64,000 nucleotides of DNA. Source: an uncultured Bacteroidota bacterium (GTDB taxonomy: Bacteria > Bacteroidota > Bacteroidia > Flavobacteriales > Flavobacteriaceae). The translations under genes and the position numbers were made by a program. The notes beneath the pieces are model-generated. The model worked only from the letters and a program-made list of their open reading frames with translations. It searched no databases and was not told the DNA's origin. This document shows positions 1 to 64,000 of the stretch, one piece after another (the stretch's first letter is position 1; every line of letters begins with the position of its first letter). The DNA lies in the NCBI GenBank assembly GCA_902628605.1, contig CACONV010000001.1:11101-75100 (forward strand), written 5' to 3'.

Positions 1-356
1 GAATTTATAAGAGAAGTAAAGTACATTTTTTTTGAGTTGAAGTAGGGTCTAGATGCTAAAATTGTTTTCATGTCATCTCTTAGAGCATATTGATTTTGAA
101 AATAATATTGTTTTACTTTCTTAGAATCAATTACGTTCCAATTTACCAAAATAGAATCCGTAACATCAACAACAGATTTTAATTCTGCTCTTGTTGTCAG
201 CAATGAAAAATAATTTTGTTCAAGCTCATATAAAACGTTCTTTGATAAAACTGCGTTATCTTCATTTAGTTTTATCTTTTGTATGTAGCGTTCAACTGAA
301 AAAGAACCAATTATTGAAAAGAAAATTGCAATAGCACTAAAAAAATTAGCTTTCAT
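1..356 (-). CDS. Hypothetical membrane-anchored protein, 3' end outside window
   Basis: This reading frame opens at an ATG (354-356 on the minus strand) and runs without a stop to the left edge, giving 118 codons of a longer protein. The N-terminus MKANFFSAIAIFFSIIGSF is one hydrophobic segment. It is followed by a charged, probably helical stretch (about residues 22-60) with no Cys lipobox. I do not recognise the family. The layout of one N-terminal membrane helix plus a helical extracytoplasmic part resembles small uncharacterised flavobacterial membrane proteins. It lies downstream of the gene at 424-1104 on the same strand, but a strong terminator separates them, so it probably has its own promoter. 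Confidence 0.6.
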   Translation of the reverse strand, partial: MKANFFSAIAIFFSIIGSFSVERYIQKIKLNEDNAVLSKNVLYELEQNYFSLLTTRAELKSVVDVTDSILVNWNVIDSKKVKQYYFQNQYALRDDMKTILASRPYFNSKKMYFTSLIN

Positions 357-381
357 CAGTAGAGTTAAAAATCTAAAATAA

Positions 382-407
382 AAAAAGTCCTCAAAAGAGG
401 ACTTTTT
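382..407 (-). terminator. Intrinsic terminator of the 424-1104 gene
   Basis: There is a perfect 11-bp inverted repeat (382-392 with 397-407) and a 4-base loop. The core is AGTCCTC/GAGGACT, with an A-tract on one side and a T-tract on the other. It lies just after the stop codon of the minus-strand gene at 424-1104. It ends that transcript before the next minus-strand gene begins at 356. Confidence 0.85.
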
Positions 408-423
408 AAATTAAAAAAATAAA

Positions 424-1104
424 TTAAAATTGTTTTATAAGTACCCGTGTAAATGTTTGACTATAGGTAGAATTTGATATCTCCTTTTGAAAAATTGCAA
501 ATGCTTCTTGCTCCTTTTTGTTATCCGGACCAAATTTAAAAGCAGACTCTAAATCAGGGTATGTAAGATAAATATACATATTCTCACCATTGTCCGAACC
601 GTGTACAATTTGTCCCATACTTACAAGTCCAGGGGGTTTAGATGATTTCATAAGTTTTCCAAAAGCAGCCGCGAAGCTAGGTTGATTTTTAACTTTAAAA
701 ACCCAAGCTTGTCCAATTTGTTCCGGCTTGTCTAGATTAAAATTAAGCAAACCTACGCCCGCACTTCTTCTAGCAGAATTAACATATTTACCCATATTAG
801 AAATATATAAACTCCACTTTGGCCCTTTTAAAGAGCCCCTGAAATCTGCAAGAGACTTTGCAGACTGACTAAACATACTTAAGATGTGAGTGCCTTTAAA
901 ATTATTACCCTTCATCGCAATACTAGAAAAGGATACGCTAACATCCTCTGGTATTTTGATACTTGAATAATAATCTGTAACGAGTTTAGCAACATTAGAT
1001 GCATTACCTCCATCGACGTCAATTATGACATCGAACCAATAAATATTTTGAGAGAAGCCATTGATAGATAATAATAAACTAAATAATAAAAGTAATTTTT
1101 TCAT
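424..1104 (-). CDS. Exported protein, candidate tandem ABM-like barrel (family member A)
   Basis: The 226-residue protein has a clear signal peptide, cut after about residue 18 (LLLSINGFSQ), and no lipobox, so it should be periplasmic or secreted. The mature part reads as two similar halves of alternating strand and helix. Each half begins with an aromatic-rich strand (IYWFDVIIDVD near residue 21, QAWVFKVKN near 130) and later has a helix of the 'F..fr..l' kind (SLADFRGSL). This is the pattern of antibiotic-biosynthesis-monooxygenase (ABM) type dimeric barrels, but the assignment is inferred from pattern only. Related exported proteins lie at 2276, 8651 and 9426. All four share the same leader motif. 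No catalytic residues can be named. Confidence 0.7.
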   Translation of the reverse strand: MKKLLLLFSLLLSINGFSQNIYWFDVIIDVDGGNASNVAKLVTDYYSSIKIPEDVSVSFSSIAMKGNNFKGTHILSMFSQSAKSLADFRGSLKGPKWSLYISNMGKYVNSARRSAGVGLLNFNLDKPEQIGQAWVFKVKNQPSFAAAFGKLMKSSKPPGLVSMGQIVHGSDNGENMYIYLTYPDLESAFKFGPDNKKEQEAFAIFQKEISNSTYSQTFTRVLIKQF

Positions 1105-1115
1105 TGAATTTTAAA

Positions 1116-1139
1116 TTTATGGTTAATACCATAAATTTA
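1116..1139 (-). promoter_or_regulatory. Promoter-leader module of the 424-1104 gene
   Basis: Read on the minus strand there is a -7-like box TAAATTTA (1139-1132), five bases, then TTAACCATAAA (1126-1116), then 11 bases to the ATG. The same 11-mer lies upstream of the genes at 2276, 8651 and 9426. Here it is also half of an inverted repeat, TTTATGGT-ATTA-ACCATAAA, which could be an operator. Confidence 0.55.
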
Positions 1140-1146
1140 GAAATTA

Positions 1147-1671
1147 TTATTTAGTTTTTGGCACATCAGCACGCTCATAAACGTAAAACATCTTTACCTT
1201 CCCGTCTTCAATAAGTGCATCGTGAACTTGAAATACTTTCACTTTTTCTCCCTCTACTTCTAATGTTAAATCATGACCTGACGTTACCCACTGCTTTAAA
1301 AAACCTTTTTCATCGGTTAATTGATTTGAAATAAAATAATTTGACTCCCAATTTGGAGAATTGTTTTTAAACCAATTTGATAAAAATTCTAAATGTGCCT
1401 CCGAACCGTCGATGAACTCACCTCTGGGACCCCATATTTTAATATCTTCAAAATTTAATTTTGAAATTGCTTCCAAATTCCCTTGATTATGGGCCTTAAT
1501 ATAATCTTCCCAGACCTTAGTGGCAGATTCGGCACCGCCATATAAATCAAGTTTTTTTCCTGATTCATCTGATACATCATATCCTATCCTTTTAGAAACT
1601 TCAACTTCTTTTACTTGCTGCTGGCATGAAATTAAAAAAGATATACTTATAAGTATAATTACATTTTTCAT
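1147..1671 (-). CDS. NTF2/SnoaL-like lipoprotein
   Basis: This is a 174-residue predicted lipoprotein. The signal peptide ends in a lipobox (SFLISC, Cys at 16). After a short linker comes one NTF2-like cone domain (about residues 47-165). It starts with the typical first helix AESATKVWEDYIKAHNQGNL and then has IWGPRGEFIDG, the acidic and aromatic pocket region of SnoaL-like proteins. It ends with DGKVKMFYVYERAD. SnoaL-like domains hold small hydrophobic ligands or act as cyclases and isomerases, but no substrate can be inferred here. The gene follows the START-domain gene at 1713 by 41 bases on the same strand and probably shares its transcript. The TTAACCATAAA leader motif is absent. Confidence 0.75.
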   Translation of the reverse strand: MKNVIILISISFLISCQQQVKEVEVSKRIGYDVSDESGKKLDLYGGAESATKVWEDYIKAHNQGNLEAISKLNFEDIKIWGPRGEFIDGSEAHLEFLSNWFKNNSPNWESNYFISNQLTDEKGFLKQWVTSGHDLTLEVEGEKVKVFQVHDALIEDGKVKMFYVYERADVPKTK

Positions 1672-1712
1672 TTTATAAATATTTTATTTGATTTACAATA
1701 TTAGTAAATTAT

Positions 1713-2150
1713 TTACGATCTGTATCCATCACTGCCAAAACCTTCTGACACACCACTTTGACAAAATTGCCTCAAACTTTCCAAATATTTTCCAACACTA
1801 TAATTCATATTAGCATAAAAATCATCTTGGTCTTCAAATGCTGATTGAGAATATCTAACTCTAGTTTTATCATCATTATCGTCTAATTCATACGTGTACT
1901 TTTGACCAATTAATGCATCTAAACTTGTGTCTACACATTCCCATGTTATTTTCTTGTTCTTTTCATATTCTATTATTTGAATTTTAAAATCAATCTCTCC
2001 AAATCTAAAGTTGATATTCCCATTTAATTTAGACTCGCCGGAAGTTTCAGTTGTATACCATTTTTGAAGCTTTTGAATATCGGTGAGTGCATCAAATACT
2101 TCATCGATAGGAGATTTTATGTGGAATAAATGTTTTATTGTATAACTCAT
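1713..2150 (-). CDS. START-like (SRPBCC/AHSA1) domain protein
   Basis: A 145-residue cytosolic protein with no signal peptide. It reads as one complete AHSA1-type START domain. HLFHIKSPIDEVFDALTD is the usual first strand and helix. Then come LQKWYTTETSGE, where the family has a W..p. motif, and FRFGEIDFKIQIIEYEKNKK, ITWECVD, and a C-terminal helix NYSVGKYLESLRQFCQSG. The family binds lipid-like or aromatic ligands or acts as an Hsp90 co-chaperone-like fold. The actual role here is unknown. It is probably the first gene of a minus-strand pair with the SnoaL-like lipoprotein at 1147-1671. Confidence 0.8.
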   Translation of the reverse strand: MSYTIKHLFHIKSPIDEVFDALTDIQKLQKWYTTETSGESKLNGNINFRFGEIDFKIQIIEYEKNKKITWECVDTSLDALIGQKYTYELDDNDDKTRVRYSQSAFEDQDDFYANMNYSVGKYLESLRQFCQSGVSEGFGSDGYRS

Positions 2151-2241
2151 TTTTTTGTATTTATGTTTTTATTACTTGTAATACTAAATAATAATCTCAA
2201 ATAATCAAATTTTTTAAAATTATTTTAAATGTTTTTTTTGA

Positions 2242-2266
2242 TATATTTACCCATATTAACCATAAA
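2242..2266 (+). promoter_or_regulatory. Promoter-leader module of the 2276 gene
   Basis: A -7 box TATATTTA (2242-2249) is followed by six bases and TTAACCATAAA (2256-2266), then nine bases to the ATG. The -7 box fits the Bacteroidota TAnnTTTG pattern except at its last base. Spacing to both the box and the ATG matches the other members of the set. Confidence 0.6.
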
Positions 2267-2275
2267 TTAAATATT

Positions 2276-3031
2276 ATGAAAAAACTACTATCGCTAATCC
2301 TTCTTTTATCGACTTTTGCTAGTGCACAGGTGTATCAAACATTTTCAATGCACTTTGTCAGAGTTGAGGGAGACTTAGAAGCGTTTGAGAAGGTTCAGTC
2401 AATTTATATGCAGAAAGTTGCTCAGAATGCTGTTGAAAAAGGAGATATTGCTTTTTGGGCTTTTCTAAGAAGAGTTCGCATGGACAACATAGATGACGAA
2501 GAAATAATGAATTATCTCTTTGTCCAATCAAACAAAGATATCACCGCAATGCTAAGTGATAAAAACAGATGGTGGGAAAATGCTCCAAACATTTTATCTG
2601 AAGATGAACAAGAACTAGTAGCAGCCTTAGAAAAATCATACACATGGACTGCCGACCACAGACACATTTTCGTTGACGAAGTAAGTATTGCAAATGGTCT
2701 TGGAAACTTTATACAATTTAATTTTGCCAGACCAAAAAATTTAAATGGTTTTATATCTGAAAACCAAACTCTGTGGAAAAATTATTTTTCATCCAATATG
2801 AAAAAAATGAACATGGTTAATTGGGGTGTTGGAAGACATATTGCCCCTTTATCTCAAAGATGGTCAACAGTTGTTACCTGGGACATGTTCGAGAGTCTTG
2901 AAGATTTGATGAAATATAGAATTGGTACAAATCCTCCAACTCCATCAAAATCTAAAATGAGTACTTATAATCCAGAGGGATTTAGAAGTTCGGTAATTTT
3001 TCAACCATTAAAATTTGCTGTAAAGCAATAA
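2276..3031 (+). CDS. Exported protein, candidate tandem ABM-like barrel (family member C)
   Basis: This 251-residue protein has a signal peptide cut near residue 17 (LSTFASAQ). The mature chain shows a first half, FSMHFVRVEGDLEAFEKVQS then DIAFWAFLRRVRM and NYLFVQSNKDI. A second half follows with FIQFNFARPKNLNGFISE, MVNWGVGRHIAPL, and STVVTWDMFESLEDLMKY. This repeats the order strand-helix-strand-strand and suggests two ABM-like barrels in one chain. It is similar in size and leader to the genes at 424, 8651 and 9426. The barrel assignment is by pattern, not by a search. It is followed by a good terminator, so it is probably a single-gene transcript. Confidence 0.7.
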   Translation: MKKLLSLILLLSTFASAQVYQTFSMHFVRVEGDLEAFEKVQSIYMQKVAQNAVEKGDIAFWAFLRRVRMDNIDDEEIMNYLFVQSNKDITAMLSDKNRWWENAPNILSEDEQELVAALEKSYTWTADHRHIFVDEVSIANGLGNFIQFNFARPKNLNGFISENQTLWKNYFSSNMKKMNMVNWGVGRHIAPLSQRWSTVVTWDMFESLEDLMKYRIGTNPPTPSKSKMSTYNPEGFRSSVIFQPLKFAVKQ

Positions 3032-3044
3032 AATTTTATTTGTA

Positions 3045-3082
3045 TTAACGTCTGCGTAAAATAGCAGGCGTTAATATTTTTT
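3045..3082 (+). terminator. Intrinsic terminator after the 2276 gene
   Basis: An 11-bp stem (3045-3055 with 3064-3074, one G-T pair) has an 8-base loop and is followed by a T-rich run. It lies 13 bases after the stop codon of the preceding gene. Confidence 0.8.
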
Positions 3083-3096
3083 AAATCAATATTTCT

Positions 3097-3507
3097 ATGA
3101 AAAAGATATTCATAACAATTGTAATCACATTTATTTCATCAATAATAATTGGAATTTTACCAGCAATCTTATTTTATGTTCCCAGTCAAATTGAATTTGC
3201 AAAGCAATTCCCAGACATTGTAAATGCAGAACCTGAACCTATATTTATGTTACTAGGTTCTTTATCTCTTTTAATCTTATGGGTAATAAGTTTTGACAAA
3301 ATGGGAATAAGTGATTACAAAAGTGGTGCTTTAACAGGTATTTGGTATTCCTTACTTTGTTTTATTTTCTTTGATTTTACTGTTTCAGGGTTAACTAACA
3401 TTTATTCAATGGAGTTCATAATAACAGACATCTTGCTTTCTGGAATTATTGGTGGACCTCAAGGTGCGATTATAGGTTGGTCACTCGGAAGATTTGCCAG
3501 GAAATAA
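3097..3507 (+). CDS. Hypothetical four-helix inner membrane protein
   Basis: A 136-residue protein with four predicted membrane segments: about residues 4-28, 50-66, 79-100 and 108-130. A polar loop rich in Pro and Glu (VNAEPEPI) lies between the first two. The C-terminus GGPQGAIIGWSLGRFARK is Gly-rich and ends in basic residues on the cytoplasmic side. I do not recognise the family. It follows the terminator of the 2276 gene and has no obvious partner. Confidence 0.65.
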   Translation: MKKIFITIVITFISSIIIGILPAILFYVPSQIEFAKQFPDIVNAEPEPIFMLLGSLSLLILWVISFDKMGISDYKSGALTGIWYSLLCFIFFDFTVSGLTNIYSMEFIITDILLSGIIGGPQGAIIGWSLGRFARK

Positions 3508-3640
3508 CACAGTATTTCTCTGATTTTCTTTGTAAGATATTAAATGTTGGTAGGCTTTTCGTTACAAATAATTTTACCTAATTATATCACTTTATTAAGA
3601 CTTTCTGTGTTAGATCAATTAGAAATGAATGAAATTGATT

Positions 3641-3729
3641 AAAAATGGTCAAAAGATGATCAAAAAATGAACAAAATTGACCAAAATTGACCAAAATTGA
3701 CCAAAATTGCTCAAAAAACGTACAAAAAC
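3641..3729. repeat. Phased A-tract array (probably curved DNA)
   Basis: Nine A-tracts of 4-6 bases follow one another at steps of almost exactly 10 bases. The central units are four near-perfect copies of CCAAAATTGA (3671-3710). One helical turn per A-tract is the classic arrangement for intrinsically bent DNA. The array ends 60 bases before the -7 box at 3789. The surrounding gene-free stretch (3508-3823) holds nothing else I can see apart from that promoter. Confidence 0.7.
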
Positions 3730-3788
3730 ATAAGAAATCAATCTTTGTAAATAAAAATCTATTTTTTCTGTATGGGTTTCAATTTTGA

Positions 3789-3811
3789 TATATTTGACAA
3801 TTAATCATAAA
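3789..3811 (+). promoter_or_regulatory. Promoter-leader module of the 3824 gene
   Basis: A perfect Bacteroidota -7 box, TATATTTG (3789-3796), is followed by four bases and TTAATCATAAA (3801-3811), a one-base variant of the shared motif. Twelve bases then lead to ATG 3824. This fixes the start: the upstream in-frame TTG at 3785 overlaps the promoter and cannot be the initiator. Confidence 0.65.
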
Positions 3812-3823
3812 TCGAAATCAAAA

Positions 3824-4729
3824 ATGAAAAATCTAAAATATATCATCTTATTAATTTTTATACTCCCACTTGTAATAACAAGTTGTGAAACTACAGGGGG
3901 TGTTTGGCTTAAAGAGGGTGAAAGGAAAGGTACAGCATATAAGTTTGGTGGCCAAAAAATGACAGATAATCTATTAGCACTTGCCGAAGCTTACTCTGAA
4001 AGAGACACGGAAAAACTTTTCACATACTATTCTGAAGAATTTTTAACCGAAAGAAGAAAAGAATGGTCAAAAGAATATTTAGAATCCATGGAATCTTTGA
4101 GTATGGTCCCTTATAAAATTATTCCTCTGGTTGGAGAGGATGGTAAATACAAGCAGGTTATTGCTTGGTCAGATGAAGAAAGAGTCTACAAAAATGGATC
4201 TTATGAAAAACTAAATCTTATGGAACTTTTTCTCCTAGACGATAAAGGGAAAGTAAATGATTTTAGACAGTGGAAAGCAATAGATTCAGTAAATTTTGGA
4301 ATGCCTTACGGAGGTAAGTTCTTTGGAAGAGAAAAAAGTGAAAATTCGGGAAGACCATTTGTTTTTTCTAATAGAGGCGAAACTTCTATACTGGAAAAAC
4401 TAGTTGAAGACTATAATAAAATGGATGTTGAAGGATTTAAAAATGCATTTGCTGAAGAATTTACACTAAATACTTATGATGGTAAAACCATGAAACTTAA
4501 AAACAGTGATCTTGGCAACTTATTTAAGCCTTACAGATCTGTCGATTGGAGTCCAATTGCTATTGTCCCAATTAAGATTAGAAATACCGACGCAGCTTCA
4601 GGTGTAATGGTTTATTCTTCAGAGAAAAGAGTCTTTAAAAATGGCAGAAAGTGGAAAAAAGATCTTATGGAAATTTTTTACTTTGATTTAGAAGGGAAAA
4701 TCTCTTCTATGGTGCAATTTGCTAGATAA
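3824..4729 (+). CDS. Lipoprotein with two NTF2-like domains in tandem
   Basis: A 301-residue predicted lipoprotein (signal peptide ending PLVITSC). It carries two copies of one domain. The first spans about residues 35-160 and the second about 180-301. The copies can be aligned by eye. LALAEAYSERDTEKLFTYYS matches LVEDYNKMDVEGFKNAFAEE. ERVYKNGSYEKLNLMELFLL matches KRVFKNGRKWKKDLMEIFYF. Both then end in an acidic-Gly-Lys turn. The pattern fits NTF2/SnoaL-like domains, which usually pair as dimers, so this chain may be a built-in dimer. The ligand is unknown. An ATG at 3824 is chosen over a TTG at 3785 because the promoter lies between them. Confidence 0.75.
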   Translation: MKNLKYIILLIFILPLVITSCETTGGVWLKEGERKGTAYKFGGQKMTDNLLALAEAYSERDTEKLFTYYSEEFLTERRKEWSKEYLESMESLSMVPYKIIPLVGEDGKYKQVIAWSDEERVYKNGSYEKLNLMELFLLDDKGKVNDFRQWKAIDSVNFGMPYGGKFFGREKSENSGRPFVFSNRGETSILEKLVEDYNKMDVEGFKNAFAEEFTLNTYDGKTMKLKNSDLGNLFKPYRSVDWSPIAIVPIKIRNTDAASGVMVYSSEKRVFKNGRKWKKDLMEIFYFDLEGKISSMVQFAR

Positions 4730-4749
4730 ATTTCAATTTTAATCTATTT

Positions 4750-4778
4750 AACCCTCTCCCTTTTAGAGAGGGTTTTTT
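4750..4778 (+). terminator. Intrinsic terminator of the 3824 gene
   Basis: A 9-bp stem, AACCCTCTC (4750-4758) with GAGAGGGTT (4766-4774), has a 7-base loop and is followed by a T run. It lies 20 bases after the stop codon. Confidence 0.9.
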
Positions 4779-4816
4779 AATTTAAAATTCTAAATAATAG
4801 ATAGGGGGTCTTTTTA

Positions 4817-4824
4817 TATATTTA
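4817..4824 (+). promoter_or_regulatory. Candidate -7 promoter box of the 4844 small ORF
   Basis: TATATTTA, the same box used by the shared module, lies 19 bases before the GTG of the small ORF at 4844. No TTAACCATAAA follows. Confidence 0.35.
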
Positions 4825-4843
4825 CAAATAAGAATATTCAAAA

Positions 4844-4939
4844 GTGGGTTACTTCTTTTCTAACTTAATTATTTATGCTTTTATTTTTTCACTCGTTGTT
4901 TTAGCGTATTATGCAATAAGAAAAATTAAAAACAAGTAA
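4844..4939 (+). CDS. Candidate small single-span membrane protein (31 aa)
   Basis: A GTG-started frame codes for 31 residues. It has one hydrophobic stretch (FFSNLIIYAFIFSLVVLAYY) followed by a strongly basic tail (AIRKIKNK), the usual layout of a tiny inner-membrane protein with its C-terminus in the cytoplasm. A -7-like box lies at 4817. The start is not certain, and no ATG exists in this frame. The rest of the gene-poor stretch 4730-5052 holds the terminator at 4750 and a weak inverted repeat (AAGACTA 4997-5003 with TAGTCTT 5027-5033). Nothing else was seen there. Confidence 0.4.
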   Translation: MGYFFSNLIIYAFIFSLVVLAYYAIRKIKNK

Positions 4940-5052
4940 TAAACAAGTGAATTCAATTTTCTTTGCTTAATCATGCTTCTTTTCCTAGTTGGAATGAAGA
5001 CTAAACTCATTTAAAACTTTAGGAAATAGTCTTAATTTAATATGCTGTGTCT

Positions 5053-5283
5053 TTATTTTAGAGTACAAGTTGCTCCAAAAGCTTCAAATAGAGCCTTTGA
5101 TACCTCAAGTAATTCCTTAGTAAGAGTCTCTCCACTGTCTGGATCCTTCATTCCTTCACAGAGTTGATCAAATGACTCACCGACGATTTCGCAGTTTAAA
5201 CAAAGGTTGTCTTCATCGTCTTTACTGCAACTTGTCAAGCTTAATGACAAAAAAAATACAATTATTGTTACAATTTTTTTCAT
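5053..5283 (-). CDS. Small lipoprotein, Cys-rich
   Basis: A 76-residue predicted lipoprotein. The signal peptide ends in LSLTSC, with Lys-Asp-Asp-Glu-Asp directly after the Cys, a charge pattern that in Bacteroidota often marks surface export. The mature part contains four further Cys (CLNC, QLC, ATC), which could form two disulfides. It ends in a helix (TKELLEVSKALFEAFG). The family is not recognised and no partner is apparent. Its promoter region faces that of the oxidoreductase gene at 5341. Confidence 0.7.
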   Translation of the reverse strand: MKKIVTIIVFFLSLSLTSCSKDDEDNLCLNCEIVGESFDQLCEGMKDPDSGETLTKELLEVSKALFEAFGATCTLK

Positions 5284-5290
5284 GGTTTCT

Positions 5291-5314
5291 TTTATTAGTT
5301 AACCCTCAAATATA
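5291..5314 (-). promoter_or_regulatory. Promoter of the 5053-5283 lipoprotein gene
   Basis: On the minus strand there is a perfect -7 box, TATATTTG (5314-5307), then four bases and TTAACTAATAAA, a looser relative of the shared leader motif. The ATG follows after seven bases. Confidence 0.45.
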
Positions 5315-5328
5315 AGCTTTTTGATATG

Positions 5329-5336
5329 TAAATTTG
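5329..5336 (+). promoter_or_regulatory. -7 promoter box of the 5341 gene
   Basis: TAAATTTG matches TAnnTTTG exactly and ends four bases before the ATG at 5341. A transcript starting at the usual distance would be leaderless or nearly so, unless the true promoter is further upstream. Confidence 0.4.
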
Positions 5337-5340
5337 TATT

Positions 5341-6024
5341 ATGAATATCAATTCTAAAAAAATTGAGGTTGCCGTTTTTGGAGCTACTGGTTTGATTGGC
5401 AGTATATTAATTAAGTATTTAAAACAATTCTCAAAATTCAAAAAAATTAATTTAGTACTTCGCTCGCCCGTAGACCTAAAAGGTGAAAATGTAAAAATTC
5501 ATAAAATCGATCTTTTTAAAAAGTCTGAAATCTTACATTCACTAAATACCAGTAAAGTGGTTTTTGTAGCTATTGGAACAACACTTTCTAAAGTTAAGGG
5601 TAACAAGGAAAAATATAGAAGAATCGAGTTTGGTATTACAAAAGATATTGCAGACTCCTGCAAAGAACTTGGAATTGATAAATTAATTTTGGTATCATCG
5701 TCCGGAGCAAATTTGAAAAGTAAAAGTTTTTACCTAAATCTTAAAGGAAGCATAGAAAAATACATGACCGATTTAAATTTGAAATCTGTTTCTATACTTA
5801 GGCCATCTTTATTATTAGGAAAAAGAAATGAGAAAAGATTTGTAGAAAAATTAGCCCAATTTGTAATACCAAAAATTTCTTTTTTCATGCCATCAAAATA
5901 TAAAGCAATTAAAGCTGAAACTGTTGCAAAAGCTATGTTACAACTGTCTACTACTGAAAGTAAAGGAGTCAAAATTTTTCATTACAAAGAGATAATGGAC
6001 CTAAGTAATAAATTTAAGATTTAA
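5341..6024 (+). CDS. NAD(P)-binding oxidoreductase, atypical SDR
   Basis: A 227-residue cytosolic Rossmann-fold protein. The dinucleotide-binding motif is GATGLIGS near residue 14, preceded by the strand KIEVAVF. It is followed by FVAIGTTLSKVKGN (near 78) and the strand LILVSSSGAN (near 116). The arrangement and short length resemble the HTATIP2/NAD(P)H-binding family of atypical short-chain dehydrogenases. The classical YxxxK catalytic pair is not clear, as in that family, where some members act as regulators. The substrate is unknown. It converges with the glycosyltransferase gene at 6040. Confidence 0.8.
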   Translation: MNINSKKIEVAVFGATGLIGSILIKYLKQFSKFKKINLVLRSPVDLKGENVKIHKIDLFKKSEILHSLNTSKVVFVAIGTTLSKVKGNKEKYRRIEFGITKDIADSCKELGIDKLILVSSSGANLKSKSFYLNLKGSIEKYMTDLNLKSVSILRPSLLLGKRNEKRFVEKLAQFVIPKISFFMPSKYKAIKAETVAKAMLQLSTTESKGVKIFHYKEIMDLSNKFKI

Positions 6025-6039
6025 ACAGCAAAGATTTAC

Positions 6040-6735
6040 TTATTTAATAAACAGGGTATAATATCTGTACAAAATATTGGGATTGACTTTTAAATAATGT
6101 AGTAAATGAATTATCCCAAAGTGAATTAGAAGTTTAAGGGTACCATTCTTTATAAACCTTCTAGAATCTGTTATGATTTCTCCATCCATGATTTTAAACT
6201 CTCCTTTTATGTAAATTTTTTTTATAAGATTTATATCTTCACAAACCTTGTAATCTTCATCATACCCACCACACAAAATGAATAATTTTTTGTGAATAAG
6301 TAGTGATTGATCTCCCCCTCTGCAAAAAATATTGTTGTATTTAGTTGCCTTAGATGACAATGATAGAAAAAAGTTTGAGGGTTTGAATTTGAGCTTAAAA
6401 CAACTTGCTTGATTTTTATTAGTCATTGATTGATAAATAACTTCTTTGAAATTTTTTGGAGGGATACAATCTGAATGTAAAAAATATAGCCAATTATATT
6501 TTGCGACTTTTGCTCCTTGATTCAACTGTTTTGCTCGACCTTTGTCATAATTGACTATTTTAATTTTCTTCTGATTTTTTAAAAAATTATTTATAGGAAA
6601 ATCAGTTCCTCCCTCAACCACAATAATTTCATATTTGGGCAGATTAAAATTTTTTATGTAATCTATTAATTTAAACAGATTATCCTTTTCATTAAGAGAA
6701 GGTATTATGATTGAGAGCCCTTGAGAATTTTTCAT
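6040..6735 (-). CDS. Family 2 glycosyltransferase (TIGR04283-like)
   Basis: A 231-residue single-domain GT-A glycosyltransferase. The N-terminus SIIIPSLNEKDNLFKLIDYI is the nucleotide-binding start of family 2. Then come EIIVVEGGTDFP, GRAKQLNQGAKVAK and WLYFLHSDCIPP, where the metal-binding acidic residue lies. This short layout matches the TIGR04283 group of bacterial family 2 transferases, which is often found beside radical-SAM or selenium-domain genes; none of those is present here. The acceptor is unknown. No membrane segment is obvious, apart from some hydrophobic residues near the C-terminus. Confidence 0.85.
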   Translation of the reverse strand: MKNSQGLSIIIPSLNEKDNLFKLIDYIKNFNLPKYEIIVVEGGTDFPINNFLKNQKKIKIVNYDKGRAKQLNQGAKVAKYNWLYFLHSDCIPPKNFKEVIYQSMTNKNQASCFKLKFKPSNFFLSLSSKATKYNNIFCRGGDQSLLIHKKLFILCGGYDEDYKVCEDINLIKKIYIKGEFKIMDGEIITDSRRFIKNGTLKLLIHFGIIHLLHYLKVNPNILYRYYTLFIK

Positions 6736-6799
6736 ATCGTAATGAAGAAAGTATATTTGAAATTAATACAGTATTTTTGATTAAGTAAAATATTAACTT

Positions 6800-8038
6800 A
6801 TGAAATTTGATCTTTCAACTTTTATTTTCAAAAAATTAGGAATAAATGAAAGTGCATCCATTGCCTTAGAAGCAATAATTTATTCTATCACTTTACTATT
6901 TTTCCTAATCATCATATGGATAGTTGGAAGAAAAATTTTAACTGTTTTGTTTATTAAGGTATCTAAATTAACCAAAACTAAATTTGATGATCTTTTATTA
7001 AAAAATAAAATTCCATCTACTCTAGCTTACTTCCCGCCAATTCTTTTATCGATTCGTTTATTCCCCATTATTTTAAGTGATGTAAAAGTTATAAGCGGGC
7101 CTATCATTTTATTAATGGATCTACTACTTACCTTATTGGTTATATCCATAATTAGAAGGGTACTTAACACCCTAAAAGATTTTCTTAAAACCATACCAAA
7201 CTTTCGAGACAAACCAATTGATAGCTACATCCAAGTAGTAATGATTTTTGTTTGGTTTGTTGGTATAATGATTATTTTTTCGATAATCTCAGGAAAAGAT
7301 ATTGGTGCCTTTTTAGCGACACTAGGTGCTCTATCTGCAATAATCTTACTAATTTTTAGAGATACTATTTTGGGTTTTGTGGCAAGTATCCAGGTTACTA
7401 TTAATGACATGGTACGAATAGGTGATTGGATAACGATGAAAAGTTATAATGCTGATGGAGATGTAATTGAGATAAATCTCTCAACTGTAAAAGTTCAAAA
7501 TTTCGATAAGACAATTACAACTATCCCAACATATAGATTGGTTTCGGATTCATTTGTCAACTGGAGAGGTATGAGTGAATCTGGAGGAAGAAGAATTAAG
7601 AGGTCCATTCTAATTAAAGTTTCCAGCATTAAGTTTTTAGAAGACAGTACACTTTCTGAATTAAAAAAAATTGAGAGAATTTCAGATTATATCAATGAAA
7701 GAAAAAATGAAATAGAGGAGGAAAATAAAACTAGAAACATTAACAAAAATTTACTTCTTAATGGTAGAAACATTACAAATATTGGTTTATTTAGAAGATA
7801 TGCTCTTGCATATCTAGATAGTCATCCTGAAGTAAATAAAGATTTGACTTTAATGGTAAGACAACTAGCTCCTACCGCCCAGGGAGTTCCAATTGAAATT
7901 TATGCCTTTGCAGCTGACAAAAAGTGGGAAAACTATGAACAAATAATGTCGGACATATTCGACCATCTCCTAGCTTCTATCGCATTTTTTGAGTTAGAAT
8001 GTTTTGAATATTCTTATCCAAGTAATCCCAAAAAATAA
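6800..8038 (+). CDS. Mechanosensitive channel of the MscS family, YbdG type
   Basis: A 412-residue inner-membrane channel. There are about five membrane segments in residues 20-200. The pore helix region includes IGAFLATLGALSAIILLIF (near 170). The beta domain follows (TINDMVRIGDWITMK). The string NWRGMSESGGRRIKRS near 255 is a hallmark of the E. coli YbdG (MscM) branch rather than MscS itself. Members of this branch open under osmotic downshock. The central insertion NERKNEIEEENKTRNINKN is variable in the family. It stands alone, with its own short leader. Confidence 0.9.
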   Translation: MKFDLSTFIFKKLGINESASIALEAIIYSITLLFFLIIIWIVGRKILTVLFIKVSKLTKTKFDDLLLKNKIPSTLAYFPPILLSIRLFPIILSDVKVISGPIILLMDLLLTLLVISIIRRVLNTLKDFLKTIPNFRDKPIDSYIQVVMIFVWFVGIMIIFSIISGKDIGAFLATLGALSAIILLIFRDTILGFVASIQVTINDMVRIGDWITMKSYNADGDVIEINLSTVKVQNFDKTITTIPTYRLVSDSFVNWRGMSESGGRRIKRSILIKVSSIKFLEDSTLSELKKIERISDYINERKNEIEEENKTRNINKNLLLNGRNITNIGLFRRYALAYLDSHPEVNKDLTLMVRQLAPTAQGVPIEIYAFAADKKWENYEQIMSDIFDHLLASIAFFELECFEYSYPSNPKK

Positions 8039-8064
8039 GTTCAAAATTTGCTAAGTAATATTTG

Positions 8065-8086
8065 TATATTGCATTCTAATCATAAA
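8065..8086 (+). promoter_or_regulatory. Variant promoter-leader module of the 8096 gene
   Basis: TATATTGC (8065-8072) is followed by three bases and CTAATCATAAA (8076-8086), then nine bases to the ATG. This is the most divergent of the six modules, but the spacing to the ATG is the same. Confidence 0.45.
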
Positions 8087-8095
8087 TAAATCAAA

Positions 8096-8611
8096 ATGAA
8101 ATATAAAATTTTAGTTTTTTTATTGGGAATCATAATTATTAATTGTGATACCAAGCCAAGTCAAGAATGCACGGATTCACTTAATGCAAGTTCGAAAGTT
8201 AAAAATAATGTTGAAATGTATTCAAAAATTTGGGATACAGCTATAAACGGAAGAAATCTTGAAGTTATTAATTTAGAAAATTTTGATGTAAATATAAAAA
8301 CGATTACTGCAGATGGAGATGTTGTTGGAATTGAAGCCTTCAAAGCTTATTACAACAATTATATCACAGGGTTTTCTGATGCTGAATTTAATATCATTGA
8401 TGCTTTTGGTCAGGGGGATAAAGTAGTCAAGCACTGGAGTTTTAAAGGAACTCACGATGGAGAGTTTTTTGGAATCCCAGCAACTGGTAAAAAAGTTAAC
8501 TTGATTGGAACTACACTTGTTTTAATGAAAGACGGGAAAATTCTTCAAGAACAAGATTTTTTTGATAATTACTCCTTTTTAGCTCAATTAGGACTCATCC
8601 CAACGGATTAA
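8096..8611 (+). CDS. SnoaL-like ester-cyclase family lipoprotein
   Basis: A 171-residue lipoprotein (signal peptide ending in IIINC). One SnoaL-like domain follows. It has the first helix NVEMYSKIWDTAINGRN and the pocket region ADGDVVGIEAFKAYYNNYI. The signature of the ester-cyclase branch is also present: HWSFKGTHDGEFFGIPATGK, then LMKDGKILQEQDFFDNYSFL and QLGLIP at the end. Known relatives close polyketide rings through an Asp or His in this pocket, but many others have unknown roles. Export to the periplasm is unusual for such enzymes. It lies 39 bases before the 8651 gene, which has its own promoter. Confidence 0.85.
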   Translation: MKYKILVFLLGIIIINCDTKPSQECTDSLNASSKVKNNVEMYSKIWDTAINGRNLEVINLENFDVNIKTITADGDVVGIEAFKAYYNNYITGFSDAEFNIIDAFGQGDKVVKHWSFKGTHDGEFFGIPATGKKVNLIGTTLVLMKDGKILQEQDFFDNYSFLAQLGLIPTD

Positions 8612-8615
8612 CTTT

Positions 8616-8640
8616 TATATTTACAATTATTAACCATAAA
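8616..8640 (+). promoter_or_regulatory. Promoter-leader module of the 8651 gene
   Basis: TATATTTA (8616-8623), six bases, TTAACCATAAA (8630-8640), ten bases, then ATG. Spacing is identical to that at 2242 up to the motif. Confidence 0.6.
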
Positions 8641-8650
8641 CAATATTAAA

Positions 8651-9355
8651 ATGAAAAAGATTTTATCTATTATATTATTATTTTCAATTTATTCATACTC
8701 TCAAGTTGGATACTGGACTGCTTACAATTTTCACGTGGAAGAAGGAAGTGAAGAGCTAGTTCTAAAATATTTTAATGAATACTTTTCTAATAATAAACTT
8801 GCTGAAGGGGTAACTGTTTCTTTATTTGAAAATCACTTTAAAGACTCAGGTTGGAACTTTAGCCATCAGATTCTATTTGTTGGACCTCTGGATGGTCTAG
8901 CCACACAATATTCTACAGCTCCTTCTGATGCTTGGAGTTTGTTTATATTAAAAATGAATAGACACATAACTTTACATAGCTCTTTTATGGGAGACATAGA
9001 CATATCCTATGGGAATGGTGCTACTAAGGATTTTCCAATTCAAAGAGTTTATTCCTTAGAAGCTAATGATCCAGCGAAATACTTACAGGCTTTTAAAAAG
9101 TATAACTCTAAATACAATAAGGCTGAAAGATTAATATTAACTGGAGGATTTTCAGCAGGTATCGACAGAACATATGGAAATACTTGGATTGTTCAAAGCT
9201 TTAAAGATTTTAAAGGTGCTTTCGGAGGTCATGCGAAATTGCCATCCAAATACAGTCCTGAAGAACACAGGAAAGCTTGGATGGAAAGTAGAAAAAATAA
9301 TGGTGGAGTAGAATTGAGAAGATCTTTTTTAAGAATACTCTTAGCAACTTACTAA
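8651..9355 (+). CDS. Exported protein, candidate tandem ABM-like barrel (family member B)
   Basis: A 234-residue exported protein with a signal peptide cut near residue 17 (FSIYSYSQ). It matches the gene at 424 in layout: GYWTAYNFHVEEGSEELVLK aligns with IYWFDVIIDVDGGNASNVAK. Also shared are VTVSLFEN/VSVSFSS, then a Trp-Ser-Leu segment (AWSLFILKMNRHI versus KWSLYISNMGKYV), and a C-terminal SFLRILLATY versus TFTRVLIKQF. These two are therefore true paralogues. The alternation of strands and helices suggests two ABM-like barrels. No active site can be assigned. Confidence 0.75.
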   Translation: MKKILSIILLFSIYSYSQVGYWTAYNFHVEEGSEELVLKYFNEYFSNNKLAEGVTVSLFENHFKDSGWNFSHQILFVGPLDGLATQYSTAPSDAWSLFILKMNRHITLHSSFMGDIDISYGNGATKDFPIQRVYSLEANDPAKYLQAFKKYNSKYNKAERLILTGGFSAGIDRTYGNTWIVQSFKDFKGAFGGHAKLPSKYSPEEHRKAWMESRKNNGGVELRRSFLRILLATY

Positions 9356-9375
9356 TTTAATATTAGTAATGATAT

Positions 9376-9404
9376 AAAAAACCCTTCAAATTGAAGGGTT
9401 TTTT
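9376..9404. terminator. Bidirectional terminator between 8651 and 9426 genes
   Basis: A 12-bp stem, AAAAAACCCTTC (9376-9387) with GAAGGGTTTTTT (9393-9404), has a 5-base loop and sits between two convergent genes. A-tracts and T-tracts on either side let it work in both directions. Confidence 0.9.
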
Positions 9405-9425
9405 TTAAAGCTACAAGTCATATTT

Positions 9426-10154
9426 TCAATTCCAAGGTGAACTAAGTTCTGGTAATCTTTGGTGATGCCTTGTCATATTTTCAATTACTGAAATTTGCAA
9501 TTTTTGTGAATCATCTTCGTATGAGTCTTCACCATACATTTCATTATATTTTTCAACCACTTTTGAAAAATTTGAATTATCTGACGCCTCACCTGTAAAG
9601 TTTTTGTGGTGATATCTTACCTGAACCCAATTACCATCACATCCAGATGCGCAATTTAAAGTTGAAACTCTTTGTGGCCATTCAGCAGCCTCAAGCGCTT
9701 TAACAAGTCTTGTTCTATACCTCCAAAAATCTGTCCCCATTCCAGGTTTAATTTTATAATACAAAATTCTTCTATGATTAACCCTGGACATATCTTCAGG
9801 CGTGTAACTAGCATCTGCATTTCGATACCATATTCTATTACCAACAGATTGGTGTAAAGCACCAGTCGTTTTTTGCCAGTATGCGTTACCAACCTTATCT
9901 ATTTTGTCAAAATCTTCAACTTTTGGAGCATATTGCATTCTGACAAAATTCTGAGCTTCAGGGCCAGTAAGAATCTGAAATGTAATATATCTGGGTTGTC
10001 CTTCTTTACTGTTATAAAGTTTTGTTTTGTTTGCTACAGCAGACATAAATTTTTCCATATTTTTTTGTTCCACTTTTAATAATCGGCTCTGTAAAAATTG
10101 AGCTGTTGATACGAAAGAGAATAAAAAAGTAGCGAATGTTAGTATTTTTTTCAT
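9426..10154 (-). CDS. Exported protein, candidate tandem ABM-like barrel (family member D)
   Basis: A 242-residue protein with a signal peptide cut after residue 18 (FSFVSTAQ). The first half starts LQSRLLKVEQKNMEKFMSAV and has RYITFQILTGPEAQNFVRMQ. The second starts RRILYYKIKPGMGTDFWRYR and has WVQVRYHHKNF. This gives a repeated strand-helix-strand-strand order as in ABM barrels. One pair of Cys (CASGC) lies in the second half. Trp and Tyr are abundant. It is more distant from A and B than they are from each other. The shared leader motif ties it to them. Confidence 0.7.
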   Translation of the reverse strand: MKKILTFATFLFSFVSTAQFLQSRLLKVEQKNMEKFMSAVANKTKLYNSKEGQPRYITFQILTGPEAQNFVRMQYAPKVEDFDKIDKVGNAYWQKTTGALHQSVGNRIWYRNADASYTPEDMSRVNHRRILYYKIKPGMGTDFWRYRTRLVKALEAAEWPQRVSTLNCASGCDGNWVQVRYHHKNFTGEASDNSNFSKVVEKYNEMYGEDSYEDDSQKLQISVIENMTRHHQRLPELSSPWN

Positions 10155-10164
10155 TTTAATTTAA

Positions 10165-10188
10165 TTTATGGTTAACAGTGTAAATATA
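10165..10188 (-). promoter_or_regulatory. Promoter-leader module of the 9426-10154 gene
   Basis: On the minus strand: TATATTTA (10188-10181), five bases, TTAACCATAAA (10175-10165), ten bases, then ATG. All 11 motif bases are identical to those upstream of the genes at 424, 2276 and 8651. Confidence 0.6.
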
Positions 10189-10257
10189 ACAAAACATTAA
10201 TTCCTTTCATCTAACAAATTTTATTCATAATTTAAACCCAAAATAATTTATTTAGAA

Positions 10258-10785
10258 ATGAAAAAAATCATCATACTATGTTCTTTTACTTTTAGTCTAT
10301 TTATGCAAGCGCAAAGTTTTAGAGGTCTTGACAAGAGTCCTTTAGATATGGTTAATTTCCCAGCTAGTTCGCAGGTTCAAGATAAGGTTCTTCGTATCTT
10401 ATACAGCCGGCCTCAGCTTAAAAGTAGAAACTTAAAAACTTTAATTCCTAATGGTAAATTGTGGAGGACAGGAGCTAATGAAAGTACAGAAATAACATTT
10501 TTTAAAGATGTTAAAATCGATTCAAAAACAGTTCCCAGTGGAAGATATACACTTTATACAATTCCTGAGGAGACTACATGGACAATAATTATTAATAAGA
10601 AGGTAGATACATGGGGAGCGTATGCATATGACTCAAGTCAAGATTTACTGAGGGTAAAGGTGCCGGTTGAATACTCAGATGAAACCTTAGAGGCATTTTC
10701 AATTACAATCAAAGGAAAGGGTCCGAATGCTTTTCTTCACTTAGGATGGGATAATCTAAGAGTGAAACTTCCAATGAGTTTTTGA
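10258..10785 (+). CDS. DUF2911 family exported protein
   Basis: A 175-residue exported protein (signal peptide cut near residue 19, LFMQAQS). The rest is one DUF2911 domain. It includes KVLRILYSRPQLKSRN, then LIPNGKLWRTGANESTEITF, DVKIDSKTVPSGRYTLYTIP, TWTIIINKKVDTWGAYAY and LHLGWDNLRVKLPM. All of these are typical of the family, which is common in Bacteroidota and has no known activity. The full domain length is present. It is followed by the exported TIM-barrel gene at 10841 on the same strand. Confidence 0.9.
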   Translation: MKKIIILCSFTFSLFMQAQSFRGLDKSPLDMVNFPASSQVQDKVLRILYSRPQLKSRNLKTLIPNGKLWRTGANESTEITFFKDVKIDSKTVPSGRYTLYTIPEETTWTIIINKKVDTWGAYAYDSSQDLLRVKVPVEYSDETLEAFSITIKGKGPNAFLHLGWDNLRVKLPMSF

Positions 10786-10840
10786 AGGTTGAAAAAATTT
10801 ATCACGTATTTATGAAAATGAAATGGAGTTTTTTTAAGTA

Positions 10841-11731
10841 ATGAATAGATTAAAATTTATAAAAAAAGCAAGTTTAATCTCTACTCTACCTTTTATATCT
10901 AGTGCTTACTCCTTACCAAATTTTCATAAATATAAAATAGGACTTCAGCTTTTTTCAGTTAGGGATGCTATGGAAACAAATCCTGTTAATACCCTTAAAT
11001 CTCTCAAAAAAATGGGATATCAAGATTTTGAAACCTATGGATATGACACTAAAAGAAAAAAATACTATGGGTTTTCTCCAATTGAGTTTAAGACAATTTT
11101 AAATGATTTAGGGTTAACGACTTCGAGCGGGCACTACGGTATTAGTGCTTTAATGGAGTCATCCGATTATAAATTATTTAAATATTTAGATAGTTGCATA
11201 AATGCATCTTTAACTCTGGGCGACAAATACATCGTTTACCCTATGTTAGACAACAAATACCATTCCTATGAGGGATATAAGTTATTAGTTAAAAAACTAA
11301 ATCAAATGGGGGAAAAAATCGAAAAATCAGGTTTGAATTTTGCATATCACAACTTTGGTTATGATTTTAACCTCTACGATAGAAAAATGGGTTTAGAATG
11401 GATTATTGAAGAAACAAATCCTGATTGGGTAAAGTTACAAGTTGACTTTTATTGGGTTATGAGAGCAAATAAAATTATGCCTAAAGATTTAATTAATCTA
11501 GCACAGGGTAGGTTTAAACTATGGCACATAAAGGACATGGACAAAATCACAAAAGACTATACTGAACTGGGCTACGGATCCATAGACTATGCCAAAGTTT
11601 TACCAGACCCTAATATTTCTGGATTGGAATATTACTATTTAGAGCAGGGTGGAAATTATAAAATTAACTCTATGGATAGTGCTAAAAAAAGCATTGATTT
11701 TTTTAAAAAAAATATTCAAAAATTGATATGA
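10841..11731 (+). CDS. Exported sugar phosphate isomerase/epimerase-like TIM barrel
   Basis: A 296-residue protein of the xylose-isomerase-like TIM barrel (AP endonuclease 2) family. The export signal MNRLKFIKKASLISTL resembles a Tat signal, but the second Arg is replaced. The barrel begins KIGLQLFSVRDAMETNPVNT. It has MGYQDFETYGYD, SSGHYGIS, FAYHNFGYDFN and WVKLQVDFYWVMRA, and KLWHIKDMDK near residue 225, where metal-binding His, Asp and Glu residues usually lie. Enzymes of this family act with Gfo/Idh/MocA oxidoreductases and DUF1080 proteins in the 3-keto-glycoside route. Such partners lie at 21898 and 22748. Confidence 0.85.
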   Translation: MNRLKFIKKASLISTLPFISSAYSLPNFHKYKIGLQLFSVRDAMETNPVNTLKSLKKMGYQDFETYGYDTKRKKYYGFSPIEFKTILNDLGLTTSSGHYGISALMESSDYKLFKYLDSCINASLTLGDKYIVYPMLDNKYHSYEGYKLLVKKLNQMGEKIEKSGLNFAYHNFGYDFNLYDRKMGLEWIIEETNPDWVKLQVDFYWVMRANKIMPKDLINLAQGRFKLWHIKDMDKITKDYTELGYGSIDYAKVLPDPNISGLEYYYLEQGGNYKINSMDSAKKSIDFFKKNIQKLI

Positions 11732-11743
11732 ATTCTGATTTAC

Positions 11744-12151
11744 TTACTTAATACAGCAATTTTCGTCTTTACAACCACAAAAATTTAAATTGTAAACATG
11801 AATTCCAGCAAGATTCAATGCGCATAAGTAAGATACTAATTCAGGTAATTCAATAAACTTTACTTCCTCATTAAAGAGAACAAAAAACAGGAAACACCAA
11901 GAGAACCAAAAAATAGGTTTTATAATTTTACTTGTGGTTTTTTTCGTTGACCGATTTACAGCGATTAGCGAAAAAACAATAAAAATTATATTAATACCTT
12001 TCCAAGATGAATATAAAAAATCATTTTGGTTAAATAGACTTGCAAAAGATATATAAATAAAGGGAGTTACAAAACAGTGGATTAAACAAAGAGAGCTTGA
12101 TAGGATTCCTAAGGTGTCTGAATTTTTAAGTGTAATTTTCATTCGAATCAA
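11744..12151 (-). CDS. MerC-domain membrane protein with Cys-rich tail
   Basis: A 135-residue membrane protein with four predicted helices (about residues 14-36, 50-65, 78-92 and 102-118). The first helix carries SSSLCLIHCFVTPF, where MerC has a pair of Cys for metal. The tail NFCGCKDENCCIK adds four more Cys. MerC proteins import mercuric ions in classical operons, but lone copies such as this are widespread in Bacteroidota and may handle other soft metals. No merR or merA is near. The start may be the Met at 12142, three residues in. Confidence 0.8.
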   Translation of the reverse strand: MIRMKITLKNSDTLGILSSSLCLIHCFVTPFIYISFASLFNQNDFLYSSWKGINIIFIVFSLIAVNRSTKKTTSKIIKPIFWFSWCFLFFVLFNEEVKFIELPELVSYLCALNLAGIHVYNLNFCGCKDENCCIK

Positions 12152-12219
12152 AAGTGCAAATATATGTAATTTAAAATTATAGTAGCGCTTTGATAAAAAT
12201 CAAATTTGATCTATTGAAT

Positions 12220-12588
12220 TTATTCCCAATAATCATAAACCACAAAATCTTCTACATTATCTGCCCAGTATTTTTTAGCAAAAGTAAGATGTTTCGGATG
12301 TGGTAAATAAACAGAATCTCTATCAAATTCAGAATTAAACTGCATTACCAAGGCATGAGTAAAACCTTTACTTTTGCCTTCCGGAGATATATTTTTTGAG
12401 AACAAAAAATTATTTACACCCTCTATAGTTGACAAGTATTGATAGGATTCCTTTTCAAATAAGCCAGTATCCGCTTTATCTTTAAACTTTAATAAAACTA
12501 CATGAGTCAACACTTTTTTGTTTTTTTTCATTTCTTGAGAAAATAAAAAAACAGGAATAACAAATAGTAATAAAAAAAGTCTTTTCAT
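12220..12588 (-). CDS. Exported Dabb (stress-responsive A/B barrel) protein
   Basis: A 122-residue exported protein (signal peptide cut after residue 17, VFLFSQ). The remainder is one Dabb domain: THVVLLKFKDKADTGLFEKE at the start, YLSTIEGVNNFLFSKNISPE, HALVMQFNSEFDRDSVYLPH, and PKHLTFAKKYWADNVEDF with the final VVYDYWE. Dabb domains form the same dimeric barrel as ABM domains. Plant and fungal relatives include polyketide cyclases. It is the last gene of a minus-strand operon with the 46-residue ORF and the M19 gene upstream. Confidence 0.88.
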   Translation of the reverse strand: MKRLFLLLFVIPVFLFSQEMKKNKKVLTHVVLLKFKDKADTGLFEKESYQYLSTIEGVNNFLFSKNISPEGKSKGFTHALVMQFNSEFDRDSVYLPHPKHLTFAKKYWADNVEDFVVYDYWE

Positions 12589-12600
12589 TTTAAAAAGGGT

Positions 12601-12741
12601 TTATAATTCAAGCTTAAGCTTATTTAACATTTCAATTGTTGTCATCATTTTTATTTTATGAACAGAATCTATATAATTCTTATTTGATATTTTTTTTTCA
12701 AACATCAAAATAACTTCATCAAATGTATATTTTTTTTCCAT
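12601..12741 (-). CDS. Small helical protein (46 aa) in the M19-Dabb operon
   Basis: An ATG-started frame of 46 residues fits exactly between two same-strand genes, with 11 bases to the M19 gene before it and 12 to the Dabb gene after it. The leader AAAAAGGAATAAA before the ATG contains a purine-rich stretch. The protein is charged and helical (KKYTFDEVILMFEKKI, SVHKIKMMTTIEMLNKLKLE) and lacks a signal peptide. It has no recognised family. Tight operon spacing is the main reason to call it real. Confidence 0.65.
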   Translation of the reverse strand: MEKKYTFDEVILMFEKKISNKNYIDSVHKIKMMTTIEMLNKLKLEL

Positions 12742-12752
12742 TTTATTCCTTT

Positions 12753-13847
12753 TTAAAAAACCTCTTTATAATACCTTAACCAATTTAATCCTAGTATTTT
12801 TTCAATTTCATTAAATGTATATCCTCTTTTCTTTAATCCTTCAGCTACATTCAAATATCGCCTTGGAGAATCTATTTCTGGAATCCAAGGTGGCCATTGT
12901 ACTTTGTAAGAGGGTTTAAAATTCTTTAATCTAGGCAGGTACCAATTCTCTTTAGTTGCTCCACTTGCTTTGATTCCCTGAATGGCAAAATCTGCAGCAA
13001 CGCCTACATGGTCGATACCTGCGACATTGATTGCGTGTTCGATATGATCCAAATATGTTTGAAATGTAGTTTCAACTCCTAGCTTTGGTCCAATCATATA
13101 TCCTAAACAAATTATTCCAATCACTCCACCTTTTTCGGACATAGATTTTAGTTGTTTATCTGATTTAGCGCGTGGGTGATTTTTATATAATGCTTCGCAC
13201 ATCGAGTGGTTAATGGATACTCCTTTTTCGCTATATTTTATTGCATCGTCTGTTGTTTTACTTCCACAATGAGAAACATCGACCATGATACCAAGATTGT
13301 TCATCTTTTTCAAAGCCTCAATGCCAAAATCGGATAATCCTGCGTTGGTCCTTTCTGTACAGCCATCACCTAATAGATTTCGCTGATTGTAGGTTAATTG
13401 AATCCATCTAGTCCCAGCTTTGTAAAGAGATTCTATATTTTCAATTGAGTTTTCAATCATTGTGGCATTTTGAAAACCTAAAAGAACTCCTGTTTTGCCT
13501 TCTTCTTTGGCGCTATAAAAATCTTTTGAAGATTTGGCCAATATTAATTTATTTGAATTTGATTTAATTTTATTCTCCCATTTCAATAAAGATGACATCG
13601 CAATTTTAAAATTCTTTGAAGGCAGTGATGCGCTGAAACCGGTATACCCTGATTCATCCAACGCTTTAAACGAATCTTCATTCCAGCCCCTTGGGATTAT
13701 TAACCCGTCGATAACTATTGCCTTTTGGTAAAATTCTTTTACTCTAGAGGAATTTGGGTTTGAAAATATTGACAGCTCAATATTTACCAAGGGGTATATT
13801 GTACTTAGAGATAACGATTTTAAAAATTTTCTTCTTTTGATTGTCAT
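12753..13847 (-). CDS. Peptidase M19 (membrane dipeptidase) family, metal site altered
   Basis: A 364-residue exported protein with a good Tat motif (KRRKFLKSLSLS). It aligns with renal dipeptidases: AGTRWIQLTYNQRNLLGDGC, then MVDVSHCGSKTTDDA and SINHSMCEALYKNHPRAK, which carry the two His, and DHVGVAADF, which carries the late Asp. The first metal motif, normally D-x-H-x-D, reads VIDGLIIPRGW (residues 45-55) and has lost the His and Asp. The bridging Glu region reads LLGFQNATM, with Gln instead. It is therefore probably not a normal two-zinc dipeptidase. It heads an operon with the 46-residue protein and the Dabb protein. Confidence 0.85.
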   Translation of the reverse strand: MTIKRRKFLKSLSLSTIYPLVNIELSIFSNPNSSRVKEFYQKAIVIDGLIIPRGWNEDSFKALDESGYTGFSASLPSKNFKIAMSSLLKWENKIKSNSNKLILAKSSKDFYSAKEEGKTGVLLGFQNATMIENSIENIESLYKAGTRWIQLTYNQRNLLGDGCTERTNAGLSDFGIEALKKMNNLGIMVDVSHCGSKTTDDAIKYSEKGVSINHSMCEALYKNHPRAKSDKQLKSMSEKGGVIGIICLGYMIGPKLGVETTFQTYLDHIEHAINVAGIDHVGVAADFAIQGIKASGATKENWYLPRLKNFKPSYKVQWPPWIPEIDSPRRYLNVAEGLKKRGYTFNEIEKILGLNWLRYYKEVF

Positions 13848-13951
13848 ATTTTAATTAATGGAAATTTCTTATATATTATCACATCAAAAAAATTTCTATG
13901 CTCTTTATTTATTAAAAAATATCTAAAATTTAACTTTAAACCTCAACTAAA

Positions 13952-14311
13952 ATGAAAAAAATTAATGTTCTTTCAAAATTTAAAAAATTCAATTCTCGCT
14001 GGAGTCCTCACTCAATAGCCGAACTAAATGGACAGCAAGTAATAATAGCTAAAGTTAAAGGAAATTTCGTCTGGCACTCTCATAAAGAAGAAGACGAACT
14101 TTTTTATGTTATTAAAGGAAAATTAAATATGGAATTTCGTGACAAAACTAAAGAAATTCTTCAAGGTGAAATGATTATAGTCCCTAAAGGTGTTGAACAC
14201 CGACCAAGTGCTGAAGAGGAAACGTGGATACTTTTATTTGAGCCAGTAAACACCAAACATACAGGAGAAACCATTTCAGATATAACCAAGGTAAGTTATC
14301 CTAAAATATAG
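13952..14311 (+). CDS. Cupin domain protein
   Basis: A 119-residue single-domain cupin. Both metal motifs are intact: FVWHSHKEEDELFYVIKGKL (G-x5-HxH-x3-4-E-x6-G type) and GEMIIVPKGVEHRPSAEEE (G-x5-PxG-x2-H-x3). The metal ligands are thus two His, one Glu and one His. No signal peptide is present, so it acts in the cytoplasm. This small type covers isomerases, dioxygenases and sugar-binding proteins. The substrate cannot be told. It has its own promoter region, shared with the divergent M19 gene. Confidence 0.88.
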   Translation: MKKINVLSKFKKFNSRWSPHSIAELNGQQVIIAKVKGNFVWHSHKEEDELFYVIKGKLNMEFRDKTKEILQGEMIIVPKGVEHRPSAEEETWILLFEPVNTKHTGETISDITKVSYPKI

Positions 14312-14359
14312 AAAATAATTGCTAAATACAATTAGTTTTGTCCCTCTAAGATGAATTCT

Positions 14360-14842
14360 TTATTTTTCTTTTCTGAAATGATATCGTGTAATGAAAATAG
14401 CATCTCTTTCTTTATCTGCGCTTTCTACACCTGAACTCACAAACACTAGTTCCCACCCTTGAGCAGACATTTCATTAAGTTTTGATTTAACCATCGCATC
14501 ATTAGTTGCAATATTATTAAATCTAATCCCCGCAACATTATAAAAATTTAACAGTTTAGTTTCCTCAAATGCTAAAGTCCTAATTTCAGAACGCTTTTTA
14601 TCTGATTTCTCTTTTTTACCATCTTCTTTTCTTATTGTAGTTGCCTCCCTGTAGTTTACTGTTTCTGTCCCAGATATCATTCTTGAACGACCTAATCCGT
14701 TTTGAATAAGTGACTCAACAACAGTAACAGTTTCAAATTCATATGTTTTCCCGGATTGAGATTGATTAGTAAAAGCCATGATTACAGCTAGGGCTCCAAT
14801 TATTGCAAAAATTGAAATTGCCTTGTTTTTAAAGTTTTTCAT
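14360..14842 (-). CDS. Exported protein with DUF4177-like C-terminal domain
   Basis: A 160-residue protein with an N-terminal signal or anchor (AISIFAIIGALAVIMAFTNQ). The C-terminal third has the DUF4177-like pattern: KLNEMSAQGWELVFVSSG, then DAIFITRYHFRKEK, that is the typical 'lN.lg.eGWelv' followed by a strand of the type 'l.. Kr'. The N-terminal strand YEFETVTVVESL fits the same small fold. The middle is a long charged insertion (DGKKEKSDKKRSE). The function of the family is unknown. Confidence 0.7.
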   Translation of the reverse strand: MKNFKNKAISIFAIIGALAVIMAFTNQSQSGKTYEFETVTVVESLIQNGLGRSRMISGTETVNYREATTIRKEDGKKEKSDKKRSEIRTLAFEETKLLNFYNVAGIRFNNIATNDAMVKSKLNEMSAQGWELVFVSSGVESADKERDAIFITRYHFRKEK

Positions 14843-15009
14843 TTTAATTCTATTTATTGATTATGTTGATTTTAAAATTTTAAATAATGAAATAAATATA
14901 CTGATTAAAATAAAATCATTGAAATTTACATTCTACAACAAAAATCAAAGTAATAGTTCAAAATTTATTGAAGGGCTGAGGAGAACTCAAGTATTACTTT
15001 GAGAAATAG

Positions 15010-15083
15010 TGGAGAAGAAGGGACTCGAACCCTCGACCTCTTGACTGCCAGTCAAACGCTCTAGCCAACTGAGCTACATCCCC
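15010..15083 (-). tRNA. tRNA-Ala, anticodon GGC
   Basis: Read on the minus strand, a 74-base cloverleaf can be folded. The acceptor starts GGGGATG and pairs with CTTCTCC, with one T-T mismatch at 6:67. It carries the G3-T70 wobble that marks alanine tRNAs. The D arm is GTAGCTCAGTTGGCTAGAGC. The anticodon stem TTTGA/TCAAG holds the loop CTGGCAG, giving anticodon GGC. The T loop is TTCGAGT. The discriminator is A, and no CCA is encoded. The rest of the stretch 14843-15342 shows no other RNA or clear gene. Confidence 0.93.
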
Positions 15084-15342
15084 AAATTATAACTAATTGA
15101 TTTTAAATAATTTATAAAAATCAAATTGTTTTTACAGTAGTTTACAATTGATACAAATCTATTAAAATTGGTCTATTTAGCTAAATTTTGACAGTTAATT
15201 TACAGTAAAATAATAGGGGTATGGTTTTAATATTTCCTTTTTCTACATGGGTTTAGGAGTTTTAATGTACCCTATGTATAATACATTTAAATGGGTGGTT
15301 TTCCTTTTTTTGTATATTCTATTAAATATTAAATCCTCTACT

Positions 15343-16815
15343 GTGAAAAAAATTGCGTCGATTATTTTTTCTTTTATTTTTTGTTTCTGTACTAATTTCA
15401 ATAACCATGGATCTAATGACCAAGGTCTAGATCCAAACATAATTATAATTTTTATGGACGATTTAGGTTATGGTGACATAGTGAACTTTGGAGCGATAGA
15501 TTATCAAACACCCAATCTTGATGAATTAGCTAATCAAGGCATGACTTTCACAAACTTCTACTCTGCTCAAGCCGTATGTAGTGCCTCAAGAGCTGCATTA
15601 TTGACTGGATGTTATCCAAATAGAATAGGAATAAGTGGCGCTTTGTTTCCCCAATCAAAAGTGGGTTTAAATGAAAATGAAGTTACTATTGCTGAAATGT
15701 TAAAGGAGAAAGGTTATTCTACAGCGATTTTTGGTAAATGGCATTTAGGGCATCAAGAAAAGTTCAACCCACTTAATCATGGATTTGATAATTATCTTGG
15801 CATTCCATATTCTAACGATATGTGGCCGGTTGATTACGATGGAAATCAAATTTTAGATGAATCTAATTGGAAGAAAAAAGCTTACCCTCAACTTCCTTTG
15901 ATGAAAGATTTTGAAAAGATTGATGAAATTAGAGATTTGAATGATCAGTCAAAATTAACAACATTGTTTACTGAGGAATCTGTCAAATTTATCAACAAAA
16001 ACAATGACAAACCATTCTTTTTGTACTTACCCCATCCAATGCCACACGTTCCAATTGCTGTTTCAGAAAAGTTTAAGGGGAAAAGTAAGCAAGGTTTATA
16101 TGGTGACCTTATGATGGAAATAGACTGGTCTGTAGGTGAAATTGTTAAAGCTTTAGAAAAAAATAATATTGAAAACAATACCCTTATTGTTTTCACAAGT
16201 GATAATGGGCCTTGGCTAAATTATGGGAATCATGCTGGGTCAACAGGTGGACTAAGAGAAGGTAAAGGAACTAGTTTTGAAGGTGGGCAGAGAGTTCCAA
16301 CTATAATGAAGTGGCCTAACCTTATTCCCATTGGGAGTGTATCTAATCAAATGGCGTCTACGATTGACCTTTTACCAACCATTGCCAATCTGGTTTCTAC
16401 AAAATTACCAAACCACATAATTGATGGAATTGACATTACATCTGTTTTAAAGGGAGATAAAAAATCTAATCCAAGAAATAATTTTTACTATTATTATGGG
16501 GACAATAACTTGGAGGCTGTAAGAAAAGATAATTGGAAACTAGTACTTCCACATAAAAGTAGATCTTATAAAAATGTTTTACCCGGTGATAATGGATATC
16601 CAGGACCTTATTATCAAATCCAAGCAGAATACTCTTTGTATGATCTACGAAGGGATCCTGGAGAAGAATATGATGTGAAGGAGTTATATCCAAAAGTTGT
16701 TTTTGAATTAGAAAAATTAGTTGAGAGTGCAAGAAAAGATCTGGGCGATAATCTAACTCGTAGAATAGGTGAGAATAGGAGAGAACCTGGTTTTTCTAAT
16801 ACTGCTGAAGATTGA
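15343..16815 (+). CDS. Type I sulfatase (lipoprotein), CSASR active site
   Basis: An exported type I sulfatase. The formylglycine motif is CSASRAALLTG. The early metal ligands lie in FMDDLGYGD. GKWHLGHQEKF and SDNGPWLNYGNHAG hold further active-site residues. I start at GTG 15343, which gives a normal lipoprotein signal (KKIASIIFSFIFCFC). The ATG at 15247 would add a second hydrophobic stretch (WVVFLFLYILL) before it and remains possible. Final length would be 490 residues. The enzyme would remove sulfate esters from a glycan in the periplasm or at the cell surface, after its Cys is oxidised by a formylglycine-generating enzyme such as the one at 31357. Confidence 0.9.
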   Translation: MKKIASIIFSFIFCFCTNFNNHGSNDQGLDPNIIIIFMDDLGYGDIVNFGAIDYQTPNLDELANQGMTFTNFYSAQAVCSASRAALLTGCYPNRIGISGALFPQSKVGLNENEVTIAEMLKEKGYSTAIFGKWHLGHQEKFNPLNHGFDNYLGIPYSNDMWPVDYDGNQILDESNWKKKAYPQLPLMKDFEKIDEIRDLNDQSKLTTLFTEESVKFINKNNDKPFFLYLPHPMPHVPIAVSEKFKGKSKQGLYGDLMMEIDWSVGEIVKALEKNNIENNTLIVFTSDNGPWLNYGNHAGSTGGLREGKGTSFEGGQRVPTIMKWPNLIPIGSVSNQMASTIDLLPTIANLVSTKLPNHIIDGIDITSVLKGDKKSNPRNNFYYYYGDNNLEAVRKDNWKLVLPHKSRSYKNVLPGDNGYPGPYYQIQAEYSLYDLRRDPGEEYDVKELYPKVVFELEKLVESARKDLGDNLTRRIGENRREPGFSNTAED

Positions 16816-16963
16816 TTTTAATCAGCCAAGATAATATAATCAATATGTAGATTAACAGTTTCTTTGTCTTCACAAAGTTCTCTATCTTTTTTAATTCCAG
16901 GTCTTATGTCTGTGTTGCAAAATACTGGCAATTAGTTAGTCTTAAATAATTCTTTTTGCAATG

Positions 16964-18130
16964 CTAAACTATTGCTGAAATACCTGTGATTTTTCTTCCT
17001 AAAATCAAGGTTTGGATTTCATCTGTCCCCAGATAACTTATGATGGTTTCCAAATTCATCAAATGTCTCATAATAGGATATTCACTAGTTATACCCATGC
17101 CTCCTAAAATTGATCTCGAAATTCTCGCCACATCGCAAGCCATCTTAACATTATTTAATTTTGCTAATGATATTTGCTCGTATGAGGCAACTCCTTCATT
17201 CAATAAAGATCCTAATCTCCACAATAAAACTTGAGCTTTTGTAATCTCCACTAACATATCAGTGAGTTTTTTTTGTATCAATTGAAAAGATGAAATTTCT
17301 TTCCCAAATTGTTTTCTTTGCATTGAATATTTATGAGCCACATCGTAGCATTCCATAGCAATTCCAAGTACCCCCCAAGAAACACTGTATCTTGCAAGGT
17401 TTAAGCATTTATATAAATCTTTAAAAGTTTTGCATTTATGCAGCAAATTTTCTTTAGGAACTTTCATGTTTTGAAAAATCAGCTCTCCGGTTATAGATGA
17501 TCTGTACGATAATTTATTTTTAATTTCAGAAGTTGAAAATCCCTCTGTTTTTCTGTCTACAATAAATCCTGACAGATTATTTTTTTTATCCTTCGCCCAG
17601 ACAATCGCTAAATCACAAATAGGAGCTTGGCCTATCCACATCTTTGAACCATTAATTAAATAAAACCCATCTTTTTCTTCGTAATAAGTTTTCATTGATC
17701 TTGGGTCTGATCCGTGATCTGGCTCAGTCATTCCAAAACTTCCAATTAGATTACCTTTAGTAAGAGGTATTAAATATTTTTTTTTTTGATTCTCAGTACC
17801 ATACTCATATATGGATTTTATAACAAGCGAAGACTGTATAGAACTTAAAACACGTAAAGAGGAATCTCCTCTTTCAAGCTCTTGCATCATTAAGCCGTAC
17901 GATATAAAATCTAAATTTGATCCTCCATACTCCAAAGGTAAATAACCACCAAAAGCTCCCATATCAGCAAGACTACTGATTAAATGCCGTGGGAATTCAC
18001 CATTTAAAAAAGCTTTTTCAATTATAGGAGAGAAGTTTTCATTTACCCACTCTCTTGTTGAATCTCTTACTAAAATTTGTTCACTGTTTAAAAGCTTATC
18101 TATTTTATAAAAATCAGGAGATTGAAACAT
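16964..18130 (-). CDS. Acyl-CoA dehydrogenase, glutaryl-CoA dehydrogenase-like, catalytic Glu lost
   Basis: A 388-residue flavoprotein that aligns over its full length with glutaryl-CoA dehydrogenases. It has SSIQSSLVIKSIYEYGTENQ, GSFGMTEPDHGSDPRSM, NGSKMWIGQAP and ARYSVSWGVLGIAMEC. It ends with DEIQTLILGRKITGI, matching the human enzyme almost residue by residue. The known catalytic Glu in the 'TYEGT' motif (Glu370 in human) is replaced: here the motif is SYLGT (Leu near residue 367). The normal alpha-proton abstraction should therefore fail or use another residue. It could be a decarboxylase, an oxidase or an inactive homologue. No pathway partner lies beside it. Confidence 0.88.
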   Translation of the reverse strand: MFQSPDFYKIDKLLNSEQILVRDSTREWVNENFSPIIEKAFLNGEFPRHLISSLADMGAFGGYLPLEYGGSNLDFISYGLMMQELERGDSSLRVLSSIQSSLVIKSIYEYGTENQKKKYLIPLTKGNLIGSFGMTEPDHGSDPRSMKTYYEEKDGFYLINGSKMWIGQAPICDLAIVWAKDKKNNLSGFIVDRKTEGFSTSEIKNKLSYRSSITGELIFQNMKVPKENLLHKCKTFKDLYKCLNLARYSVSWGVLGIAMECYDVAHKYSMQRKQFGKEISSFQLIQKKLTDMLVEITKAQVLLWRLGSLLNEGVASYEQISLAKLNNVKMACDVARISRSILGGMGITSEYPIMRHLMNLETIISYLGTDEIQTLILGRKITGISAIV

Positions 18131-18292
18131 TTTTAATTTTTTAAATGATTACATAATTCAATTTGAATTTCTAATAGTATTATCGGAAATTCTTTATTTG
18201 TTTTTATTTAGATTGATTCTAAATAACTAAATTTGGTTAAAATATTAATGTATTGCAAATTTTTTTCATAATTATTTAAACTCTTTTCAATT

Positions 18293-18850
18293 ATGAATAT
18301 TTTAAATTTAATTAAATCTCGACGATCAGTAACTCCTAAACTTTATAATGATATAGAAATTAGTGACGATGAACTTCGTTTAATACTGGAGGCTGCTAAC
18401 TGGGCGCCAACACATAAAAAAACGGAGCCTTGGAGGTTTAGAGTCTTGAAAAATCATTCCAAGGATAGCTTAGGTAAGTTTCTAGCTAAAAAGTATAAAG
18501 AAACTGCAACTTCTTACTCAAAATTTAAGCATTACGATTTTATTGAAAAGGCAAAAAAGTCAGCAGTTATAATACTAATATGCATGCAGCGTGACCCTCA
18601 GGAGTCCATCCCAGAATGGGAAGAAATAGCTGCTGTTTCCATGTCCGTGCAAAATATGTGGTTAATGGCAACAAACTTGGAGATTGGGTCATATTGGAGT
18701 TCAACTAAATTAATTAATTATATTAATGAATTTACACCATTGGATAAAGGTGAGACATGTTTAGGTATTTTCTACATGGGTAAGTTTGAAAAAAAATTAA
18801 TTCCTAGAACGCCAGGGCCGATAGAAAAAAAAATAAGATGGATATATTAA
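18293..18850 (+). CDS. Nitroreductase family protein (FMN-dependent)
   Basis: A 185-residue single-domain nitroreductase. The FMN-binding start is NLIKSRRSVTPKLYND, followed by LRLILEAANWAPTHKKTEPW, the usual substrate and flavin region, and then SVQNMWLMATNLEIGSYWSS. TCLGIFYMGK and IPRTPGPIEKKIRWI close the fold. The short length and order resemble the YdjA/small NAD(P)H nitroreductase group. It would reduce quinones or nitro compounds with NAD(P)H in the cytoplasm. It stands before the ankyrin gene on the same strand (25-base gap). Confidence 0.9.
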   Translation: MNILNLIKSRRSVTPKLYNDIEISDDELRLILEAANWAPTHKKTEPWRFRVLKNHSKDSLGKFLAKKYKETATSYSKFKHYDFIEKAKKSAVIILICMQRDPQESIPEWEEIAAVSMSVQNMWLMATNLEIGSYWSSTKLINYINEFTPLDKGETCLGIFYMGKFEKKLIPRTPGPIEKKIRWIY

Positions 18851-18875
18851 TAATGTTAGATTTAAAATTTAAATA

Positions 18876-20372
18876 ATGAAACACATAAAATTTGGAATCA
18901 TGATTCTTTTCTCTTTTTACTTTAGCTATGCTCAAAAAGAGAATGAAAATATTTTTCTTGATCGTGACTTTTGGAAAACTTCACCAAAGGTGACAAAAAT
19001 AAAAGAAATGATTAATAAAGGTGCTAACCCAGTGGAGTTAAACCGATATGCTTTTGACGCTGTATGTTATGCTATTTTAGAAAATGCCCCTCTAGAAAGT
19101 ATTATATATCTTCTTTCATTAAAAGGGAATGAGGTTAATAAATTCACACATGATGGTAGAAATTATTTTATGTGGGCAGCTTACAAAGGGAATGTAGATT
19201 TGATGCAACATCTTATTCAAAAGGGATCAGACACAAAAATTGTAGATGATCATGGATATAATCCAATCACCTTTGTTGCGGTCACGGGTCAACAAAATTT
19301 AAAAGTTTATGATTTACTTCTTAAAAATGGTTCACAGATAAAAGATATGAATCGTGAAGGTGCTAATTCCCTTCTACTTTTAACTCCTCATTTAAAAGAT
19401 TTTTCTACGGTTAAGTATTTCACAGATAAAGGATTGAGTATACTCGACAAGGATCACCTTGGGAATACGATGATTAGTTATGCTGCTCGAGGCGGCAATA
19501 GAGAAATTATAAACAAGTTGATTACTCTTGGGGTTGATTACAAAAACAAAAACAAAAATGATGGAAATGCATTTATGTTTGCGGCAAGAGGCTTTCGAGG
19601 TTCAACAAATAATCTAGAGTTTTTTAGATACCTTAAAAAAATTGGCATTGATACAAATATTATCACAAAAGACAATGAAACACCACTCCATGCTTTAGCG
19701 TTTAGACAAAAGGACCGTAAAGTTTTTGAGTTTTTTATTGATAATGGCGTTGACCCCAACAAAAAAAACAATGACGGAAACACTGCTCTAATCAATGCTG
19801 TATTATCAAGTAACATTGAAATTGTTAAATATCTGCAGGGATACACTAAAAATATTAATCAAAAAAATAAAGAGGGTATGAACGCTTTAATTTATGCTTT
19901 CAGAAATGGAGATCCAAAATTAGTTAAATTCCTACTAGAGAATGGATCAAACATTCACACTAAAGACAAAAATAATAGAAATGTTATAGCTCACCTTTTT
20001 GACACCTTCTCTTACTCAAATAAGGCAAATTTTGATGAACTTCTGGACATGTCCTTAAAAATGGGAGTTAATCCAAACGAAACTTTTTTTGGTAACAATA
20101 ATCTAATCCACCTCGCTGCTGAAAAAATGTCGGATTTCCTTCTAAAAAGAGCCATTGCATTCGACCAAGAAATAAATCAAAAAAACAATAATGGCCTTGC
20201 ACCCCTGCATATTGCTGCTATGAAATCAAGAAACAACAAGTTATTAAAAATATTAATTGAAAATGGTGCTGTTAAGACAGTATTAACTGATTTTGACGAG
20301 AGTGCTTACGATCTAGCAAAAGAGAATGAATTTTTAATTGACAACAATATTAATATTGATTTTTTAAAATAA
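18876..20372 (+). CDS. Exported ankyrin repeat protein
   Basis: A 498-residue protein with a signal peptide (MILFSFYFSYAQ) and then ankyrin repeats over nearly its full length. Repeats with the usual G-x-[ST]-[AP]-L-x-x-A pattern are visible. Examples are DGRNYFMWAAYKGNVDLMQH, LGNTMISYAARGGNREIINK, DGNTALINAVLSSNIEIVKY, EGMNALIYAFRNGDPKLVKF and NGLAPLHIAAMKSRNNKLLK. I count roughly twelve. Such proteins bind other proteins, and in bacteria they often lie beside catalases or other stress enzymes, which is not the case here. Four bases separate it from the DUF2271 gene, so they form an operon, perhaps with the nitroreductase gene. Confidence 0.9.
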   Translation: MKHIKFGIMILFSFYFSYAQKENENIFLDRDFWKTSPKVTKIKEMINKGANPVELNRYAFDAVCYAILENAPLESIIYLLSLKGNEVNKFTHDGRNYFMWAAYKGNVDLMQHLIQKGSDTKIVDDHGYNPITFVAVTGQQNLKVYDLLLKNGSQIKDMNREGANSLLLLTPHLKDFSTVKYFTDKGLSILDKDHLGNTMISYAARGGNREIINKLITLGVDYKNKNKNDGNAFMFAARGFRGSTNNLEFFRYLKKIGIDTNIITKDNETPLHALAFRQKDRKVFEFFIDNGVDPNKKNNDGNTALINAVLSSNIEIVKYLQGYTKNINQKNKEGMNALIYAFRNGDPKLVKFLLENGSNIHTKDKNNRNVIAHLFDTFSYSNKANFDELLDMSLKMGVNPNETFFGNNNLIHLAAEKMSDFLLKRAIAFDQEINQKNNNGLAPLHIAAMKSRNNKLLKILIENGAVKTVLTDFDESAYDLAKENEFLIDNNINIDFLK

Positions 20373-20376
20373 AGAG

Positions 20377-20880
20377 ATGAAAAAAAATATGAAGTTTGGA
20401 GAACATATTAGACTATTTAGCGCTGTGGTTTTTACCTTTTTATTCTGTTCTTCATTTGTTTCAGATGTCGAAAATAAATACAAATGTATGTTACAACTTG
20501 TCAATTATTCTGGTGAAGGTGCTTACATAGTTGTATCAATAATTGATAAAAAAAATGACTACAAAAAAACAATAAAAGTAATAGGTGATGATGACGAATG
20601 GTATCCAGATATAAGTAAATGGTACCCATATTATTTAAAAAATTCTAAGGAGATGGATGGTGTTACCGGTGCAACGATCTCCGGGGGTGAACGCACAGTA
20701 TTTAGCTTTGATATTGATGAAAAATATTTTGATGGTAATCATAATTTACGTTTTGAAACTGCTGTAGAAGACCAAAAATACGAGGCTGATGACTTAAATT
20801 TTAATCTTCAAAAAACCTCAATTGTAGGCCAACACAGTGGAAGTGGATACATCCGTTACATAAAAATATTGAAATTGTAA
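20377..20880 (+). CDS. DUF2271 exported protein with flavinylation-like motif
   Basis: A 167-residue exported protein (signal near residues 8-28, LFSAVVFTFLFCSSFVSD). The DUF2271 domain includes CMLQLVNYSGEGAYIVVSII, then EWYPDISKWYPYYLKNSKE, then the segment DGVTGATISGGE (residues 94-105), and FDIDEKYFDGNHNLRFETAV. DGVTGAT resembles the D-G-x-[ST]-G-A-T site where ApbE links FMN to Thr in NqrC and RnfG. Thr100 would be the candidate. Relatives often sit beside PepSY membrane reductases, but none is here. The start could be the Met at residue 5. Confidence 0.8.
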   Translation: MKKNMKFGEHIRLFSAVVFTFLFCSSFVSDVENKYKCMLQLVNYSGEGAYIVVSIIDKKNDYKKTIKVIGDDDEWYPDISKWYPYYLKNSKEMDGVTGATISGGERTVFSFDIDEKYFDGNHNLRFETAVEDQKYEADDLNFNLQKTSIVGQHSGSGYIRYIKILKL

Positions 20881-21070
20881 TACTTTTTATTTTTTCTTGA
20901 GCCAACAATTTAGGTAACTATCACTACACAAAAATATTTTCAGATTGACTCAATATATTAAATACTAAATTTTAATCTACCTGAGTAAAATTTTTATTAA
21001 ATATTTCATATTAAATTTTCTGCCAAATAGGTCTTATTTGTATATTGTCTACTAAAATAAATCCATCCAA

Positions 21071-21877
21071 ATGAAAAAATATATTTTCCTTTTATTAATA
21101 GTAATTCCTGTAATAAGCTGCGATATATCGTCAGACAATAACCAAGGTACCACCGAAACAAATAATTATATCCAGTGGTCCAACGGGAATGAACTTCATG
21201 ACGAAATGATAAGAAGTGGAATTAATCACTTCTTAAATATCGAAAGAGAAAAGGCCTATGTTTTTTTTGAAAAGGCAACAAAATTAGACTCTTCCTCTTT
21301 TGCTGCACATGTAGTAATCGCGTCTATGTCTAGACCTAATTCAGAAAAACAAGAAATTCACTACGAATTGGCAAAAAAGCATTCAATGAATAAAAATGAA
21401 AATTCTAAAAGATTTGTTTCACTGCTGGATATTAAAAGTAAAAACGGAAACAGAGGTATTTGGGGGTCTTCAGCAGAAAAAAACAGTATATGGGAAGAAA
21501 TGTACGATGCTGAACCAAGGGGAAGGTTTATTCAGTTTTATAGAGCAACCTCAAGCCCAGATTTAAATCAGAGAATTAAAAAATTAGAGGAACTAAGGGA
21601 AAAATGGGGGGAACCTAATAATGCAGCAGTGATAAATTACTTGGGTTATTTATATTATCAGTCGGGTAATAAAGAAAAATCAAAAGAAACTTTTATGAAA
21701 TACTTAGAATTATATCCTGATGGTTATAATTCTTACGATTCAATGGCAGAGTTTTTTATGTTTGAAAAAGATTATGAAGAGGCAAAAAAATATTATGAAA
21801 TGGTATTAGATGTTTTTCCTTTTTCAAACTCTGCATTAACCTCTTTAAATGAAATAGAAAAATTATTAAAAAATTAA
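21071..21877 (+). CDS. TPR lipoprotein
   Basis: A 268-residue lipoprotein (signal peptide ending IPVISC). After a low-complexity spacer ([13 protein letters not shown]) come TPR units: [20 protein letters not shown] and [15 protein letters not shown]. The last two units are [20 protein letters not shown] with [16 protein letters not shown], and [20 protein letters not shown] with [15 protein letters not shown]. These are protein-docking repeats at the cell envelope, and the partner is unknown. It lies 20 bases before the DUF1080 gene on the same strand and is likely co-transcribed with it. Confidence 0.85.
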
Positions 21878-21897
21878 ATTTATTTCTTTTGAAAAAC

Positions 21898-22650
21898 ATG
21901 AAGAAAAGGGTTCTTCTCATATTGTACTCCATAACATTTGGAATTTTAAATTCTCAAAATCTTAAACCTGAAGACACTGAGATTTGGGATCCTGAACCTA
22001 AAATTATAACTCCAGGAACTTCTTTTAGAGATGCTCCCTCAGATGCAATTGTTCTATTTAACGGATTGAATTTAAATAAATGGATACACAAAAATGGTGA
22101 ACCTGCTAGATGGGATGTGAAAGATGATTATTTTACTGTTAAGCCTGGGTCAGGAAGCATTTTAAGTAAAGATTTTTTTGGTAGTTGTCAATTGCATGTG
22201 GAGTTTATGTCTCCAATTGATATTGAAGGAGATGGTCAAAATAGAGGGAATAGTGGTATTTTTCTCATGGATAACATAGAGCCTGGAGATGGATATGAGG
22301 TTCAGGTTTTGGACTCTTATGATAATAGAACATATTCTAATGGCCAAGCAGGAAGTATATATAAACAGCACATCCCATTAGTTAATGCATCAAAAAAACC
22401 AGGTGAGTGGCAGACATACGACATAATATTTAAAGCTCCCCTTTTTAATAAAAATGGAGAAGTTAAATCACCTGCATACATCACAGTATTTCACAATGGT
22501 GTTTTGATTCAAAATAATTCAGAAATACAAGGATATATCGAACACATTGGCTATCCTAAATATGAGGCCCATCCCCCTAAGTTACCTATTAAATTACAGG
22601 ACCACGGTAATCTCGTTAGTTATAGAAATATATGGGTTAGAGAGCTTTAA
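21898..22650 (+). CDS. DUF1080 family, 3-keto-glycoside hydrolase-like
   Basis: A 250-residue exported protein (signal [20 protein letters not shown]). It is a DUF1080 (PF06439) concanavalin-like lectin/glucanase fold: [20 protein letters not shown] near residue 45, [24 protein letters not shown] and YEVQVLDSY, then [14 protein letters not shown] and [14 protein letters not shown], and [17 protein letters not shown] at the end. Some members cleave 3-keto-glycosides that an oxidoreductase of the Gfo/Idh/MocA type has made. The gene at 22748 is such an enzyme. I use ATG 21898; a TTG at 21889 lies in frame before it. Confidence 0.9.
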
Positions 22651-22747
22651 ACCAACGTCACTATTTTAAGTAAGTAAAAAATTTTACCTTGTTTATTAGA
22701 ATCTTGAAATCAAACTTTGGATTAAAATATTTGTATATTTATTTTGT

Positions 22748-24061
22748 ATGAATCGAATAAACTTCATAAAAAAAACAGCTCTTATGACGAGCGCTGGACT
22801 TTTGACACACTCTCCCATTGCATTTGGTAATCCATCTAAAATTATTGGCTCAAATGAAAAAATAAAATTTGGTACTATTGGGGTGAATGGAATGGGATGG
22901 ACAGATTCAATGGCCCTTTTAAAGGTTCCAAATGTTGAATTGGTTGCCATTTGCGACGTAGATAATAGTGTTTTAGAAAAGAGGAAATATGAACTCGATA
23001 AATCAGGAATAAAGGTCAAAGTGTTTTCAGATTATAGAAATCTACTCGATGACTCAGAAATAGACGCGATTATAATAGGTTCACCTGACCATTGGCATCC
23101 CTTAATGATGATTCATGCTTCTGAAGCCGGTAAACATGTTTATTGTGAAAAACCAATAGCAAACTCAATTGGAGAGTGCAACGCTATGGTAAAAGCCCAA
23201 GAGAGATATGGTAATATAGTCCAAGTGGGACAATGGCAAAGAAGTATGAAGCACTTTCAAGATGCGGTAGATTTTATTTCCTCTGGAGTTCTTGGACCGA
23301 TTAGAACTGTAAAGGTTTGGTGCTATCAGTCTTGGATGCGTCCTAATCCTATTGTCCCGGACAGTCAACCCCCCAAGGGTGTTGATTATAAAAAATGGTT
23401 AGGACCAGCGTCTTTGAAACCATTTAATGCAGGACGTTTTCACTTCCATTTTAGATGGTTTTGGGACTACGCTGGAGGGCTTATGACAGACTGGGGGGTT
23501 CATCTTCTGGATTACGCTCTACTGGGTATGAATTCCTCATATCCAAAGTCAATTACTGCAAATGGAGGTAGATTTGCATACCCAAATTTAGCGCAGGAAA
23601 CTCCAGATACGCTTTTTGCAGTTTATGAATTTGATAATTTCAATTTGATTTGGGATTCTGCTATGGGTATTGATAACGGTTCATATGGACTGAACCACGG
23701 TATTTCATTTATTGGAAATTACGGCACTTTAGTGTTGAATCGAAAAGGTTGGAAAGTAATTGAAGAAAAGAAAAATAAAAGTAAAATCGCTAAGCCTTAT
23801 GTGAGAAAAACAGACAATGGATTAAATAACCACTTACTGAATTTTATAGAATCAATTAGAGCGAATGATCCCCAAAAAGTAAACTGCTCGATAAAAGATG
23901 GTGCTCTTGTCGCCAAGGTCGCACAAATGGGTAATATATCATATCGGTCTGGTAAAAAGTTGTTTTGGGATTCTACGTCAGATATTTTTACAAACAGTAG
24001 GGTCAATGAAGATTATGTTACTAATAAGTATCACAATGGATACAGCTTGCCAAAATATTAA
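22748..24061 (+). CDS. Exported Gfo/Idh/MocA family oxidoreductase
   Basis: A 437-residue NAD(P)-dependent sugar oxidoreductase. It begins with the export signal MNRINFIKKTALMTSAGLLT, Tat-like but with only one Arg. The Rossmann part is IKFGTIGVNGMGWTDSMALL and VELVAICDVD, and then the signature GKHVYCEKPIANS near residue 135. Later segments are KVWCYQSWMRPN and FRWFWDYAGGLMTDWGVHLL, where the His active-site region lies. Family members oxidise sugar hydroxyls or act as cofactor-recycling glycosidases. Beside DUF1080, the 3-keto-glycoside route is the best guess. An exported enzyme would keep its NAD tightly bound, as glucose-fructose oxidoreductase does. Confidence 0.92.
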   Translation: MNRINFIKKTALMTSAGLLTHSPIAFGNPSKIIGSNEKIKFGTIGVNGMGWTDSMALLKVPNVELVAICDVDNSVLEKRKYELDKSGIKVKVFSDYRNLLDDSEIDAIIIGSPDHWHPLMMIHASEAGKHVYCEKPIANSIGECNAMVKAQERYGNIVQVGQWQRSMKHFQDAVDFISSGVLGPIRTVKVWCYQSWMRPNPIVPDSQPPKGVDYKKWLGPASLKPFNAGRFHFHFRWFWDYAGGLMTDWGVHLLDYALLGMNSSYPKSITANGGRFAYPNLAQETPDTLFAVYEFDNFNLIWDSAMGIDNGSYGLNHGISFIGNYGTLVLNRKGWKVIEEKKNKSKIAKPYVRKTDNGLNNHLLNFIESIRANDPQKVNCSIKDGALVAKVAQMGNISYRSGKKLFWDSTSDIFTNSRVNEDYVTNKYHNGYSLPKY

Positions 24062-24072
24062 AAAGGTTTATA

Positions 24073-24516
24073 ATGGACATTTATGAAATTTGTTTTTTAT
24101 TGTCAACTTTTTGGGTTGGGCCATTTTGGTTTGCGATGCTTATTAATCCCCGAGAAGAAAAGACCAAAAGAATGTTGAAAGGGCCTTGGTTTTATCTTGG
24201 ACCAATTATAATTTGGTATTTTTTGATGGCCCTCAATCCACAAGGTTTAATTGATCTAGCAGGAGGTAGTAACAATGACGAAGGGTTTCTAATTGGTCTA
24301 GCTAATGCTTTAGCTACTAAGCCTGGGGTGACTGCAACTTGGGCTCATATGGTAGCCGGGGATTTTTTTGTGACTAGATGGATTTGGTTAAAATGTATTG
24401 AAAATAATGCAAATAAATGGATTATGAGATTGTCAATCTTTTTTGGAGTAATGCTTATGCCGATTGGGCTTGCCATCTATGCAATTTTTGTTCCGAGTAA
24501 ATCTAAAATCAATTAA
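24073..24516 (+). CDS. ABA4-like (DUF4281) membrane protein
   Basis: A 147-residue inner-membrane protein with four predicted helices. It has the features of the ABA4-like family: FLLSTFWVGPFWFAMLINP near the N-terminus, then GPWFYLGPIIIWYFLMAL, TWAHMVAGDFFVTRWIWLKC, where the family has an A-G-D-[LF]-F-V-x-R-W motif, and MRLSIFFGVMLMPIGLAIYA. The plant member (neoxanthin-deficient 1/ABA4) is needed for carotenoid epoxide conversion, but the bacterial role is unknown. It follows the oxidoreductase gene by 11 bases and overlaps the convergent cysteine synthase-like gene by four. Confidence 0.85.
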   Translation: MDIYEICFLLSTFWVGPFWFAMLINPREEKTKRMLKGPWFYLGPIIIWYFLMALNPQGLIDLAGGSNNDEGFLIGLANALATKPGVTATWAHMVAGDFFVTRWIWLKCIENNANKWIMRLSIFFGVMLMPIGLAIYAIFVPSKSKIN

Positions 24517-25436
24517 TTATCAAAAAGTCCCTCGGATAGATATTTGAGACCTGTGTCGCATGCAACAGCTACAACTTTGGATGATGGCCCTAGTTTTTTT
24601 GATATTTGAATAGCTGCTGCTACGTTCATTCCGCTTGAAGTACCACAAAAAATCCCCTCTTTTGTAGCTAGATCTCTTGAAGTTTGTCTTGCAAGAGATT
24701 CATCTATTGTCATAACACTGTCAACTAATTTTGGATCATAAATTGCTGGTACAAAGCCAAGCCCAACTCCTTCCACGTTGTGTGATCCTTTAATTCCTTT
24801 AGACAACACTGGAGAGCTAGAAGGTTCAATTGCAATAATTTTGGATTTAGATTGAGCTTTTTTAAAAGCTTTAGCAATCCCCATCAGGGTCCCAGCTGTA
24901 CCAATCGTGTCGCAAACAGCGTTGATGTTTCCTTTTACTTGCTTTAAAATTTCTTCTCCCAATGGGATAAAACCCTTTATTACATCATAGTTTTGAAGTT
25001 GGTTTGTGAAAAATGTATTGGATTCTCTTGAAATATTTTGTGCTGTTTTTACCATTTCATTTATCAATTCTTTAGTTATTTTTCCATCTTTACTTTTTAA
25101 TACTTTTACCTCAGCACCCATTGATTTCATTAAATCAATTTTTTCTTTCCCAAAAACATCTGCAGTGATTAATTTAAACCGATATCCCTTTAAAGAACAA
25201 ACAAATGCTAATCCTGCTCCTGTGCTGCCTCCAGAATACTCAACAACAGTCATCCCTTTTTTTAAAAATCCTTTTTTTTCTGCCCCTTCAATCATAGCTA
25301 ATGCCATTCTGTCTTTTTTTGAACCTGTTGGATTGTAAGCCTCAAGTTTTACATAAATTTCACCACACCCTCCCTTAGGTAGGTTCTGAAGTTTAACTAT
25401 TGGAGTGTTCCCTATTGTTTCTAAAATGTTACTCAC
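24513..25436 (-). CDS. Cysteine synthase family PLP enzyme
   Basis: A 307-residue fold-type II PLP enzyme. The N-terminus is ILETIGNTPIVKLQNLP. The PLP Lys lies in NPTGSKKDRMALAM (second Lys). YSGGSTGAGLAFVC is the substrate Ser/Asn loop. The phosphate cradle is GTAGTLMG, where most family members have GTGGT. FCGTSSGMNVAAA is near the end. It would make cysteine from O-acetylserine and sulfide, or act as a related beta-replacement enzyme. Neither cysE nor a sulfate-assimilation gene is near, so CysK and CysM cannot be told apart. The sulfatase island around it is suggestive, since released sulfate could feed cysteine synthesis. Confidence 0.9.
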   Translation of the reverse strand: MSNILETIGNTPIVKLQNLPKGGCGEIYVKLEAYNPTGSKKDRMALAMIEGAEKKGFLKKGMTVVEYSGGSTGAGLAFVCSLKGYRFKLITADVFGKEKIDLMKSMGAEVKVLKSKDGKITKELINEMVKTAQNISRESNTFFTNQLQNYDVIKGFIPLGEEILKQVKGNINAVCDTIGTAGTLMGIAKAFKKAQSKSKIIAIEPSSSPVLSKGIKGSHNVEGVGLGFVPAIYDPKLVDSVMTIDESLARQTSRDLATKEGIFCGTSSGMNVAAAIQISKKLGPSSKVVAVACDTGLKYLSEGLFDN

Positions 25437-25494
25437 AAACTAAAATTAATTAATTTAACTCTTTAAATTTAAGGATAACTTTGTAAGTTCCTGT

Positions 25495-26994
25495 ATGAGA
25501 AAATTCTTTCTGTTTTTTATTCTTCTTTTTTGTAGTTGTACAAGTTCATATAAAAAAATTAAAGTTGGTAGTAAAAACCCTAACATCATAATTATTTACA
25601 TGGATGATCTGGGCTACGGTGATGTTAGTTCTTATGGGAAAGGAATTTTAAAAACTCCAAACATTGATAAATTGGCAAATGGTGGATTAAAATTCTTAAA
25701 TGGATACTCATCTTCTGCCACATGCACACCAAGTAGGTATGCAATGCTAACTGGAAAATATCCTTGGAGAAATCCCAGGGCTAAAATAATTACTGGTGGT
25801 TCTCTTATAATAGACACTACCGAAATAACTCTGCCAAAAATGCTCAAAACTAACGGTTACAAAACTGGAATTGTAGGAAAATGGCATCTAGGTTTGGGAG
25901 AAGATAAGATCAACTACAACACAATTATTTCTCCTGGACCAAATGAAATTGGGTTTGATTATTCATACATTTTAGCTGATACTCAAGATAGAGTCCCCTG
26001 TGTTTACATAGAAAATGGAAGAGTTGTAGGACTAGATTCTAATGATCCAATAAATGTAAATTTTGATAAAGACGATTATGGCTTGCCAACGGGGCTAAAA
26101 AATCCTGAGCTTACAACTATGAGATGGCATCACGGTCATAATGGGTCAATAGTTAACAGTATTCCTAGAATTGGATTTATGGAAGGTGGAAACAAGGCTA
26201 GATGGATAGACCAGAACATGGCAGATACCTTTTTAATTAAAGCAAAAGAGTACGTAATTGAAAATAAAGATGAACCTTTCTTCCTTTTTTATTCTCTACA
26301 ACAACCGCACGTTCCTAGAACACCCAATCCTAGGTTTGTTGGAAAATCTGGAATGGGACCCAGAGGAGATGTAATTATTGAGGCTGATTGGTGCATAGGT
26401 GAAATATATAAAACTCTAAATGACAATAAACTATTGGAAAACACATTGATTATTTTTTCAAGTGATAATGGACCAGTTCTTAATGACGGTTATTATGATT
26501 ATGCTGTTGAAATGCTTGGTGATCATACACCGTCTGGGGGTCTACGGGGGGGTAAATACAGTTTATTTGAGGCGGGTACAAAGGTACCTTTTGTTGCTTA
26601 TTGGAAAGATAAAATTAAGTCGGGTGTGTCGGATCAAATAATTTCTCAAATAGACTTATTCAACTCTATTTCTAAAATGATTGACTCTGATATTAAAACT
26701 GAAGATGGTAATGATTTTTCAAATCTAATATTAAACAATACCGGAAAGGGACGGAACGACCTTGTAATAGAGGCTATGGGAAGAACCGCTTACAGAAATA
26801 AAGAATGGGTGATGATTCCACCTTATAAAGGTCGAAAAATTGCAAAAAATGTTCAAATAGAACTTGGTAATTCAACTGACTACATGCTGTTTAACTTGGA
26901 AAAAGACCCGTACCAAAAAAACAACTTAGCTAAGGAAAAACCTGAAAAGTTAAAATTTATGATTTCAAGTTTTGATAAAATCAAAAGATATTAA
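25495..26994 (+). CDS. Type I sulfatase (lipoprotein), CTPSR active site
   Basis: A 499-residue sulfatase with a lipoprotein signal (LLFCSCTSSYKK). The metal ligands are in YMDDLGYGDVSSYGKG. The formylglycine motif is CTPSRYAMLTGKYPWR (near 80-90). GIVGKWHLGLGED and QQPHVPRTPNPRFVG follow, then SSDNGPVLNDGYYDYAVEML with LGDHTPSGGLRGGKYSL. Length and order are normal. It lies divergent to the cysteine synthase-like gene and convergent with the serine hydrolase gene at 27001 (six bases apart). The ester it cleaves is unknown. Confidence 0.93.
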   Translation: MRKFFLFFILLFCSCTSSYKKIKVGSKNPNIIIIYMDDLGYGDVSSYGKGILKTPNIDKLANGGLKFLNGYSSSATCTPSRYAMLTGKYPWRNPRAKIITGGSLIIDTTEITLPKMLKTNGYKTGIVGKWHLGLGEDKINYNTIISPGPNEIGFDYSYILADTQDRVPCVYIENGRVVGLDSNDPINVNFDKDDYGLPTGLKNPELTTMRWHHGHNGSIVNSIPRIGFMEGGNKARWIDQNMADTFLIKAKEYVIENKDEPFFLFYSLQQPHVPRTPNPRFVGKSGMGPRGDVIIEADWCIGEIYKTLNDNKLLENTLIIFSSDNGPVLNDGYYDYAVEMLGDHTPSGGLRGGKYSLFEAGTKVPFVAYWKDKIKSGVSDQIISQIDLFNSISKMIDSDIKTEDGNDFSNLILNNTGKGRNDLVIEAMGRTAYRNKEWVMIPPYKGRKIAKNVQIELGNSTDYMLFNLEKDPYQKNNLAKEKPEKLKFMISSFDKIKRY

Positions 26995-27000
26995 TTTTTC

Positions 27001-28161
27001 CTAGGGATGACTTTCAAGTACAAGCCTTATAAACTCTCCAACTTTACTTGGTTCTATCCATCTTGTAACTACAACGATTTTTTTATCTGGAATCACAACT
27101 ATGTAATTCCCTCCAAATCCAGCAGCATAGAAGACATTTTCAGGAACTCCCTCCCAGTATCTTGAAGTCCCTTTTTTGTTAAGCCACCACATGTAACCAT
27201 AACTTATGTTAGCAGGTGAGGAACTAGTGGCCTTTTTAATCCACGATTCACTAATTAGTTTTTTCCCTTTCCATATCCCATTATTTAAAAAAAGTAATCC
27301 AAAGCGTGCATGATCTTCTGTACTAATAAAAACTCCACCACCTGAGTGCCCACCTCCCGATACGGACTGAACTCGGTTCCCATCTATTTCCACCCATGAA
27401 TTTTTGTAACCATACCATCTCCAGGAAGTTGAGGCTCCAATTGGGTCCATTATAAATCTTTTAAGGATTTTGGGCAAGGGTTCTCTCCACACATGAAGTA
27501 AAGAATAGGCTAAAAGATTTACTCTCACATCATTATATTCATACTTTGTCCCAGGGGTCGTGTATAATCTATTTTTCCAATCATCAATTTCGCCTTCCTC
27601 CGGTGGCCTGTCAGCCCAATCATGTAAACCCCATAATGTTCCAGACCAATCAGATGATTGATTTAATAGATGTTCCCAGGTTATCTGACTATTATGCTTT
27701 CCATCAAAAGAATTGTCCCAAACTAAATTTTTAACTATATCCGTTGGTTTAAATAATCCACGATCTACCGCAAGACCTGCGACAGTTGAAAGGTAGCTTT
27801 TGGTCACACTAAATGTCATATCTACTCTTTTTGTGTCCCCCCAAGATGCAATTTGGTAGCCATTTTTTAAAATTATTCCAGAAGGAACTCCTCTTTTCTT
27901 TGTTGGACCGAGAATTTGATGATATGGCTCCTTCGAAAAGCCCTTAAGTATGGCAATTCTCAAATCTTTTTCTCCAGAATATTCATTTAATTCAGCAAAT
28001 GAAATAGCTTTTGATAATTTACTTAAACTAATATCATATTCTTTAGGATCTTTATTTTCCCATTTAGAGTTAGCAGCTGGAAAATAAATTTGTCCTACAC
28101 TGAGGTAACATGAAAAAATTGAAAATAAAATGCAAACTTTATGCGATGAGAGGTTTTTCAT
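27001..28161 (-). CDS. Exported serine hydrolase (beta-lactamase/DD-peptidase fold)
   Basis: A 386-residue exported protein of the serine beta-lactamase-like family. The catalytic S-x-x-K is SVTK in MTFSVTKSYLSTVAG (near residue 143). The Tyr motif is YEYND (Y-x-N). A third motif, HSGGG, takes the place of K-T-G. Other family segments are WEHLLNQSSDWSGTLWG, FIMDPIGASTSWRWYGY and FGLLFLNNGIWKGKKL. Such enzymes hydrolyse esters or peptides. In sulfatase and PUL regions they often act as esterases, but that is inference here. No His-Asp triad is needed by this fold. Confidence 0.9.
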   Translation of the reverse strand: MKNLSSHKVCILFSIFSCYLSVGQIYFPAANSKWENKDPKEYDISLSKLSKAISFAELNEYSGEKDLRIAILKGFSKEPYHQILGPTKKRGVPSGIILKNGYQIASWGDTKRVDMTFSVTKSYLSTVAGLAVDRGLFKPTDIVKNLVWDNSFDGKHNSQITWEHLLNQSSDWSGTLWGLHDWADRPPEEGEIDDWKNRLYTTPGTKYEYNDVRVNLLAYSLLHVWREPLPKILKRFIMDPIGASTSWRWYGYKNSWVEIDGNRVQSVSGGGHSGGGVFISTEDHARFGLLFLNNGIWKGKKLISESWIKKATSSSPANISYGYMWWLNKKGTSRYWEGVPENVFYAAGFGGNYIVVIPDKKIVVVTRWIEPSKVGEFIRLVLESHP

Positions 28162-28232
28162 TAGGCTTTAAATTTAATAATATTTAGGGTTTTTAACAGT
28201 TTATTCGTAATATAATAGTAGTATCAATTAAG

Positions 28233-29741
28233 ATGAACATTCAATTTCGTTGCTTATCAATTTTATTATTTTCACTCTTTATTTTGTTACATGGTTGTGT
28301 TAAAGACAAAGAGCAAAAAAAGAAACCTAATGTTATTCTAATTTTAGCAGATGACCTAGGTTGGACTGACCCATCATTTATGGGTTCCAAATATTATCAA
28401 ACTCCAAATATTGACAGACTAGCAGAGAGTGGATTAACTTTTTTTAATGCTTATTCATCTGCCGCAAATTGCTCACCGAGTAGGGCTACATTGCTATCTG
28501 GCAAATATCCAACTGACCACAAAATTTTTACAGTTGGAATTTCAGAAAGAGGGAATAAAAAAACCAGAAAATTAATTCCAGCAAAAAATGATACAATTAT
28601 AAAAGAACATTTTTTTTTAATGCCAGAAATGTTTAAAAGTATGGGGTATAAAACCGGTCATTTTGGGAAATGGCATTTAGGGCCAAAAGGATATTATCCC
28701 GAACAAAACGGTTTTGACGTAAACTTTGGCGGATACGAAAATGGAGGCCCAGGGAAGGGGGGGTATTTTTCTCCCTACAACAATCCAAAAATAGAAGATG
28801 GCCCAAAAGGTGAATATTTGACAGACCGCATTGGGAATGAAGTGATAAAATTTATTAGTGAAAATCAAAAAAGGAAATTTTTTGCCTATGTCCCATTTTA
28901 TTCTGTCCACACACCGATTGAAGCAAAGAAAGAATATGAGAAAAGTTTCCAAAAAAACGTGGGTGACCAATATCATAATAGGCCAGATTTTGCCGCAATG
29001 ATCCAATCCCTAGACGAAAATGTTGGAAAAATTATAGACAAAATCGAAGAATTAAATTTGACGGAAAACACACTTATTATCTTCACTTCGGACAATGGTG
29101 GGGTTAGAGCTATCTCAAATCAGTTTCCCCTTAGAGCCGGAAAAGGTTCTTATTACGAGGGGGGAATAAAAGTGCCGTTAATCTTTTCATGGAAAAAAGT
29201 AATTAAAAAGAAAAGTAAATCTTACGAGAGGGTTTCAAATATTGACTTTTATCCAACCATTAAAAAAATTATTGGTTATGAAAACAAAATTGAATTAGAA
29301 GGGCAAGATCTTAGCCCTATTTTTGTAAATAGAAAATTAAAAGAAAGATCTCTTTTCTTCCATTTTCCAATTTATCTCGAGCCATATAATGTTTACAAAG
29401 ATAATGCTAGAGATCCCCTTTTTAGGACAAAACCAGGATCGGTAATTATAAAAAATAATTGGAAATTACATCACTACTTTGAAGATGACTCTCTAGAGCT
29501 TTATAATCTAAAAGAGGATATATCCGAGTCTAAAAATACTGCTAGAAAAAACAAAAAAATAGCAGCTGAACTTTATGAGGAATTGAATAATTGGAGAAAA
29601 TTAAATAGAGCTTATATCCCTAAAAAAAAGAACCCATATTATGACAAGATGTTTGTTGATAGTTTGCTAAATTTAATAAGTAACAAAAAAATAAAAGGTA
29701 AGATTCCAGCTAACTTAAAATTATCTAAGTTTTATAAATGA
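28233..29741 (+). CDS. Type I sulfatase (lipoprotein), CSPSR active site
   Basis: A 502-residue sulfatase with a lipoprotein signal (LFILLHGC). The active site is CSPSRATLLSGKYPT, with ILADDLGWTDPSFMG before it. Then come GHFGKWHLGPKGYYPEQNGF and YVPFYSVHTPIEAKKEYE, TSDNGGVRAISNQFPLRAGK and EGGIKVPLIFSW. The C-terminal part is highly basic (RAYIPKKKNPYYDKM). It overlaps the next sulfatase gene by four bases (ATGA). The two are thus translationally coupled and probably act on one substrate in sequence. Confidence 0.93.
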   Translation: MNIQFRCLSILLFSLFILLHGCVKDKEQKKKPNVILILADDLGWTDPSFMGSKYYQTPNIDRLAESGLTFFNAYSSAANCSPSRATLLSGKYPTDHKIFTVGISERGNKKTRKLIPAKNDTIIKEHFFLMPEMFKSMGYKTGHFGKWHLGPKGYYPEQNGFDVNFGGYENGGPGKGGYFSPYNNPKIEDGPKGEYLTDRIGNEVIKFISENQKRKFFAYVPFYSVHTPIEAKKEYEKSFQKNVGDQYHNRPDFAAMIQSLDENVGKIIDKIEELNLTENTLIIFTSDNGGVRAISNQFPLRAGKGSYYEGGIKVPLIFSWKKVIKKKSKSYERVSNIDFYPTIKKIIGYENKIELEGQDLSPIFVNRKLKERSLFFHFPIYLEPYNVYKDNARDPLFRTKPGSVIIKNNWKLHHYFEDDSLELYNLKEDISESKNTARKNKKIAAELYEELNNWRKLNRAYIPKKKNPYYDKMFVDSLLNLISNKKIKGKIPANLKLSKFYK

Positions 29742-31273
29742 AAATAAAGACTATTTGTACAACTTTATTCGCCTTATTCCTTTTATCATGTAGCGAAGAA
29801 AAGAATTTAAAAAATTTACCCAACATAATATTTATTTTGGCAGATGATCTTGGATATGGAGAGATTGGAGTTTTCGGACAAAAAATTATTGAAACGCCAA
29901 ACATAGACAATCTTGCTAAAAGTGGAATTATTTTAACAAATCACTACAGTGGGTCTCCTGTCTGTGCTCCAGCAAGAGCAGTTCTTTTAACTGGGCTACA
30001 CACTGGTCATAATCCTATAAGAGGAAATGATGAATGGAAAGAAAGAGGAAATGTGAAAAGTTTCGAGGCCATGCTCAAGGATCCAAAACTTGAAGGACAA
30101 AGACCTCTTCCAGACTCTATACAAACCGTCGCAAATTATTTAAATTCAAATGGTTATAAAACTGGAATGATTGGTAAATGGGGACTCGGTGCTCCAAACA
30201 CAAACAGTGTTCCTAACAAAAAAGGCTTTGATTTTTTCTATGGCTACAATTGTCAAAGGCAAGCACATACTTTGTATCCTACTCACTTGTGGATAAATAA
30301 TAAAAGACACATGCTAAAAAATAAAATAGTTGATAAAGGGCCGCTATTAGATAGCATGAACCCAAATAATTCTATTAGTTATAAACCTTATAATCAAACT
30401 GATTATGCTCCTGCATTAATGCACAAAGAGGCCTTAAATTTTATTGAACGGAATAGAAATAATAATTTTTTTCTTTATTATGCGAGTCCACTCCCTCACC
30501 TTCCTCTTCAAGCGCCTGAAAAGTGGGTTAATTATTATAGAAATAAAATTGGAGATGAAGAGCCTTACCTTGGAGAAAGTGGGTATTTCCCTAATCAATA
30601 TCCTAAAGCCACCTATGCTGCTATGATTTCATATTTAGACGAGCAAGTGGGCGAAATGGTTGATAAGTTAAAAAACATAGGTGCGCTTGATAACACCCTT
30701 ATAATTTTCACAAGCGATAATGGTCCAACACATGTAAGTCAGGTTGACATTGATTTTTTTAATAGTACAGGTATTTTTGTTAACTCTAAAAAAACTGTCA
30801 AAGGTAGTCTAAATGAGGGGGGTATAAGGGTCCCAACAATTGCCTCTTGGCCGAAAAAGATCAAAGCTGGTGTCAAGTCTAGCCATCCAAGTATCTTTTA
30901 TGATTTTTTTGCTACCGTTGCTGATATTATTGGTAATCCTTTACCTTACCCAATAGATGGTATAAGTTATTTACCAACCCTCGTTGGTGGTAAGCAACTA
31001 AAACATGATTACTTGTATTGGGAGTTTCCAGAGAAACAATACAAGGGTCAGCAGGCTGTTAGAAAAAACAAGTGGAAAGGAATACGGAAGAATTTGTTAT
31101 CTGGAGACTCAAAACTCCAACTATATAACTTAGATAATGATCCACAAGAAATTGTCGATTTGTCTGAAATTTATCCTGATACAGTCGCTGACCTAATGTT
31201 AGTTTTGAAAAAAGCTCATGTAAAAGCCTCATTGGAAAAATTTAATATGTCCATCTTGGATAAAACAAAATAA
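29738..31273 (+). CDS. Type I sulfatase (lipoprotein), CAPAR active site
   Basis: A 511-residue sulfatase with a lipoprotein signal (LFALFLLSCSEEKN). The active-site motif is CAPARAVLLTGLHTGH, so the usual Ser after Pro is Ala, an accepted variant of C-x-P-x-R. GMIGKWGLGAPNTNSVPNKK has Gly where most sulfatases have His-Leu (KWHLG). PLPHLPLQAPEKWV and TSDNGPTHVSQVDIDFF follow, and EGGIRVPTIASWP is present. The KWGLG change is worth noting, because the His of KWHLG binds the sulfate in many sulfatases. It starts within the end of the sulfatase gene upstream. Confidence 0.92.
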   Translation: MKIKTICTTLFALFLLSCSEEKNLKNLPNIIFILADDLGYGEIGVFGQKIIETPNIDNLAKSGIILTNHYSGSPVCAPARAVLLTGLHTGHNPIRGNDEWKERGNVKSFEAMLKDPKLEGQRPLPDSIQTVANYLNSNGYKTGMIGKWGLGAPNTNSVPNKKGFDFFYGYNCQRQAHTLYPTHLWINNKRHMLKNKIVDKGPLLDSMNPNNSISYKPYNQTDYAPALMHKEALNFIERNRNNNFFLYYASPLPHLPLQAPEKWVNYYRNKIGDEEPYLGESGYFPNQYPKATYAAMISYLDEQVGEMVDKLKNIGALDNTLIIFTSDNGPTHVSQVDIDFFNSTGIFVNSKKTVKGSLNEGGIRVPTIASWPKKIKAGVKSSHPSIFYDFFATVADIIGNPLPYPIDGISYLPTLVGGKQLKHDYLYWEFPEKQYKGQQAVRKNKWKGIRKNLLSGDSKLQLYNLDNDPQEIVDLSEIYPDTVADLMLVLKKAHVKASLEKFNMSILDKTK

Positions 31274-31356
31274 TTATTCTTTCCATATGACACTATTTTT
31301 ACCATATTTTAGATAGAAAATTGTGAGGACAAATTTTAGTAGTTAAAAATATAGAA

Positions 31357-32436
31357 TCACATTGCATCAACAACCGTTCTAAAACCAGCATGAATTGAAC
31401 TTGTGTCGGGAGATGACTTCATTCTCATTGAATTTCTATAACCTGTACAATAAGATTTATTACATAAAAAACTCCCCCCGCGCATTATTTTTTTTGGAAG
31501 GTAGGGCTCATTTGGGTCATAACTAGTTGGCGGCCCTACAGGGTTGTCCGCAACTTCATATTGGAAGAGTTTGTAATAGTCAAAAGTGTACCAGTCATAA
31601 CACCATTCCCACACATTCCCAGATATGTCATATAATCCAAATTTGTTTGGAGGATAACTTCTAACGGGAGCCAAAAATTCAAATTTATCCTCCATTGTAT
31701 TTTTGTAAGGAAACGTACCGTCCCAAGTATTTGCATAAGTGGGAATATATGGATCGTCCCCCCATGAAAATAGTGAGTTTTCTACACCTCCTCTTGAGGC
31801 ATATTCCCATTCTGCTTCAGTGGGGAGCCTCTTCCCAGCCCATTTACAGTAGGCTTGTGCATCAATCCAACTAATGTGGACAACAGGGTAATTATCTTTA
31901 CCCTCAATTGAACTTCCAGGGCCCCAAGGTTTTTTCCAATTAGCACCTTTTGATAATTTCCACCACTGAGAGTAGTTGTCTAAACTGACAGGTGAAGACG
32001 TATAATTAAAACATAGTGATGATGGAGACAAAAGACTATCGTGGGGTTTAGGAATGTTTGGGGGTAAATCCTTCTTCATTTCATCCCAATCAATTTTTTT
32101 TTCTGCTGTAGTTACATAACCTGTTTCATCAACAAATTTTTTGAATTGAGAATTGGTTACTTCAGTTTCATCAATCCAAAATGAATTAATTTTTACTTTA
32201 TGCTTAGGGTATTCGTCTTCAAAACCATCATTGTTATCCGCACCCATGTTAAATGTCCCTGATGGAATGAGAACCATTCCTCTTACTAGCAGAAAATCTT
32301 CCTTTGATTTAACTTGTGAAACAATTTTGGTTTTGTTTTTTACAACATGATTTCTATCATTTGTTTGATTATTTGAACATCCAGATAGAACAAAAAACAA
32401 AAAAAAGAATAGTATTACCGATGGCACTCTTTTCAT
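31357..32436 (-). CDS. Formylglycine-generating enzyme, predicted lipoprotein
   Basis: A 359-residue SUMF1-family protein that looks like a true formylglycine-generating enzyme. LIPSGTFNMGADNNDGFEDE, VKINSFWIDETEVTNSQFKK, GKRLPTEAEWEYASRGG, GLYDISGNVWEWCYDWY and the active-site region SFLCNKSYCTGYRNSM are present. The two active-site Cys in the C-x4-C pattern (Cys325, Cys330) match Cys336 and Cys341 of the human enzyme. The N-terminus is a lipoprotein signal (FFLFFVLSGCSNNQ). Maturation of the nearby sulfatases would then occur outside the cytoplasm, after export. The gene is divergent to one sulfatase and convergent with another. Confidence 0.92.
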   Translation of the reverse strand: MKRVPSVILFFFLFFVLSGCSNNQTNDRNHVVKNKTKIVSQVKSKEDFLLVRGMVLIPSGTFNMGADNNDGFEDEYPKHKVKINSFWIDETEVTNSQFKKFVDETGYVTTAEKKIDWDEMKKDLPPNIPKPHDSLLSPSSLCFNYTSSPVSLDNYSQWWKLSKGANWKKPWGPGSSIEGKDNYPVVHISWIDAQAYCKWAGKRLPTEAEWEYASRGGVENSLFSWGDDPYIPTYANTWDGTFPYKNTMEDKFEFLAPVRSYPPNKFGLYDISGNVWEWCYDWYTFDYYKLFQYEVADNPVGPPTSYDPNEPYLPKKIMRGGSFLCNKSYCTGYRNSMRMKSSPDTSSIHAGFRTVVDAM

Positions 32437-32477
32437 TTTAAATTTTTATTTTTAATACTATAATTTAATAATTATAT

Positions 32478-33881
32478 ATCAGAAAATCCGCCTTACTTCT
32501 TTATTCTGCCCTTTTTGTTTTTTCAATCCTAGGTTGTAAGAAAGAACTAGCAAAAAGACCAAATATTGTTTGGCTTGTTGCAGAGGATCAGTCACAGTAT
32601 TTCCTCCCCTTTTACGGAGACGAAACAGTAAGCCTTCCCAATGTTGGTCAGCTACTTGAAGGAGGTGTTATATATGACGAGATGCATTCCCCATATCCCG
32701 TGTGTGCTCCTTCAAGGAGCGCAATAATCACCGGTATGTATCCAAGTTCTATAGGTACAGGGAACCATAGGGCTTATCATCAAAAAAGAAAAGTGAGACC
32801 AGATTCCGAGTCAGAACTTGAGTTTCCTTATTACTCATCAAGATTAGCTGAGGCAATCAAACCCTTTACGCAAATTTTGAGAGAAAATGGATACTTTTGT
32901 ACAAATAATTCCAAAACAGACTACAACTTTAAATTAAGGAAAGAGGCATGGGACGAGTCAAGTAAGGGTGCGTCTTGGGAAAATAGGAAGAAAGATCAGC
33001 CTTTTTTTGCTGTATTTAATTTTGGTGTTACACACGAGTCTTCGATATGGAATAGAGACAAAAAGAAATTAAAAGTAGATCCAAATAATTTAAATGTACC
33101 TCCAGTTTTTCCAGATGATTCTATTGCTCGACATGCTCTTGCAGTTAATTATTCTAATTTGATAGAAATGGATATCCAAATGGGTAAAATTATAGATAAA
33201 TTAAAAAAACAGAGTCTTTATGATAACACCTTTATATTTTTTTATAGTGACCATGGCGGGCCTTTCCCAAGGCATAAAAGAGCTATTTATGAAACAGGGA
33301 CAAAGGTTCCTTTAATTGTAAAATTTCCTAAGGGGTTTAAAACAGAAGAAAAAAGAAATAATGATATGCTAAGTTTTATTGACTTTGCACCAACAATCCT
33401 TTCTATAGCTAATATTGATATCCCTAAAATATATCAAGGCAAACCTTTTTTGGGTTTTAAAAAATCTTTAGAAAAGAGAAAGTATTTATTTACGGCAAGT
33501 GATAGATTTGACGAATTAACCGACCGAATACGAGCTGTGAAAAGTAAAAAGTTTAAATACATTAGAAATTATAATACAGAAAAGCCTCATGCCCTAAATG
33601 TGGTCTATAGAACTCAAATGAACTTGATGAAACATCTTAATGAATTAAATAAAACTAATTCTCTTTCTGAGAAACAGAAACTTTGGTTTCAAGCTCCCAA
33701 AAGCCCAGAAGAGTTTTATGATTTAGAGAATGATCCATTTGAATTAAATAATTTAATAGAAAATGAAGAGTTCTCATCACACATCTATGAATTAAAATTA
33801 AAACTTGACTCCTGGCTCATGAATATAAATGACTTGGGTGGAATTCCAGAAAAAGAACTTGTTAAGATTTTAGTAAAATGA
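32478..33881 (+). CDS. Type I sulfatase (lipoprotein), CAPSR, apparent ATC start
   Basis: The sulfatase frame is open from 32478. The first codon, ATC, is followed by a complete lipoprotein signal (RKSALLLYSALFVFSILGC) and then by RPNIVWLVAEDQSQ, the usual N-terminal metal loop. There is no in-frame ATG, GTG or TTG between a TAA six bases before the ATC and the ATG at 32682. A start at 32682 would remove the signal and the metal loop. The active site is CAPSRSAIITGMYPS. YFCTNNSKTDYNF and PFFAVFNFGVTHESS resemble the S1_8-type sulfatases. The total would be 467 residues. Either ATC is used, or ATG has mutated or been misread. Confidence 0.85.
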   Translation: MRKSALLLYSALFVFSILGCKKELAKRPNIVWLVAEDQSQYFLPFYGDETVSLPNVGQLLEGGVIYDEMHSPYPVCAPSRSAIITGMYPSSIGTGNHRAYHQKRKVRPDSESELEFPYYSSRLAEAIKPFTQILRENGYFCTNNSKTDYNFKLRKEAWDESSKGASWENRKKDQPFFAVFNFGVTHESSIWNRDKKKLKVDPNNLNVPPVFPDDSIARHALAVNYSNLIEMDIQMGKIIDKLKKQSLYDNTFIFFYSDHGGPFPRHKRAIYETGTKVPLIVKFPKGFKTEEKRNNDMLSFIDFAPTILSIANIDIPKIYQGKPFLGFKKSLEKRKYLFTASDRFDELTDRIRAVKSKKFKYIRNYNTEKPHALNVVYRTQMNLMKHLNELNKTNSLSEKQKLWFQAPKSPEEFYDLENDPFELNNLIENEEFSSHIYELKLKLDSWLMNINDLGGIPEKELVKILVK

Positions 33882-33948
33882 TAAAAAAAGTTGTCAAAGC
33901 AGAGCTTTACTAAATTAATTAAACTAAATAAATACGATAGGTTATTTG

Positions 33949-35559
33949 TTATCTATATCCATTGTTCGTTGGGTCTGAATCCAATAAAACTGGGTTTGTA
34001 AGTATTTCATTCAAAGGAATAGGATACTTTACATGTTTGGACTGAATATTTGTTGCTGCACCTTGTGCATGTTTAGTAACCTTTGTGTTCCTAACCGTTT
34101 CCAAAAGTATTCCCCATCTAATTAAATCTTGCTTTCTGTGTCCTTCTGCAAAAAGTTCATACTTCCTTTCATCATACATTTTCACTCTAAATTCTGCCTG
34201 AGAAAGACCACTCCATGGGCTGTCTGGTTCAAATGCCCTCTCACGAACTTTATTTACATATTGATACGCATTTTCCGGACCGTTAAGTTCATTTTCGCTC
34301 TCTGCAGCCATTAAATAGATATCCGCAAGCCTTATTAGAACAATATTTTCAGACTTAGCATTTCTTGGTTTGTCAATATTTAGGTTCATTAATTTACCAA
34401 CGTAAACGTATTTTAATTGAATACCTTCATAATACTCCAAAAAAGTTGAATCATATCTTAGGTCCCCGGCCTCCCATTTACTCCGCTTACCTATATCAGG
34501 ACATGCAATAACTCCTCCAAAACCTGTAAAAGACTGATTATTCGCAGCTAGAGCAATATCAAGTGCATTTTTATCGGCTTTGTTTTTAGGGTTATCTTTA
34601 GCACGTGGGTTGTACTCTTCAATCCAAAGGTTTGTTTGTAAATTTCCACTATTGAGCCCTCCGCCAGTATTTAAATAATTCGTTCCAAGTGCCACATCCC
34701 CAGCGAAATCCACCCAGAGGATGTGTTCGTCCTTTACCTCATTATCTGAAGTTGTTTTATCATATGCATAAACATCTGAAAAATTATCCATCAACTTATG
34801 AGGTGAGTTATTAATTATATCCACGCACTCAGCTAGACAAGAAGACCACTCTTTGTCAAATAAATGAAATTTAGCTTTTAATGCAGCTGCTGCCCATTTT
34901 GTCATTCTACCTAGGTCCCCACCAGAATATGAGTCTGGTAAATAGTTTTTTGCAAGAGTAAGGTCCTCTTTCATTCTTGTTCTTATCTCATTCATTGGAG
35001 TACGTGGTATAACAGAAAGCTCGTCGGTTCCTAAATCATCTGTAAAAAAAGGGACATCGCCGTAAAACCTTGTCAAATCATAATAGGCCATTGCTCTTAA
35101 TACATATAATTCTCCTAGGAGCTGATTTTTTTCCTCTACAGTTAGTGCTTCTGCAGTTGAAATATTGGAAATAGCAGAATTGGCATTTCTTATTAATAAA
35201 TAAAATTCCTTCCATGTCGCATGTAAATCACCATTCCCTTCTGTGTATAGATAATTAAATGGAGTTTGAATAATTTTCCTTTGAGGACAAACTTCATCCG
35301 TCCCGTATTTTACTGCCCCTCTATAATTTCTATTTCGATATAAGTTCTGATTATTTAATGTGACATATACTCCATTTACCGCCATTTGAGCTTCATTATA
35401 ATTATTATAGAAACCTTCAGGAGATAAACCACTTCTTAGATCTTCGTCTAAAAAACCTTTCTCACAATTTAATAAAAATACAATTGAGATTAGAGTCAAA
35501 CGATTTATTTTAGTGAGTTTGCAATTAATGAATTGTTTATTTAGTTTGTTCATAATCAA
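33949..35559 (-). CDS. SusD/RagB nutrient-binding lipoprotein
   Basis: A 536-residue surface lipoprotein that binds oligosaccharides and closes over its SusC partner like a lid. The signal ends FLLNCEKGFLDEDL, and the text after Cys is typical of SusD. Family segments are EAQMAVNGVYVTLNNQNLYR, LGELYVLRAMAYYDLTRFYG with DVPFF, and TKWAAAALKAKFHLFD. The C-terminal part has IVLIRLADIYLMAAESENEL, AYQYVNKVRERAF, ELFAEGHRKQDLIRWG and KYPIPLNEI. All are normal. The start may be the second or third codon. It lies six bases after the SusC gene on the same strand. Confidence 0.96.
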   Translation of the reverse strand: MIMNKLNKQFINCKLTKINRLTLISIVFLLNCEKGFLDEDLRSGLSPEGFYNNYNEAQMAVNGVYVTLNNQNLYRNRNYRGAVKYGTDEVCPQRKIIQTPFNYLYTEGNGDLHATWKEFYLLIRNANSAISNISTAEALTVEEKNQLLGELYVLRAMAYYDLTRFYGDVPFFTDDLGTDELSVIPRTPMNEIRTRMKEDLTLAKNYLPDSYSGGDLGRMTKWAAAALKAKFHLFDKEWSSCLAECVDIINNSPHKLMDNFSDVYAYDKTTSDNEVKDEHILWVDFAGDVALGTNYLNTGGGLNSGNLQTNLWIEEYNPRAKDNPKNKADKNALDIALAANNQSFTGFGGVIACPDIGKRSKWEAGDLRYDSTFLEYYEGIQLKYVYVGKLMNLNIDKPRNAKSENIVLIRLADIYLMAAESENELNGPENAYQYVNKVRERAFEPDSPWSGLSQAEFRVKMYDERKYELFAEGHRKQDLIRWGILLETVRNTKVTKHAQGAATNIQSKHVKYPIPLNEILTNPVLLDSDPTNNGYR

Positions 35560-35564
35560 AGGAT

Positions 35565-38500
35565 TTATAAAGTTAGATTAAAACCAAATGCAAATGACAA
35601 GTTATAGGGGTAACCTCCATTAGCCACACCTTGTGCCAAACCATCACCGTAATTACTTTGCTCAGGATCCCCATGGGTAAATTTAGTGAAGAGCAACAAG
35701 TTATTCCCAGTTAAATAAATACTAGCTCTTTTCATCCCGCGGATATCTAAATCATATGTTAGGGTTACGTTTTTTAATCTTAAGAAAGAACCATCTTGAT
35801 ACGATACGTCACTTCGTTGTTGGAAGTTACCAAAGCTTGATCCTGCTCTAGGAATGTCTGAGCTTTGATTCGAAGTAGTCCACCTTTCCTTTACAATTGG
35901 TAATAAATTACTTCTTGGGTCTCTTCCAAAATATCCTAGGTGATAAGCAGCATTTAAAATCTCATTCCCGTAAGATCCATGGAAAAAGAAATCGAGAGTA
36001 AAATCTTTGTAGGTAAATGTGTTTCTAAGACCTCCATAGAAGTCTGGATTAGGATCTCCATGTACAATAAAATCAAGTTGATTAATGGCGCCATTCCCAT
36101 CTAAATCAACGTATCTAGGTCCTCCCAAGACACTTCCTACAATACCGTCGGCATCAATTTCAGCAGCAGTCTTATAGGTTCCAAGATATGTAGCACCAAG
36201 ATAAGCAGGTGCAGGATATCCAGGAATTATTCTAATACTAGGCCCTGTTGATTGACCAGGTGCAGTTAAATTAATCCATTCTTGTCCATCACCAATTGAA
36301 ATTACTTTGTTCTTATTTGCAGAAATAGTCAAATTTGTACTCCATGTGAAATCAGGTTTGTCAATATTTAATGAATTAATGGTAAACTCAAACCCTTTAT
36401 TTTCTATCTCACCAACATTTTCTAACCTGGTTTCTCCAGCTGTTCCTGGAATGGGTCTGTTGAGTAATAAATCTTTGGTCCTTTTATTATAATAATCTAG
36501 TTCAAAAGAGTATCTATTATTTAAAAAACCAACCTCTAATCCAATATCGGTTTGTACTGTTGTTTCCCAGCCTAAGTTTGAACTGGCTAAATTTTCAAGC
36601 AATACAGCATTAGAAACTTGATTATTTAAAAAATTTACATACGGGGTGAATCTTGACAGAGAGTTGTATGCCGGTACGCCTTGTTCACCAACAACACCGT
36701 AACTTACTCTTAATTTTAAATTACTTATGTAATCAACACTTTGCATAAAACTCTCCTGACCCATTCTCCAAGCAGCACCAACAGAAGGAAAAAAAGCATA
36801 TTTATTACCTTTTTCAAAAACAGAAGACCCATCCCTTCTTCCAACAAGGGTAAGTAGGTATTTGCCCTTATAAGAGTAATTTATTCTTCCCAAAATAGAT
36901 TCAAATGTTCTTTTTTCATAGTTGCTGGACACAGCATTTTGACTCGGATCAGACCCTAGAGCAAGATTGTTGAATGTAACTACATCATTTACAAAACCAT
37001 AAGCCCCTGATCTAGAAGACTCAAATGTGGTTATTTGAGATGTATATCCAGCAAGGACTTTTAAAGAGTGTTCGTTAAACTCCTTGACATAAGTTATCGT
37101 ATTTTCATTTAATATATCTCTGCTATTTCTTGAAATGATATTGGCCTCGCCATCTTGACCTTTTGCAACTCTATCTGGCAAGATTGTCGAAAAGTATTGG
37201 TTTCTTTTACTAAAATCAAGTCCCAATCCAATCGTGGATCTTAATGTTAGTCCAGGAATAATATCATATTCCAAAAATGCATTGGTCAAAAGATTTGTAG
37301 TTAATGTATGATCAATTCTTTCATTCACATCTGCCAATGGATTTCGAAAGGGTGTGTTTGCCACAGGGTTTACGCCATTATAAGTGCCATCGCTATTGTA
37401 AACTTCTAAAAAAGGAGGCATTGCGTTTTGAACCCCTTGCCAGTTAACTTTGTTGTTTTCAATTTTCCTATCAGATAAGTTAAGTCTAAACCCAGTTCTA
37501 ATTTTTTCGTTAACATTAAAGTCCATATTAGCTCTAAGAGTATATCTATTAAGACCTGATGATTCAATTATAGATTGTTCAGACCATCTATTTAAAGACA
37601 CATAATAGTTGGATTTTTCAGAATTACCACTCAGTGTTATATCGGTATTATTAACCTGTCCATTTCTTGTTACCAAATCTACCCAATTTGTATTAGGAAT
37701 AGTAGCTGAATCAAAAAGCGGATCTATGGATGGATCGTTTTCTCCGTAACCACTAGCTCCATAAACCAAGGTTTCTGCCTCATTCCAGTAATTTGCAAAA
37801 TCAGTAGAATTTAAATACTGAGGAGGATTTGCTATACTACTAAAACTTGTGTAATGATTTATTGACACGTCAACATCTCCAGATTTTGCAGACTTCCCAT
37901 TTTTAGTTTGTATTAAAATCACACCTGCAGCTCCTCTGGTTCCATAAAGGGCCAGAGAACTCGCGTCTTTTAAAACCTCGATGGATCGAATATCATTAAC
38001 GTTAATGTTTTGAAGATTAAAATCGGTCCCGGCAATAAAACCATCAATTACAAAAAGTGGATTGTTATTACCTTGTATTGAACTTAATCCCCTAATACGA
38101 ATTGTAGGAGCAGATGATGGATCCCCGTCAGGAGCAGTAACTTGAAGACCCGCTGCTCTACCTTGAAGAAGATTGCTAACACTTGAAGCTGGCTGGTTTG
38201 ACAAAGCATCCCCAGAAACTTTTGCAATAGATGAAACCAGATCTTTCTTTCTGGTTGTTCCGTAACCCGTTATAATAATTTCCTCCAATGATCCTTCCTT
38301 AGGGGAAAGAGATACATTAAAACTATCCCCATTAGATACATCAATTGACTGGTCGCCATATCCAACAAATGAGATGGTTAAAATGGCATCATCATTTTCT
38401 AATTGAATAGAAAAATTACCTTCAAAGTCCGTTGTTGTTCCATTGTTAGTACCTGCTTCCAAAACATTTGCACCTGTCAATGGTAACCCCTCATCGTCAA

Positions 38501-38666
38501 GAACTTTACCTTTTATGCTTCTCTGAAAATTTGATCTTGAGTGTTCAATTTGATAAATAATTGAGCTTGACTGTTTGGTCTCAATTATCTCATTATTATT
38601 TATCTTACTCGCATGAGAATTATGTGTAAATACACAAATACAAATAAAAGCAAAAATTAACCTCAC
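35565..38666 (-). CDS. SusC/RagA TonB-dependent outer membrane transporter
   Basis: A 1033-residue TonB-dependent outer membrane transporter. The start is GTG at 38666, since a stop lies just upstream in frame. The signal is LIFAFICICVFTHNSHAS. An N-terminal carboxypeptidase-regulatory-like domain is seen at about residues 52-125 (IKGKVLDDEGLPLTGANVLE). The plug follows, with EEIIITGYGTTRKKDLVSSI, AGLQVTAPDGDPSSAPTIRI with RGLSSI, and PLFVIDGF. About 22 beta strands fill the rest, with an aromatic end (FGFNLTL). It imports a glycan with the SusD protein at 33949. Its substrate may be the sulfated sugar served by the sulfatases beside it. Confidence 0.97.
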   Translation of the reverse strand: MRLIFAFICICVFTHNSHASKINNNEIIETKQSSSIIYQIEHSRSNFQRSIKGKVLDDEGLPLTGANVLEAGTNNGTTTDFEGNFSIQLENDDAILTISFVGYGDQSIDVSNGDSFNVSLSPKEGSLEEIIITGYGTTRKKDLVSSIAKVSGDALSNQPASSVSNLLQGRAAGLQVTAPDGDPSSAPTIRIRGLSSIQGNNNPLFVIDGFIAGTDFNLQNINVNDIRSIEVLKDASSLALYGTRGAAGVILIQTKNGKSAKSGDVDVSINHYTSFSSIANPPQYLNSTDFANYWNEAETLVYGASGYGENDPSIDPLFDSATIPNTNWVDLVTRNGQVNNTDITLSGNSEKSNYYVSLNRWSEQSIIESSGLNRYTLRANMDFNVNEKIRTGFRLNLSDRKIENNKVNWQGVQNAMPPFLEVYNSDGTYNGVNPVANTPFRNPLADVNERIDHTLTTNLLTNAFLEYDIIPGLTLRSTIGLGLDFSKRNQYFSTILPDRVAKGQDGEANIISRNSRDILNENTITYVKEFNEHSLKVLAGYTSQITTFESSRSGAYGFVNDVVTFNNLALGSDPSQNAVSSNYEKRTFESILGRINYSYKGKYLLTLVGRRDGSSVFEKGNKYAFFPSVGAAWRMGQESFMQSVDYISNLKLRVSYGVVGEQGVPAYNSLSRFTPYVNFLNNQVSNAVLLENLASSNLGWETTVQTDIGLEVGFLNNRYSFELDYYNKRTKDLLLNRPIPGTAGETRLENVGEIENKGFEFTINSLNIDKPDFTWSTNLTISANKNKVISIGDGQEWINLTAPGQSTGPSIRIIPGYPAPAYLGATYLGTYKTAAEIDADGIVGSVLGGPRYVDLDGNGAINQLDFIVHGDPNPDFYGGLRNTFTYKDFTLDFFFHGSYGNEILNAAYHLGYFGRDPRSNLLPIVKERWTTSNQSSDIPRAGSSFGNFQQRSDVSYQDGSFLRLKNVTLTYDLDIRGMKRASIYLTGNNLLLFTKFTHGDPEQSNYGDGLAQGVANGGYPYNLSFAFGFNLTL

Positions 38667-38832
38667 ATTAAGTGTTTTTTATAGATATATTTAAATGTTC
38701 AAAATTATAAAAGATTCATTTACTTTAGGAATTAAAATTTAATATTCTGAGGGTTGTAATTATTTATTAAATAAATTGGTATTACAAGCATGAATCTTTA
38801 GATTATTCAAAAAATAAGGGGTTGTAAGTAGT

Positions 38833-39699
38833 ATGAAAAAAATGTTGACATATTTAATATTATTCCTCTTGGGATTTTTTGGCTACAAGGGCATATCTAT
38901 TATTTACAATAAATTTTTTAAAAACAGAAAGAGCAATATTGAAGGAAATATTAAACTTAATTTAAAAGAGGACAAAGTTCTTTCCGCCCTGGTGTACTCA
39001 GCAATAGGTGATTTTAGCCATACAGATGCAATTAAAGCATTTAAAGTTGAAATTAGAAAGTTGGGGGTTCTCAACAATTGGAATCTTCAATTTAGTAATG
39101 ATCCTAATCTATTTAATGATAAGGATTTAAAAAATTTTGATGTTATAATATGGAATAATTCTACTGGAAATACATTAAATAAAAAACAAATGAATTCTTT
39201 TGAAAATTACATTGAAAGTGGTGGTGGCTATGTTGGAATTCACGGTGCAGGTGATAATTCGAAAGACTGGAAATGGTATTATAATGTTCTTCTAAAAGCA
39301 AAATTTACTCATCACCCAAATATGAAATATCAATTCCAAAGTGGAGTCTTAGAAAAAAAATGTACCTCTAGTTTTACAAATTGTCAAAGATTACCAGCCA
39401 AGTGGGAAAGAGAGGAGGAATGGTACTTTTTTGATGAAAGCCCTCAAAGAAATGGCTCTAATATTATTTATAATTTGAATGAAAAAAGTTTATTGTTAGG
39501 AGATATAAATGAAGATGGAGCTCCTATATCAAAAATGGGTAAAGATCATCCAATTGTATGGACAAATTGTGTTGGAAAGGGAAAAGCATTTTATTCTGCA
39601 ATGGGGCATAAAGGAAAATATTTTTTGGAACCACTACACATGGATTTAATTAAGTCAGGTATCCTTTGGGCTTCAGATAAGTCCACCGAGTGCAATTGA
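38833..39699 (+). CDS. ThuA-domain protein
   Basis: A 288-residue protein with an N-terminal signal or anchor (YLILFLLGFFGYKGISII). The ThuA domain follows: ALVYSAIGDFSHTDAIKAFK, DVIIWNNSTGNTLNKKQMNS, YIESGGGYVGIHGAGDNSKD near 135, FTHHPNMKYQ, WEREEEWYFFDESPQ and HPIVWTNCVGKGKAFYSAMG. The domain has a glutamine-amidotransferase-like fold without the catalytic Cys. It is common in gene sets for oxidised or 3-keto sugars and trehalose use, but its reaction is not established. It is divergent from susC. Confidence 0.9.
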   Translation: MKKMLTYLILFLLGFFGYKGISIIYNKFFKNRKSNIEGNIKLNLKEDKVLSALVYSAIGDFSHTDAIKAFKVEIRKLGVLNNWNLQFSNDPNLFNDKDLKNFDVIIWNNSTGNTLNKKQMNSFENYIESGGGYVGIHGAGDNSKDWKWYYNVLLKAKFTHHPNMKYQFQSGVLEKKCTSSFTNCQRLPAKWEREEEWYFFDESPQRNGSNIIYNLNEKSLLLGDINEDGAPISKMGKDHPIVWTNCVGKGKAFYSAMGHKGKYFLEPLHMDLIKSGILWASDKSTECN

Positions 39700-39739
39700 T
39701 TTTTGTTAAAGGATAAATATTCTTGAATAAATATTTAGT

Positions 39740-41404
39740 TCAATAATTCAAAGGAGAGAAGGAATCTATTATTGATTTTAGCTGCTTTGGATTTCCAGTC
39801 ATTTCCCAACTACCAAGAGATACTGGTATATTTCCAATACTATTTATAGAATCAAAAAACTTTTTGATTGTAAAGTTAACCTCATCATTTTTAGCTTCTT
39901 CCATCATCATTTCTTCTATTAAATATTTCCCAGTTATGTAGCTTGTCCCGTATCCGGGCTGTCTTAAATAAAGTTGCTGTTCAAAAAGTAAAAGTTCTTT
40001 TTCTGTTTTCATCCATCCCCTGGGAGTATATTCAGAGTGTATCTTACCAGCTTCTTCCATAGTCAACATATTGGCATGTGCATATAAAGATCCTAAACCT
40101 CTTGCGGCTCTCTGGGCAATCAAAATATAGACGATTTCTCTTGCTCTCGGATTTTGATCGTATAACCCAGCGTGCATAAAAAACTCCTCTACGGCAGTAG
40201 CTAAACCCTCGTTTCTAGAATCAAAAATATTATACAGAAGTGCCTTTTCCCTTATAGGATTTTTATGAGGTTCTACCTCCATTCTTTCAAGTTCAAACCA
40301 ATGATAAAAGTGAGAAAAAAGTGGTTTTGGATCCAAGTGGGCAGTGATCCAAAAAAAATTCCTTTTTTCATCTGGAATATACTCTCCAAGGTGTGATTGT
40401 AATGATCTTGAAAAGTATTCTTTTACTGTGACTATTTGATTTTGATCCAAAAAATCTATCAACTCTTTTGCAGCATTTTCAGCTAGTTTTCTATAGCTGG
40501 AAGGCGAGTCAGCAGGTTTAAGTTCAGGTAATTTTCTGTTCCGATGTTCTTCTAATTTCAATGATGACCAAGCCCTTGCTAATTCTCTTTTCAATAAAAA
40601 CACTTCATCCTCCCAAGTCATAGGCACTAGATGAACATTCTGCTGATACCATGTATAATTTTCTTTACCAATTCCAGATGGGCCATTCTTTTTAAAAGCC
40701 TCTTTTTTAAGCCATTTTACAAAATCATCTGTGGAATCTTTTGCATTTTTAATTTGTATAACAAGTTCTTTATCTATAGATACTCCAGGTTTAAAATTTA
40801 AGTCCTCTAAAGTTTTTGATTGCTTTTCAATATCTCTAATCCCAGCTATCCACAGATCCCTGGCATTTCCTGTGAGGTTTTTTTTGGCTTGTTTATTAAA
40901 CTTAGGAATCAATTCTAAAGAAGAAAGAAGTTTAATTCTGTCTTTTTTATTTAATGGGAAATTGTATTGCCATAGTTCAACAGTAAAATGAGGGGTTGGT
41001 CCTTCATGTGCAGGAACATCACTCTTATAAGTCCAAATTGATTTATAAAATGCCGGATCTCTTTCCCAGGGTTTTAAGATTTTATAGTTAAATAAATATC
41101 CGTTCATTTCTGCCCACAATAAATACCAATCTACTTTATCTTTAACTGGCCATAAATCAATTGAAAATGACTCAAGTTTATTTCTTAATTTTTTGTACTG
41201 TTTAAAACGAATATCGAATGTATTTTTGGAATAGTCAGGTACACCCTCATTTAATGGAGGTATTTCAAAACTCCTCCACTCATTAAATAGTTCTAAAAGC
41301 TGAAGATTTGCTTTATCTTTTTCCCCTTGGGCATTTGCAAAGAATAAAAACATAAAACAAAACAATACTCTTGAAATTTTTGTTTTTAGATTTGAAATAA
41401 TCAT
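39740..41404 (-). CDS. Exported DUF885-like protein
   Basis: A 554-residue exported protein. I use the Met at 41404, which gives a clean signal (ISRVLFCFMFLFFANAQ); two more Met lie upstream at 41419 and 41443. The C-terminal part resembles DUF885 (a metallopeptidase-like family). Segments are SRNEGLATAVEEFFMHAGLY, IAQRAARGLGSLYAHANMLT and SEYTPRGWMKTEKELL with YLRQPGYGTSYITGKYLI. The usual HExxxGH zinc motif is not seen. The nearest candidate is SHFYHWFELER (around residue 365). It may have lost peptidase activity. It is not a recognised carbohydrate enzyme. Confidence 0.7.
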   Translation of the reverse strand: MIISNLKTKISRVLFCFMFLFFANAQGEKDKANLQLLELFNEWRSFEIPPLNEGVPDYSKNTFDIRFKQYKKLRNKLESFSIDLWPVKDKVDWYLLWAEMNGYLFNYKILKPWERDPAFYKSIWTYKSDVPAHEGPTPHFTVELWQYNFPLNKKDRIKLLSSLELIPKFNKQAKKNLTGNARDLWIAGIRDIEKQSKTLEDLNFKPGVSIDKELVIQIKNAKDSTDDFVKWLKKEAFKKNGPSGIGKENYTWYQQNVHLVPMTWEDEVFLLKRELARAWSSLKLEEHRNRKLPELKPADSPSSYRKLAENAAKELIDFLDQNQIVTVKEYFSRSLQSHLGEYIPDEKRNFFWITAHLDPKPLFSHFYHWFELERMEVEPHKNPIREKALLYNIFDSRNEGLATAVEEFFMHAGLYDQNPRAREIVYILIAQRAARGLGSLYAHANMLTMEEAGKIHSEYTPRGWMKTEKELLLFEQQLYLRQPGYGTSYITGKYLIEEMMMEEAKNDEVNFTIKKFFDSINSIGNIPVSLGSWEMTGNPKQLKSIIDSFSPLNY

Positions 41405-41503
41405 TTTTTCTTGGATCATAAAATCTAAATTATCAAATTTCAACTACATTGTAGTCAGCCCAGTTTTAAATTATGTATAATTACTTATTTTTAAGTATGT
41501 AAG

Positions 41504-42412
41504 ATGAACAAAAACTTTGTTTTGGAATTATTTGGAATATTGCTTTTGCTACTGACTTTTTGTTCATGCAAAAGTAATTTGGACCAAGAAGAGCCCATTC
41601 TGGAAACCAGAAAAGGATTACATAGCCGAGGTCTTGTCTACCAAAATCAAGTAAGAGAATATTTACTCTATATCCCAGAATCCTACAATGAAAGTGTATC
41701 CATGCCCGTAATGCTAAACTTCCACGGATTTGGCGGAACAGCAGAAAGGCATTTACGAAATGCTGATATGAGATCACTTTCTGAATCCAAAGGATTCATT
41801 TTAATATATCCTCAAGGGACCTTGCTTGGAAATTATCCTCATTGGAATCCAAGCCCAATTGGAGAAGGTAATAAAAGTAGTACCGACGATTTAGGATTTA
41901 TAGATAAACTTTTAACTACTCTTCCAGAAAGAATAAATATTGATAGTTCTAGGATTTATGCTTGTGGCTATTCGAACGGTGGTTTCTTATCTTATTCGCT
42001 AGCGTGTAATTTAACTACTCGAATTGCAGCGATAGGCTCTGTTGCAGGCACCATGCTTACTGATACTTACGAAAACTGCGGGGCGAATGAGCCAAAGCCA
42101 ATGATAAATATTCACGGAGCTAAAGATCCTATTGTCCCATACCAAGGTAGTACAGGTTTAGTTTCAATTGACAATGTTTTAGATTTTTGGTCAGAATTAA
42201 ACTTTGCAAAAAATTTGGAGACGGATTTTTTTGAAGGGGTTGAGAATTATATATATAAAGACTCTTTGGGAACTCCTTTGGTTTCACATTTTAAGATAAT
42301 TAACGGTTCACATACTTGGGACTATAACTCTTTATTATCAAATAATACCAGTACTAATGAACTGATATGGGAATTTGTTTCAAAATTTGATATTAACGGA
42401 TATATTAAGTAG
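41504..42412 (+). CDS. PHB depolymerase/feruloyl esterase-like hydrolase, lipoprotein
   Basis: A 302-residue alpha/beta hydrolase with a lipoprotein signal (LLLLTFCSCKSNL). The body matches the polyhydroxybutyrate depolymerase/LpqC group, which includes feruloyl and acetyl xylan esterases. Segments are REYLLYIPESYNESVSMPVM with LNFHGFGG, FILIYPQGTLLGNYPHWNP, and DDLGFIDKLL. The nucleophile motif is CGYSNGGFLS. PMINIHGAKDPIVPYQGSTG carries the Asp, and NGSHTWDYN carries the His. Its place beside the SusCD and sulfatase genes suggests removal of acyl groups from a glycan. Confidence 0.9.
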   Translation: MNKNFVLELFGILLLLLTFCSCKSNLDQEEPILETRKGLHSRGLVYQNQVREYLLYIPESYNESVSMPVMLNFHGFGGTAERHLRNADMRSLSESKGFILIYPQGTLLGNYPHWNPSPIGEGNKSSTDDLGFIDKLLTTLPERINIDSSRIYACGYSNGGFLSYSLACNLTTRIAAIGSVAGTMLTDTYENCGANEPKPMINIHGAKDPIVPYQGSTGLVSIDNVLDFWSELNFAKNLETDFFEGVENYIYKDSLGTPLVSHFKIINGSHTWDYNSLLSNNTSTNELIWEFVSKFDINGYIK

Positions 42413-42445
42413 TTTAAATAAATTTATTCACTTATAACCTTGAAT

Positions 42446-44554
42446 ATGAAAAGATATATTTTTCTTCTGTTAATTGCCCTTTTTTTTAATACTTCCTGTA
42501 CAAATAAGAAAATAATATACCCAGAAACAGATATTATCCCTGTGACTGAGAGTTATTATGGTGACGAAATTTTAGACAATTATAGGTGGCTTGAAGATGA
42601 TACAAGTGAAAAAACAAAAGATTGGGTTGAAAGACAAAATAATACCACCTTTACGTATCTTAATCAAATAAAGTTCAGAGAAGATTTAAAGCAAAGATTT
42701 GAAAAAATATGGAACTACGAGAAACTATCTTCTCCTTTTTTTGAAGGTGATTATGTTTACTATTATAGAAATAACGGTCTTCAAAATCAATATGTTTTAT
42801 ATAGAAAAAGAGATGGTTATGAAGAGGTTTTCTTAGACCCAAATAAATTCTCTGATGATGGTACGATATCTCTTTCTGGACTTAGTTTTTCTAAAGATGG
42901 CAGCAAAGTTTGTTATTCAATAAGTGATGGAGGAAGTGATTGGAGAAAGATAATTGTGATGGATACGGAGTCAAAAGAAGTTATTGAAGACACCCTTGTA
43001 GATATAAAATTTAGTGGTATTAACTGGAAAGCAAATGAAGGTTTCTTCTACTCAAGTTACGATAGGCCAAAGAAAAGTGAATTAAGTGATAAAACCGATC
43101 AGCACAAACTTTATTATCATAAACTAGGAACAAAACAAAAAGATGATAAAGTTATTTTTGGTGGAAAGGATAATGAAAAACACCGATACGTGGGCGCCTC
43201 TGTTACAGAGGACGGCAAGTATTTGATTATAGATGCTTCGAAATTTACCAAAGGAAATATAAGTTTTTTAAAATCCTTAAAAGATGAAACATCCCCTTTG
43301 ATACCCATTGATGAAGACTATAGTACAGACAGCTATCTTGTACACAGTGAAAAGGATAGATTGTTTTTTGTTACAAACAAGAATGCTAAAAATAATAAGG
43401 TTGTATCAGCAAAGGTTAATAGTCCGAACGAAAAGTTTTGGAATGACTTTATTCCTGAAGAAGAAAGCGTGTTAAGTTTGTCATACTCAGCAGGTTATTT
43501 TTTTGCCAAGTATATTGTTGATGTAAGGTCCAAAATCATAAAGTTTGATTTGGATGGTAAAAACCTAGGTGAAATTGAACTTCCAAGTATTGGGACTGCT
43601 AGTGGGTTTAGCGGTAAAAAAGATGATAAAGAGGTCTACTTTACCTTTGCCAACTACAATTCTCCAAGTATAATTTATTCACTTAATCCTAAAAATAATC
43701 AAACTCAAATATATTGGAAACCAGATATAAATTTTGATCCAGAAAAGTATGTTTCGAAACAGATTTTTTATAAATCGAAAGATGGAACAAAAATACCCAT
43801 GACAATAACTCACAAAAAGGGCATTGAGTATAACGGAAACAACCCAACCATTCTTTATGCATACGGGGGATTCAATATCAGTATATTACCATCATTTAGC
43901 ATTTCCAATGCGATATGGATGGAATTAGGTGGGGTTTACGCTGTCCCGAATCTCAGAGGTGGTGGAGAGTACGGAAAAAATTGGCATCTACAGGGTGTAA
44001 AAATGAATAAACAAAATGTATTTGATGATTTTATTGCAGCAGCTGAATATTTAATTTCAAAAAAAATTACAACCTCCGATTATTTAGCAATTCGTGGTGG
44101 TTCAAATGGTGGTTTGCTAGTTGGTGCTACCATGACCCAGCGTCCTGAACTAATGAAAGTGGCTATCCCGGCTGTAGGGGTATTAGATATGTTAAGATAT
44201 CATAAATTTACATCTGGAGCTGGATGGGCATATGATTACGGGACATCTGAAGAGTCTGAGGAAATGTACAGATATTTGAAAAAATATTCACCCGTTCACA
44301 ATGTAAAAGATAACTCCAATTACCCCGCCACGTTAGTTACAACAGCTGACCATGACGACAGGGTTGTCCCTGCTCATTCCTATAAATTTATATCTGAACT
44401 CCAAAAAAAACATATTGGTGATTCACCAGTTTTAATCAGAATTGAAAATAGAGCTGGTCATGGAGCAGGTACACCAGTTAGTAAACGAATTGAGCAATAT
44501 TCTGATATTTACGGATTTATTTTATACAACATGGGGTACAAAACCCTCCCTTAG
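42446..44554 (+). CDS. Prolyl oligopeptidase family serine peptidase (S9A)
   Basis: A 702-residue lipoprotein (signal ALFFNTSCTNKK). The N-terminal propeller begins ESYYGDEILDNYRWLEDDTS, the usual prolyl oligopeptidase opening. The peptidase part has PTILYAYGGFNISILPSFSI, NLRGGGEYGKNWHL, the Ser in RGGSNGGLLVG, the Asp in ADHDDRVVPAHSYKF and the His in RAGHGAGTPVSK. All three catalytic residues are present. It cleaves short peptides after Pro. ATG 42446 is used because the TTG at 42440 gives no gain. It ends six bases before the fructosamine kinase gene. Confidence 0.95.
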   Translation: MKRYIFLLLIALFFNTSCTNKKIIYPETDIIPVTESYYGDEILDNYRWLEDDTSEKTKDWVERQNNTTFTYLNQIKFREDLKQRFEKIWNYEKLSSPFFEGDYVYYYRNNGLQNQYVLYRKRDGYEEVFLDPNKFSDDGTISLSGLSFSKDGSKVCYSISDGGSDWRKIIVMDTESKEVIEDTLVDIKFSGINWKANEGFFYSSYDRPKKSELSDKTDQHKLYYHKLGTKQKDDKVIFGGKDNEKHRYVGASVTEDGKYLIIDASKFTKGNISFLKSLKDETSPLIPIDEDYSTDSYLVHSEKDRLFFVTNKNAKNNKVVSAKVNSPNEKFWNDFIPEEESVLSLSYSAGYFFAKYIVDVRSKIIKFDLDGKNLGEIELPSIGTASGFSGKKDDKEVYFTFANYNSPSIIYSLNPKNNQTQIYWKPDINFDPEKYVSKQIFYKSKDGTKIPMTITHKKGIEYNGNNPTILYAYGGFNISILPSFSISNAIWMELGGVYAVPNLRGGGEYGKNWHLQGVKMNKQNVFDDFIAAAEYLISKKITTSDYLAIRGGSNGGLLVGATMTQRPELMKVAIPAVGVLDMLRYHKFTSGAGWAYDYGTSEESEEMYRYLKKYSPVHNVKDNSNYPATLVTTADHDDRVVPAHSYKFISELQKKHIGDSPVLIRIENRAGHGAGTPVSKRIEQYSDIYGFILYNMGYKTLP

Positions 44555-44560
44555 TTTTAT

Positions 44561-45418
44561 ATGAATAATATAGAAACTGCTAAACAAATAATTAAGCAAG
44601 AATTAAATTCCAACATAAAAAAAGTATCCCAATTAGGAGGAGGTAGTATAAATTCTGTGTTCTTAGTTGAACTGGAAAAAACCAAAATTGTACTCAAAAT
44701 TAATGATTCGCTTAAATTCCCAGGAATGTTTGAAAATGAAAAAAAAGGGTTATTAAAATTAAATAAATCTGGAGTTAAAACACCACAGGTAATTTTCGAA
44801 AGAACAAAGGACAACCTGGCTTTTTTAGCTTTAGAATATATCCCAAATGGAAACTTTCGGAATTGGGAACTCTTTGGAGAAAGACTGGCTGTTCTTCACA
44901 TGAATAAAAATGAGTTTTTTGGTCTTGATTATGACAACTATATTGGTTCTTTGAGACAAATAAATAAGAAGGAGGATAATTGGAAAGGTTTCTATTCGAA
45001 TCAAAGACTTCTACATCTTACAAAATTTGCATTTGATAAAGAATTGCTTAGTAAAACGGATTCAAAAAAAATGGAGGAAATTTGCTTAAAATTGGACATG
45101 TATATACCTTTTACAGAACCATCACTAATTCATGGAGATCTATGGTCGGGGAATTTGATTTTTGACCAGCAAGGAAAACCAGTATTTATCGATCCTGCTA
45201 TTTATTATGGACATCCAGAAATGGACTGGGCTATGCTTTCTTTATTTGGGAGTTACCCGCAGACAGCGATGAAAAGTTATTGCAATATTATTTCCTTAGA
45301 AAATAATTATTTTGAAAGAGAAAAGATATATCAATTATACCCTCTTTTGGTTCATCTTATTTTATTTGGTAGAGGATACTACAGGGATATTTCTGAAATC
45401 TTGAACTTTTATAGTTGA
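44561..45418 (+). CDS. Fructosamine kinase family protein
   Basis: A 285-residue cytosolic kinase of the fructosamine/ketosamine-3-kinase family. GGGSINSVFLVELEKTKIVL is the Gly-rich loop with the Lys. Then come FEFE-like lobe text (ALEYIPNGNFRNWELFGERL), the catalytic HGDLWSGNLIFD near residue 190, and VFIDPAIYYGHPEMDWAM, holding the Mg-binding Asp. All key residues are there. It would phosphorylate sugar-amine adducts to repair glycated proteins. It follows the prolyl oligopeptidase gene by six bases. An operon is likely. Confidence 0.93.
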   Translation: MNNIETAKQIIKQELNSNIKKVSQLGGGSINSVFLVELEKTKIVLKINDSLKFPGMFENEKKGLLKLNKSGVKTPQVIFERTKDNLAFLALEYIPNGNFRNWELFGERLAVLHMNKNEFFGLDYDNYIGSLRQINKKEDNWKGFYSNQRLLHLTKFAFDKELLSKTDSKKMEEICLKLDMYIPFTEPSLIHGDLWSGNLIFDQQGKPVFIDPAIYYGHPEMDWAMLSLFGSYPQTAMKSYCNIISLENNYFEREKIYQLYPLLVHLILFGRGYYRDISEILNFYS

Positions 45419-45455
45419 TTTAATATTTAAATTAAAATTGTCAAAATTTTAAGAT

Positions 45456-45463
45456 TATATTTA
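45456..45463 (+). promoter_or_regulatory. Candidate -7 box for the 45480 small-gene operon
   Basis: TATATTTA lies 16 bases before the ATG at 45480. A TTG occurs 18 bases further up (45438). The arrangement fits a Bacteroidota promoter. Confidence 0.4.
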
Positions 45464-45479
45464 TAGTAAGCATATTGTA

Positions 45480-45686
45480 ATGGGCAAGCAGATAATTTTA
45501 ATTGGATTTTTTTTAGTTATTGTGGGTGGAATTTACTTGATTATTGAAAAAAATGAAATCAATTATGATAATCCCTTAGATTTTAAATTTGAAAAAGGAA
45601 ATACGAAATTTTATTTCCCACTTGGATCATCAATTTTATTAAGTGTCGTTCTTTCTCTAATTTTTTATCTCTTTAGGAAAATGTGA
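45480..45686 (+). CDS. DUF2905 family small membrane protein
   Basis: A 68-residue protein with two membrane helices. The first, IILIGFFLVIVGGIYLII, and the second, GSSILLSVVLSLIFYLF, flank FKFEKGNTKFYFPL. This is the layout and wording of DUF2905 (start 'MGK.LI.iG..l...G', end 'fyfPl.ssil.SvvlSli...f'). The function is unknown. It heads an operon of three tiny membrane proteins. Its TGA overlaps the ATG of the next gene by one base (TGATG). Confidence 0.85.
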   Translation: MGKQIILIGFFLVIVGGIYLIIEKNEINYDNPLDFKFEKGNTKFYFPLGSSILLSVVLSLIFYLFRKM

Positions 45687-45832
45687 TGAAATATTTTATT
45701 AGAAATTTTGGGTTTTTCATTATTGGATTGGGTATTACTCTGAGCGTTTTTGAATTTTTATTAGAAAATAGTGGTATTGTTCTTATTTTTGGATTAATCA
45801 TATTAATTGCTTCCTACTTTATTAAAAATTAA
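45686..45832 (+). CDS. Small two-helix membrane protein (48 aa)
   Basis: A 48-residue frame starts in the TGATG overlap with the DUF2905 gene and ends three bases before the next frame. Two hydrophobic stretches, FGFFIIGLGITLSVFEFLL and GIVLIFGLIILIASYFI, are joined by ENS. The tail is basic (IKN). The layout repeats that of DUF2905 in shorter form. Coupled start, membrane character and tight spacing support it as a gene. The family is unknown. Confidence 0.7.
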   Translation: MKYFIRNFGFFIIGLGITLSVFEFLLENSGIVLIFGLIILIASYFIKN

Positions 45833-45835
45833 TTA

Positions 45836-46093
45836 GTGTTTTCGAAAAAAATCATTCTTATAATTTTATTTGTCTGGAGTTTACCAAGTTTCTACTTTAG
45901 GAGCAGATTCAGAAAAATTGTATATCAAACAGATGATTGGAAAATTAACATCAAGCCTCTTTTTATCAAAGAGTTGAAGGGATTATTTTTTAAACTATAC
46001 CCAAATGATGAAGTGTATCTGAAAATTAGAAGGAATTATATCATCTATTTAGTTATTTATTTTGCATTATTTATTTTGTATTTAAAATTATAA
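45836..46093 (+). CDS. Small membrane protein, GTG start (85 aa)
   Basis: An 85-residue protein begins with GTG three bases after the preceding stop. A first helix (IILIILFVWSLPSFYF) and a last helix (IIYLVIYFALFILYLKL) enclose a basic, amphipathic middle (RSRFRKIVYQTDDWKINIK). No family is recognised. It closes the small operon. The next gene starts 13 bases later, and so could also be part of it. Confidence 0.6.
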   Translation: MFSKKIILIILFVWSLPSFYFRSRFRKIVYQTDDWKINIKPLFIKELKGLFFKLYPNDEVYLKIRRNYIIYLVIYFALFILYLKL

Positions 46094-46106
46094 CTTTAAA
46101 AATATT

Positions 46107-47360
46107 ATGAATAAAAGAGAATTTATTCAAAAATTTGGTTTGGTGGGTTTAGCTACTTACTCTTTACCGGGTGATATTATTTATGATAAGAATAAATTTA
46201 ATTTACCTCCCTTTAAGACTGAAGATGATTTGTGGAAAACCGTAAGAGGTCATTACTCCCTAAAACCAGATTATATAAATTTAGAAAACGGTTACTATAA
46301 TATCATCCCCAATCCAACTCTATATAAATACATTGAACATGTTAAAACCATAAATTTTGAAGGATCCTATTATATGAGAAATAGTCTTGAAGAAGATAAT
46401 CTAAAACTTAGAAAAAGGATTTCAAACTGGTTGTCGTGTGATAAAAAAAATATTATTATTACTCGAAATACAACTGAATCATTGGACCTAATAATTGGAG
46501 GTTATCCATGGGAAAAAGGGGACGAGGCAATTTATGCAGAGCAGGACTATGGTTCCATGAAATTAATGTTTGAGCAGGTCTCTAAAAGATATAATATCAA
46601 GACCAAAGTGATTTCAATTCCAAATCATCCATCCACAGATGAGGAAATTATACGTCTATATGAAAGTAAGATTACGAAAAAAACGAAATTACTGATGGTT
46701 TGTCATATGATCAACATAACTGGTCAAGTACTTCCTATAAAAAAAATTTGTGAGATGGCTCACAGCTATGGTGTTGAGGTAATGGTAGATGGAGCTCACT
46801 GTATTGGCCATTTTGATTTTTCTATTGGGGATTTGAATTGTGATTACTATGGTTCAAGTTTACATAAGTGGTTGTCAGCTCCATTAGGTGCTGGTTTACT
46901 ATTTATTAAAGAAAAACATATTGCAAAAATTTGGCCTTTGCTGGCTGGACATTCAACCGGTTTCAATGGAATAAAAAGATTGAATCATTTAGGAACAAAT
47001 CCAGTACATGTACATTTAGCTATAAACAATGCTCTTGATTACATAGAATGGGTGGGAATCAAAAGAAAAGAAAAAAGACTCAAAAAACTTCAAAACCATT
47101 GGATAGAAAATTTAAAAAATGTTTCAAATGTAGAAATAAATACCCCTTTGGCTTTCACAAAAAGTTTTGGTATTGGAAACGTTGGTATTAAGAATATTCC
47201 TCCTAAGATTATGGCCGAACAACTTTTAAAAAGGTTTAAAATTTTTACCGTTGCCATCGACTATGCAAATGTAAAAGGATGTAGGATTACACCAAATATT
47301 TATAGTTCAATCGATGAAATTGAAATTTTTATTGATGCAGTAAAAAAACTGGCTTCTTGA
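46107..47360 (+). CDS. Exported class V aminotransferase-fold PLP enzyme
   Basis: A 417-residue fold-type I PLP enzyme like isopenicillin N epimerase and cysteine desulfurases. The PLP Lys is Lys254 in SSLHKWLSAPLGAG. VDGAHC (Asp228) is the ring-nitrogen Asp, and ITRNTTESLDLIIGGYPW sits near 118. The N-terminus NKREFIQKFGLVGLATYS looks like a Tat signal with Lys-Arg in place of Arg-Arg. Export is not usual for PLP enzymes but fits Tat, which carries folded proteins with cofactors. Its substrate is unknown. It overlaps the next gene by four bases. Confidence 0.88.
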   Translation: MNKREFIQKFGLVGLATYSLPGDIIYDKNKFNLPPFKTEDDLWKTVRGHYSLKPDYINLENGYYNIIPNPTLYKYIEHVKTINFEGSYYMRNSLEEDNLKLRKRISNWLSCDKKNIIITRNTTESLDLIIGGYPWEKGDEAIYAEQDYGSMKLMFEQVSKRYNIKTKVISIPNHPSTDEEIIRLYESKITKKTKLLMVCHMINITGQVLPIKKICEMAHSYGVEVMVDGAHCIGHFDFSIGDLNCDYYGSSLHKWLSAPLGAGLLFIKEKHIAKIWPLLAGHSTGFNGIKRLNHLGTNPVHVHLAINNALDYIEWVGIKRKEKRLKKLQNHWIENLKNVSNVEINTPLAFTKSFGIGNVGIKNIPPKIMAEQLLKRFKIFTVAIDYANVKGCRITPNIYSSIDEIEIFIDAVKKLAS

Positions 47361-48052
47361 TTTTAGCTTTTAAATTTTATAGTAAGTCTATAACTTTTAT
47401 TTGTTTACTCGCGCTGTTATCTGCAGGCTTTTTTTATGCGCAAGATGGGGATCTGCTAATCCAACAATACGACAAAAACTCAATTGATCTCGAGTTTTAT
47501 AGAAAATTAAATTTTGAGGTTTTTTTAGAACCGGGTATAACTAACACGGTTGATAGAGAAACTTCCGGAAAAATTAATCTGAACTTTGGGACCAACATTC
47601 ACTACCGTTTTACTAGAAGCTTTGGTTTGTCAACAGGGGTTTATATTAGTAAAATTGGTTATCAAAACAATTTGGAAACAAATAAAAGTATTGACAATTT
47701 AAAGTTTGTCACAATCCCACTTTTTATTAAACTCTACCCGCTTAAAAAGATTAACTTTTTCCTTGGTGGAACATATAATTTTTACCAAAATGGATTTAAT
47801 AAGCTAGACAAAAATGCAGAAAAAGTTGAAATAATTGATGGGGTCTTCGTTAACTCTATGGGCGTTTTTACAGGCATAGAATATATAATTAAAAAAAGAA
47901 TATCATTTTCAATTAGTTATAAAATTCAAAAGAGAAACTACAGAAATTATCAGTCAGAAACTCAAAACTTTAATGGGTTTTATGGAGCTTTAAATATTAA
48001 AGTATTAAATCCAGAAAAGGCAAAAAACAGATTTAATGGAATTAACAATTGA
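47357..48052 (+). CDS. Outer membrane beta-barrel protein
   Basis: A 231-residue exported protein. The TTG start overlaps the stop of the previous gene (TTGA). The signal is FICLLALLSAGFFYAQ. The mature part has alternating strands of a small barrel, such as NFEVFLEPGITNTV, GTNIHYRFTRSFGLSTGVYI, KFVTIPLFIKLYP with FFLGGTYNFYQNG, and RISFSISYKIQKRNYRN. It resembles the outer-membrane beta-barrel domain (OMP_b-brl) common in Bacteroidota. It probably has eight strands. No ligand or enzymatic site is seen. The translational coupling to a PLP enzyme is unusual. Confidence 0.78.
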   Translation: MILAFKFYSKSITFICLLALLSAGFFYAQDGDLLIQQYDKNSIDLEFYRKLNFEVFLEPGITNTVDRETSGKINLNFGTNIHYRFTRSFGLSTGVYISKIGYQNNLETNKSIDNLKFVTIPLFIKLYPLKKINFFLGGTYNFYQNGFNKLDKNAEKVEIIDGVFVNSMGVFTGIEYIIKKRISFSISYKIQKRNYRNYQSETQNFNGFYGALNIKVLNPEKAKNRFNGINN

Positions 48053-48069
48053 TTCAATTTAAACAACTA

Positions 48070-48999
48070 TTAAAAAAAGTAAGTGACAGATATTTTGCTA
48101 TAGTGATGCTGTTCTTCTGGTTGTAAAAAATTATCAGGTGTGCGGTTTTTGTATATGTAGATGAACTTCCAATTTTTAAACTTATAACTAAACCCTAAAT
48201 CAAATATTAGCCTAAAAGTTTTAGATCTAGCAGTAAATAAGGCTTGCTCCTTTTGGAATCCTTTTCCTGAAAGCATAAAATCATGAAAAACAAATAAAGG
48301 GTTAAGCCCAAAATATATTCCTAATTTGTCAGAATTTACGTATAATGGATTTGAAATTTTGTCATTTACATTTACGCCATAATTTACTCCAAAATTAGTT
48401 TCAAAAGCTATTCTTTGAGTACCCAACGTAGCTTTGACTTTTCTATACATAAATAAATTTGGAGTTATTTCATTTTGAAAATAATAGGAAGTAAAAATAT
48501 TTAAATGTAAAGCATTAGGAATCTGCCCTTCCCAAGTAGGTATATCCGCATTTATAATTTTTTTGTGATAAAAGTTTTGCATTCTATCAGCGAGTGACCA
48601 TTCCCCCGTCAGACCAAATTGAAATCCATATTCAAAAAAGCTGTTATTTTTTTTCTCTATTTGTAAAACATGTCTCAAGAATGTCCACCCGCCAAAGGGA
48701 TAATTATAATTTTCAAAATCTTTAGAATCGGTATCTGATGGAGTATATATTTCTTGACCTAACTCCCAAATTTTAAATTTTTTTATTGAGTCTTTTTTAA
48801 CAACCTTACCTGTTTCAATAAATATACCGCTAGAGTAGTATTCATCTGTGAGGAAGTATAAATCGTTCTCAACATCTAAATTTAAATAACTTGATTGAGC
48901 AATTGTTAAATTGCATATAAGAAAAATGCAAGTATATTTTAAAGAATTAATTATTGAGTTTTTAAAAACCAAGATCTTCAAGATCTTCATCTGTTCCAA
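48070..48999 (-). CDS. LpxR-like lipid A deacylase family (DUF2219)
   Basis: A 309-residue outer-membrane protein. VENDLYFLTDEYYSSGIFIE is the N-D and T-D opening of the LpxR family, which removes the 3'-acyloxyacyl group from lipid A in an outer-membrane barrel. GQEIYTPSDT and FENYNYPFGGWTFL (family: PYAGW) follow. The rest is beta strands. The annotated start at 48999 overlaps the PBP gene by 38 bases. A start at ATG 48990 or TTG 48972 is possible; the signal itself, SLKYTCIFLICNLTIAQ, begins later. Confidence 0.8.
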   Translation of the reverse strand: MEQMKILKILVFKNSIINSLKYTCIFLICNLTIAQSSYLNLDVENDLYFLTDEYYSSGIFIETGKVVKKDSIKKFKIWELGQEIYTPSDTDSKDFENYNYPFGGWTFLRHVLQIEKKNNSFFEYGFQFGLTGEWSLADRMQNFYHKKIINADIPTWEGQIPNALHLNIFTSYYFQNEITPNLFMYRKVKATLGTQRIAFETNFGVNYGVNVNDKISNPLYVNSDKLGIYFGLNPLFVFHDFMLSGKGFQKEQALFTARSKTFRLIFDLGFSYKFKNWKFIYIYKNRTPDNFLQPEEQHHYSKISVTYFF

Positions 49000-51277
49000 T
49001 TAATTTGTACTTATTTGAATCAAATTTTTCGCAATCTATTGGTATCGTAACTATCTCAGGCGCTTCAAAATCGTCTTGAGAGATACCAAGGTTTTGATTT
49101 TCATAAACATCCTTCATATATAAAGCCCATATTGGAAGAGCCATTGATGCTCCTTGACCAAAAGCTATATCTTCAAAGTGAATTGACCTGTCTTCACCCC
49201 CTACCCAAACTCCAGTAACTAAGTTAGGTACAATTCCCATAAACCATCCATCTGATTGGTTTTGAGTAGTACCTGTTTTGCCAGCTATAGGGTTTTTGAA
49301 TTGGTAGGGATAACCTGTTACAATCGTTTTGTAAGCATAGTTGTTTTCCTCAGCCCCACTGTGCCTTAATCTCTGACCCGAACCACTTTCTGTAACTCCT
49401 TTCATTAAATTTAGGGTTACGTAGGCGGTTTCTTCACTTAATACATCTTTTGTCTCAGGAACTACTTCGTAAACAACAGTCCCATTTTTGTCCTCTATAG
49501 TAGTTACCATAATAGGTTCAACATAAATTCCTTTATTTGCAAATGTACCATATGCTCCAACCATCTCAAATAAGCTTATATCTGGGGAACCTAAAGCGAT
49601 TGATGGAACTTTTGGCAAATACGATTTTATTCCCATTTTTCTAGCTAAACCTACTACAGGCTGAGGGCCTACTTTATCCATTAATCTTGCACTAATAGTA
49701 TTAACTGAATTAGCCAAGGCGTTTTTTAATGTTCTCATTTTTCCATATTTGTCTCCTGAGTTTTTGGGGCACCAGGCCTCTACGTTGCCGTGTTTAAAGG
49801 GCTCAATACAAAATAGCGCATCAGGGAGAATTTCACATGGAGATAACCGCAATTGGTCAATCGCTGTAGCATATAAAAAAGGTTTAAAAGTCGAGCCAAT
49901 TTGTCTTCTACCTTGCTTAACCTGATCATATTGAAAATGTTTATAGTTAAAACCTCCAACCCATACTTTTACATGGCCAGTCGATGGCTCCATAGACATC
50001 ATTGAAGCTCTTAAAAAATGTTTATAATATCTTATAGAATCTAAAGGAGACATTACCGTATCTCTTTCCCCTTTCCAATCAAACACTGTCATTGGCGTGG
50101 GTGTTGAAAATGACTCACTTATTTCCTGCTCTGATTTTCCATTTAACTTCATCACCCTCCATCTTTCAGATCTTTTTGCTGATAGGTTAAGCAGAGTGTC
50201 AATTTGACCTTCTCTTAAGTCTAAGAAAGGTGCAGTGGGATTTAGCTCAATAGTATTTTGTTTGAAAAATTCTTTTTGTAAGTTGCTCATGTGGGTATTA
50301 ACAGACCTTTCAGCAATATCTTGCAGTCTAGAGTCTATTGTAGTATAAATTTTAAGTCCGTCCCTGTATATATCGTAATACTCGCCATCTTGTTTAGGAT
50401 TTTCCTTCACCCACTTTTGCATAAAATTTTGAATGTAAGCCCTAAAATATGTAGCCAGTCCCTCCCTATGTGAGTCAGGTGTAAATTTGACAATTATTGG
50501 TAGCTCTTTTAATGAATCCAACTCATTTTTTGATAAGAGTTCATTTCTAAACATTTGATTAAAAACAATATTTCTTCTATCTGTTGTTAATTTAAGTCTT
50601 CTCCTAGGATTGTAAAGTGATGAGTTTTTAAGCATTCCCACTAAGGTGGCAGATTCTTCTAACAACAGGTCCGCTGGTTTTTTATTGAAATAAATCTTTG
50701 CTGCTGACTCAATTCCGTCAGCTTGGTAGCCAAAATCGTAAATATTCAGGTACATTGCAATTATTTCATTTTTAGTAAATCTTCTTTCCAATTTTACGGC
50801 TAGGACCCATTCTTTTACTTTTTGTATGATGGCTTCAACTTTATTTCTTGAACGAACACCTACAAACAATTGGCGGGCTAACTGTTGAGTAATTGTGCTA
50901 GCACCCCCCTTTTTCCCTAAATAAAAAATTGCTCTTAAAGTGCCTTTGAAGTCAATACCAGAATGACTGTAAAACCTCTCATCTTCAGTTGCAATTAAAG
51001 CTTCAATAATATTATCTGGTAATTGAGAAAAACTAATAGGAGTCCTGTTGTCATTCAAATAAAATTTACCCAAAACAACGCCATCGGATGAGTAAATAGC
51101 TGTTGCCAAATTTGTTTTGGGATTTTCTAACTGTTCAATTGAGGGCATTTCTCCAAGTTTACCTGTTGCAGCCGAAATGAATACAATTGCCAAAAATAAT
51201 ATCGGGATTAAATATATAATCCACAATAAAACTATATATCCTGTGTATTTTTTGTTTTTTTTTAACTTCTTACTCAT
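48962..51277 (-). CDS. Penicillin-binding protein 1A (transglycosylase/transpeptidase)
   Basis: A 771-residue bifunctional enzyme that polymerises and cross-links peptidoglycan. I use the Met at 51277 (SKKLKKNKKYTGYIV), since the frame before it runs into gldH. One membrane anchor lies at about residues 12-35. The GT51 domain has EDERFYSHSGIDFKGT (catalytic Glu) and GGASTITQQLARQLF. The transpeptidase has the S-x-x-K motif in GSTFKPFLYA, S-x-N in NALANSVNTISARL and K-T-G in AGKTGTTQNQSDGWFM. It overlaps gldH by eight bases. This gldH-PBP1A order is known in Flavobacteriia. Confidence 0.95.
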   Translation of the reverse strand: MSKKLKKNKKYTGYIVLLWIIYLIPILFLAIVFISAATGKLGEMPSIEQLENPKTNLATAIYSSDGVVLGKFYLNDNRTPISFSQLPDNIIEALIATEDERFYSHSGIDFKGTLRAIFYLGKKGGASTITQQLARQLFVGVRSRNKVEAIIQKVKEWVLAVKLERRFTKNEIIAMYLNIYDFGYQADGIESAAKIYFNKKPADLLLEESATLVGMLKNSSLYNPRRRLKLTTDRRNIVFNQMFRNELLSKNELDSLKELPIIVKFTPDSHREGLATYFRAYIQNFMQKWVKENPKQDGEYYDIYRDGLKIYTTIDSRLQDIAERSVNTHMSNLQKEFFKQNTIELNPTAPFLDLREGQIDTLLNLSAKRSERWRVMKLNGKSEQEISESFSTPTPMTVFDWKGERDTVMSPLDSIRYYKHFLRASMMSMEPSTGHVKVWVGGFNYKHFQYDQVKQGRRQIGSTFKPFLYATAIDQLRLSPCEILPDALFCIEPFKHGNVEAWCPKNSGDKYGKMRTLKNALANSVNTISARLMDKVGPQPVVGLARKMGIKSYLPKVPSIALGSPDISLFEMVGAYGTFANKGIYVEPIMVTTIEDKNGTVVYEVVPETKDVLSEETAYVTLNLMKGVTESGSGQRLRHSGAEENNYAYKTIVTGYPYQFKNPIAGKTGTTQNQSDGWFMGIVPNLVTGVWVGGEDRSIHFEDIAFGQGASMALPIWALYMKDVYENQNLGISQDDFEAPEIVTIPIDCEKFDSNKYKLIGTDEDLEDLGF

Positions 51278-51758
51278 TTGATATTTTCTCAATTGACAAG
51301 CCAAGGGATAAAATCCCAAATAAATTTTTATCTCCTTTGATTTGGCCAATTTTTCTGTTTGCCTGCTTTATTTCAAAAATATAAGGGGGTGAGAAAAACG
51401 GTTTCCAATTTCTCTTCCATGATAATTTACTCTCTTTAATACTAGAGAATCCTTTACCAAGCCACTCTCCTTTATTGTTCGCCATTACATATTCTAATGT
51501 ATCCGTTTCGTAAACTTTTTTATTTGATTTTAAACTTGCAATAAGAAAAATATTTGAAAAGGGGTAGTCATTGTTGTTTCGTACATAAAAGAAAATGTTA
51601 GAAGAAAAATCAATGGTGTCAGTTATTTCAAACTTGATTGGTTCTTCAAGATTCCAACCATTTAAAATTTCTTTATCAATTCTTACTGTATTTCTGTCAA
51701 AACAACTCAATAAGAAACAAAATGTTAAAATCGATATAATCCATTTCATTGTATTCAT
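51270..51758 (-). CDS. gldH: Gliding motility lipoprotein GldH
   Basis: A 162-residue lipoprotein (signal ILTFCFLLSC). The body follows GldH: GWNLEEPIKFEITDTIDFSS, FYVRNNNDYPFSNIFLIASL, DTLEYVMANNKGEWLGKGFS, IFEIKQANRKIGQIKGDKNL and GILSLGLSIEKI. GldH is needed for gliding in Flavobacterium johnsoniae and belongs to the type IX secretion-associated Gld set. Other gld genes are not in this window. Downstream lies PBP1A in an overlapping arrangement. Confidence 0.88.
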   Translation of the reverse strand: MNTMKWIISILTFCFLLSCFDRNTVRIDKEILNGWNLEEPIKFEITDTIDFSSNIFFYVRNNNDYPFSNIFLIASLKSNKKVYETDTLEYVMANNKGEWLGKGFSSIKESKLSWKRNWKPFFSPPYIFEIKQANRKIGQIKGDKNLFGILSLGLSIEKISNE

Positions 51759-51774
51759 AAGATGAATGATAATT

Positions 51775-52779
51775 TTAGGTTTTTTTATAAATTCTTTTAC
51801 TTGTTTTTTCTCCTTTTCTTAAATTTTTTTGTTCCTCTAAACTAAGATTATTAATATTTAGACAATCAATTGAACAACATCCATTCAATGATTCATTGCA
51901 TCTGTCACATTGTATAAATAACAAATTACAAGCAACATTTGAACAGTTTACATGATTATCAGATTTTGAACCACATTGATGACAATTTGAAATTACATCA
52001 TTTGTTATCTTCTCAGATAAACGATTATCGAAAACAAAATTTTTACCTATGAATTTATTTTTAAAATTGTTATTTTTTACTTGATGGACATAGTTAATTA
52101 TACCACCATCAAGCTGAAAGACATTTTTAAAACCCCTAAACTTCAAATAGGCTGAAGCCTTTTCACATCGAATTCCTCCAGTACAATAAAGAAGTATTTT
52201 TTTATTTCTATTTTCATTTTCGAATTTCTTATCTATAAAATTTATTGATTCCTTGAATGAATCAACATTAGGAGTTATAGCACCAATAAAATGACCTATC
52301 TCACTTTCATAGTGATTCCTCATATCAATGCAAGACGTTCCTTTTTCAGACAAAATTTTATTAAATTCTATTGCATTCAAATGCATGCCCACATTAGTTG
52401 GATCAAAATTTTTGTCTTGAATCCCATCTACGACTATTTGTTTCCTTATTTTAATTTTAAGTTTAAGGAAGGATTTTATGCTGTTTTTAATAGCGAAATT
52501 TAATCTTATTCCTTTTAGAGGGTCAATTTGATCTAATTCAGATGTAAAGAAACTTAATTTTTTCTTTGGTAAAGAAAGTTGTGCATTAATTCCCTCAGCA
52601 GCAACATATATTCTCCCCAACACTCCTATTTTAGACCACGAAGAAAACAAGTAGTTTCTAAAAATAGATAAATTTTTAATTTTAAAATATTTATAAAAAG
52701 ATAGTATAAGTCTTTCCTCTCCAGACTTCTCTAGAATCTCTATACTCTCGGTGTTACTTAATCTGTTATACAGATTCAT
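51775..52779 (-). CDS. trhO: tRNA uridine-34 hydroxylase TrhO (rhodanese domain)
   Basis: A 334-residue enzyme that hydroxylates U34 of tRNA to 5-hydroxyuridine. The N-terminal acylphosphatase-like domain has LILSFYKYFKIKNLSIFRNY and LGRIYVAAEGINAQLSLPKK. The rhodanese domain has SCIDMRNHYESEIGHFIGA and the catalytic Cys in LLYCTGGIRCEKASAYLKF (near residue 203). FKNVFQLDGGIINY follows. The C-terminal Cys-rich stretch (CHQCGSKSDNHVNC, then CDRCNESLNGCC) fits a zinc-ribbon-like tail seen in many members. It lies 16 bases before gldH, so the three genes may share a transcript. Confidence 0.93.
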   Translation of the reverse strand: MNLYNRLSNTESIEILEKSGEERLILSFYKYFKIKNLSIFRNYLFSSWSKIGVLGRIYVAAEGINAQLSLPKKKLSFFTSELDQIDPLKGIRLNFAIKNSIKSFLKLKIKIRKQIVVDGIQDKNFDPTNVGMHLNAIEFNKILSEKGTSCIDMRNHYESEIGHFIGAITPNVDSFKESINFIDKKFENENRNKKILLYCTGGIRCEKASAYLKFRGFKNVFQLDGGIINYVHQVKNNNFKNKFIGKNFVFDNRLSEKITNDVISNCHQCGSKSDNHVNCSNVACNLLFIQCDRCNESLNGCCSIDCLNINNLSLEEQKNLRKGEKTSKRIYKKT

Positions 52780-52906
52780 TTTAAAAATTTATTGCAAATT
52801 TAAATTAAATTGATAATACTTTAAAAGTATGTGACATTGTTAATAATACATTGATTTACTAAGTTAGGAAAAGAAGATAAATTGGTATTTTTAAATAAAA
52901 AAAATT

Positions 52907-53902
52907 ATGAGTCAAGATAAGTCTGCTAAACTGAAATCTCTTCAATTAACCCTTGATAAACTTGATAAAACTTATGGTAAAGGTGCTGTTATGAAATTAG
53001 GGGATGAGGTTGTTGAACCAGTAGAGGCAATTTCTTCTGGTTCTATAGGATTAGATATTGCATTGGGAATTGGTGGTTATCCAAGAGGCAGAGTAATCGA
53101 AATTTACGGCCCTGAATCATCAGGTAAAACTACATTGACCTTACATGCTATAGCTGAATGTCAAAAAAGTGGTGGAATTGCTGCTTTTATTGATGCCGAA
53201 CATGCCTTTGACAGATTCTACGCTGAGAAATTAGGTGTTGATATCAGTGAATTGATTATTTCACAGCCTGATCACGGAGAACAAGCTCTAGAAATTGCAG
53301 ATAATTTAATCAGGTCTGGTGCAATAGACATAATAGTTATTGACTCCGTTGCCGCACTTACTCCAAAGAGCGAAATCGAGGGAGAGATGGGGGATTCAAA
53401 AATGGGGCTTCATGCAAGACTTATGTCACAGGCCTTGAGAAAACTTACTGGCTCTATAGCAAGAACCAATTGCACTGTTTTCTTTATTAATCAGTTACGA
53501 GAAAAAATTGGTGTGATGTTTGGAAACCCTGAAACAACAACTGGAGGAAATGCCCTAAAGTTTTACGCATCTGTCCGTTTAGACATAAGAAGATCAACAC
53601 AAATAAAAAGTACTGAAGCAGAGGTATTAGGAAATAGAACGAGAGTGAAAGTTGTTAAAAATAAGGTTGCTCCGCCATTTAAAACAGCTGAATTTGATAT
53701 TTTATACGGAACAGGTATTTCAAAAATAGGCGAGATAATTGACATATGTGTTGAGACTGAGGTAATAAAAAAATCCGGCTCCTGGTTTAGCTACGGAGAA
53801 ACAAAACTAGGTCAAGGTAAAGAATCTGTAAAAAAGTTATTAGAGGATAATCCTGAGTTATTAGAAGAGCTTGAGAAAAAAATTATCAGCTCTAATAGTT
53901 AG
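52907..53902 (+). CDS. recA: Recombinase A
   Basis: A 331-residue RecA. The Walker A motif is [14 protein letters not shown] near residue 70. [12 protein letters not shown] and [20 protein letters not shown] open the protein. FIDAEHAFD and [20 protein letters not shown] are the Walker B region, and [20 protein letters not shown] is the L2 loop. It coats single-stranded DNA, drives strand exchange and triggers LexA cleavage. The C-terminal acidic tail is short (about 330 residues in all). No lexA or recX is adjacent. It overlaps the convergent acyltransferase gene by 11 bases. Confidence 0.98.
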
Positions 53903-54701
53903 TTTTTTTTATATTTATTTCTTTTGTTACCGCTTTTTCATGAGTTTTTAAAGAATCCTCTTTGAGTCCTCTAAAGATAACTCTCCAAACTTCCTTCTTA
54001 AAGTCATTTAATTTATTAATATTTTTTGGTGGATATATTTTTTTAAAAGTTTTTACTCTTAATTGTCCAGGATATCCAAATCGAGGATACCAAGGGAATT
54101 TGCGCTTGCAATCTAAAAAACTCATAGGAATTATTGGAATTTGGTGATCAATAGAAATCTTAAATGCTCCCCTTTTAAATTCATTTAAAAAAATTGTATC
54201 ATCGGTATATTTAACTTCAGGGAATATACAAATGCTGTAGCCTAAACAAAGTTGCTTGTCTACCCTTCCGTATACTCCCCATCTGCTTTTTTTGGAACTT
54301 CTATCTACCATGACAGCAGCTCTCTTGTATATATATCCGAATATTGGAATTTTTACTAATTCTTTTTTGCCAACGAAAACAAAAGGATTTTTTGAAACCT
54401 GAAACATCACAAAAGGATCAATGTAACTAGTATGATTTGCAACTAATATAAATGATTCACCAACAGGGAGCTCTTCTTCATAATCAACTTTGGTGTAAAA
54501 ACCAGACAGAAATAATATAAATGGTGACCAGACATATCTAGCACACCAAAAAATAAAATTGTATCCTTTGGGATGAATAGCAGCAATAGCCAAAAAAGGG
54601 AATAAAAAAATTACAGGTATAGAAGCTAGTAGATAAAACCATGCCCGCCAAATATACAGAATCGTTAATCTCATTTGATCAAATGTAGAAAATAAAAACA
54701 T
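53892..54701 (-). CDS. Lysophospholipid acyltransferase (PlsC-like)
   Basis: A 269-residue membrane-bound acyltransferase. The HX4D motif is in [13 protein letters not shown] (near residue 95). The second motif, usually FPEGTRS, is [20 protein letters not shown] follows. The N-terminal membrane segment is [20 protein letters not shown]. It probably adds the second acyl chain to lysophosphatidic acid. Loss of the Gly-Thr-Arg of motif III is notable, since that Arg binds the phosphate of glycerol-3-phosphate in PlsC. It might therefore use another acceptor, for example an ornithine lipid or a glycolipid. Confidence 0.88.
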
Positions 54702-54715
54702 TTATTTAAAAAAAT

Positions 54716-54723
54716 TAACTTTG
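54716..54723 (+). promoter_or_regulatory. -7 promoter box of trpS
   Basis: TAACTTTG matches TAnnTTTG exactly. Its last bases form an in-frame TTG (54721) that could be mistaken for a start. The true initiator is then ATG 54739, 16 bases downstream, giving a leader of about 9 bases. Confidence 0.55.
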
Positions 54724-54738
54724 TCAAAAACAATTCCA

Positions 54739-55713
54739 ATGGCCAGAGTATTAACAGGTATACAAAGTACGGGTGTTCCTCACTTAGGGAACATCTTGGG
54801 GGCAATCATTCCGGCCATTAAGAGATCCCAAATAAAAGGTAACGAATCTTTTCTGTTTATTGCTGACTTGCATTCGTTAACACAGATAAAGAATTCTGAT
54901 GAATTAAAAAAGAATACTCTAAACACGGCAGCAGCTTGGTTGTCGTTTGGTTTAGATACAAAACATACCGTTTTTTACAAACAAAGTGATATACCAGAAG
55001 TAACCGAACTTGCTTGGTATTTAAGCTGCTTTTACCCCTACCAACGTCTCACATTATCACATTCTTTTAAAGACAAATCACAGAATTTAAAAGACATAAA
55101 CTCTGGATTATTTTATTATCCTGTATTAATGGCAGCAGATATTTTACTTTACGATGCAAACATAGTCCCTGTTGGAAAAGACCAATTACAGCACTTAGAG
55201 ATAACTAGAAATATTGCTTCTCGATTTAACAATCATTTTGGTGATACATTTATAACTCCAAAACCTGAACTTGAACAAAATTCTAGTTATGTTATTGGAA
55301 CAGATGGAAACAAAATGAGTAAGTCGAAAAATAACATAATAAATATTTTTCAAGACGATAATCTACTTAAGAAACAAGTAATGAAAATTAAGACCGAATC
55401 AATAGCAATTGATCAACCTAAAAATCCAAACAATTGCAATGTTTTTAAAATTTTTTCATTAGTTGCTAATGAAAAAGACATAAATGTCTTGAAAAAAAGG
55501 TATTATTCTGGTGATGTTGGATTTGGTGAGGCCAAGGAAATTCTTTTAAATGAAATAAAAAATAAATTTAAAATTCAAAGGGATAAATTTAATTTTTTGA
55601 TAAGTAATACAGAACTCGTTGAAAAAGAACTTGAATCTGGTTCTAAAAAGGCAAAAGACTTTGCAAATAAAGTATTAAAAAGGGTTAGACTAAAACTAGG
55701 ATATAACAAATAA
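54739..55713 (+). CDS. trpS: Tryptophanyl-tRNA synthetase
   Basis: A 324-residue class I synthetase that charges tRNA-Trp. The HIGH-type motif is in STGVPHLGNILGAIIPAI, and KMSKS is in GNKMSKSKNNIINIF. FLFIADLHSLTQI and VPVGKDQLQHLEITRNIASR are typical. I start at ATG 54739 (ARVLTGIQSTG), the normal N-terminus of the family. The TTG at 54721 lies in the promoter. It stands between the PlsC-like and the HU-SPOR genes. No trp biosynthesis gene is near. No trp leader or T-box was seen. Confidence 0.96.
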   Translation: MARVLTGIQSTGVPHLGNILGAIIPAIKRSQIKGNESFLFIADLHSLTQIKNSDELKKNTLNTAAAWLSFGLDTKHTVFYKQSDIPEVTELAWYLSCFYPYQRLTLSHSFKDKSQNLKDINSGLFYYPVLMAADILLYDANIVPVGKDQLQHLEITRNIASRFNNHFGDTFITPKPELEQNSSYVIGTDGNKMSKSKNNIINIFQDDNLLKKQVMKIKTESIAIDQPKNPNNCNVFKIFSLVANEKDINVLKKRYYSGDVGFGEAKEILLNEIKNKFKIQRDKFNFLISNTELVEKELESGSKKAKDFANKVLKRVRLKLGYNK

Positions 55714-55751
55714 ACCTATTAATCGACAATTTTATTTATTATCTTTAATGA

Positions 55752-56747
55752 GTGGATTTAGTTAAAGAGATAGAAGAACTACTATACTTTCACGAATGTG
55801 TGACCGTTCCTGAATTTGGCTCATTTTTGGTTAGTAATTCGAACGCAAAAGTTGATTTAAAAATAGGGAAATTTGTATCTCCTAAAAGAAAGGTCTCATT
55901 TAATTCTCTAATCAAACAAAACGACGGAATTTTAGCGAAATATATTTCGTCGAATAAAAAAATTAGCTATCAAAACGCGCTGGAAGAAATTAATCAAAAA
56001 ATAAAAATATGGTATGAGAAAATAAAGATTGATACCTTGATTTTCAAAAATATAGGTGAATTTTATTTAAACGCTGAAAACAAAATATGTTTTCAAGCCT
56101 ACAATACCAAAAATTTCTCACATAATTTTTATGGGCTTGAAGATTTTAAAAGGTTGCCAATAAACGAGAGCGAGTTAAAAATTATTATGAATAAAGAAAA
56201 AAACACTAAAAATATTATTATGGACAACGATAAAAATGAAAACTTAGCATTTGAACCAGAATCAAAAGATTCAGGGAAAAAAGGTAAATTTAAAATAGTG
56301 GCAATAATTTCCTCCTTGGTTGTTTTGTCAGTTTTGGGATACTATTTTGGTAATGAATATATTCAAAATGAAAGAATCCGTTCAACTGAAATTGCACAGA
56401 AGAAAATTAAAAACAATGTACAAAAGGCCACTTACGACATAGGGTCAATTTCCTCTCTAGAATTAAATGTTAAGGCCAATATAGAAACCGTTGAAGATGA
56501 TTCGGTTTTGGTTGAACAAGGCGACTTCTACAGTGTAATTGCTGGAAGTTTTAGAGATGAACGAAACGCTGAAAAACTTTTAGGTAAATTAAAATCTGAA
56601 GGATTTGACGCCTCTTTTGCAAAAAATAGTCCCTCTGGACTTTTTAGGGTTGCTTATGGAAGATTGAAAACAAAAAGAGAAGCGTATCAATTATTAAATT
56701 TCGTGAAATTCACGCTAGAGCTTGATGCCTGGTATCTTGTTGAGTAA
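55752..56747 (+). CDS. HU (CCDC81-type)-TM-SPOR domain protein
   Basis: A 331-residue membrane protein with a GTG start. Residues 1-135 form the HU-CCDC81 clade pair: LVKEIEELLYFHECVTVPEF with GSFLVSN, and FNSLIKQNDGILAKYI. One membrane helix follows (KIVAIISSLVVLSVLGYYFG, near residues 178-198). The outer part ends in a SPOR domain (GDFYSVIAGSFRDERNAEKL, then GLFRVAYGRLKTKREAYQLL), which binds denuded peptidoglycan. The protein thus joins an HU-type inner domain to the cell wall. This arrangement is common in Bacteroidota. It probably works at division sites, but this is unproven. Confidence 0.88.
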   Translation: MDLVKEIEELLYFHECVTVPEFGSFLVSNSNAKVDLKIGKFVSPKRKVSFNSLIKQNDGILAKYISSNKKISYQNALEEINQKIKIWYEKIKIDTLIFKNIGEFYLNAENKICFQAYNTKNFSHNFYGLEDFKRLPINESELKIIMNKEKNTKNIIMDNDKNENLAFEPESKDSGKKGKFKIVAIISSLVVLSVLGYYFGNEYIQNERIRSTEIAQKKIKNNVQKATYDIGSISSLELNVKANIETVEDDSVLVEQGDFYSVIAGSFRDERNAEKLLGKLKSEGFDASFAKNSPSGLFRVAYGRLKTKREAYQLLNFVKFTLELDAWYLVE

Positions 56748-56750
56748 AAA

Positions 56751-57962
56751 TTATAACCTGTAAATCCATCCCTTTGGATTTAATGGAGTACTTGATTGAA
56801 AAATGCTAAATTTTAATTCTGTTTTACCAGTGTTAGGGTTTGTAAATACCCTTCCAATTTTTTCTTTTGCCCCCAAATTTTGTCCTTTCTTAACATAAAC
56901 ACTCTCTAAATTTGTATAAGCTGTTATGTAATTTCCGTGTTGAACTAAGACTGTAGGATTACTTCCCTTATAGCTTAAAACTGTCATTACGATTCCTTTA
57001 AATATAGCTCTAGCGTCAGCCGTTTGGGTTGTAGCTATTGTGACACCATTACTTTTTATTTTTGTAGTCCTAACTATGGGATGTGTTTGTGTTCCAAAAT
57101 TTTGAATTACTACACCTTCTTCAACAGGCCAAGGGAGTTTCCCTTTATTAGCATAAAAACTTTTTCCAACTAATTTTGCTTCTGGAGTAATACTAAATTT
57201 TAATGTGCTAGGTTCTGTGGATTTTTTATTTGCGTTTGCAATAGCAACTCTTATTAACCGTTCAATTTCTTTATCAAAAGCTGCAATTTTATTCTCTTTT
57301 GCTCTAATTGTAGCCTCTAAATTTTTCTGCTTTTTTATTAATTCACCGATCATTAACCTCTGATTTTCTTTTTCCTTTTGGTAAATGAGTTGAGATACTT
57401 TATTTTCTTTAATTAAAGATTCCTTATTGACTTTTTGTGAAAGTAACTCTATGTTTAATCTGTTAAGTAAATTTGTTTTTTTAATTATAATCTCACCTTG
57501 TTTTTTTCTGTGTTTTGCGTACTGATTTAGATATTTAAATCTATTATATGCTTGATAAAAAGATTCTGAGGAAAATAAAAACATTAATCTGCTTTGACGA
57601 CTTTTGCTGTAATAAGATTTTCTGATCATATTTGAATAATCATCTTTTAATTTAACGATTTCTACTCTCAAAACATCTATATCTCTTTGATTAACATTTA
57701 TCTTTTTGGAGATTAAATTGATTTCTTGATTTCCAACCTTAATTAATTTGTTACGCACTTTAATTTTAACATCTAAGTCTTGAATTTGATTGAATACAGA
57801 TTTCCTTGTAGTTTTATTAGAGAATAAAATAGAATTAATCTGTTTTATTTCTCTAACCAGTTTTGCTTTTTCTTTTTCTAGTCTTTTTTGTGTTTCTTGC
57901 TGTGATAAGCAAGTATTTAGATTTACAAATTGGAGAATAAAAAGAAAAAAATATTTCTTCAT
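56751..57962 (-). CDS. EnvC-like murein hydrolase activator (degenerate LytM)
   Basis: A 403-residue exported protein (signal FILQFVNLNTCLSQ). Long coiled coils fill about residues 20-255 (KRLEKEKAKLVREIKQINSI, NQRLMIGELIKKQKNLEATI). The C-terminal LytM/M23 domain has GKLPWPVEEGVVIQNFGTQT and NPTVLVQHGNYITAYTNLES. The zinc residues are missing: the 'H.GiD' motif reads KSNGVTIAT, and the final HxH reads QHGNYI. This is the EnvC/NlpD condition, in which the domain activates amidases and does not cut peptidoglycan. Its start overlaps the DUF4292 gene by four bases. Confidence 0.92.
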   Translation of the reverse strand: MKKYFFLFILQFVNLNTCLSQQETQKRLEKEKAKLVREIKQINSILFSNKTTRKSVFNQIQDLDVKIKVRNKLIKVGNQEINLISKKINVNQRDIDVLRVEIVKLKDDYSNMIRKSYYSKSRQSRLMFLFSSESFYQAYNRFKYLNQYAKHRKKQGEIIIKKTNLLNRLNIELLSQKVNKESLIKENKVSQLIYQKEKENQRLMIGELIKKQKNLEATIRAKENKIAAFDKEIERLIRVAIANANKKSTEPSTLKFSITPEAKLVGKSFYANKGKLPWPVEEGVVIQNFGTQTHPIVRTTKIKSNGVTIATTQTADARAIFKGIVMTVLSYKGSNPTVLVQHGNYITAYTNLESVYVKKGQNLGAKEKIGRVFTNPNTGKTELKFSIFQSSTPLNPKGWIYRL

Positions 57963-58726
57963 AATTTTATTTTATTATACCCATCAGGGAATTTAAAAGG
58001 AGTTGTAAGCTCTTTTGGGTAATCAACTCTAATAAATTCTAAAATTATTGAGATTAACTCACCATTGACAAATGAGCTAATTTGAATTTCCTTCGGTATG
58101 GTTTTACCGTTCACCTTTTGATATAACGGATACTTTATACTTAATATACTACTTGTATTATCAAGAAGAAGAAATCTTTGTTCTCTAATTCTGAAACTCT
58201 CGGTGTCAAAAAAGTACGTGGATCTGTACTTTTCGGCAGTTGTATTAATAAAAACATAATATTCCGGATTGTCTATTCTTTTAATTTTTGATTTGTTAAG
58301 ATTATCAATTGGATTTCCAATAAATATATTTTGAATATTCTGAAGTGTAAAATTTGTTCCTAGGATAGATTTTAAGAATTCGTAATCTCCTTCGTAATAG
58401 TTTTTTTGAAATTTTTCGTAAAAAAATATTTTTTCATTTGTCATTAAAAGTTTTGCTACTGGGACGAAAACATTCGCACTCATCCATAAAAATTTATCGT
58501 CTTTAAATCTAAGATTAATACTTAAAGATTGTTTAATTTTCTTACTTATATAGGTTGCCTTAATTCGTGCTCTAAGTGAGTTTATTTTTTCTTCAGATTT
58601 TTCAAAGTTTTCAATCAGCCTTTTAACCTTTATAGATTCTATAGGCTTTTTGCTTGGTAAAACTGTCAAAGATTTACATCCAATTATAATTGATAAAATT
58701 AATAAGTGTTGAAAAAATCTAATCAT
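57959..58726 (-). CDS. DUF4292 lipoprotein
   Basis: A 255-residue lipoprotein (signal ILSIIIGCKSLTVLPSKK). The DUF4292 body reads INSLRARIKATYISKKIKQS, LSINLRFKDDKFLWMSANVF with VPVAKLLMTNEKIFFYEKF, KNYYEGDYEFLKSILGTNFT and LQNIQNIFIGNP. This family has a LolB/LolA-like fold of outer-membrane lipoprotein handlers in Bacteroidota, but the role is not proven. It shares an operon with the EnvC-like gene (overlap four bases) and follows dut by five. Confidence 0.88.
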   Translation of the reverse strand: MIRFFQHLLILSIIIGCKSLTVLPSKKPIESIKVKRLIENFEKSEEKINSLRARIKATYISKKIKQSLSINLRFKDDKFLWMSANVFVPVAKLLMTNEKIFFYEKFQKNYYEGDYEFLKSILGTNFTLQNIQNIFIGNPIDNLNKSKIKRIDNPEYYVFINTTAEKYRSTYFFDTESFRIREQRFLLLDNTSSILSIKYPLYQKVNGKTIPKEIQISSFVNGELISIILEFIRVDYPKELTTPFKFPDGYNKIKL

Positions 58727-58731
58727 ATGAA

Positions 58732-59169
58732 TTAACTTAATCCCGTACTTCCAAATCCAGACTGCCCTCTTTTGCTTTGACCTATTTCCTCAACCAATTT
58801 CCAATTAACATTTGAAAAGTTTGAAATAACCATTTGGGCTATTCTGTCTCCCGGATGAATTTCATATTTTTTATCTGATAAATTAATTAAAATTACACCT
58901 ACTTCACCCTTATAATCTGCATCTATAGTGCCCGGTGAATTTAATACTGTTATACCGTATTTTAGCGCTAGTCCTGATCTTGGACGAATTTGCCCTTCAA
59001 ATTTTTCTGGTAGGGATATTTTTAGACCAGTTGGAATAAGAATTCTCTGGAAAGGATTTAAACATATTGGTTTCTTTATATTAGCTCTTAGGTCTAGTCC
59101 TGCTGAGTTCGAAGTTGCATAACTTGGAAGGTCGTAAGGAGAAGTGTTTATAACTGGTAAATCAATCAT
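58732..59169 (-). CDS. dut: dUTP diphosphatase
   Basis: A 145-residue trimeric dUTPase that hydrolyses dUTP to dUMP and diphosphate. All five motifs are seen: [13 protein letters not shown] (I), [13 protein letters not shown] (II), [20 protein letters not shown] (III), [12 protein letters not shown] (IV) and [12 protein letters not shown] (V). Length is standard. It is the first gene of an operon with the DUF4292 and EnvC-like genes. The region before it is A/T-rich and separates it from atpG. Confidence 0.97.
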
Positions 59170-59245
59170 TTTTTACCTAAAAATATAAACTTAATTGGTA
59201 AAAATAATGAGAAAAAAAATTTTTTAAAAAAGTTATTTGCCTTAG

Positions 59246-60103
59246 TTACTTTTTGAGTGCTTCTGCACCCCCCACTATTTCTAATATTTCGTTGGTAATT
59301 GAAGCTTGACGTGCTTTATTGTATGTTAATTTTAATTGATCAGCGAGTTCAGCTGCATTATCGGTTGCTTTATGCATTGCAGTCATCCTTGCCCCATGTT
59401 CGCTTGCAAAAGATTCTCTTAAAGCCTTATAAAGCATAATTTTTATTCCTTTTGGGATAAGATCTTCAAGTATTTTTGACTTGTTTGGTTCATAGATATA
59501 ATCACTTAAATTTTCAATTTTTTCTGAATCATTAATTCTGTAAGGTAATAAGGTATCAATTGAAATAATTTGGGTGGCTGCATTTTTAAACTTATTATAA
59601 ATTATCTCAATTTTGTCGTATTCACCAGATACAAACTTTGAAATATATTTATCAGCAATTTCACTAGTCAATTTATAGTCAAGGTTATCAAATAAATTAC
59701 TATGATCATTGGCTATTGTAAAACTTTTGGTCAATATATCATTACCTTTTTTCCCAATGGTTACTAGATCAACTTCTCTATCACCATTATCATATAAATA
59801 ATTTTTTGTGGTCTTAATTATGTTCGAATTAAAACCTCCGCATAGTCCACGATTTGAAGTAACTGAAATTAAAAGGCGTTTAGGGGAAGTCTTTTCTCCC
59901 ACCAAAGGGCTTGAAAATCCTGGCATTGTTTTCAAAATATCTGAGATAACACTAAACAAGTTTTCTGAATATGGGCGCATAGAAATAATGGCTGACTGAG
60001 CTTTTTTAAGCTTTGCGGCAGAAACCATTTTCATGGCTTGGGTGATTTGCATCGTAGATGAAACAGATGAAATTCTACTCCTTATTTCTTTTAAATTTGC
60101 CAA
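59246..60103 (-). CDS. atpG: ATP synthase F1 gamma subunit
   Basis: A 285-residue central stalk subunit. The N-terminal helix is EIRSRISSVSSTMQITQAMK with MVSAAKL, and the C-terminal helix is MTAMHKATDNAAELADQLKL with TYNKARQASITNEILEIVGG. Both are the gamma signatures. RLLISVTSNRGLCGGFNSNI is in the middle. It ends the operon here, since no atpD or atpC follows. It lies four bases after atpA. Confidence 0.97.
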   Translation of the reverse strand: MANLKEIRSRISSVSSTMQITQAMKMVSAAKLKKAQSAIISMRPYSENLFSVISDILKTMPGFSSPLVGEKTSPKRLLISVTSNRGLCGGFNSNIIKTTKNYLYDNGDREVDLVTIGKKGNDILTKSFTIANDHSNLFDNLDYKLTSEIADKYISKFVSGEYDKIEIIYNKFKNAATQIISIDTLLPYRINDSEKIENLSDYIYEPNKSKILEDLIPKGIKIMLYKALRESFASEHGARMTAMHKATDNAAELADQLKLTYNKARQASITNEILEIVGGAEALKK

Positions 60104-60107
60104 GATA

Positions 60108-61685
60108 CTATTTGAATTGATTTGATATTTTTAAACATACATCCTCTAGAGTTTTGAAAATAGCTTCATTTAAAATACCATCTTTGAGAGATTTCAAAAC
60201 TTTTCTGTGGCTTTTATTCAACTCTTTAATATAAGCCGCTTCAAAATCTTTGATCCTATCAACAGGAACTTCTTTTAATAAATTTTTGGTTCCAGCATAA
60301 ATTATGGCTATTTGGTCTTCTACTTTAAATGGATCATTTTGAGATTGCTTTAAAATTTCTACATTTCTTTTACCTTTCTCTATGACATTTAATGTGGCCG
60401 CGTCCAAATCTGAACCAAATTTCGCAAATGCTTCTAGCTCTCTAAACTGGGCTTGGTCTAATTTTAAAGTTCCCGCAATTTTTTTCATAGATTTAATTTG
60501 AGCTGATCCACCAACTCTAGAAACTGATATACCAACATTTATAGCAGGTCTAACACCTGAGTTAAATAGATCTGATTCTAAAAATATTTGGCCGTCTGTA
60601 ATTGAAATTACATTCGTTGGAATGTAGGCCGATACATCTCCTGCTTGTGTTTCAATGATTGGGAGCGCTGTTAAGGAACCCCCTCCTTTAACTCTAGATT
60701 TTAACATCTTTGGAAGGTCATTCATTTGTTGGGCTATTTTATCATCCCCAATAATTTTTGCAGCTCTTTCCAAAAGTCGAGAATGCAGATAGAAAACGTC
60801 ACCTGGGAATGCTTCCCTTCCTGGAGGCCTTCTTAATAAAAGAGAAACCTCTCTGTAAGCAACTGCTTGTTTTGATAAATCATCAAAAATAATTAAGGCT
60901 GGTCTTCCAGTATCTCTAAAAAATTCTCCAATTGCTGCTCCAGCCATAGGAGCATAAACTTGCATAGGTGAAGGGTCTGAAGCATTCGCAGCAACAATTG
61001 TGGTGTAAGCTAGAGCTCCCTTGTCTTCTAAGACTTTTGAGATAGCCGCAACAGTAGATGCCTTTTGTCCAATAGCAACATAAATACAATAAACAGGAAC
61101 CCCTGCATCAAAAAACTCTTTTTGATTGAGTATGGTGTCTATGCAAACAGTAGTTTTCCCAGTTTGCCTGTCGCCAATGACGAGTTCTCTTTGCCCTCTT
61201 CCAACTGGAATCATGGCATCGATCGCTTTTACACCAGTTTGAAGAGGCTCACTAACTGGTTGTCTATATATTACACCTGGTGCCTTTCTTTCAAGTGGCA
61301 TATCAATTAAATCTCCTTTTACCGGACCTTTACCGTCTATAGGATTTCCAAGAGTGTCAACAACTCTTCCAATAATTTTTTCACCAACTTTAATTGAAGC
61401 AATTTTTTTAGTTCTTTTTAAACGATCCCCTTCTTTTATTTGTTCTGAAGAGCCAAACAAAACAACCCCAACATTGTCTTCTTCCAAGTTTAGAACCATT
61501 CCTTCAAGACCAGAGTCAAAACTTACAAGCTCCCCATACTGAGCGTTTGACAAACCGTAAACTCTTGCTATTCCGTCACCTACTTCCAATACAGTACCTG
61601 TTTCTTCGAGAGCGCCAGAAAAATTTGCGTTAGAAAGTTCTTCTTTAATAATTGATGATATTTCTGATGGTTTAATTGATGCCAT
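60108..61685 (-). CDS. atpA: ATP synthase F1 alpha subunit
   Basis: A 525-residue subunit that carries the non-catalytic nucleotide sites. The Walker A motif is [14 protein letters not shown] near residue 170. [20 protein letters not shown] opens the first barrel. [20 protein letters not shown] is the Walker B and arginine region. [20 protein letters not shown] is a family signature, and [15 protein letters not shown] holds the arginine finger. It lies ten bases after atpH. Confidence 0.98.
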
Positions 61686-61694
61686 ATTTTAATA

Positions 61695-62243
61695 TTAAAT
61701 AAATGTATTTTCTTTTTTTAAACTTGTTTTTAATTTGTTAAGACTTGTGTTTACAGAATTGTCAAACTGGATATCTCCAACTTTTATTATAAAACCTCCA
61801 ATTAGTTTTTTGTCGATAATATTGACAATCTTGATTTTATTTTTTGTTATTTTTTTAATAACAGGTTTTAAATTCTTTTCAATTGTATTAGATATTTTTT
61901 GCGCCGATATTAAATAACATGTCACTATTCCACTGTTGATCTTATAAAGCTCAATAAATTGATTTAAGATGTCATCAAAAAGATATAGCCTGTTTTTTCT
62001 TGCCAGTATTTTAATGAGATTTTTTAAATTCTCACTTGCGTTAACGCATATATTTAACAATATTCTTTTTTTCTTTTGGTTGGGTACAGTTTTATTTTTT
62101 AAAATCTTAAATAAATCGGAATTGTTTGATATTATTTCTATTGTTTTTTCGCTTTCAATAACAATTTCCCCCAAGATATTAGTCTTTTGGCTATATGCCA
62201 AATAAGCTTTTGCGTATCGAATAGCTGCAACTTGTTTAATCAT
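61695..62243 (-). CDS. atpH: ATP synthase F1 delta subunit
   Basis: A 182-residue peripheral stalk subunit (OSCP type). The N-terminal part begins AAIRYAKAYLAYSQKTNILG. Then come LKNLIKILARKNRLYLFDDI and the C-terminal LIGGFIIKVGDIQFDNSVNT, the most conserved part of the family. It overlaps atpF by four bases and fits the operon. Confidence 0.93.
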   Translation of the reverse strand: MIKQVAAIRYAKAYLAYSQKTNILGEIVIESEKTIEIISNNSDLFKILKNKTVPNQKKKRILLNICVNASENLKNLIKILARKNRLYLFDDILNQFIELYKINSGIVTCYLISAQKISNTIEKNLKPVIKKITKNKIKIVNIIDKKLIGGFIIKVGDIQFDNSVNTSLNKLKTSLKKENTFI

Positions 62244-62740
62244 TTTAATTCAATTTCATCAATCAATTTTTGAACATAATCGTCCTGTTTTTGCTTTTCG
62301 CTTAGCTCCTTCTTAAGAATTTTTGATGCAATTTCAACCGATAAATCAACTACTTGAAATTTTAAGTCTTTCAATATTAAGTCTTTTTCCTTTGTTATTG
62401 ACTCTCTTGCATTTTCAATTATCTTTTCTGACTCGAGCTTTGCCACGTTTTTTGCATCTTCAACAATTTCTCTACCCATTTTCTTTGCATCTGAAATTAT
62501 AAAGTCCCTCTCCTTTTTCGCTTCGTTTAGTATCTTCTCATTGTCAGACTTGATTTTTGAAAACTCATCCTTAGCCTTTTGAGCAGATTCTAGAGACTCT
62601 TTTATAGAATTTTCTCTTTCATTAAGGGTGTCAAGAATAGGTTTCCATGCAAACTTCTTAAGAATTAAAATGAGGCCAATAAAAATTAAAAGTTGCCAAA
62701 AGAATAGGCCAAAAGAAAATTCATTTATTAATTTTTCCAT
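62240..62740 (-). CDS. atpF: ATP synthase F0 b subunit
   Basis: A 166-residue stalk subunit. One N-terminal membrane helix (FGLFFWQLLIFIGLILILKK) leads to KFAWKPILDTLNERENSIKE, the b-subunit hallmark. A long charged coiled coil follows (AKKERDFIISDAKKMGREIV). It dimerises and links the membrane ring to delta. Confidence 0.95.
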   Translation of the reverse strand: MEKLINEFSFGLFFWQLLIFIGLILILKKFAWKPILDTLNERENSIKESLESAQKAKDEFSKIKSDNEKILNEAKKERDFIISDAKKMGREIVEDAKNVAKLESEKIIENARESITKEKDLILKDLKFQVVDLSVEIASKILKKELSEKQKQDDYVQKLIDEIELK

Positions 62741-62773
62741 TTAGTTCCAAGTTTTAGAGGTTTTAAAAAATGC

Positions 62774-62965
62774 CTACAATACAAACATAGCTGCAAAACC
62801 GATTCCTTCAACCAGAGCAGCTCCAATTAGCATTGCAGTTTGAATTTTTCCATAAGCGTCTGGTTGTCTACCAATGGCTTCCATAGCGCCTCTGCCGATG
62901 CCTCCTATTCCAATTCCTACTCCTATAACTATTAAACCTCCTCCTACTATTGCTGGGATTTCCAT
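62774..62965 (-). CDS. atpE: ATP synthase F0 c subunit
   Basis: A 63-residue hairpin proteolipid. Two helices (IVGGGLIVIGVGIGIGGIG and ALVEGIGFAAMFVL) are joined by the polar loop GRQPDAYG. The ion-binding Glu is in ALVEG. The Gln and Glu-Ser pair that mark sodium-binding rings are absent, so protons are expected. Confidence 0.94.
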   Translation of the reverse strand: MEIPAIVGGGLIVIGVGIGIGGIGRGAMEAIGRQPDAYGKIQTAMLIGAALVEGIGFAAMFVL

Positions 62966-63006
62966 AATTTATAATAATTTAATTAAACATTCATTTTAAA
63001 AATAAC

Positions 63007-64000
63007 CTAGTGGTCATGTTCTTCAACAGCAAAACCAAAATATAATGCTGATAAAATTGTAAATATATATGCCTGCAAAAGTGCAACTAAAATTTCAATT
63101 ATTGAAATAAAAAAAGCCAATAAAAATGATAATCCCGACCCAATAAAGTTCCTAAAAAGGAAAATCATTGAAATCAAAGTCATCATAACTATATGGCCAG
63201 CTAAAATATTCGCGTACAACCTAATCATTAATGTAAAAGGTTTGATAAATACGCCTAATAATTCAATAGGGGCCATTATGATTTTCATTGGCAATGGCAT
63301 TCCAGGCATCCAAAAAATATGCATCCAATAATCTTTGGTTCCACTTATTGTAGTAATTATAAATGTCAATAGCGCCAAACAAAATGTTATTGCTATGTTT
63401 CCAGTTACGTTCACACCAAGGGGTGTTAGTCCCAAAATATTACAAAACCAAACAAAAAAGAATATTGTTAAAAGAAAGCTCATAAACCTTTTGTAGTGCT
63501 TTAGTCCTATATTGGGAATCGCAATTTCATCTTTTATATAGACAATTAAAGGCTCAAAAAATCTTCCAACTCCAGAAGAAATCAATCCATTTTTTTTATA
63601 AGATTGAGCCAAGTTTCTGAAAAGAAAGAACATTAATATTGAGACGAAAATTATACTTACTACACTTTTGGTTATTGAGAAATCTATGGGTTTGGGGTTT
63701 AAAGGGTGGCCATACTTATCATAATTAATCGTTCCTTTCGAATCACTTTTATATATTTTATCATGGTGAAGTACGTAATAAGAGTCATTTATGTTTACGA
63801 CTTCCCTTCCGTGGTCAAATTTTGAAGACATAAAAAATTTGAATCCTTTGTCATAAATAATTATTGGAAGTGGAATCCCAATATATACTTTTCTATTTGT
63901 CTTCTTGTCTTTGTAGGAAAGTAAACCGAAATCATGAGAATCTTGAACATGATGATGAATGTACTCGGTAATTTCTTGTTTTAGATTTTTATCACCACTT
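63007..64000 (-). CDS. atpB: ATP synthase F0 a subunit, 5' end beyond window
   Basis: The frame is open from the stop at 63007 to the right edge (at least 331 codons), so the start lies outside. An internal ATG at 63831 (SSKFDHGREVV) would drop 56 codons that read as typical for flavobacterial a subunits: EITEYIHHHVQDSHDFGLLS and VYIGIPLPIIIYDKGFKFFM. The rest has five to six helices and the essential Arg in MIRLYANILAGHIVMMTL. The subunit forms the proton half-channels against the c ring. The N-terminal extension reaches into the periplasm. Confidence 0.95.
   Translation of the reverse strand, partial: SGDKNLKQEITEYIHHHVQDSHDFGLLSYKDKKTNRKVYIGIPLPIIIYDKGFKFFMSSKFDHGREVVNINDSYYVLHHDKIYKSDSKGTINYDKYGHPLNPKPIDFSITKSVVSIIFVSILMFFLFRNLAQSYKKNGLISSGVGRFFEPLIVYIKDEIAIPNIGLKHYKRFMSFLLTIFFFVWFCNILGLTPLGVNVTGNIAITFCLALLTFIITTISGTKDYWMHIFWMPGMPLPMKIIMAPIELLGVFIKPFTLMIRLYANILAGHIVMMTLISMIFLFRNFIGSGLSFLLAFFISIIEILVALLQAYIFTILSALYFGFAVEEHDH

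Follow-up and report, generated by a model that had tools for sequence, protein, structure and literature searches.

How marine Bacteroidota control their genes has been little explored. The closest described signals are those of sigma-ABfr/sigma-A promoters, with a −33 TTTG and a −7 TAnnTTTG, and of the SM5 genes of Flavobacterium psychrophilum, which are tied to LPS, amino-acid scavenging and gliding (PMC9723704, excerpt). Flavobacterial leaders have a median length of 24 and a mean of 65 (same excerpt). In Flavobacterium johnsoniae, adenines are reported to be over-represented at −14 to −11 and, at −12 and −13, to be associated with translation (PMC6847099). Here we describe a module of −7-like box, 11-mer and start codon that, with a probability of about 0.6, marks a candidate genus-level regulon of small exported proteins, with the 11-mer at the start of the leader. 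A search of one literature collection, covering the 11-mer, the promoter, leader and regulon, 2pgc, and barrel or SnoaL topics, found nothing on this module among the papers listed.

The window, the whole stretch of 64,000 nucleotides analysed here, contains the 11-mer in four exact copies, upstream of genes 424, 2276, 8651 and 9426, and in near variants upstream of 3824 and 8096. A sequence-only reading had placed these six elements 3–6 bases after a −7-like box and 9–12 bases before the ATG, and both the sites and the spacing were confirmed. For genes 424, 2276, 3824, 8096, 8651 and 9426, in this order, the gaps are 5, 6, 4, 3, 6 and 5 bases from box to motif, and 11, 9, 12, 9, 10 and 10 bases from motif to ATG. 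The features are listed below by position and strand.

1116..1126, minus: TTAACCATAAA leader element of gene 424, exact match
1132..1139, minus: −7-like box TAAATTTA of gene 424, from the sequence, 5 bases from the element
424..1104, minus: gene 424, exported-looking 226-aa protein without a Pfam family, cluster 18
2242..2249, plus: −7-like box TATATTTA of gene 2276
2256..2266, plus: TTAACCATAAA leader element of gene 2276, exact match
2276..3031, plus: gene 2276, exported-looking 251-aa protein, predicted tandem alpha+beta (ferredoxin-like) barrel
3789..3796, plus: −7 box TATATTTG of gene 3824
3801..3811, plus: variant element TTAATCATAAA of gene 3824
3824..4729, plus: gene 3824, lipoprotein-like 301-aa protein, weak DUF4440/NTF2-type match below cut-off
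8065..8072, plus: −7-like box TATATTGC (TAnnTTGY form) of gene 8096
8076..8086, plus: variant element CTAATCATAAA of gene 8096
8096..8611, plus: gene 8096, lipoprotein-like SnoaL protein (PF07366, E 1.3e-25)
8616..8623, plus: −7-like box TATATTTA of gene 8651
8630..8640, plus: TTAACCATAAA leader element of gene 8651, exact match
8651..9355, plus: gene 8651, exported-looking 234-aa protein, Pfam match below cut-off only, cluster 30
10165..10175, minus: TTAACCATAAA leader element of gene 9426, exact match
10181..10188, minus: −7-like box TATATTTA of gene 9426
9426..10154, minus: gene 9426, exported-looking 242-aa protein, predicted tandem alpha+beta fold, moderate confidence

Shuffles of the window gave 0.22 exact copies expected against four seen, and none of 100 shuffles reached four. 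The pattern TTAAYCATAAA-N8-13-ATG was found at five sites, against 0.10 by chance. When one mismatch was allowed anywhere, the bare 11-mer was not above chance in the window (8 versus 7.06), in a scan that misses CTAATCATAAA with its two mismatches. The signal therefore lies in exact identity and position.

The six proteins had been taken to be exported and of small alpha+beta type. All six pass a simple, home-made signal-peptide rule, 3824 and 8096 being lipoprotein-like. The fold assignment stood in part: the predicted model of 2276 (AF2 pLDDT 89.7) shows two ferredoxin-like repeats forming a tandem alpha+beta (ABM-like) barrel, and a small alpha+beta fold is likely for 9426 from its model (pLDDT 75.6) and for 8096 from its SnoaL match; for 3824 the assignment is weak. 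Sequence search of solved structures (PDB) returned no convincing match. HHalign did not link the group of 424 and 8651 to the groups of 2276 or 9426, and a single superfamily is therefore not claimed. In a sample of 395 genomes from the class, the 2276 family occurred in one, the relative G001; since a protein search gave relatives named Cyclobacteriaceae and Flammeovirgaceae, this family is not restricted to the genus. Relatives of 9426 were found at 20 loci across the genome collection. Those from marine Cyclobacteriaceae lack the 11-mer; in several of them a different leader, AACCAAACA, precedes two barrel-type genes. The latter is a lead only: among the other matches to its pattern that were inspected, most do not precede a long ORF (20/38 listed matches with loci).

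We surveyed G001, the nearest genome among those examined, for the exact 11-mer and read all 17 copies. Nine stand before exported-looking ORFs and keep register with box and ATG, and the remaining eight form no module, seven lying within open frames and one touching an ATG. The nine modules belong to nine different protein clusters, and five of them lie within 17 kb on one contig. Contigs with at least one exact match provided a sample of 781 kb (about 43% of the genome) with 640 upstream regions. Here fragments of TTAACCATAAA and of the −7 box made up the most over-represented 8-mers, with TAACCATA found 11 times against 0.7 expected. Exported-looking proteins were encoded by 11 of the 13 genes carrying the element with at most one mismatch, compared with 137 of 627 others (Fisher p 3.8e-6). 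By raw count the 11-mer came first among 11-mers (nine genes), but in simulated sets some 11-mer can reach 12, and it did not lead the count of 9- or 10-mers. Two exported-looking paralogues (L055:11354 and 12576) lack the element, and a non-exported HU-like gene has the element or near forms of it at some 14 bases from the box. No regulator was noticed near four clusters, with ORF starts judged by eye.

Across the seven genomes of the genus, all of which carry the module, its pattern matched 58 times against 16 for a reversed control pattern, and a shorter form matched 65 times against 8. In 53 genomes of other genera the module pattern matched 91 times and its reversed control 92 times. Protein clusters were then collected with the pattern [TC]TAA[TC][CT]ATAAA, which fixes the base make-up of the motif columns and makes them uninformative on tolerance. 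Of its 81 rows, 18 that head ORFs of <50 aa were dropped, 15 of these falling within open frames 80 codons or longer. The 63 sites kept, window included, fall into 26 clusters, 25 of them exported-looking (23 by rule and 2 by eye). A TAWWTT box, which was not used in selection, lies 2–6 bases before the element in 25 of the 26 cluster representatives, and the ATG follows at 9–12 bases in all 26 (sought at 6–13). If the distance from box to ATG were constant, the two spacings should vary inversely, but the trend was not significant (r −0.16, permutation p 0.25). The 26 aligned upstreams, reaching only 35 bases back, gave no strong signal for a −33 TTTG. Tandem barrels, NTF2/SnoaL proteins and DUF3237 proteins all carry the module, so that common descent alone is insufficient.

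The same element thus stands in the same position before many separate transcription units, its module enriched in the genus only, linked to exported-looking genes of several families, and close to both box and ATG. The candidate regulon drawn from six genes is strengthened by this wider search, in which the module preceded exported proteins of other families in G001 and the seven genomes, fell to the control level elsewhere, and was not seen at chance frequency before unrelated genes.

Orthologous upstreams were also compared. The element of gene 424 is identical in five rows (four distinct contigs, 88–97% protein identity) and reads ATAACTATAAA in a 70% relative. That of 2276 reads CTAACCATAAA in two relatives and TTAACCTAAAA in a third, and that of 3824 reads TAAATCATAAA or GTAATCATAAA in three relatives and is lost in G003. 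For 8096 it is the same or has 1–2 changes in four relatives, and is absent from the G003 and EAC674 orthologues. Other changes, in orthologues and wider scans, are A/G at position 1, T at 4 and T/G at 7. Conservation was then scored twice, each time after dropping duplicate contigs (L147, L163, L164, L150) and upstreams of <70 bases. An ungapped comparison, distorted by one-base leader indels, gave motif differences of 55/308, a rate no lower than that of the leader (42/282). In the shift-tolerant scan done next, the element ranked first of 60 in conservation for 8651 (three orthologues, one with ATAACTATAAA) and for 9426 (seven orthologues), second for 424, and 9, 14 and 26 for 2276, 8096 and 3824.

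The module may be written as (T-rich or TTTG)-TAWATTnn-N2-6-TTAACCATAAA-N9-12-ATG. By published flavobacterial −7 geometry, the 11-mer would begin near positions +1 to +3 of the mRNA. The transcription start would then lie at the element, and the signal would occupy roughly +1 to +13 of the short leader. The TTAACC part may be a downstream core-promoter or operator element, most likely read by a dedicated trans-acting factor at the transcription-start step, and the module genes would then be co-regulated. The AAA end, which lies near −13 to −11, may double as the customary A-rich signal for translation. To the step of reading the element as DNA we give a little less than an even chance; the motif is non-palindromic, which is unusual for an operator. 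The sequence-only reading had also proposed an RNA element that replaces a Shine–Dalgarno site. As a general device this is unsupported because most genes lack the motif, and only the AAA end meets the known A-rich region.

Tentatively, the element might instead be read as RNA: a small RNA or an RNA-binding protein would bind the 5′-terminal UUAACCAUAAA and so govern translation or decay across the whole set. Such binding would suit the fixed orientation and the invariant 9–12 bases to the ATG (within the range sought), and the HU-like gene, which retains the ATG distance and not the box distance, favours an ATG-anchored RNA reading; GibS, a Bacteroides small RNA, pairs with translation initiation regions (PMC7366714, excerpt). 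However, the box keeps to 2–6 bases in 25 of 26 representatives although flavobacterial leaders vary (PMC9723704, excerpt), so that the start site seems coupled too, and the exact G001 copies outside modules lie in open frames or, once, against an ATG. Complement 9-mers outside ORFs occur at four non-module places in the 781 kb of G001, none clearly a small-RNA gene. A small RNA of perfect complement was unsupported by exact 11-mers genome-wide and by 9-mers in the same 781 kb, and the C/T changes at positions 5 and 6 do not count as support for G–U pairing because the search pattern fixes them. We consider it unlikely that the element is a 5′-terminal mRNA tag which a dedicated RNA-binding factor or small RNA reads after initiation and which sets the output of exported barrel/NTF2-like proteins. 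If it were, start-site and start-codon choice would be coupled in a cassette of about 40 bases acquired by different families, and a Bacteroidota regulon would be defined by alike first dozen or so leader bases without Shine–Dalgarno sites.

That paralogues simply retain the promoter and leader of one ancestor, with no common regulation now, is improbable. Most clusters do fall into few paralogue groups by BLAST links and HHalign probabilities, and the 17-kb grouping of five G001 modules would fit, but SnoaL/NTF2 and DUF3237 genes have the module as well, the exact 11-mer precedes nine G001 clusters while their box-to-motif spacers and leaders differ, and its conservation stands out for 8651, 9426 and 424, if only at middling ranks for the other three genes. 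We give the same low odds to an expression cassette, a strong start and translation signal (A-rich at −13 to −11) serving abundant proteins without a dedicated factor. Its AAA falls at the translation-linked adenines of F. johnsoniae (PMC6847099, excerpt), yet the specific part is TTAACC rather than the A run. Base frequencies downstream of 64 TAnnTTTG boxes in G001 reveal no fixed sequence of this kind, though variable spacing could blur one, and 137 of 148 exported-looking genes in the G001 sample lack the element at up to one mismatch; a general high-output leader is not favoured. Chance or AT-rich composition has a negligible probability: it would account for the chance level of the 11-mer with one free mismatch in the window, but the exact and positional tests are far above chance, and for the exact module it was refuted by the shuffle, control-pattern and 8-mer tests.

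Our preferred reading, a candidate regulon, would unite some two dozen clusters of exported proteins, most of them uncharacterised, as a testable unit by a sequence-only signal. Some of these proteins have a predicted fold that monooxygenases and haem enzymes employ too. The shared signal suggests that these small-genome marine flavobacteria switch exported proteins jointly. It offers a handle on protein role through the timing of expression, and on gene-set-specific information in short leaders without Shine–Dalgarno sites.

Compared with known proteins, those here share about 8–11% identity, in the rows compared, with 2pgc (a marine metagenome protein), putative ABM-type monooxygenases and sulfur oxygenase reductase; unlike these they are exported-looking, and the likeness is one of predicted fold. 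As in GibS regulation, a short shared target near the ATG could act alike, but the set is far larger than the two targets named for GibS (PMC7366714, excerpt), and the G001 scans for the complement gave no clear small-RNA gene. The module resembles sigma-ABfr/sigma-A promoters in having a TAnnTT box shortly before the presumed start, and their genes in having a short leader without a Shine–Dalgarno site (PMC6847099, PMC9723704, excerpts). In contrast to them, its box is TAWATTnn with the last bases free and often TTTG or a T run directly before it, there is no clear −33 element in the 35 bases examined, and the 11-mer follows the box. Several modules carry TATATTGT/GC, which fits the TAnnTTGY box of SM5, but members mix TTGY, TTTA, TTTG and TTAA endings, and the excerpt of PMC9723704 describes no downstream 11-mer for SM5. 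In most members the element has its AAA near −13 to −11, as in the A-rich or Kozak-like signal of F. johnsoniae; that signal is general and loosely defined, whereas here an 11-mer precedes a single class of genes.

The sequence-only reading had made a candidate regulon of six window genes (424, 2276, 3824, 8096, 8651 and 9426, named by start coordinate), on the grounds of an upstream element, the 11-mer TTAACCATAAA, which it suggested could be an operator or an RNA leader element. Its positions for four exact copies and two variants were right, with a −7-like promoter box 3–6 bases 5′ and the ATG 9–12 bases 3′; box, element and ATG are here called the module. Window shuffles gave 0.22 exact copies against the 4 present, and 0.10 elements with an ATG in position against 5. 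A one-mismatch search of the window for the 11-mer gave no excess over chance (8 versus 7.06).

The nearest genome compared, G001, has 24% of sampled 31-mers in common with the window. All 17 of its exact copies were inspected. Nine were modular, with a −7-like box 5′, an ATG 9–11 bases 3′ and an exported-looking ORF of 163–260 aa; five of these lie on the contig matching the window region and four elsewhere. Of the other eight, seven sit within open frames ranging from 132 to 728 codons; the remaining one, L009, abuts the ATG of a 254-aa ORF with zero spacer. When 60 genomes were scanned, the positional pattern exceeded its reversed form 58 to 16 in seven genomes of the genus (65 to 8 with a slightly shorter pattern), while the other 53 stayed at control level, without enrichment (91 versus 92). 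In this sample the module is a genus trait. The regulon proposal gained support from both scans, and the candidate set, as judged from sequence, would now be genus-wide rather than six genes.

An unsupervised check covered 640 ORFs in 781,092 bases of G001, taken from contigs that each have at least one exact match. The top over-represented 8-mers in the 35-base upstreams were parts of either TTAACCATAAA or the −7 box. By raw count TTAACCATAAA was the commonest 11-mer (9 genes), a number exceeded in simulated sets, where the commonest reached up to 12; among 9-mers and 10-mers, A/T-only words ranked above those of the element. At 4–18 bases from an ATG the element had 9 exact matches, permuted motifs a mean of 0.04 and the highest single one 6.

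In orthologous upstreams collected independently of the motif, the element, exact or nearly so, is retained in most relatives for genes 424, 2276, 8651 and 9426. It is lost for 8096 and 3824 in the relative G003, and for 8096 in EAC674. A shift-tolerant scan ranked the element, out of 60, 1 for 8651 and 9426, 2 for 424, 9 for 2276, 14 for 8096 and 26 for 3824. Among marine Cyclobacteriaceae relatives (L095, L097, L099, L100, L101), several have another leader, around AACCAAACA, for both the 9426 orthologue and a second exported protein of 223 aa.

One sequence per protein cluster (n = 26) was used for anatomy, the element columns of the alignment being preset by the search pattern. A TAWWTT box lies 2–6 bases 5′ of the element in 25 of 26 representatives, at a gap of 6 bases in 13, 4 in 7 and 5 in 3, and the ATG follows after 9–12 bases in all 26. 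The two bases directly 5′ of the element are T (21/26), then A (20/26), and TTTG immediately 5′ of TATATTG recurs among sites. By eye, a 12-base inverted repeat spans the gene 424 box and element (window 1112–1139: TAAATTTATGGT, 4-base spacer, ACCATAAATTTA), with 11-base arms kept in G001; none like it was noticed at the other five window sites. Just 5′ of the 3824 promoter (3625–3720) are near-tandem repeats, also seen by eye, that are short and AT-rich (AAAATTGACC and the like).

Adjacent exported-looking genes at L168 1399 and 2483 carry weaker forms, ATAATCATAAA and TTAATCGCAAA, at similar spacing, which suggests a looser consensus and a larger gene set. On the minus strand of L051, near 15450, TTAATTATAAA looks like the start of a module and precedes a 24-codon ORF; the beginning of this ORF resembles the 144-aa cluster-23 protein, and it is perhaps a truncated copy.

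Inheritance by duplication probably contributes to module spread, but leaves unrelated families with the module unexplained. Two adjacent exported-looking G001 paralogues of module proteins (L055 11354–12576) lack the element, as does window gene 1147, an exported, weakly NTF2-like neighbour; the element is therefore not on every exported or paralogous gene. An exported lipoprotein-like gene (window 21071–21877) has TTTGTATATTGT, a box common in modules, and ACTAAAATAAA in place of the element.

Because the element lies near both box and ATG, in fixed orientation, and is non-palindromic, two readings are live: it is read at the transcription start, which fits a box lying close by in 25 of 26 representatives, or it is a 5′-terminal RNA element, which fits the ATG spacing in all 26. 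The RNA reading also fits an HU-like DNA-binding protein gene (L189, L190, L191, L192, L193, L194): each of the six orthologues detected in the genus has TTAACCATAAA or a near form 9–10 bases before the ATG, whereas the −7 box is some 14 bases upstream. No regulator gene was noticed near four clusters when ORF starts were read by eye, and no clear small-RNA gene with a complement was found among 9-mers outside ORFs in 781 kb of G001 or exact 11-mers in all of G001.

A Flavobacterium psychrophilum study places the box at −12 to −5, with a median leader of 24 bases (PMC9723704); on that placement the element would be predicted to start at about +1 to +3 of the message. For F. johnsoniae, PMC6847099 describes an A-rich region at −14 to −11, in which adenines at −12 and −13 are associated with translation, and this region coincides with the AAA end of the element.
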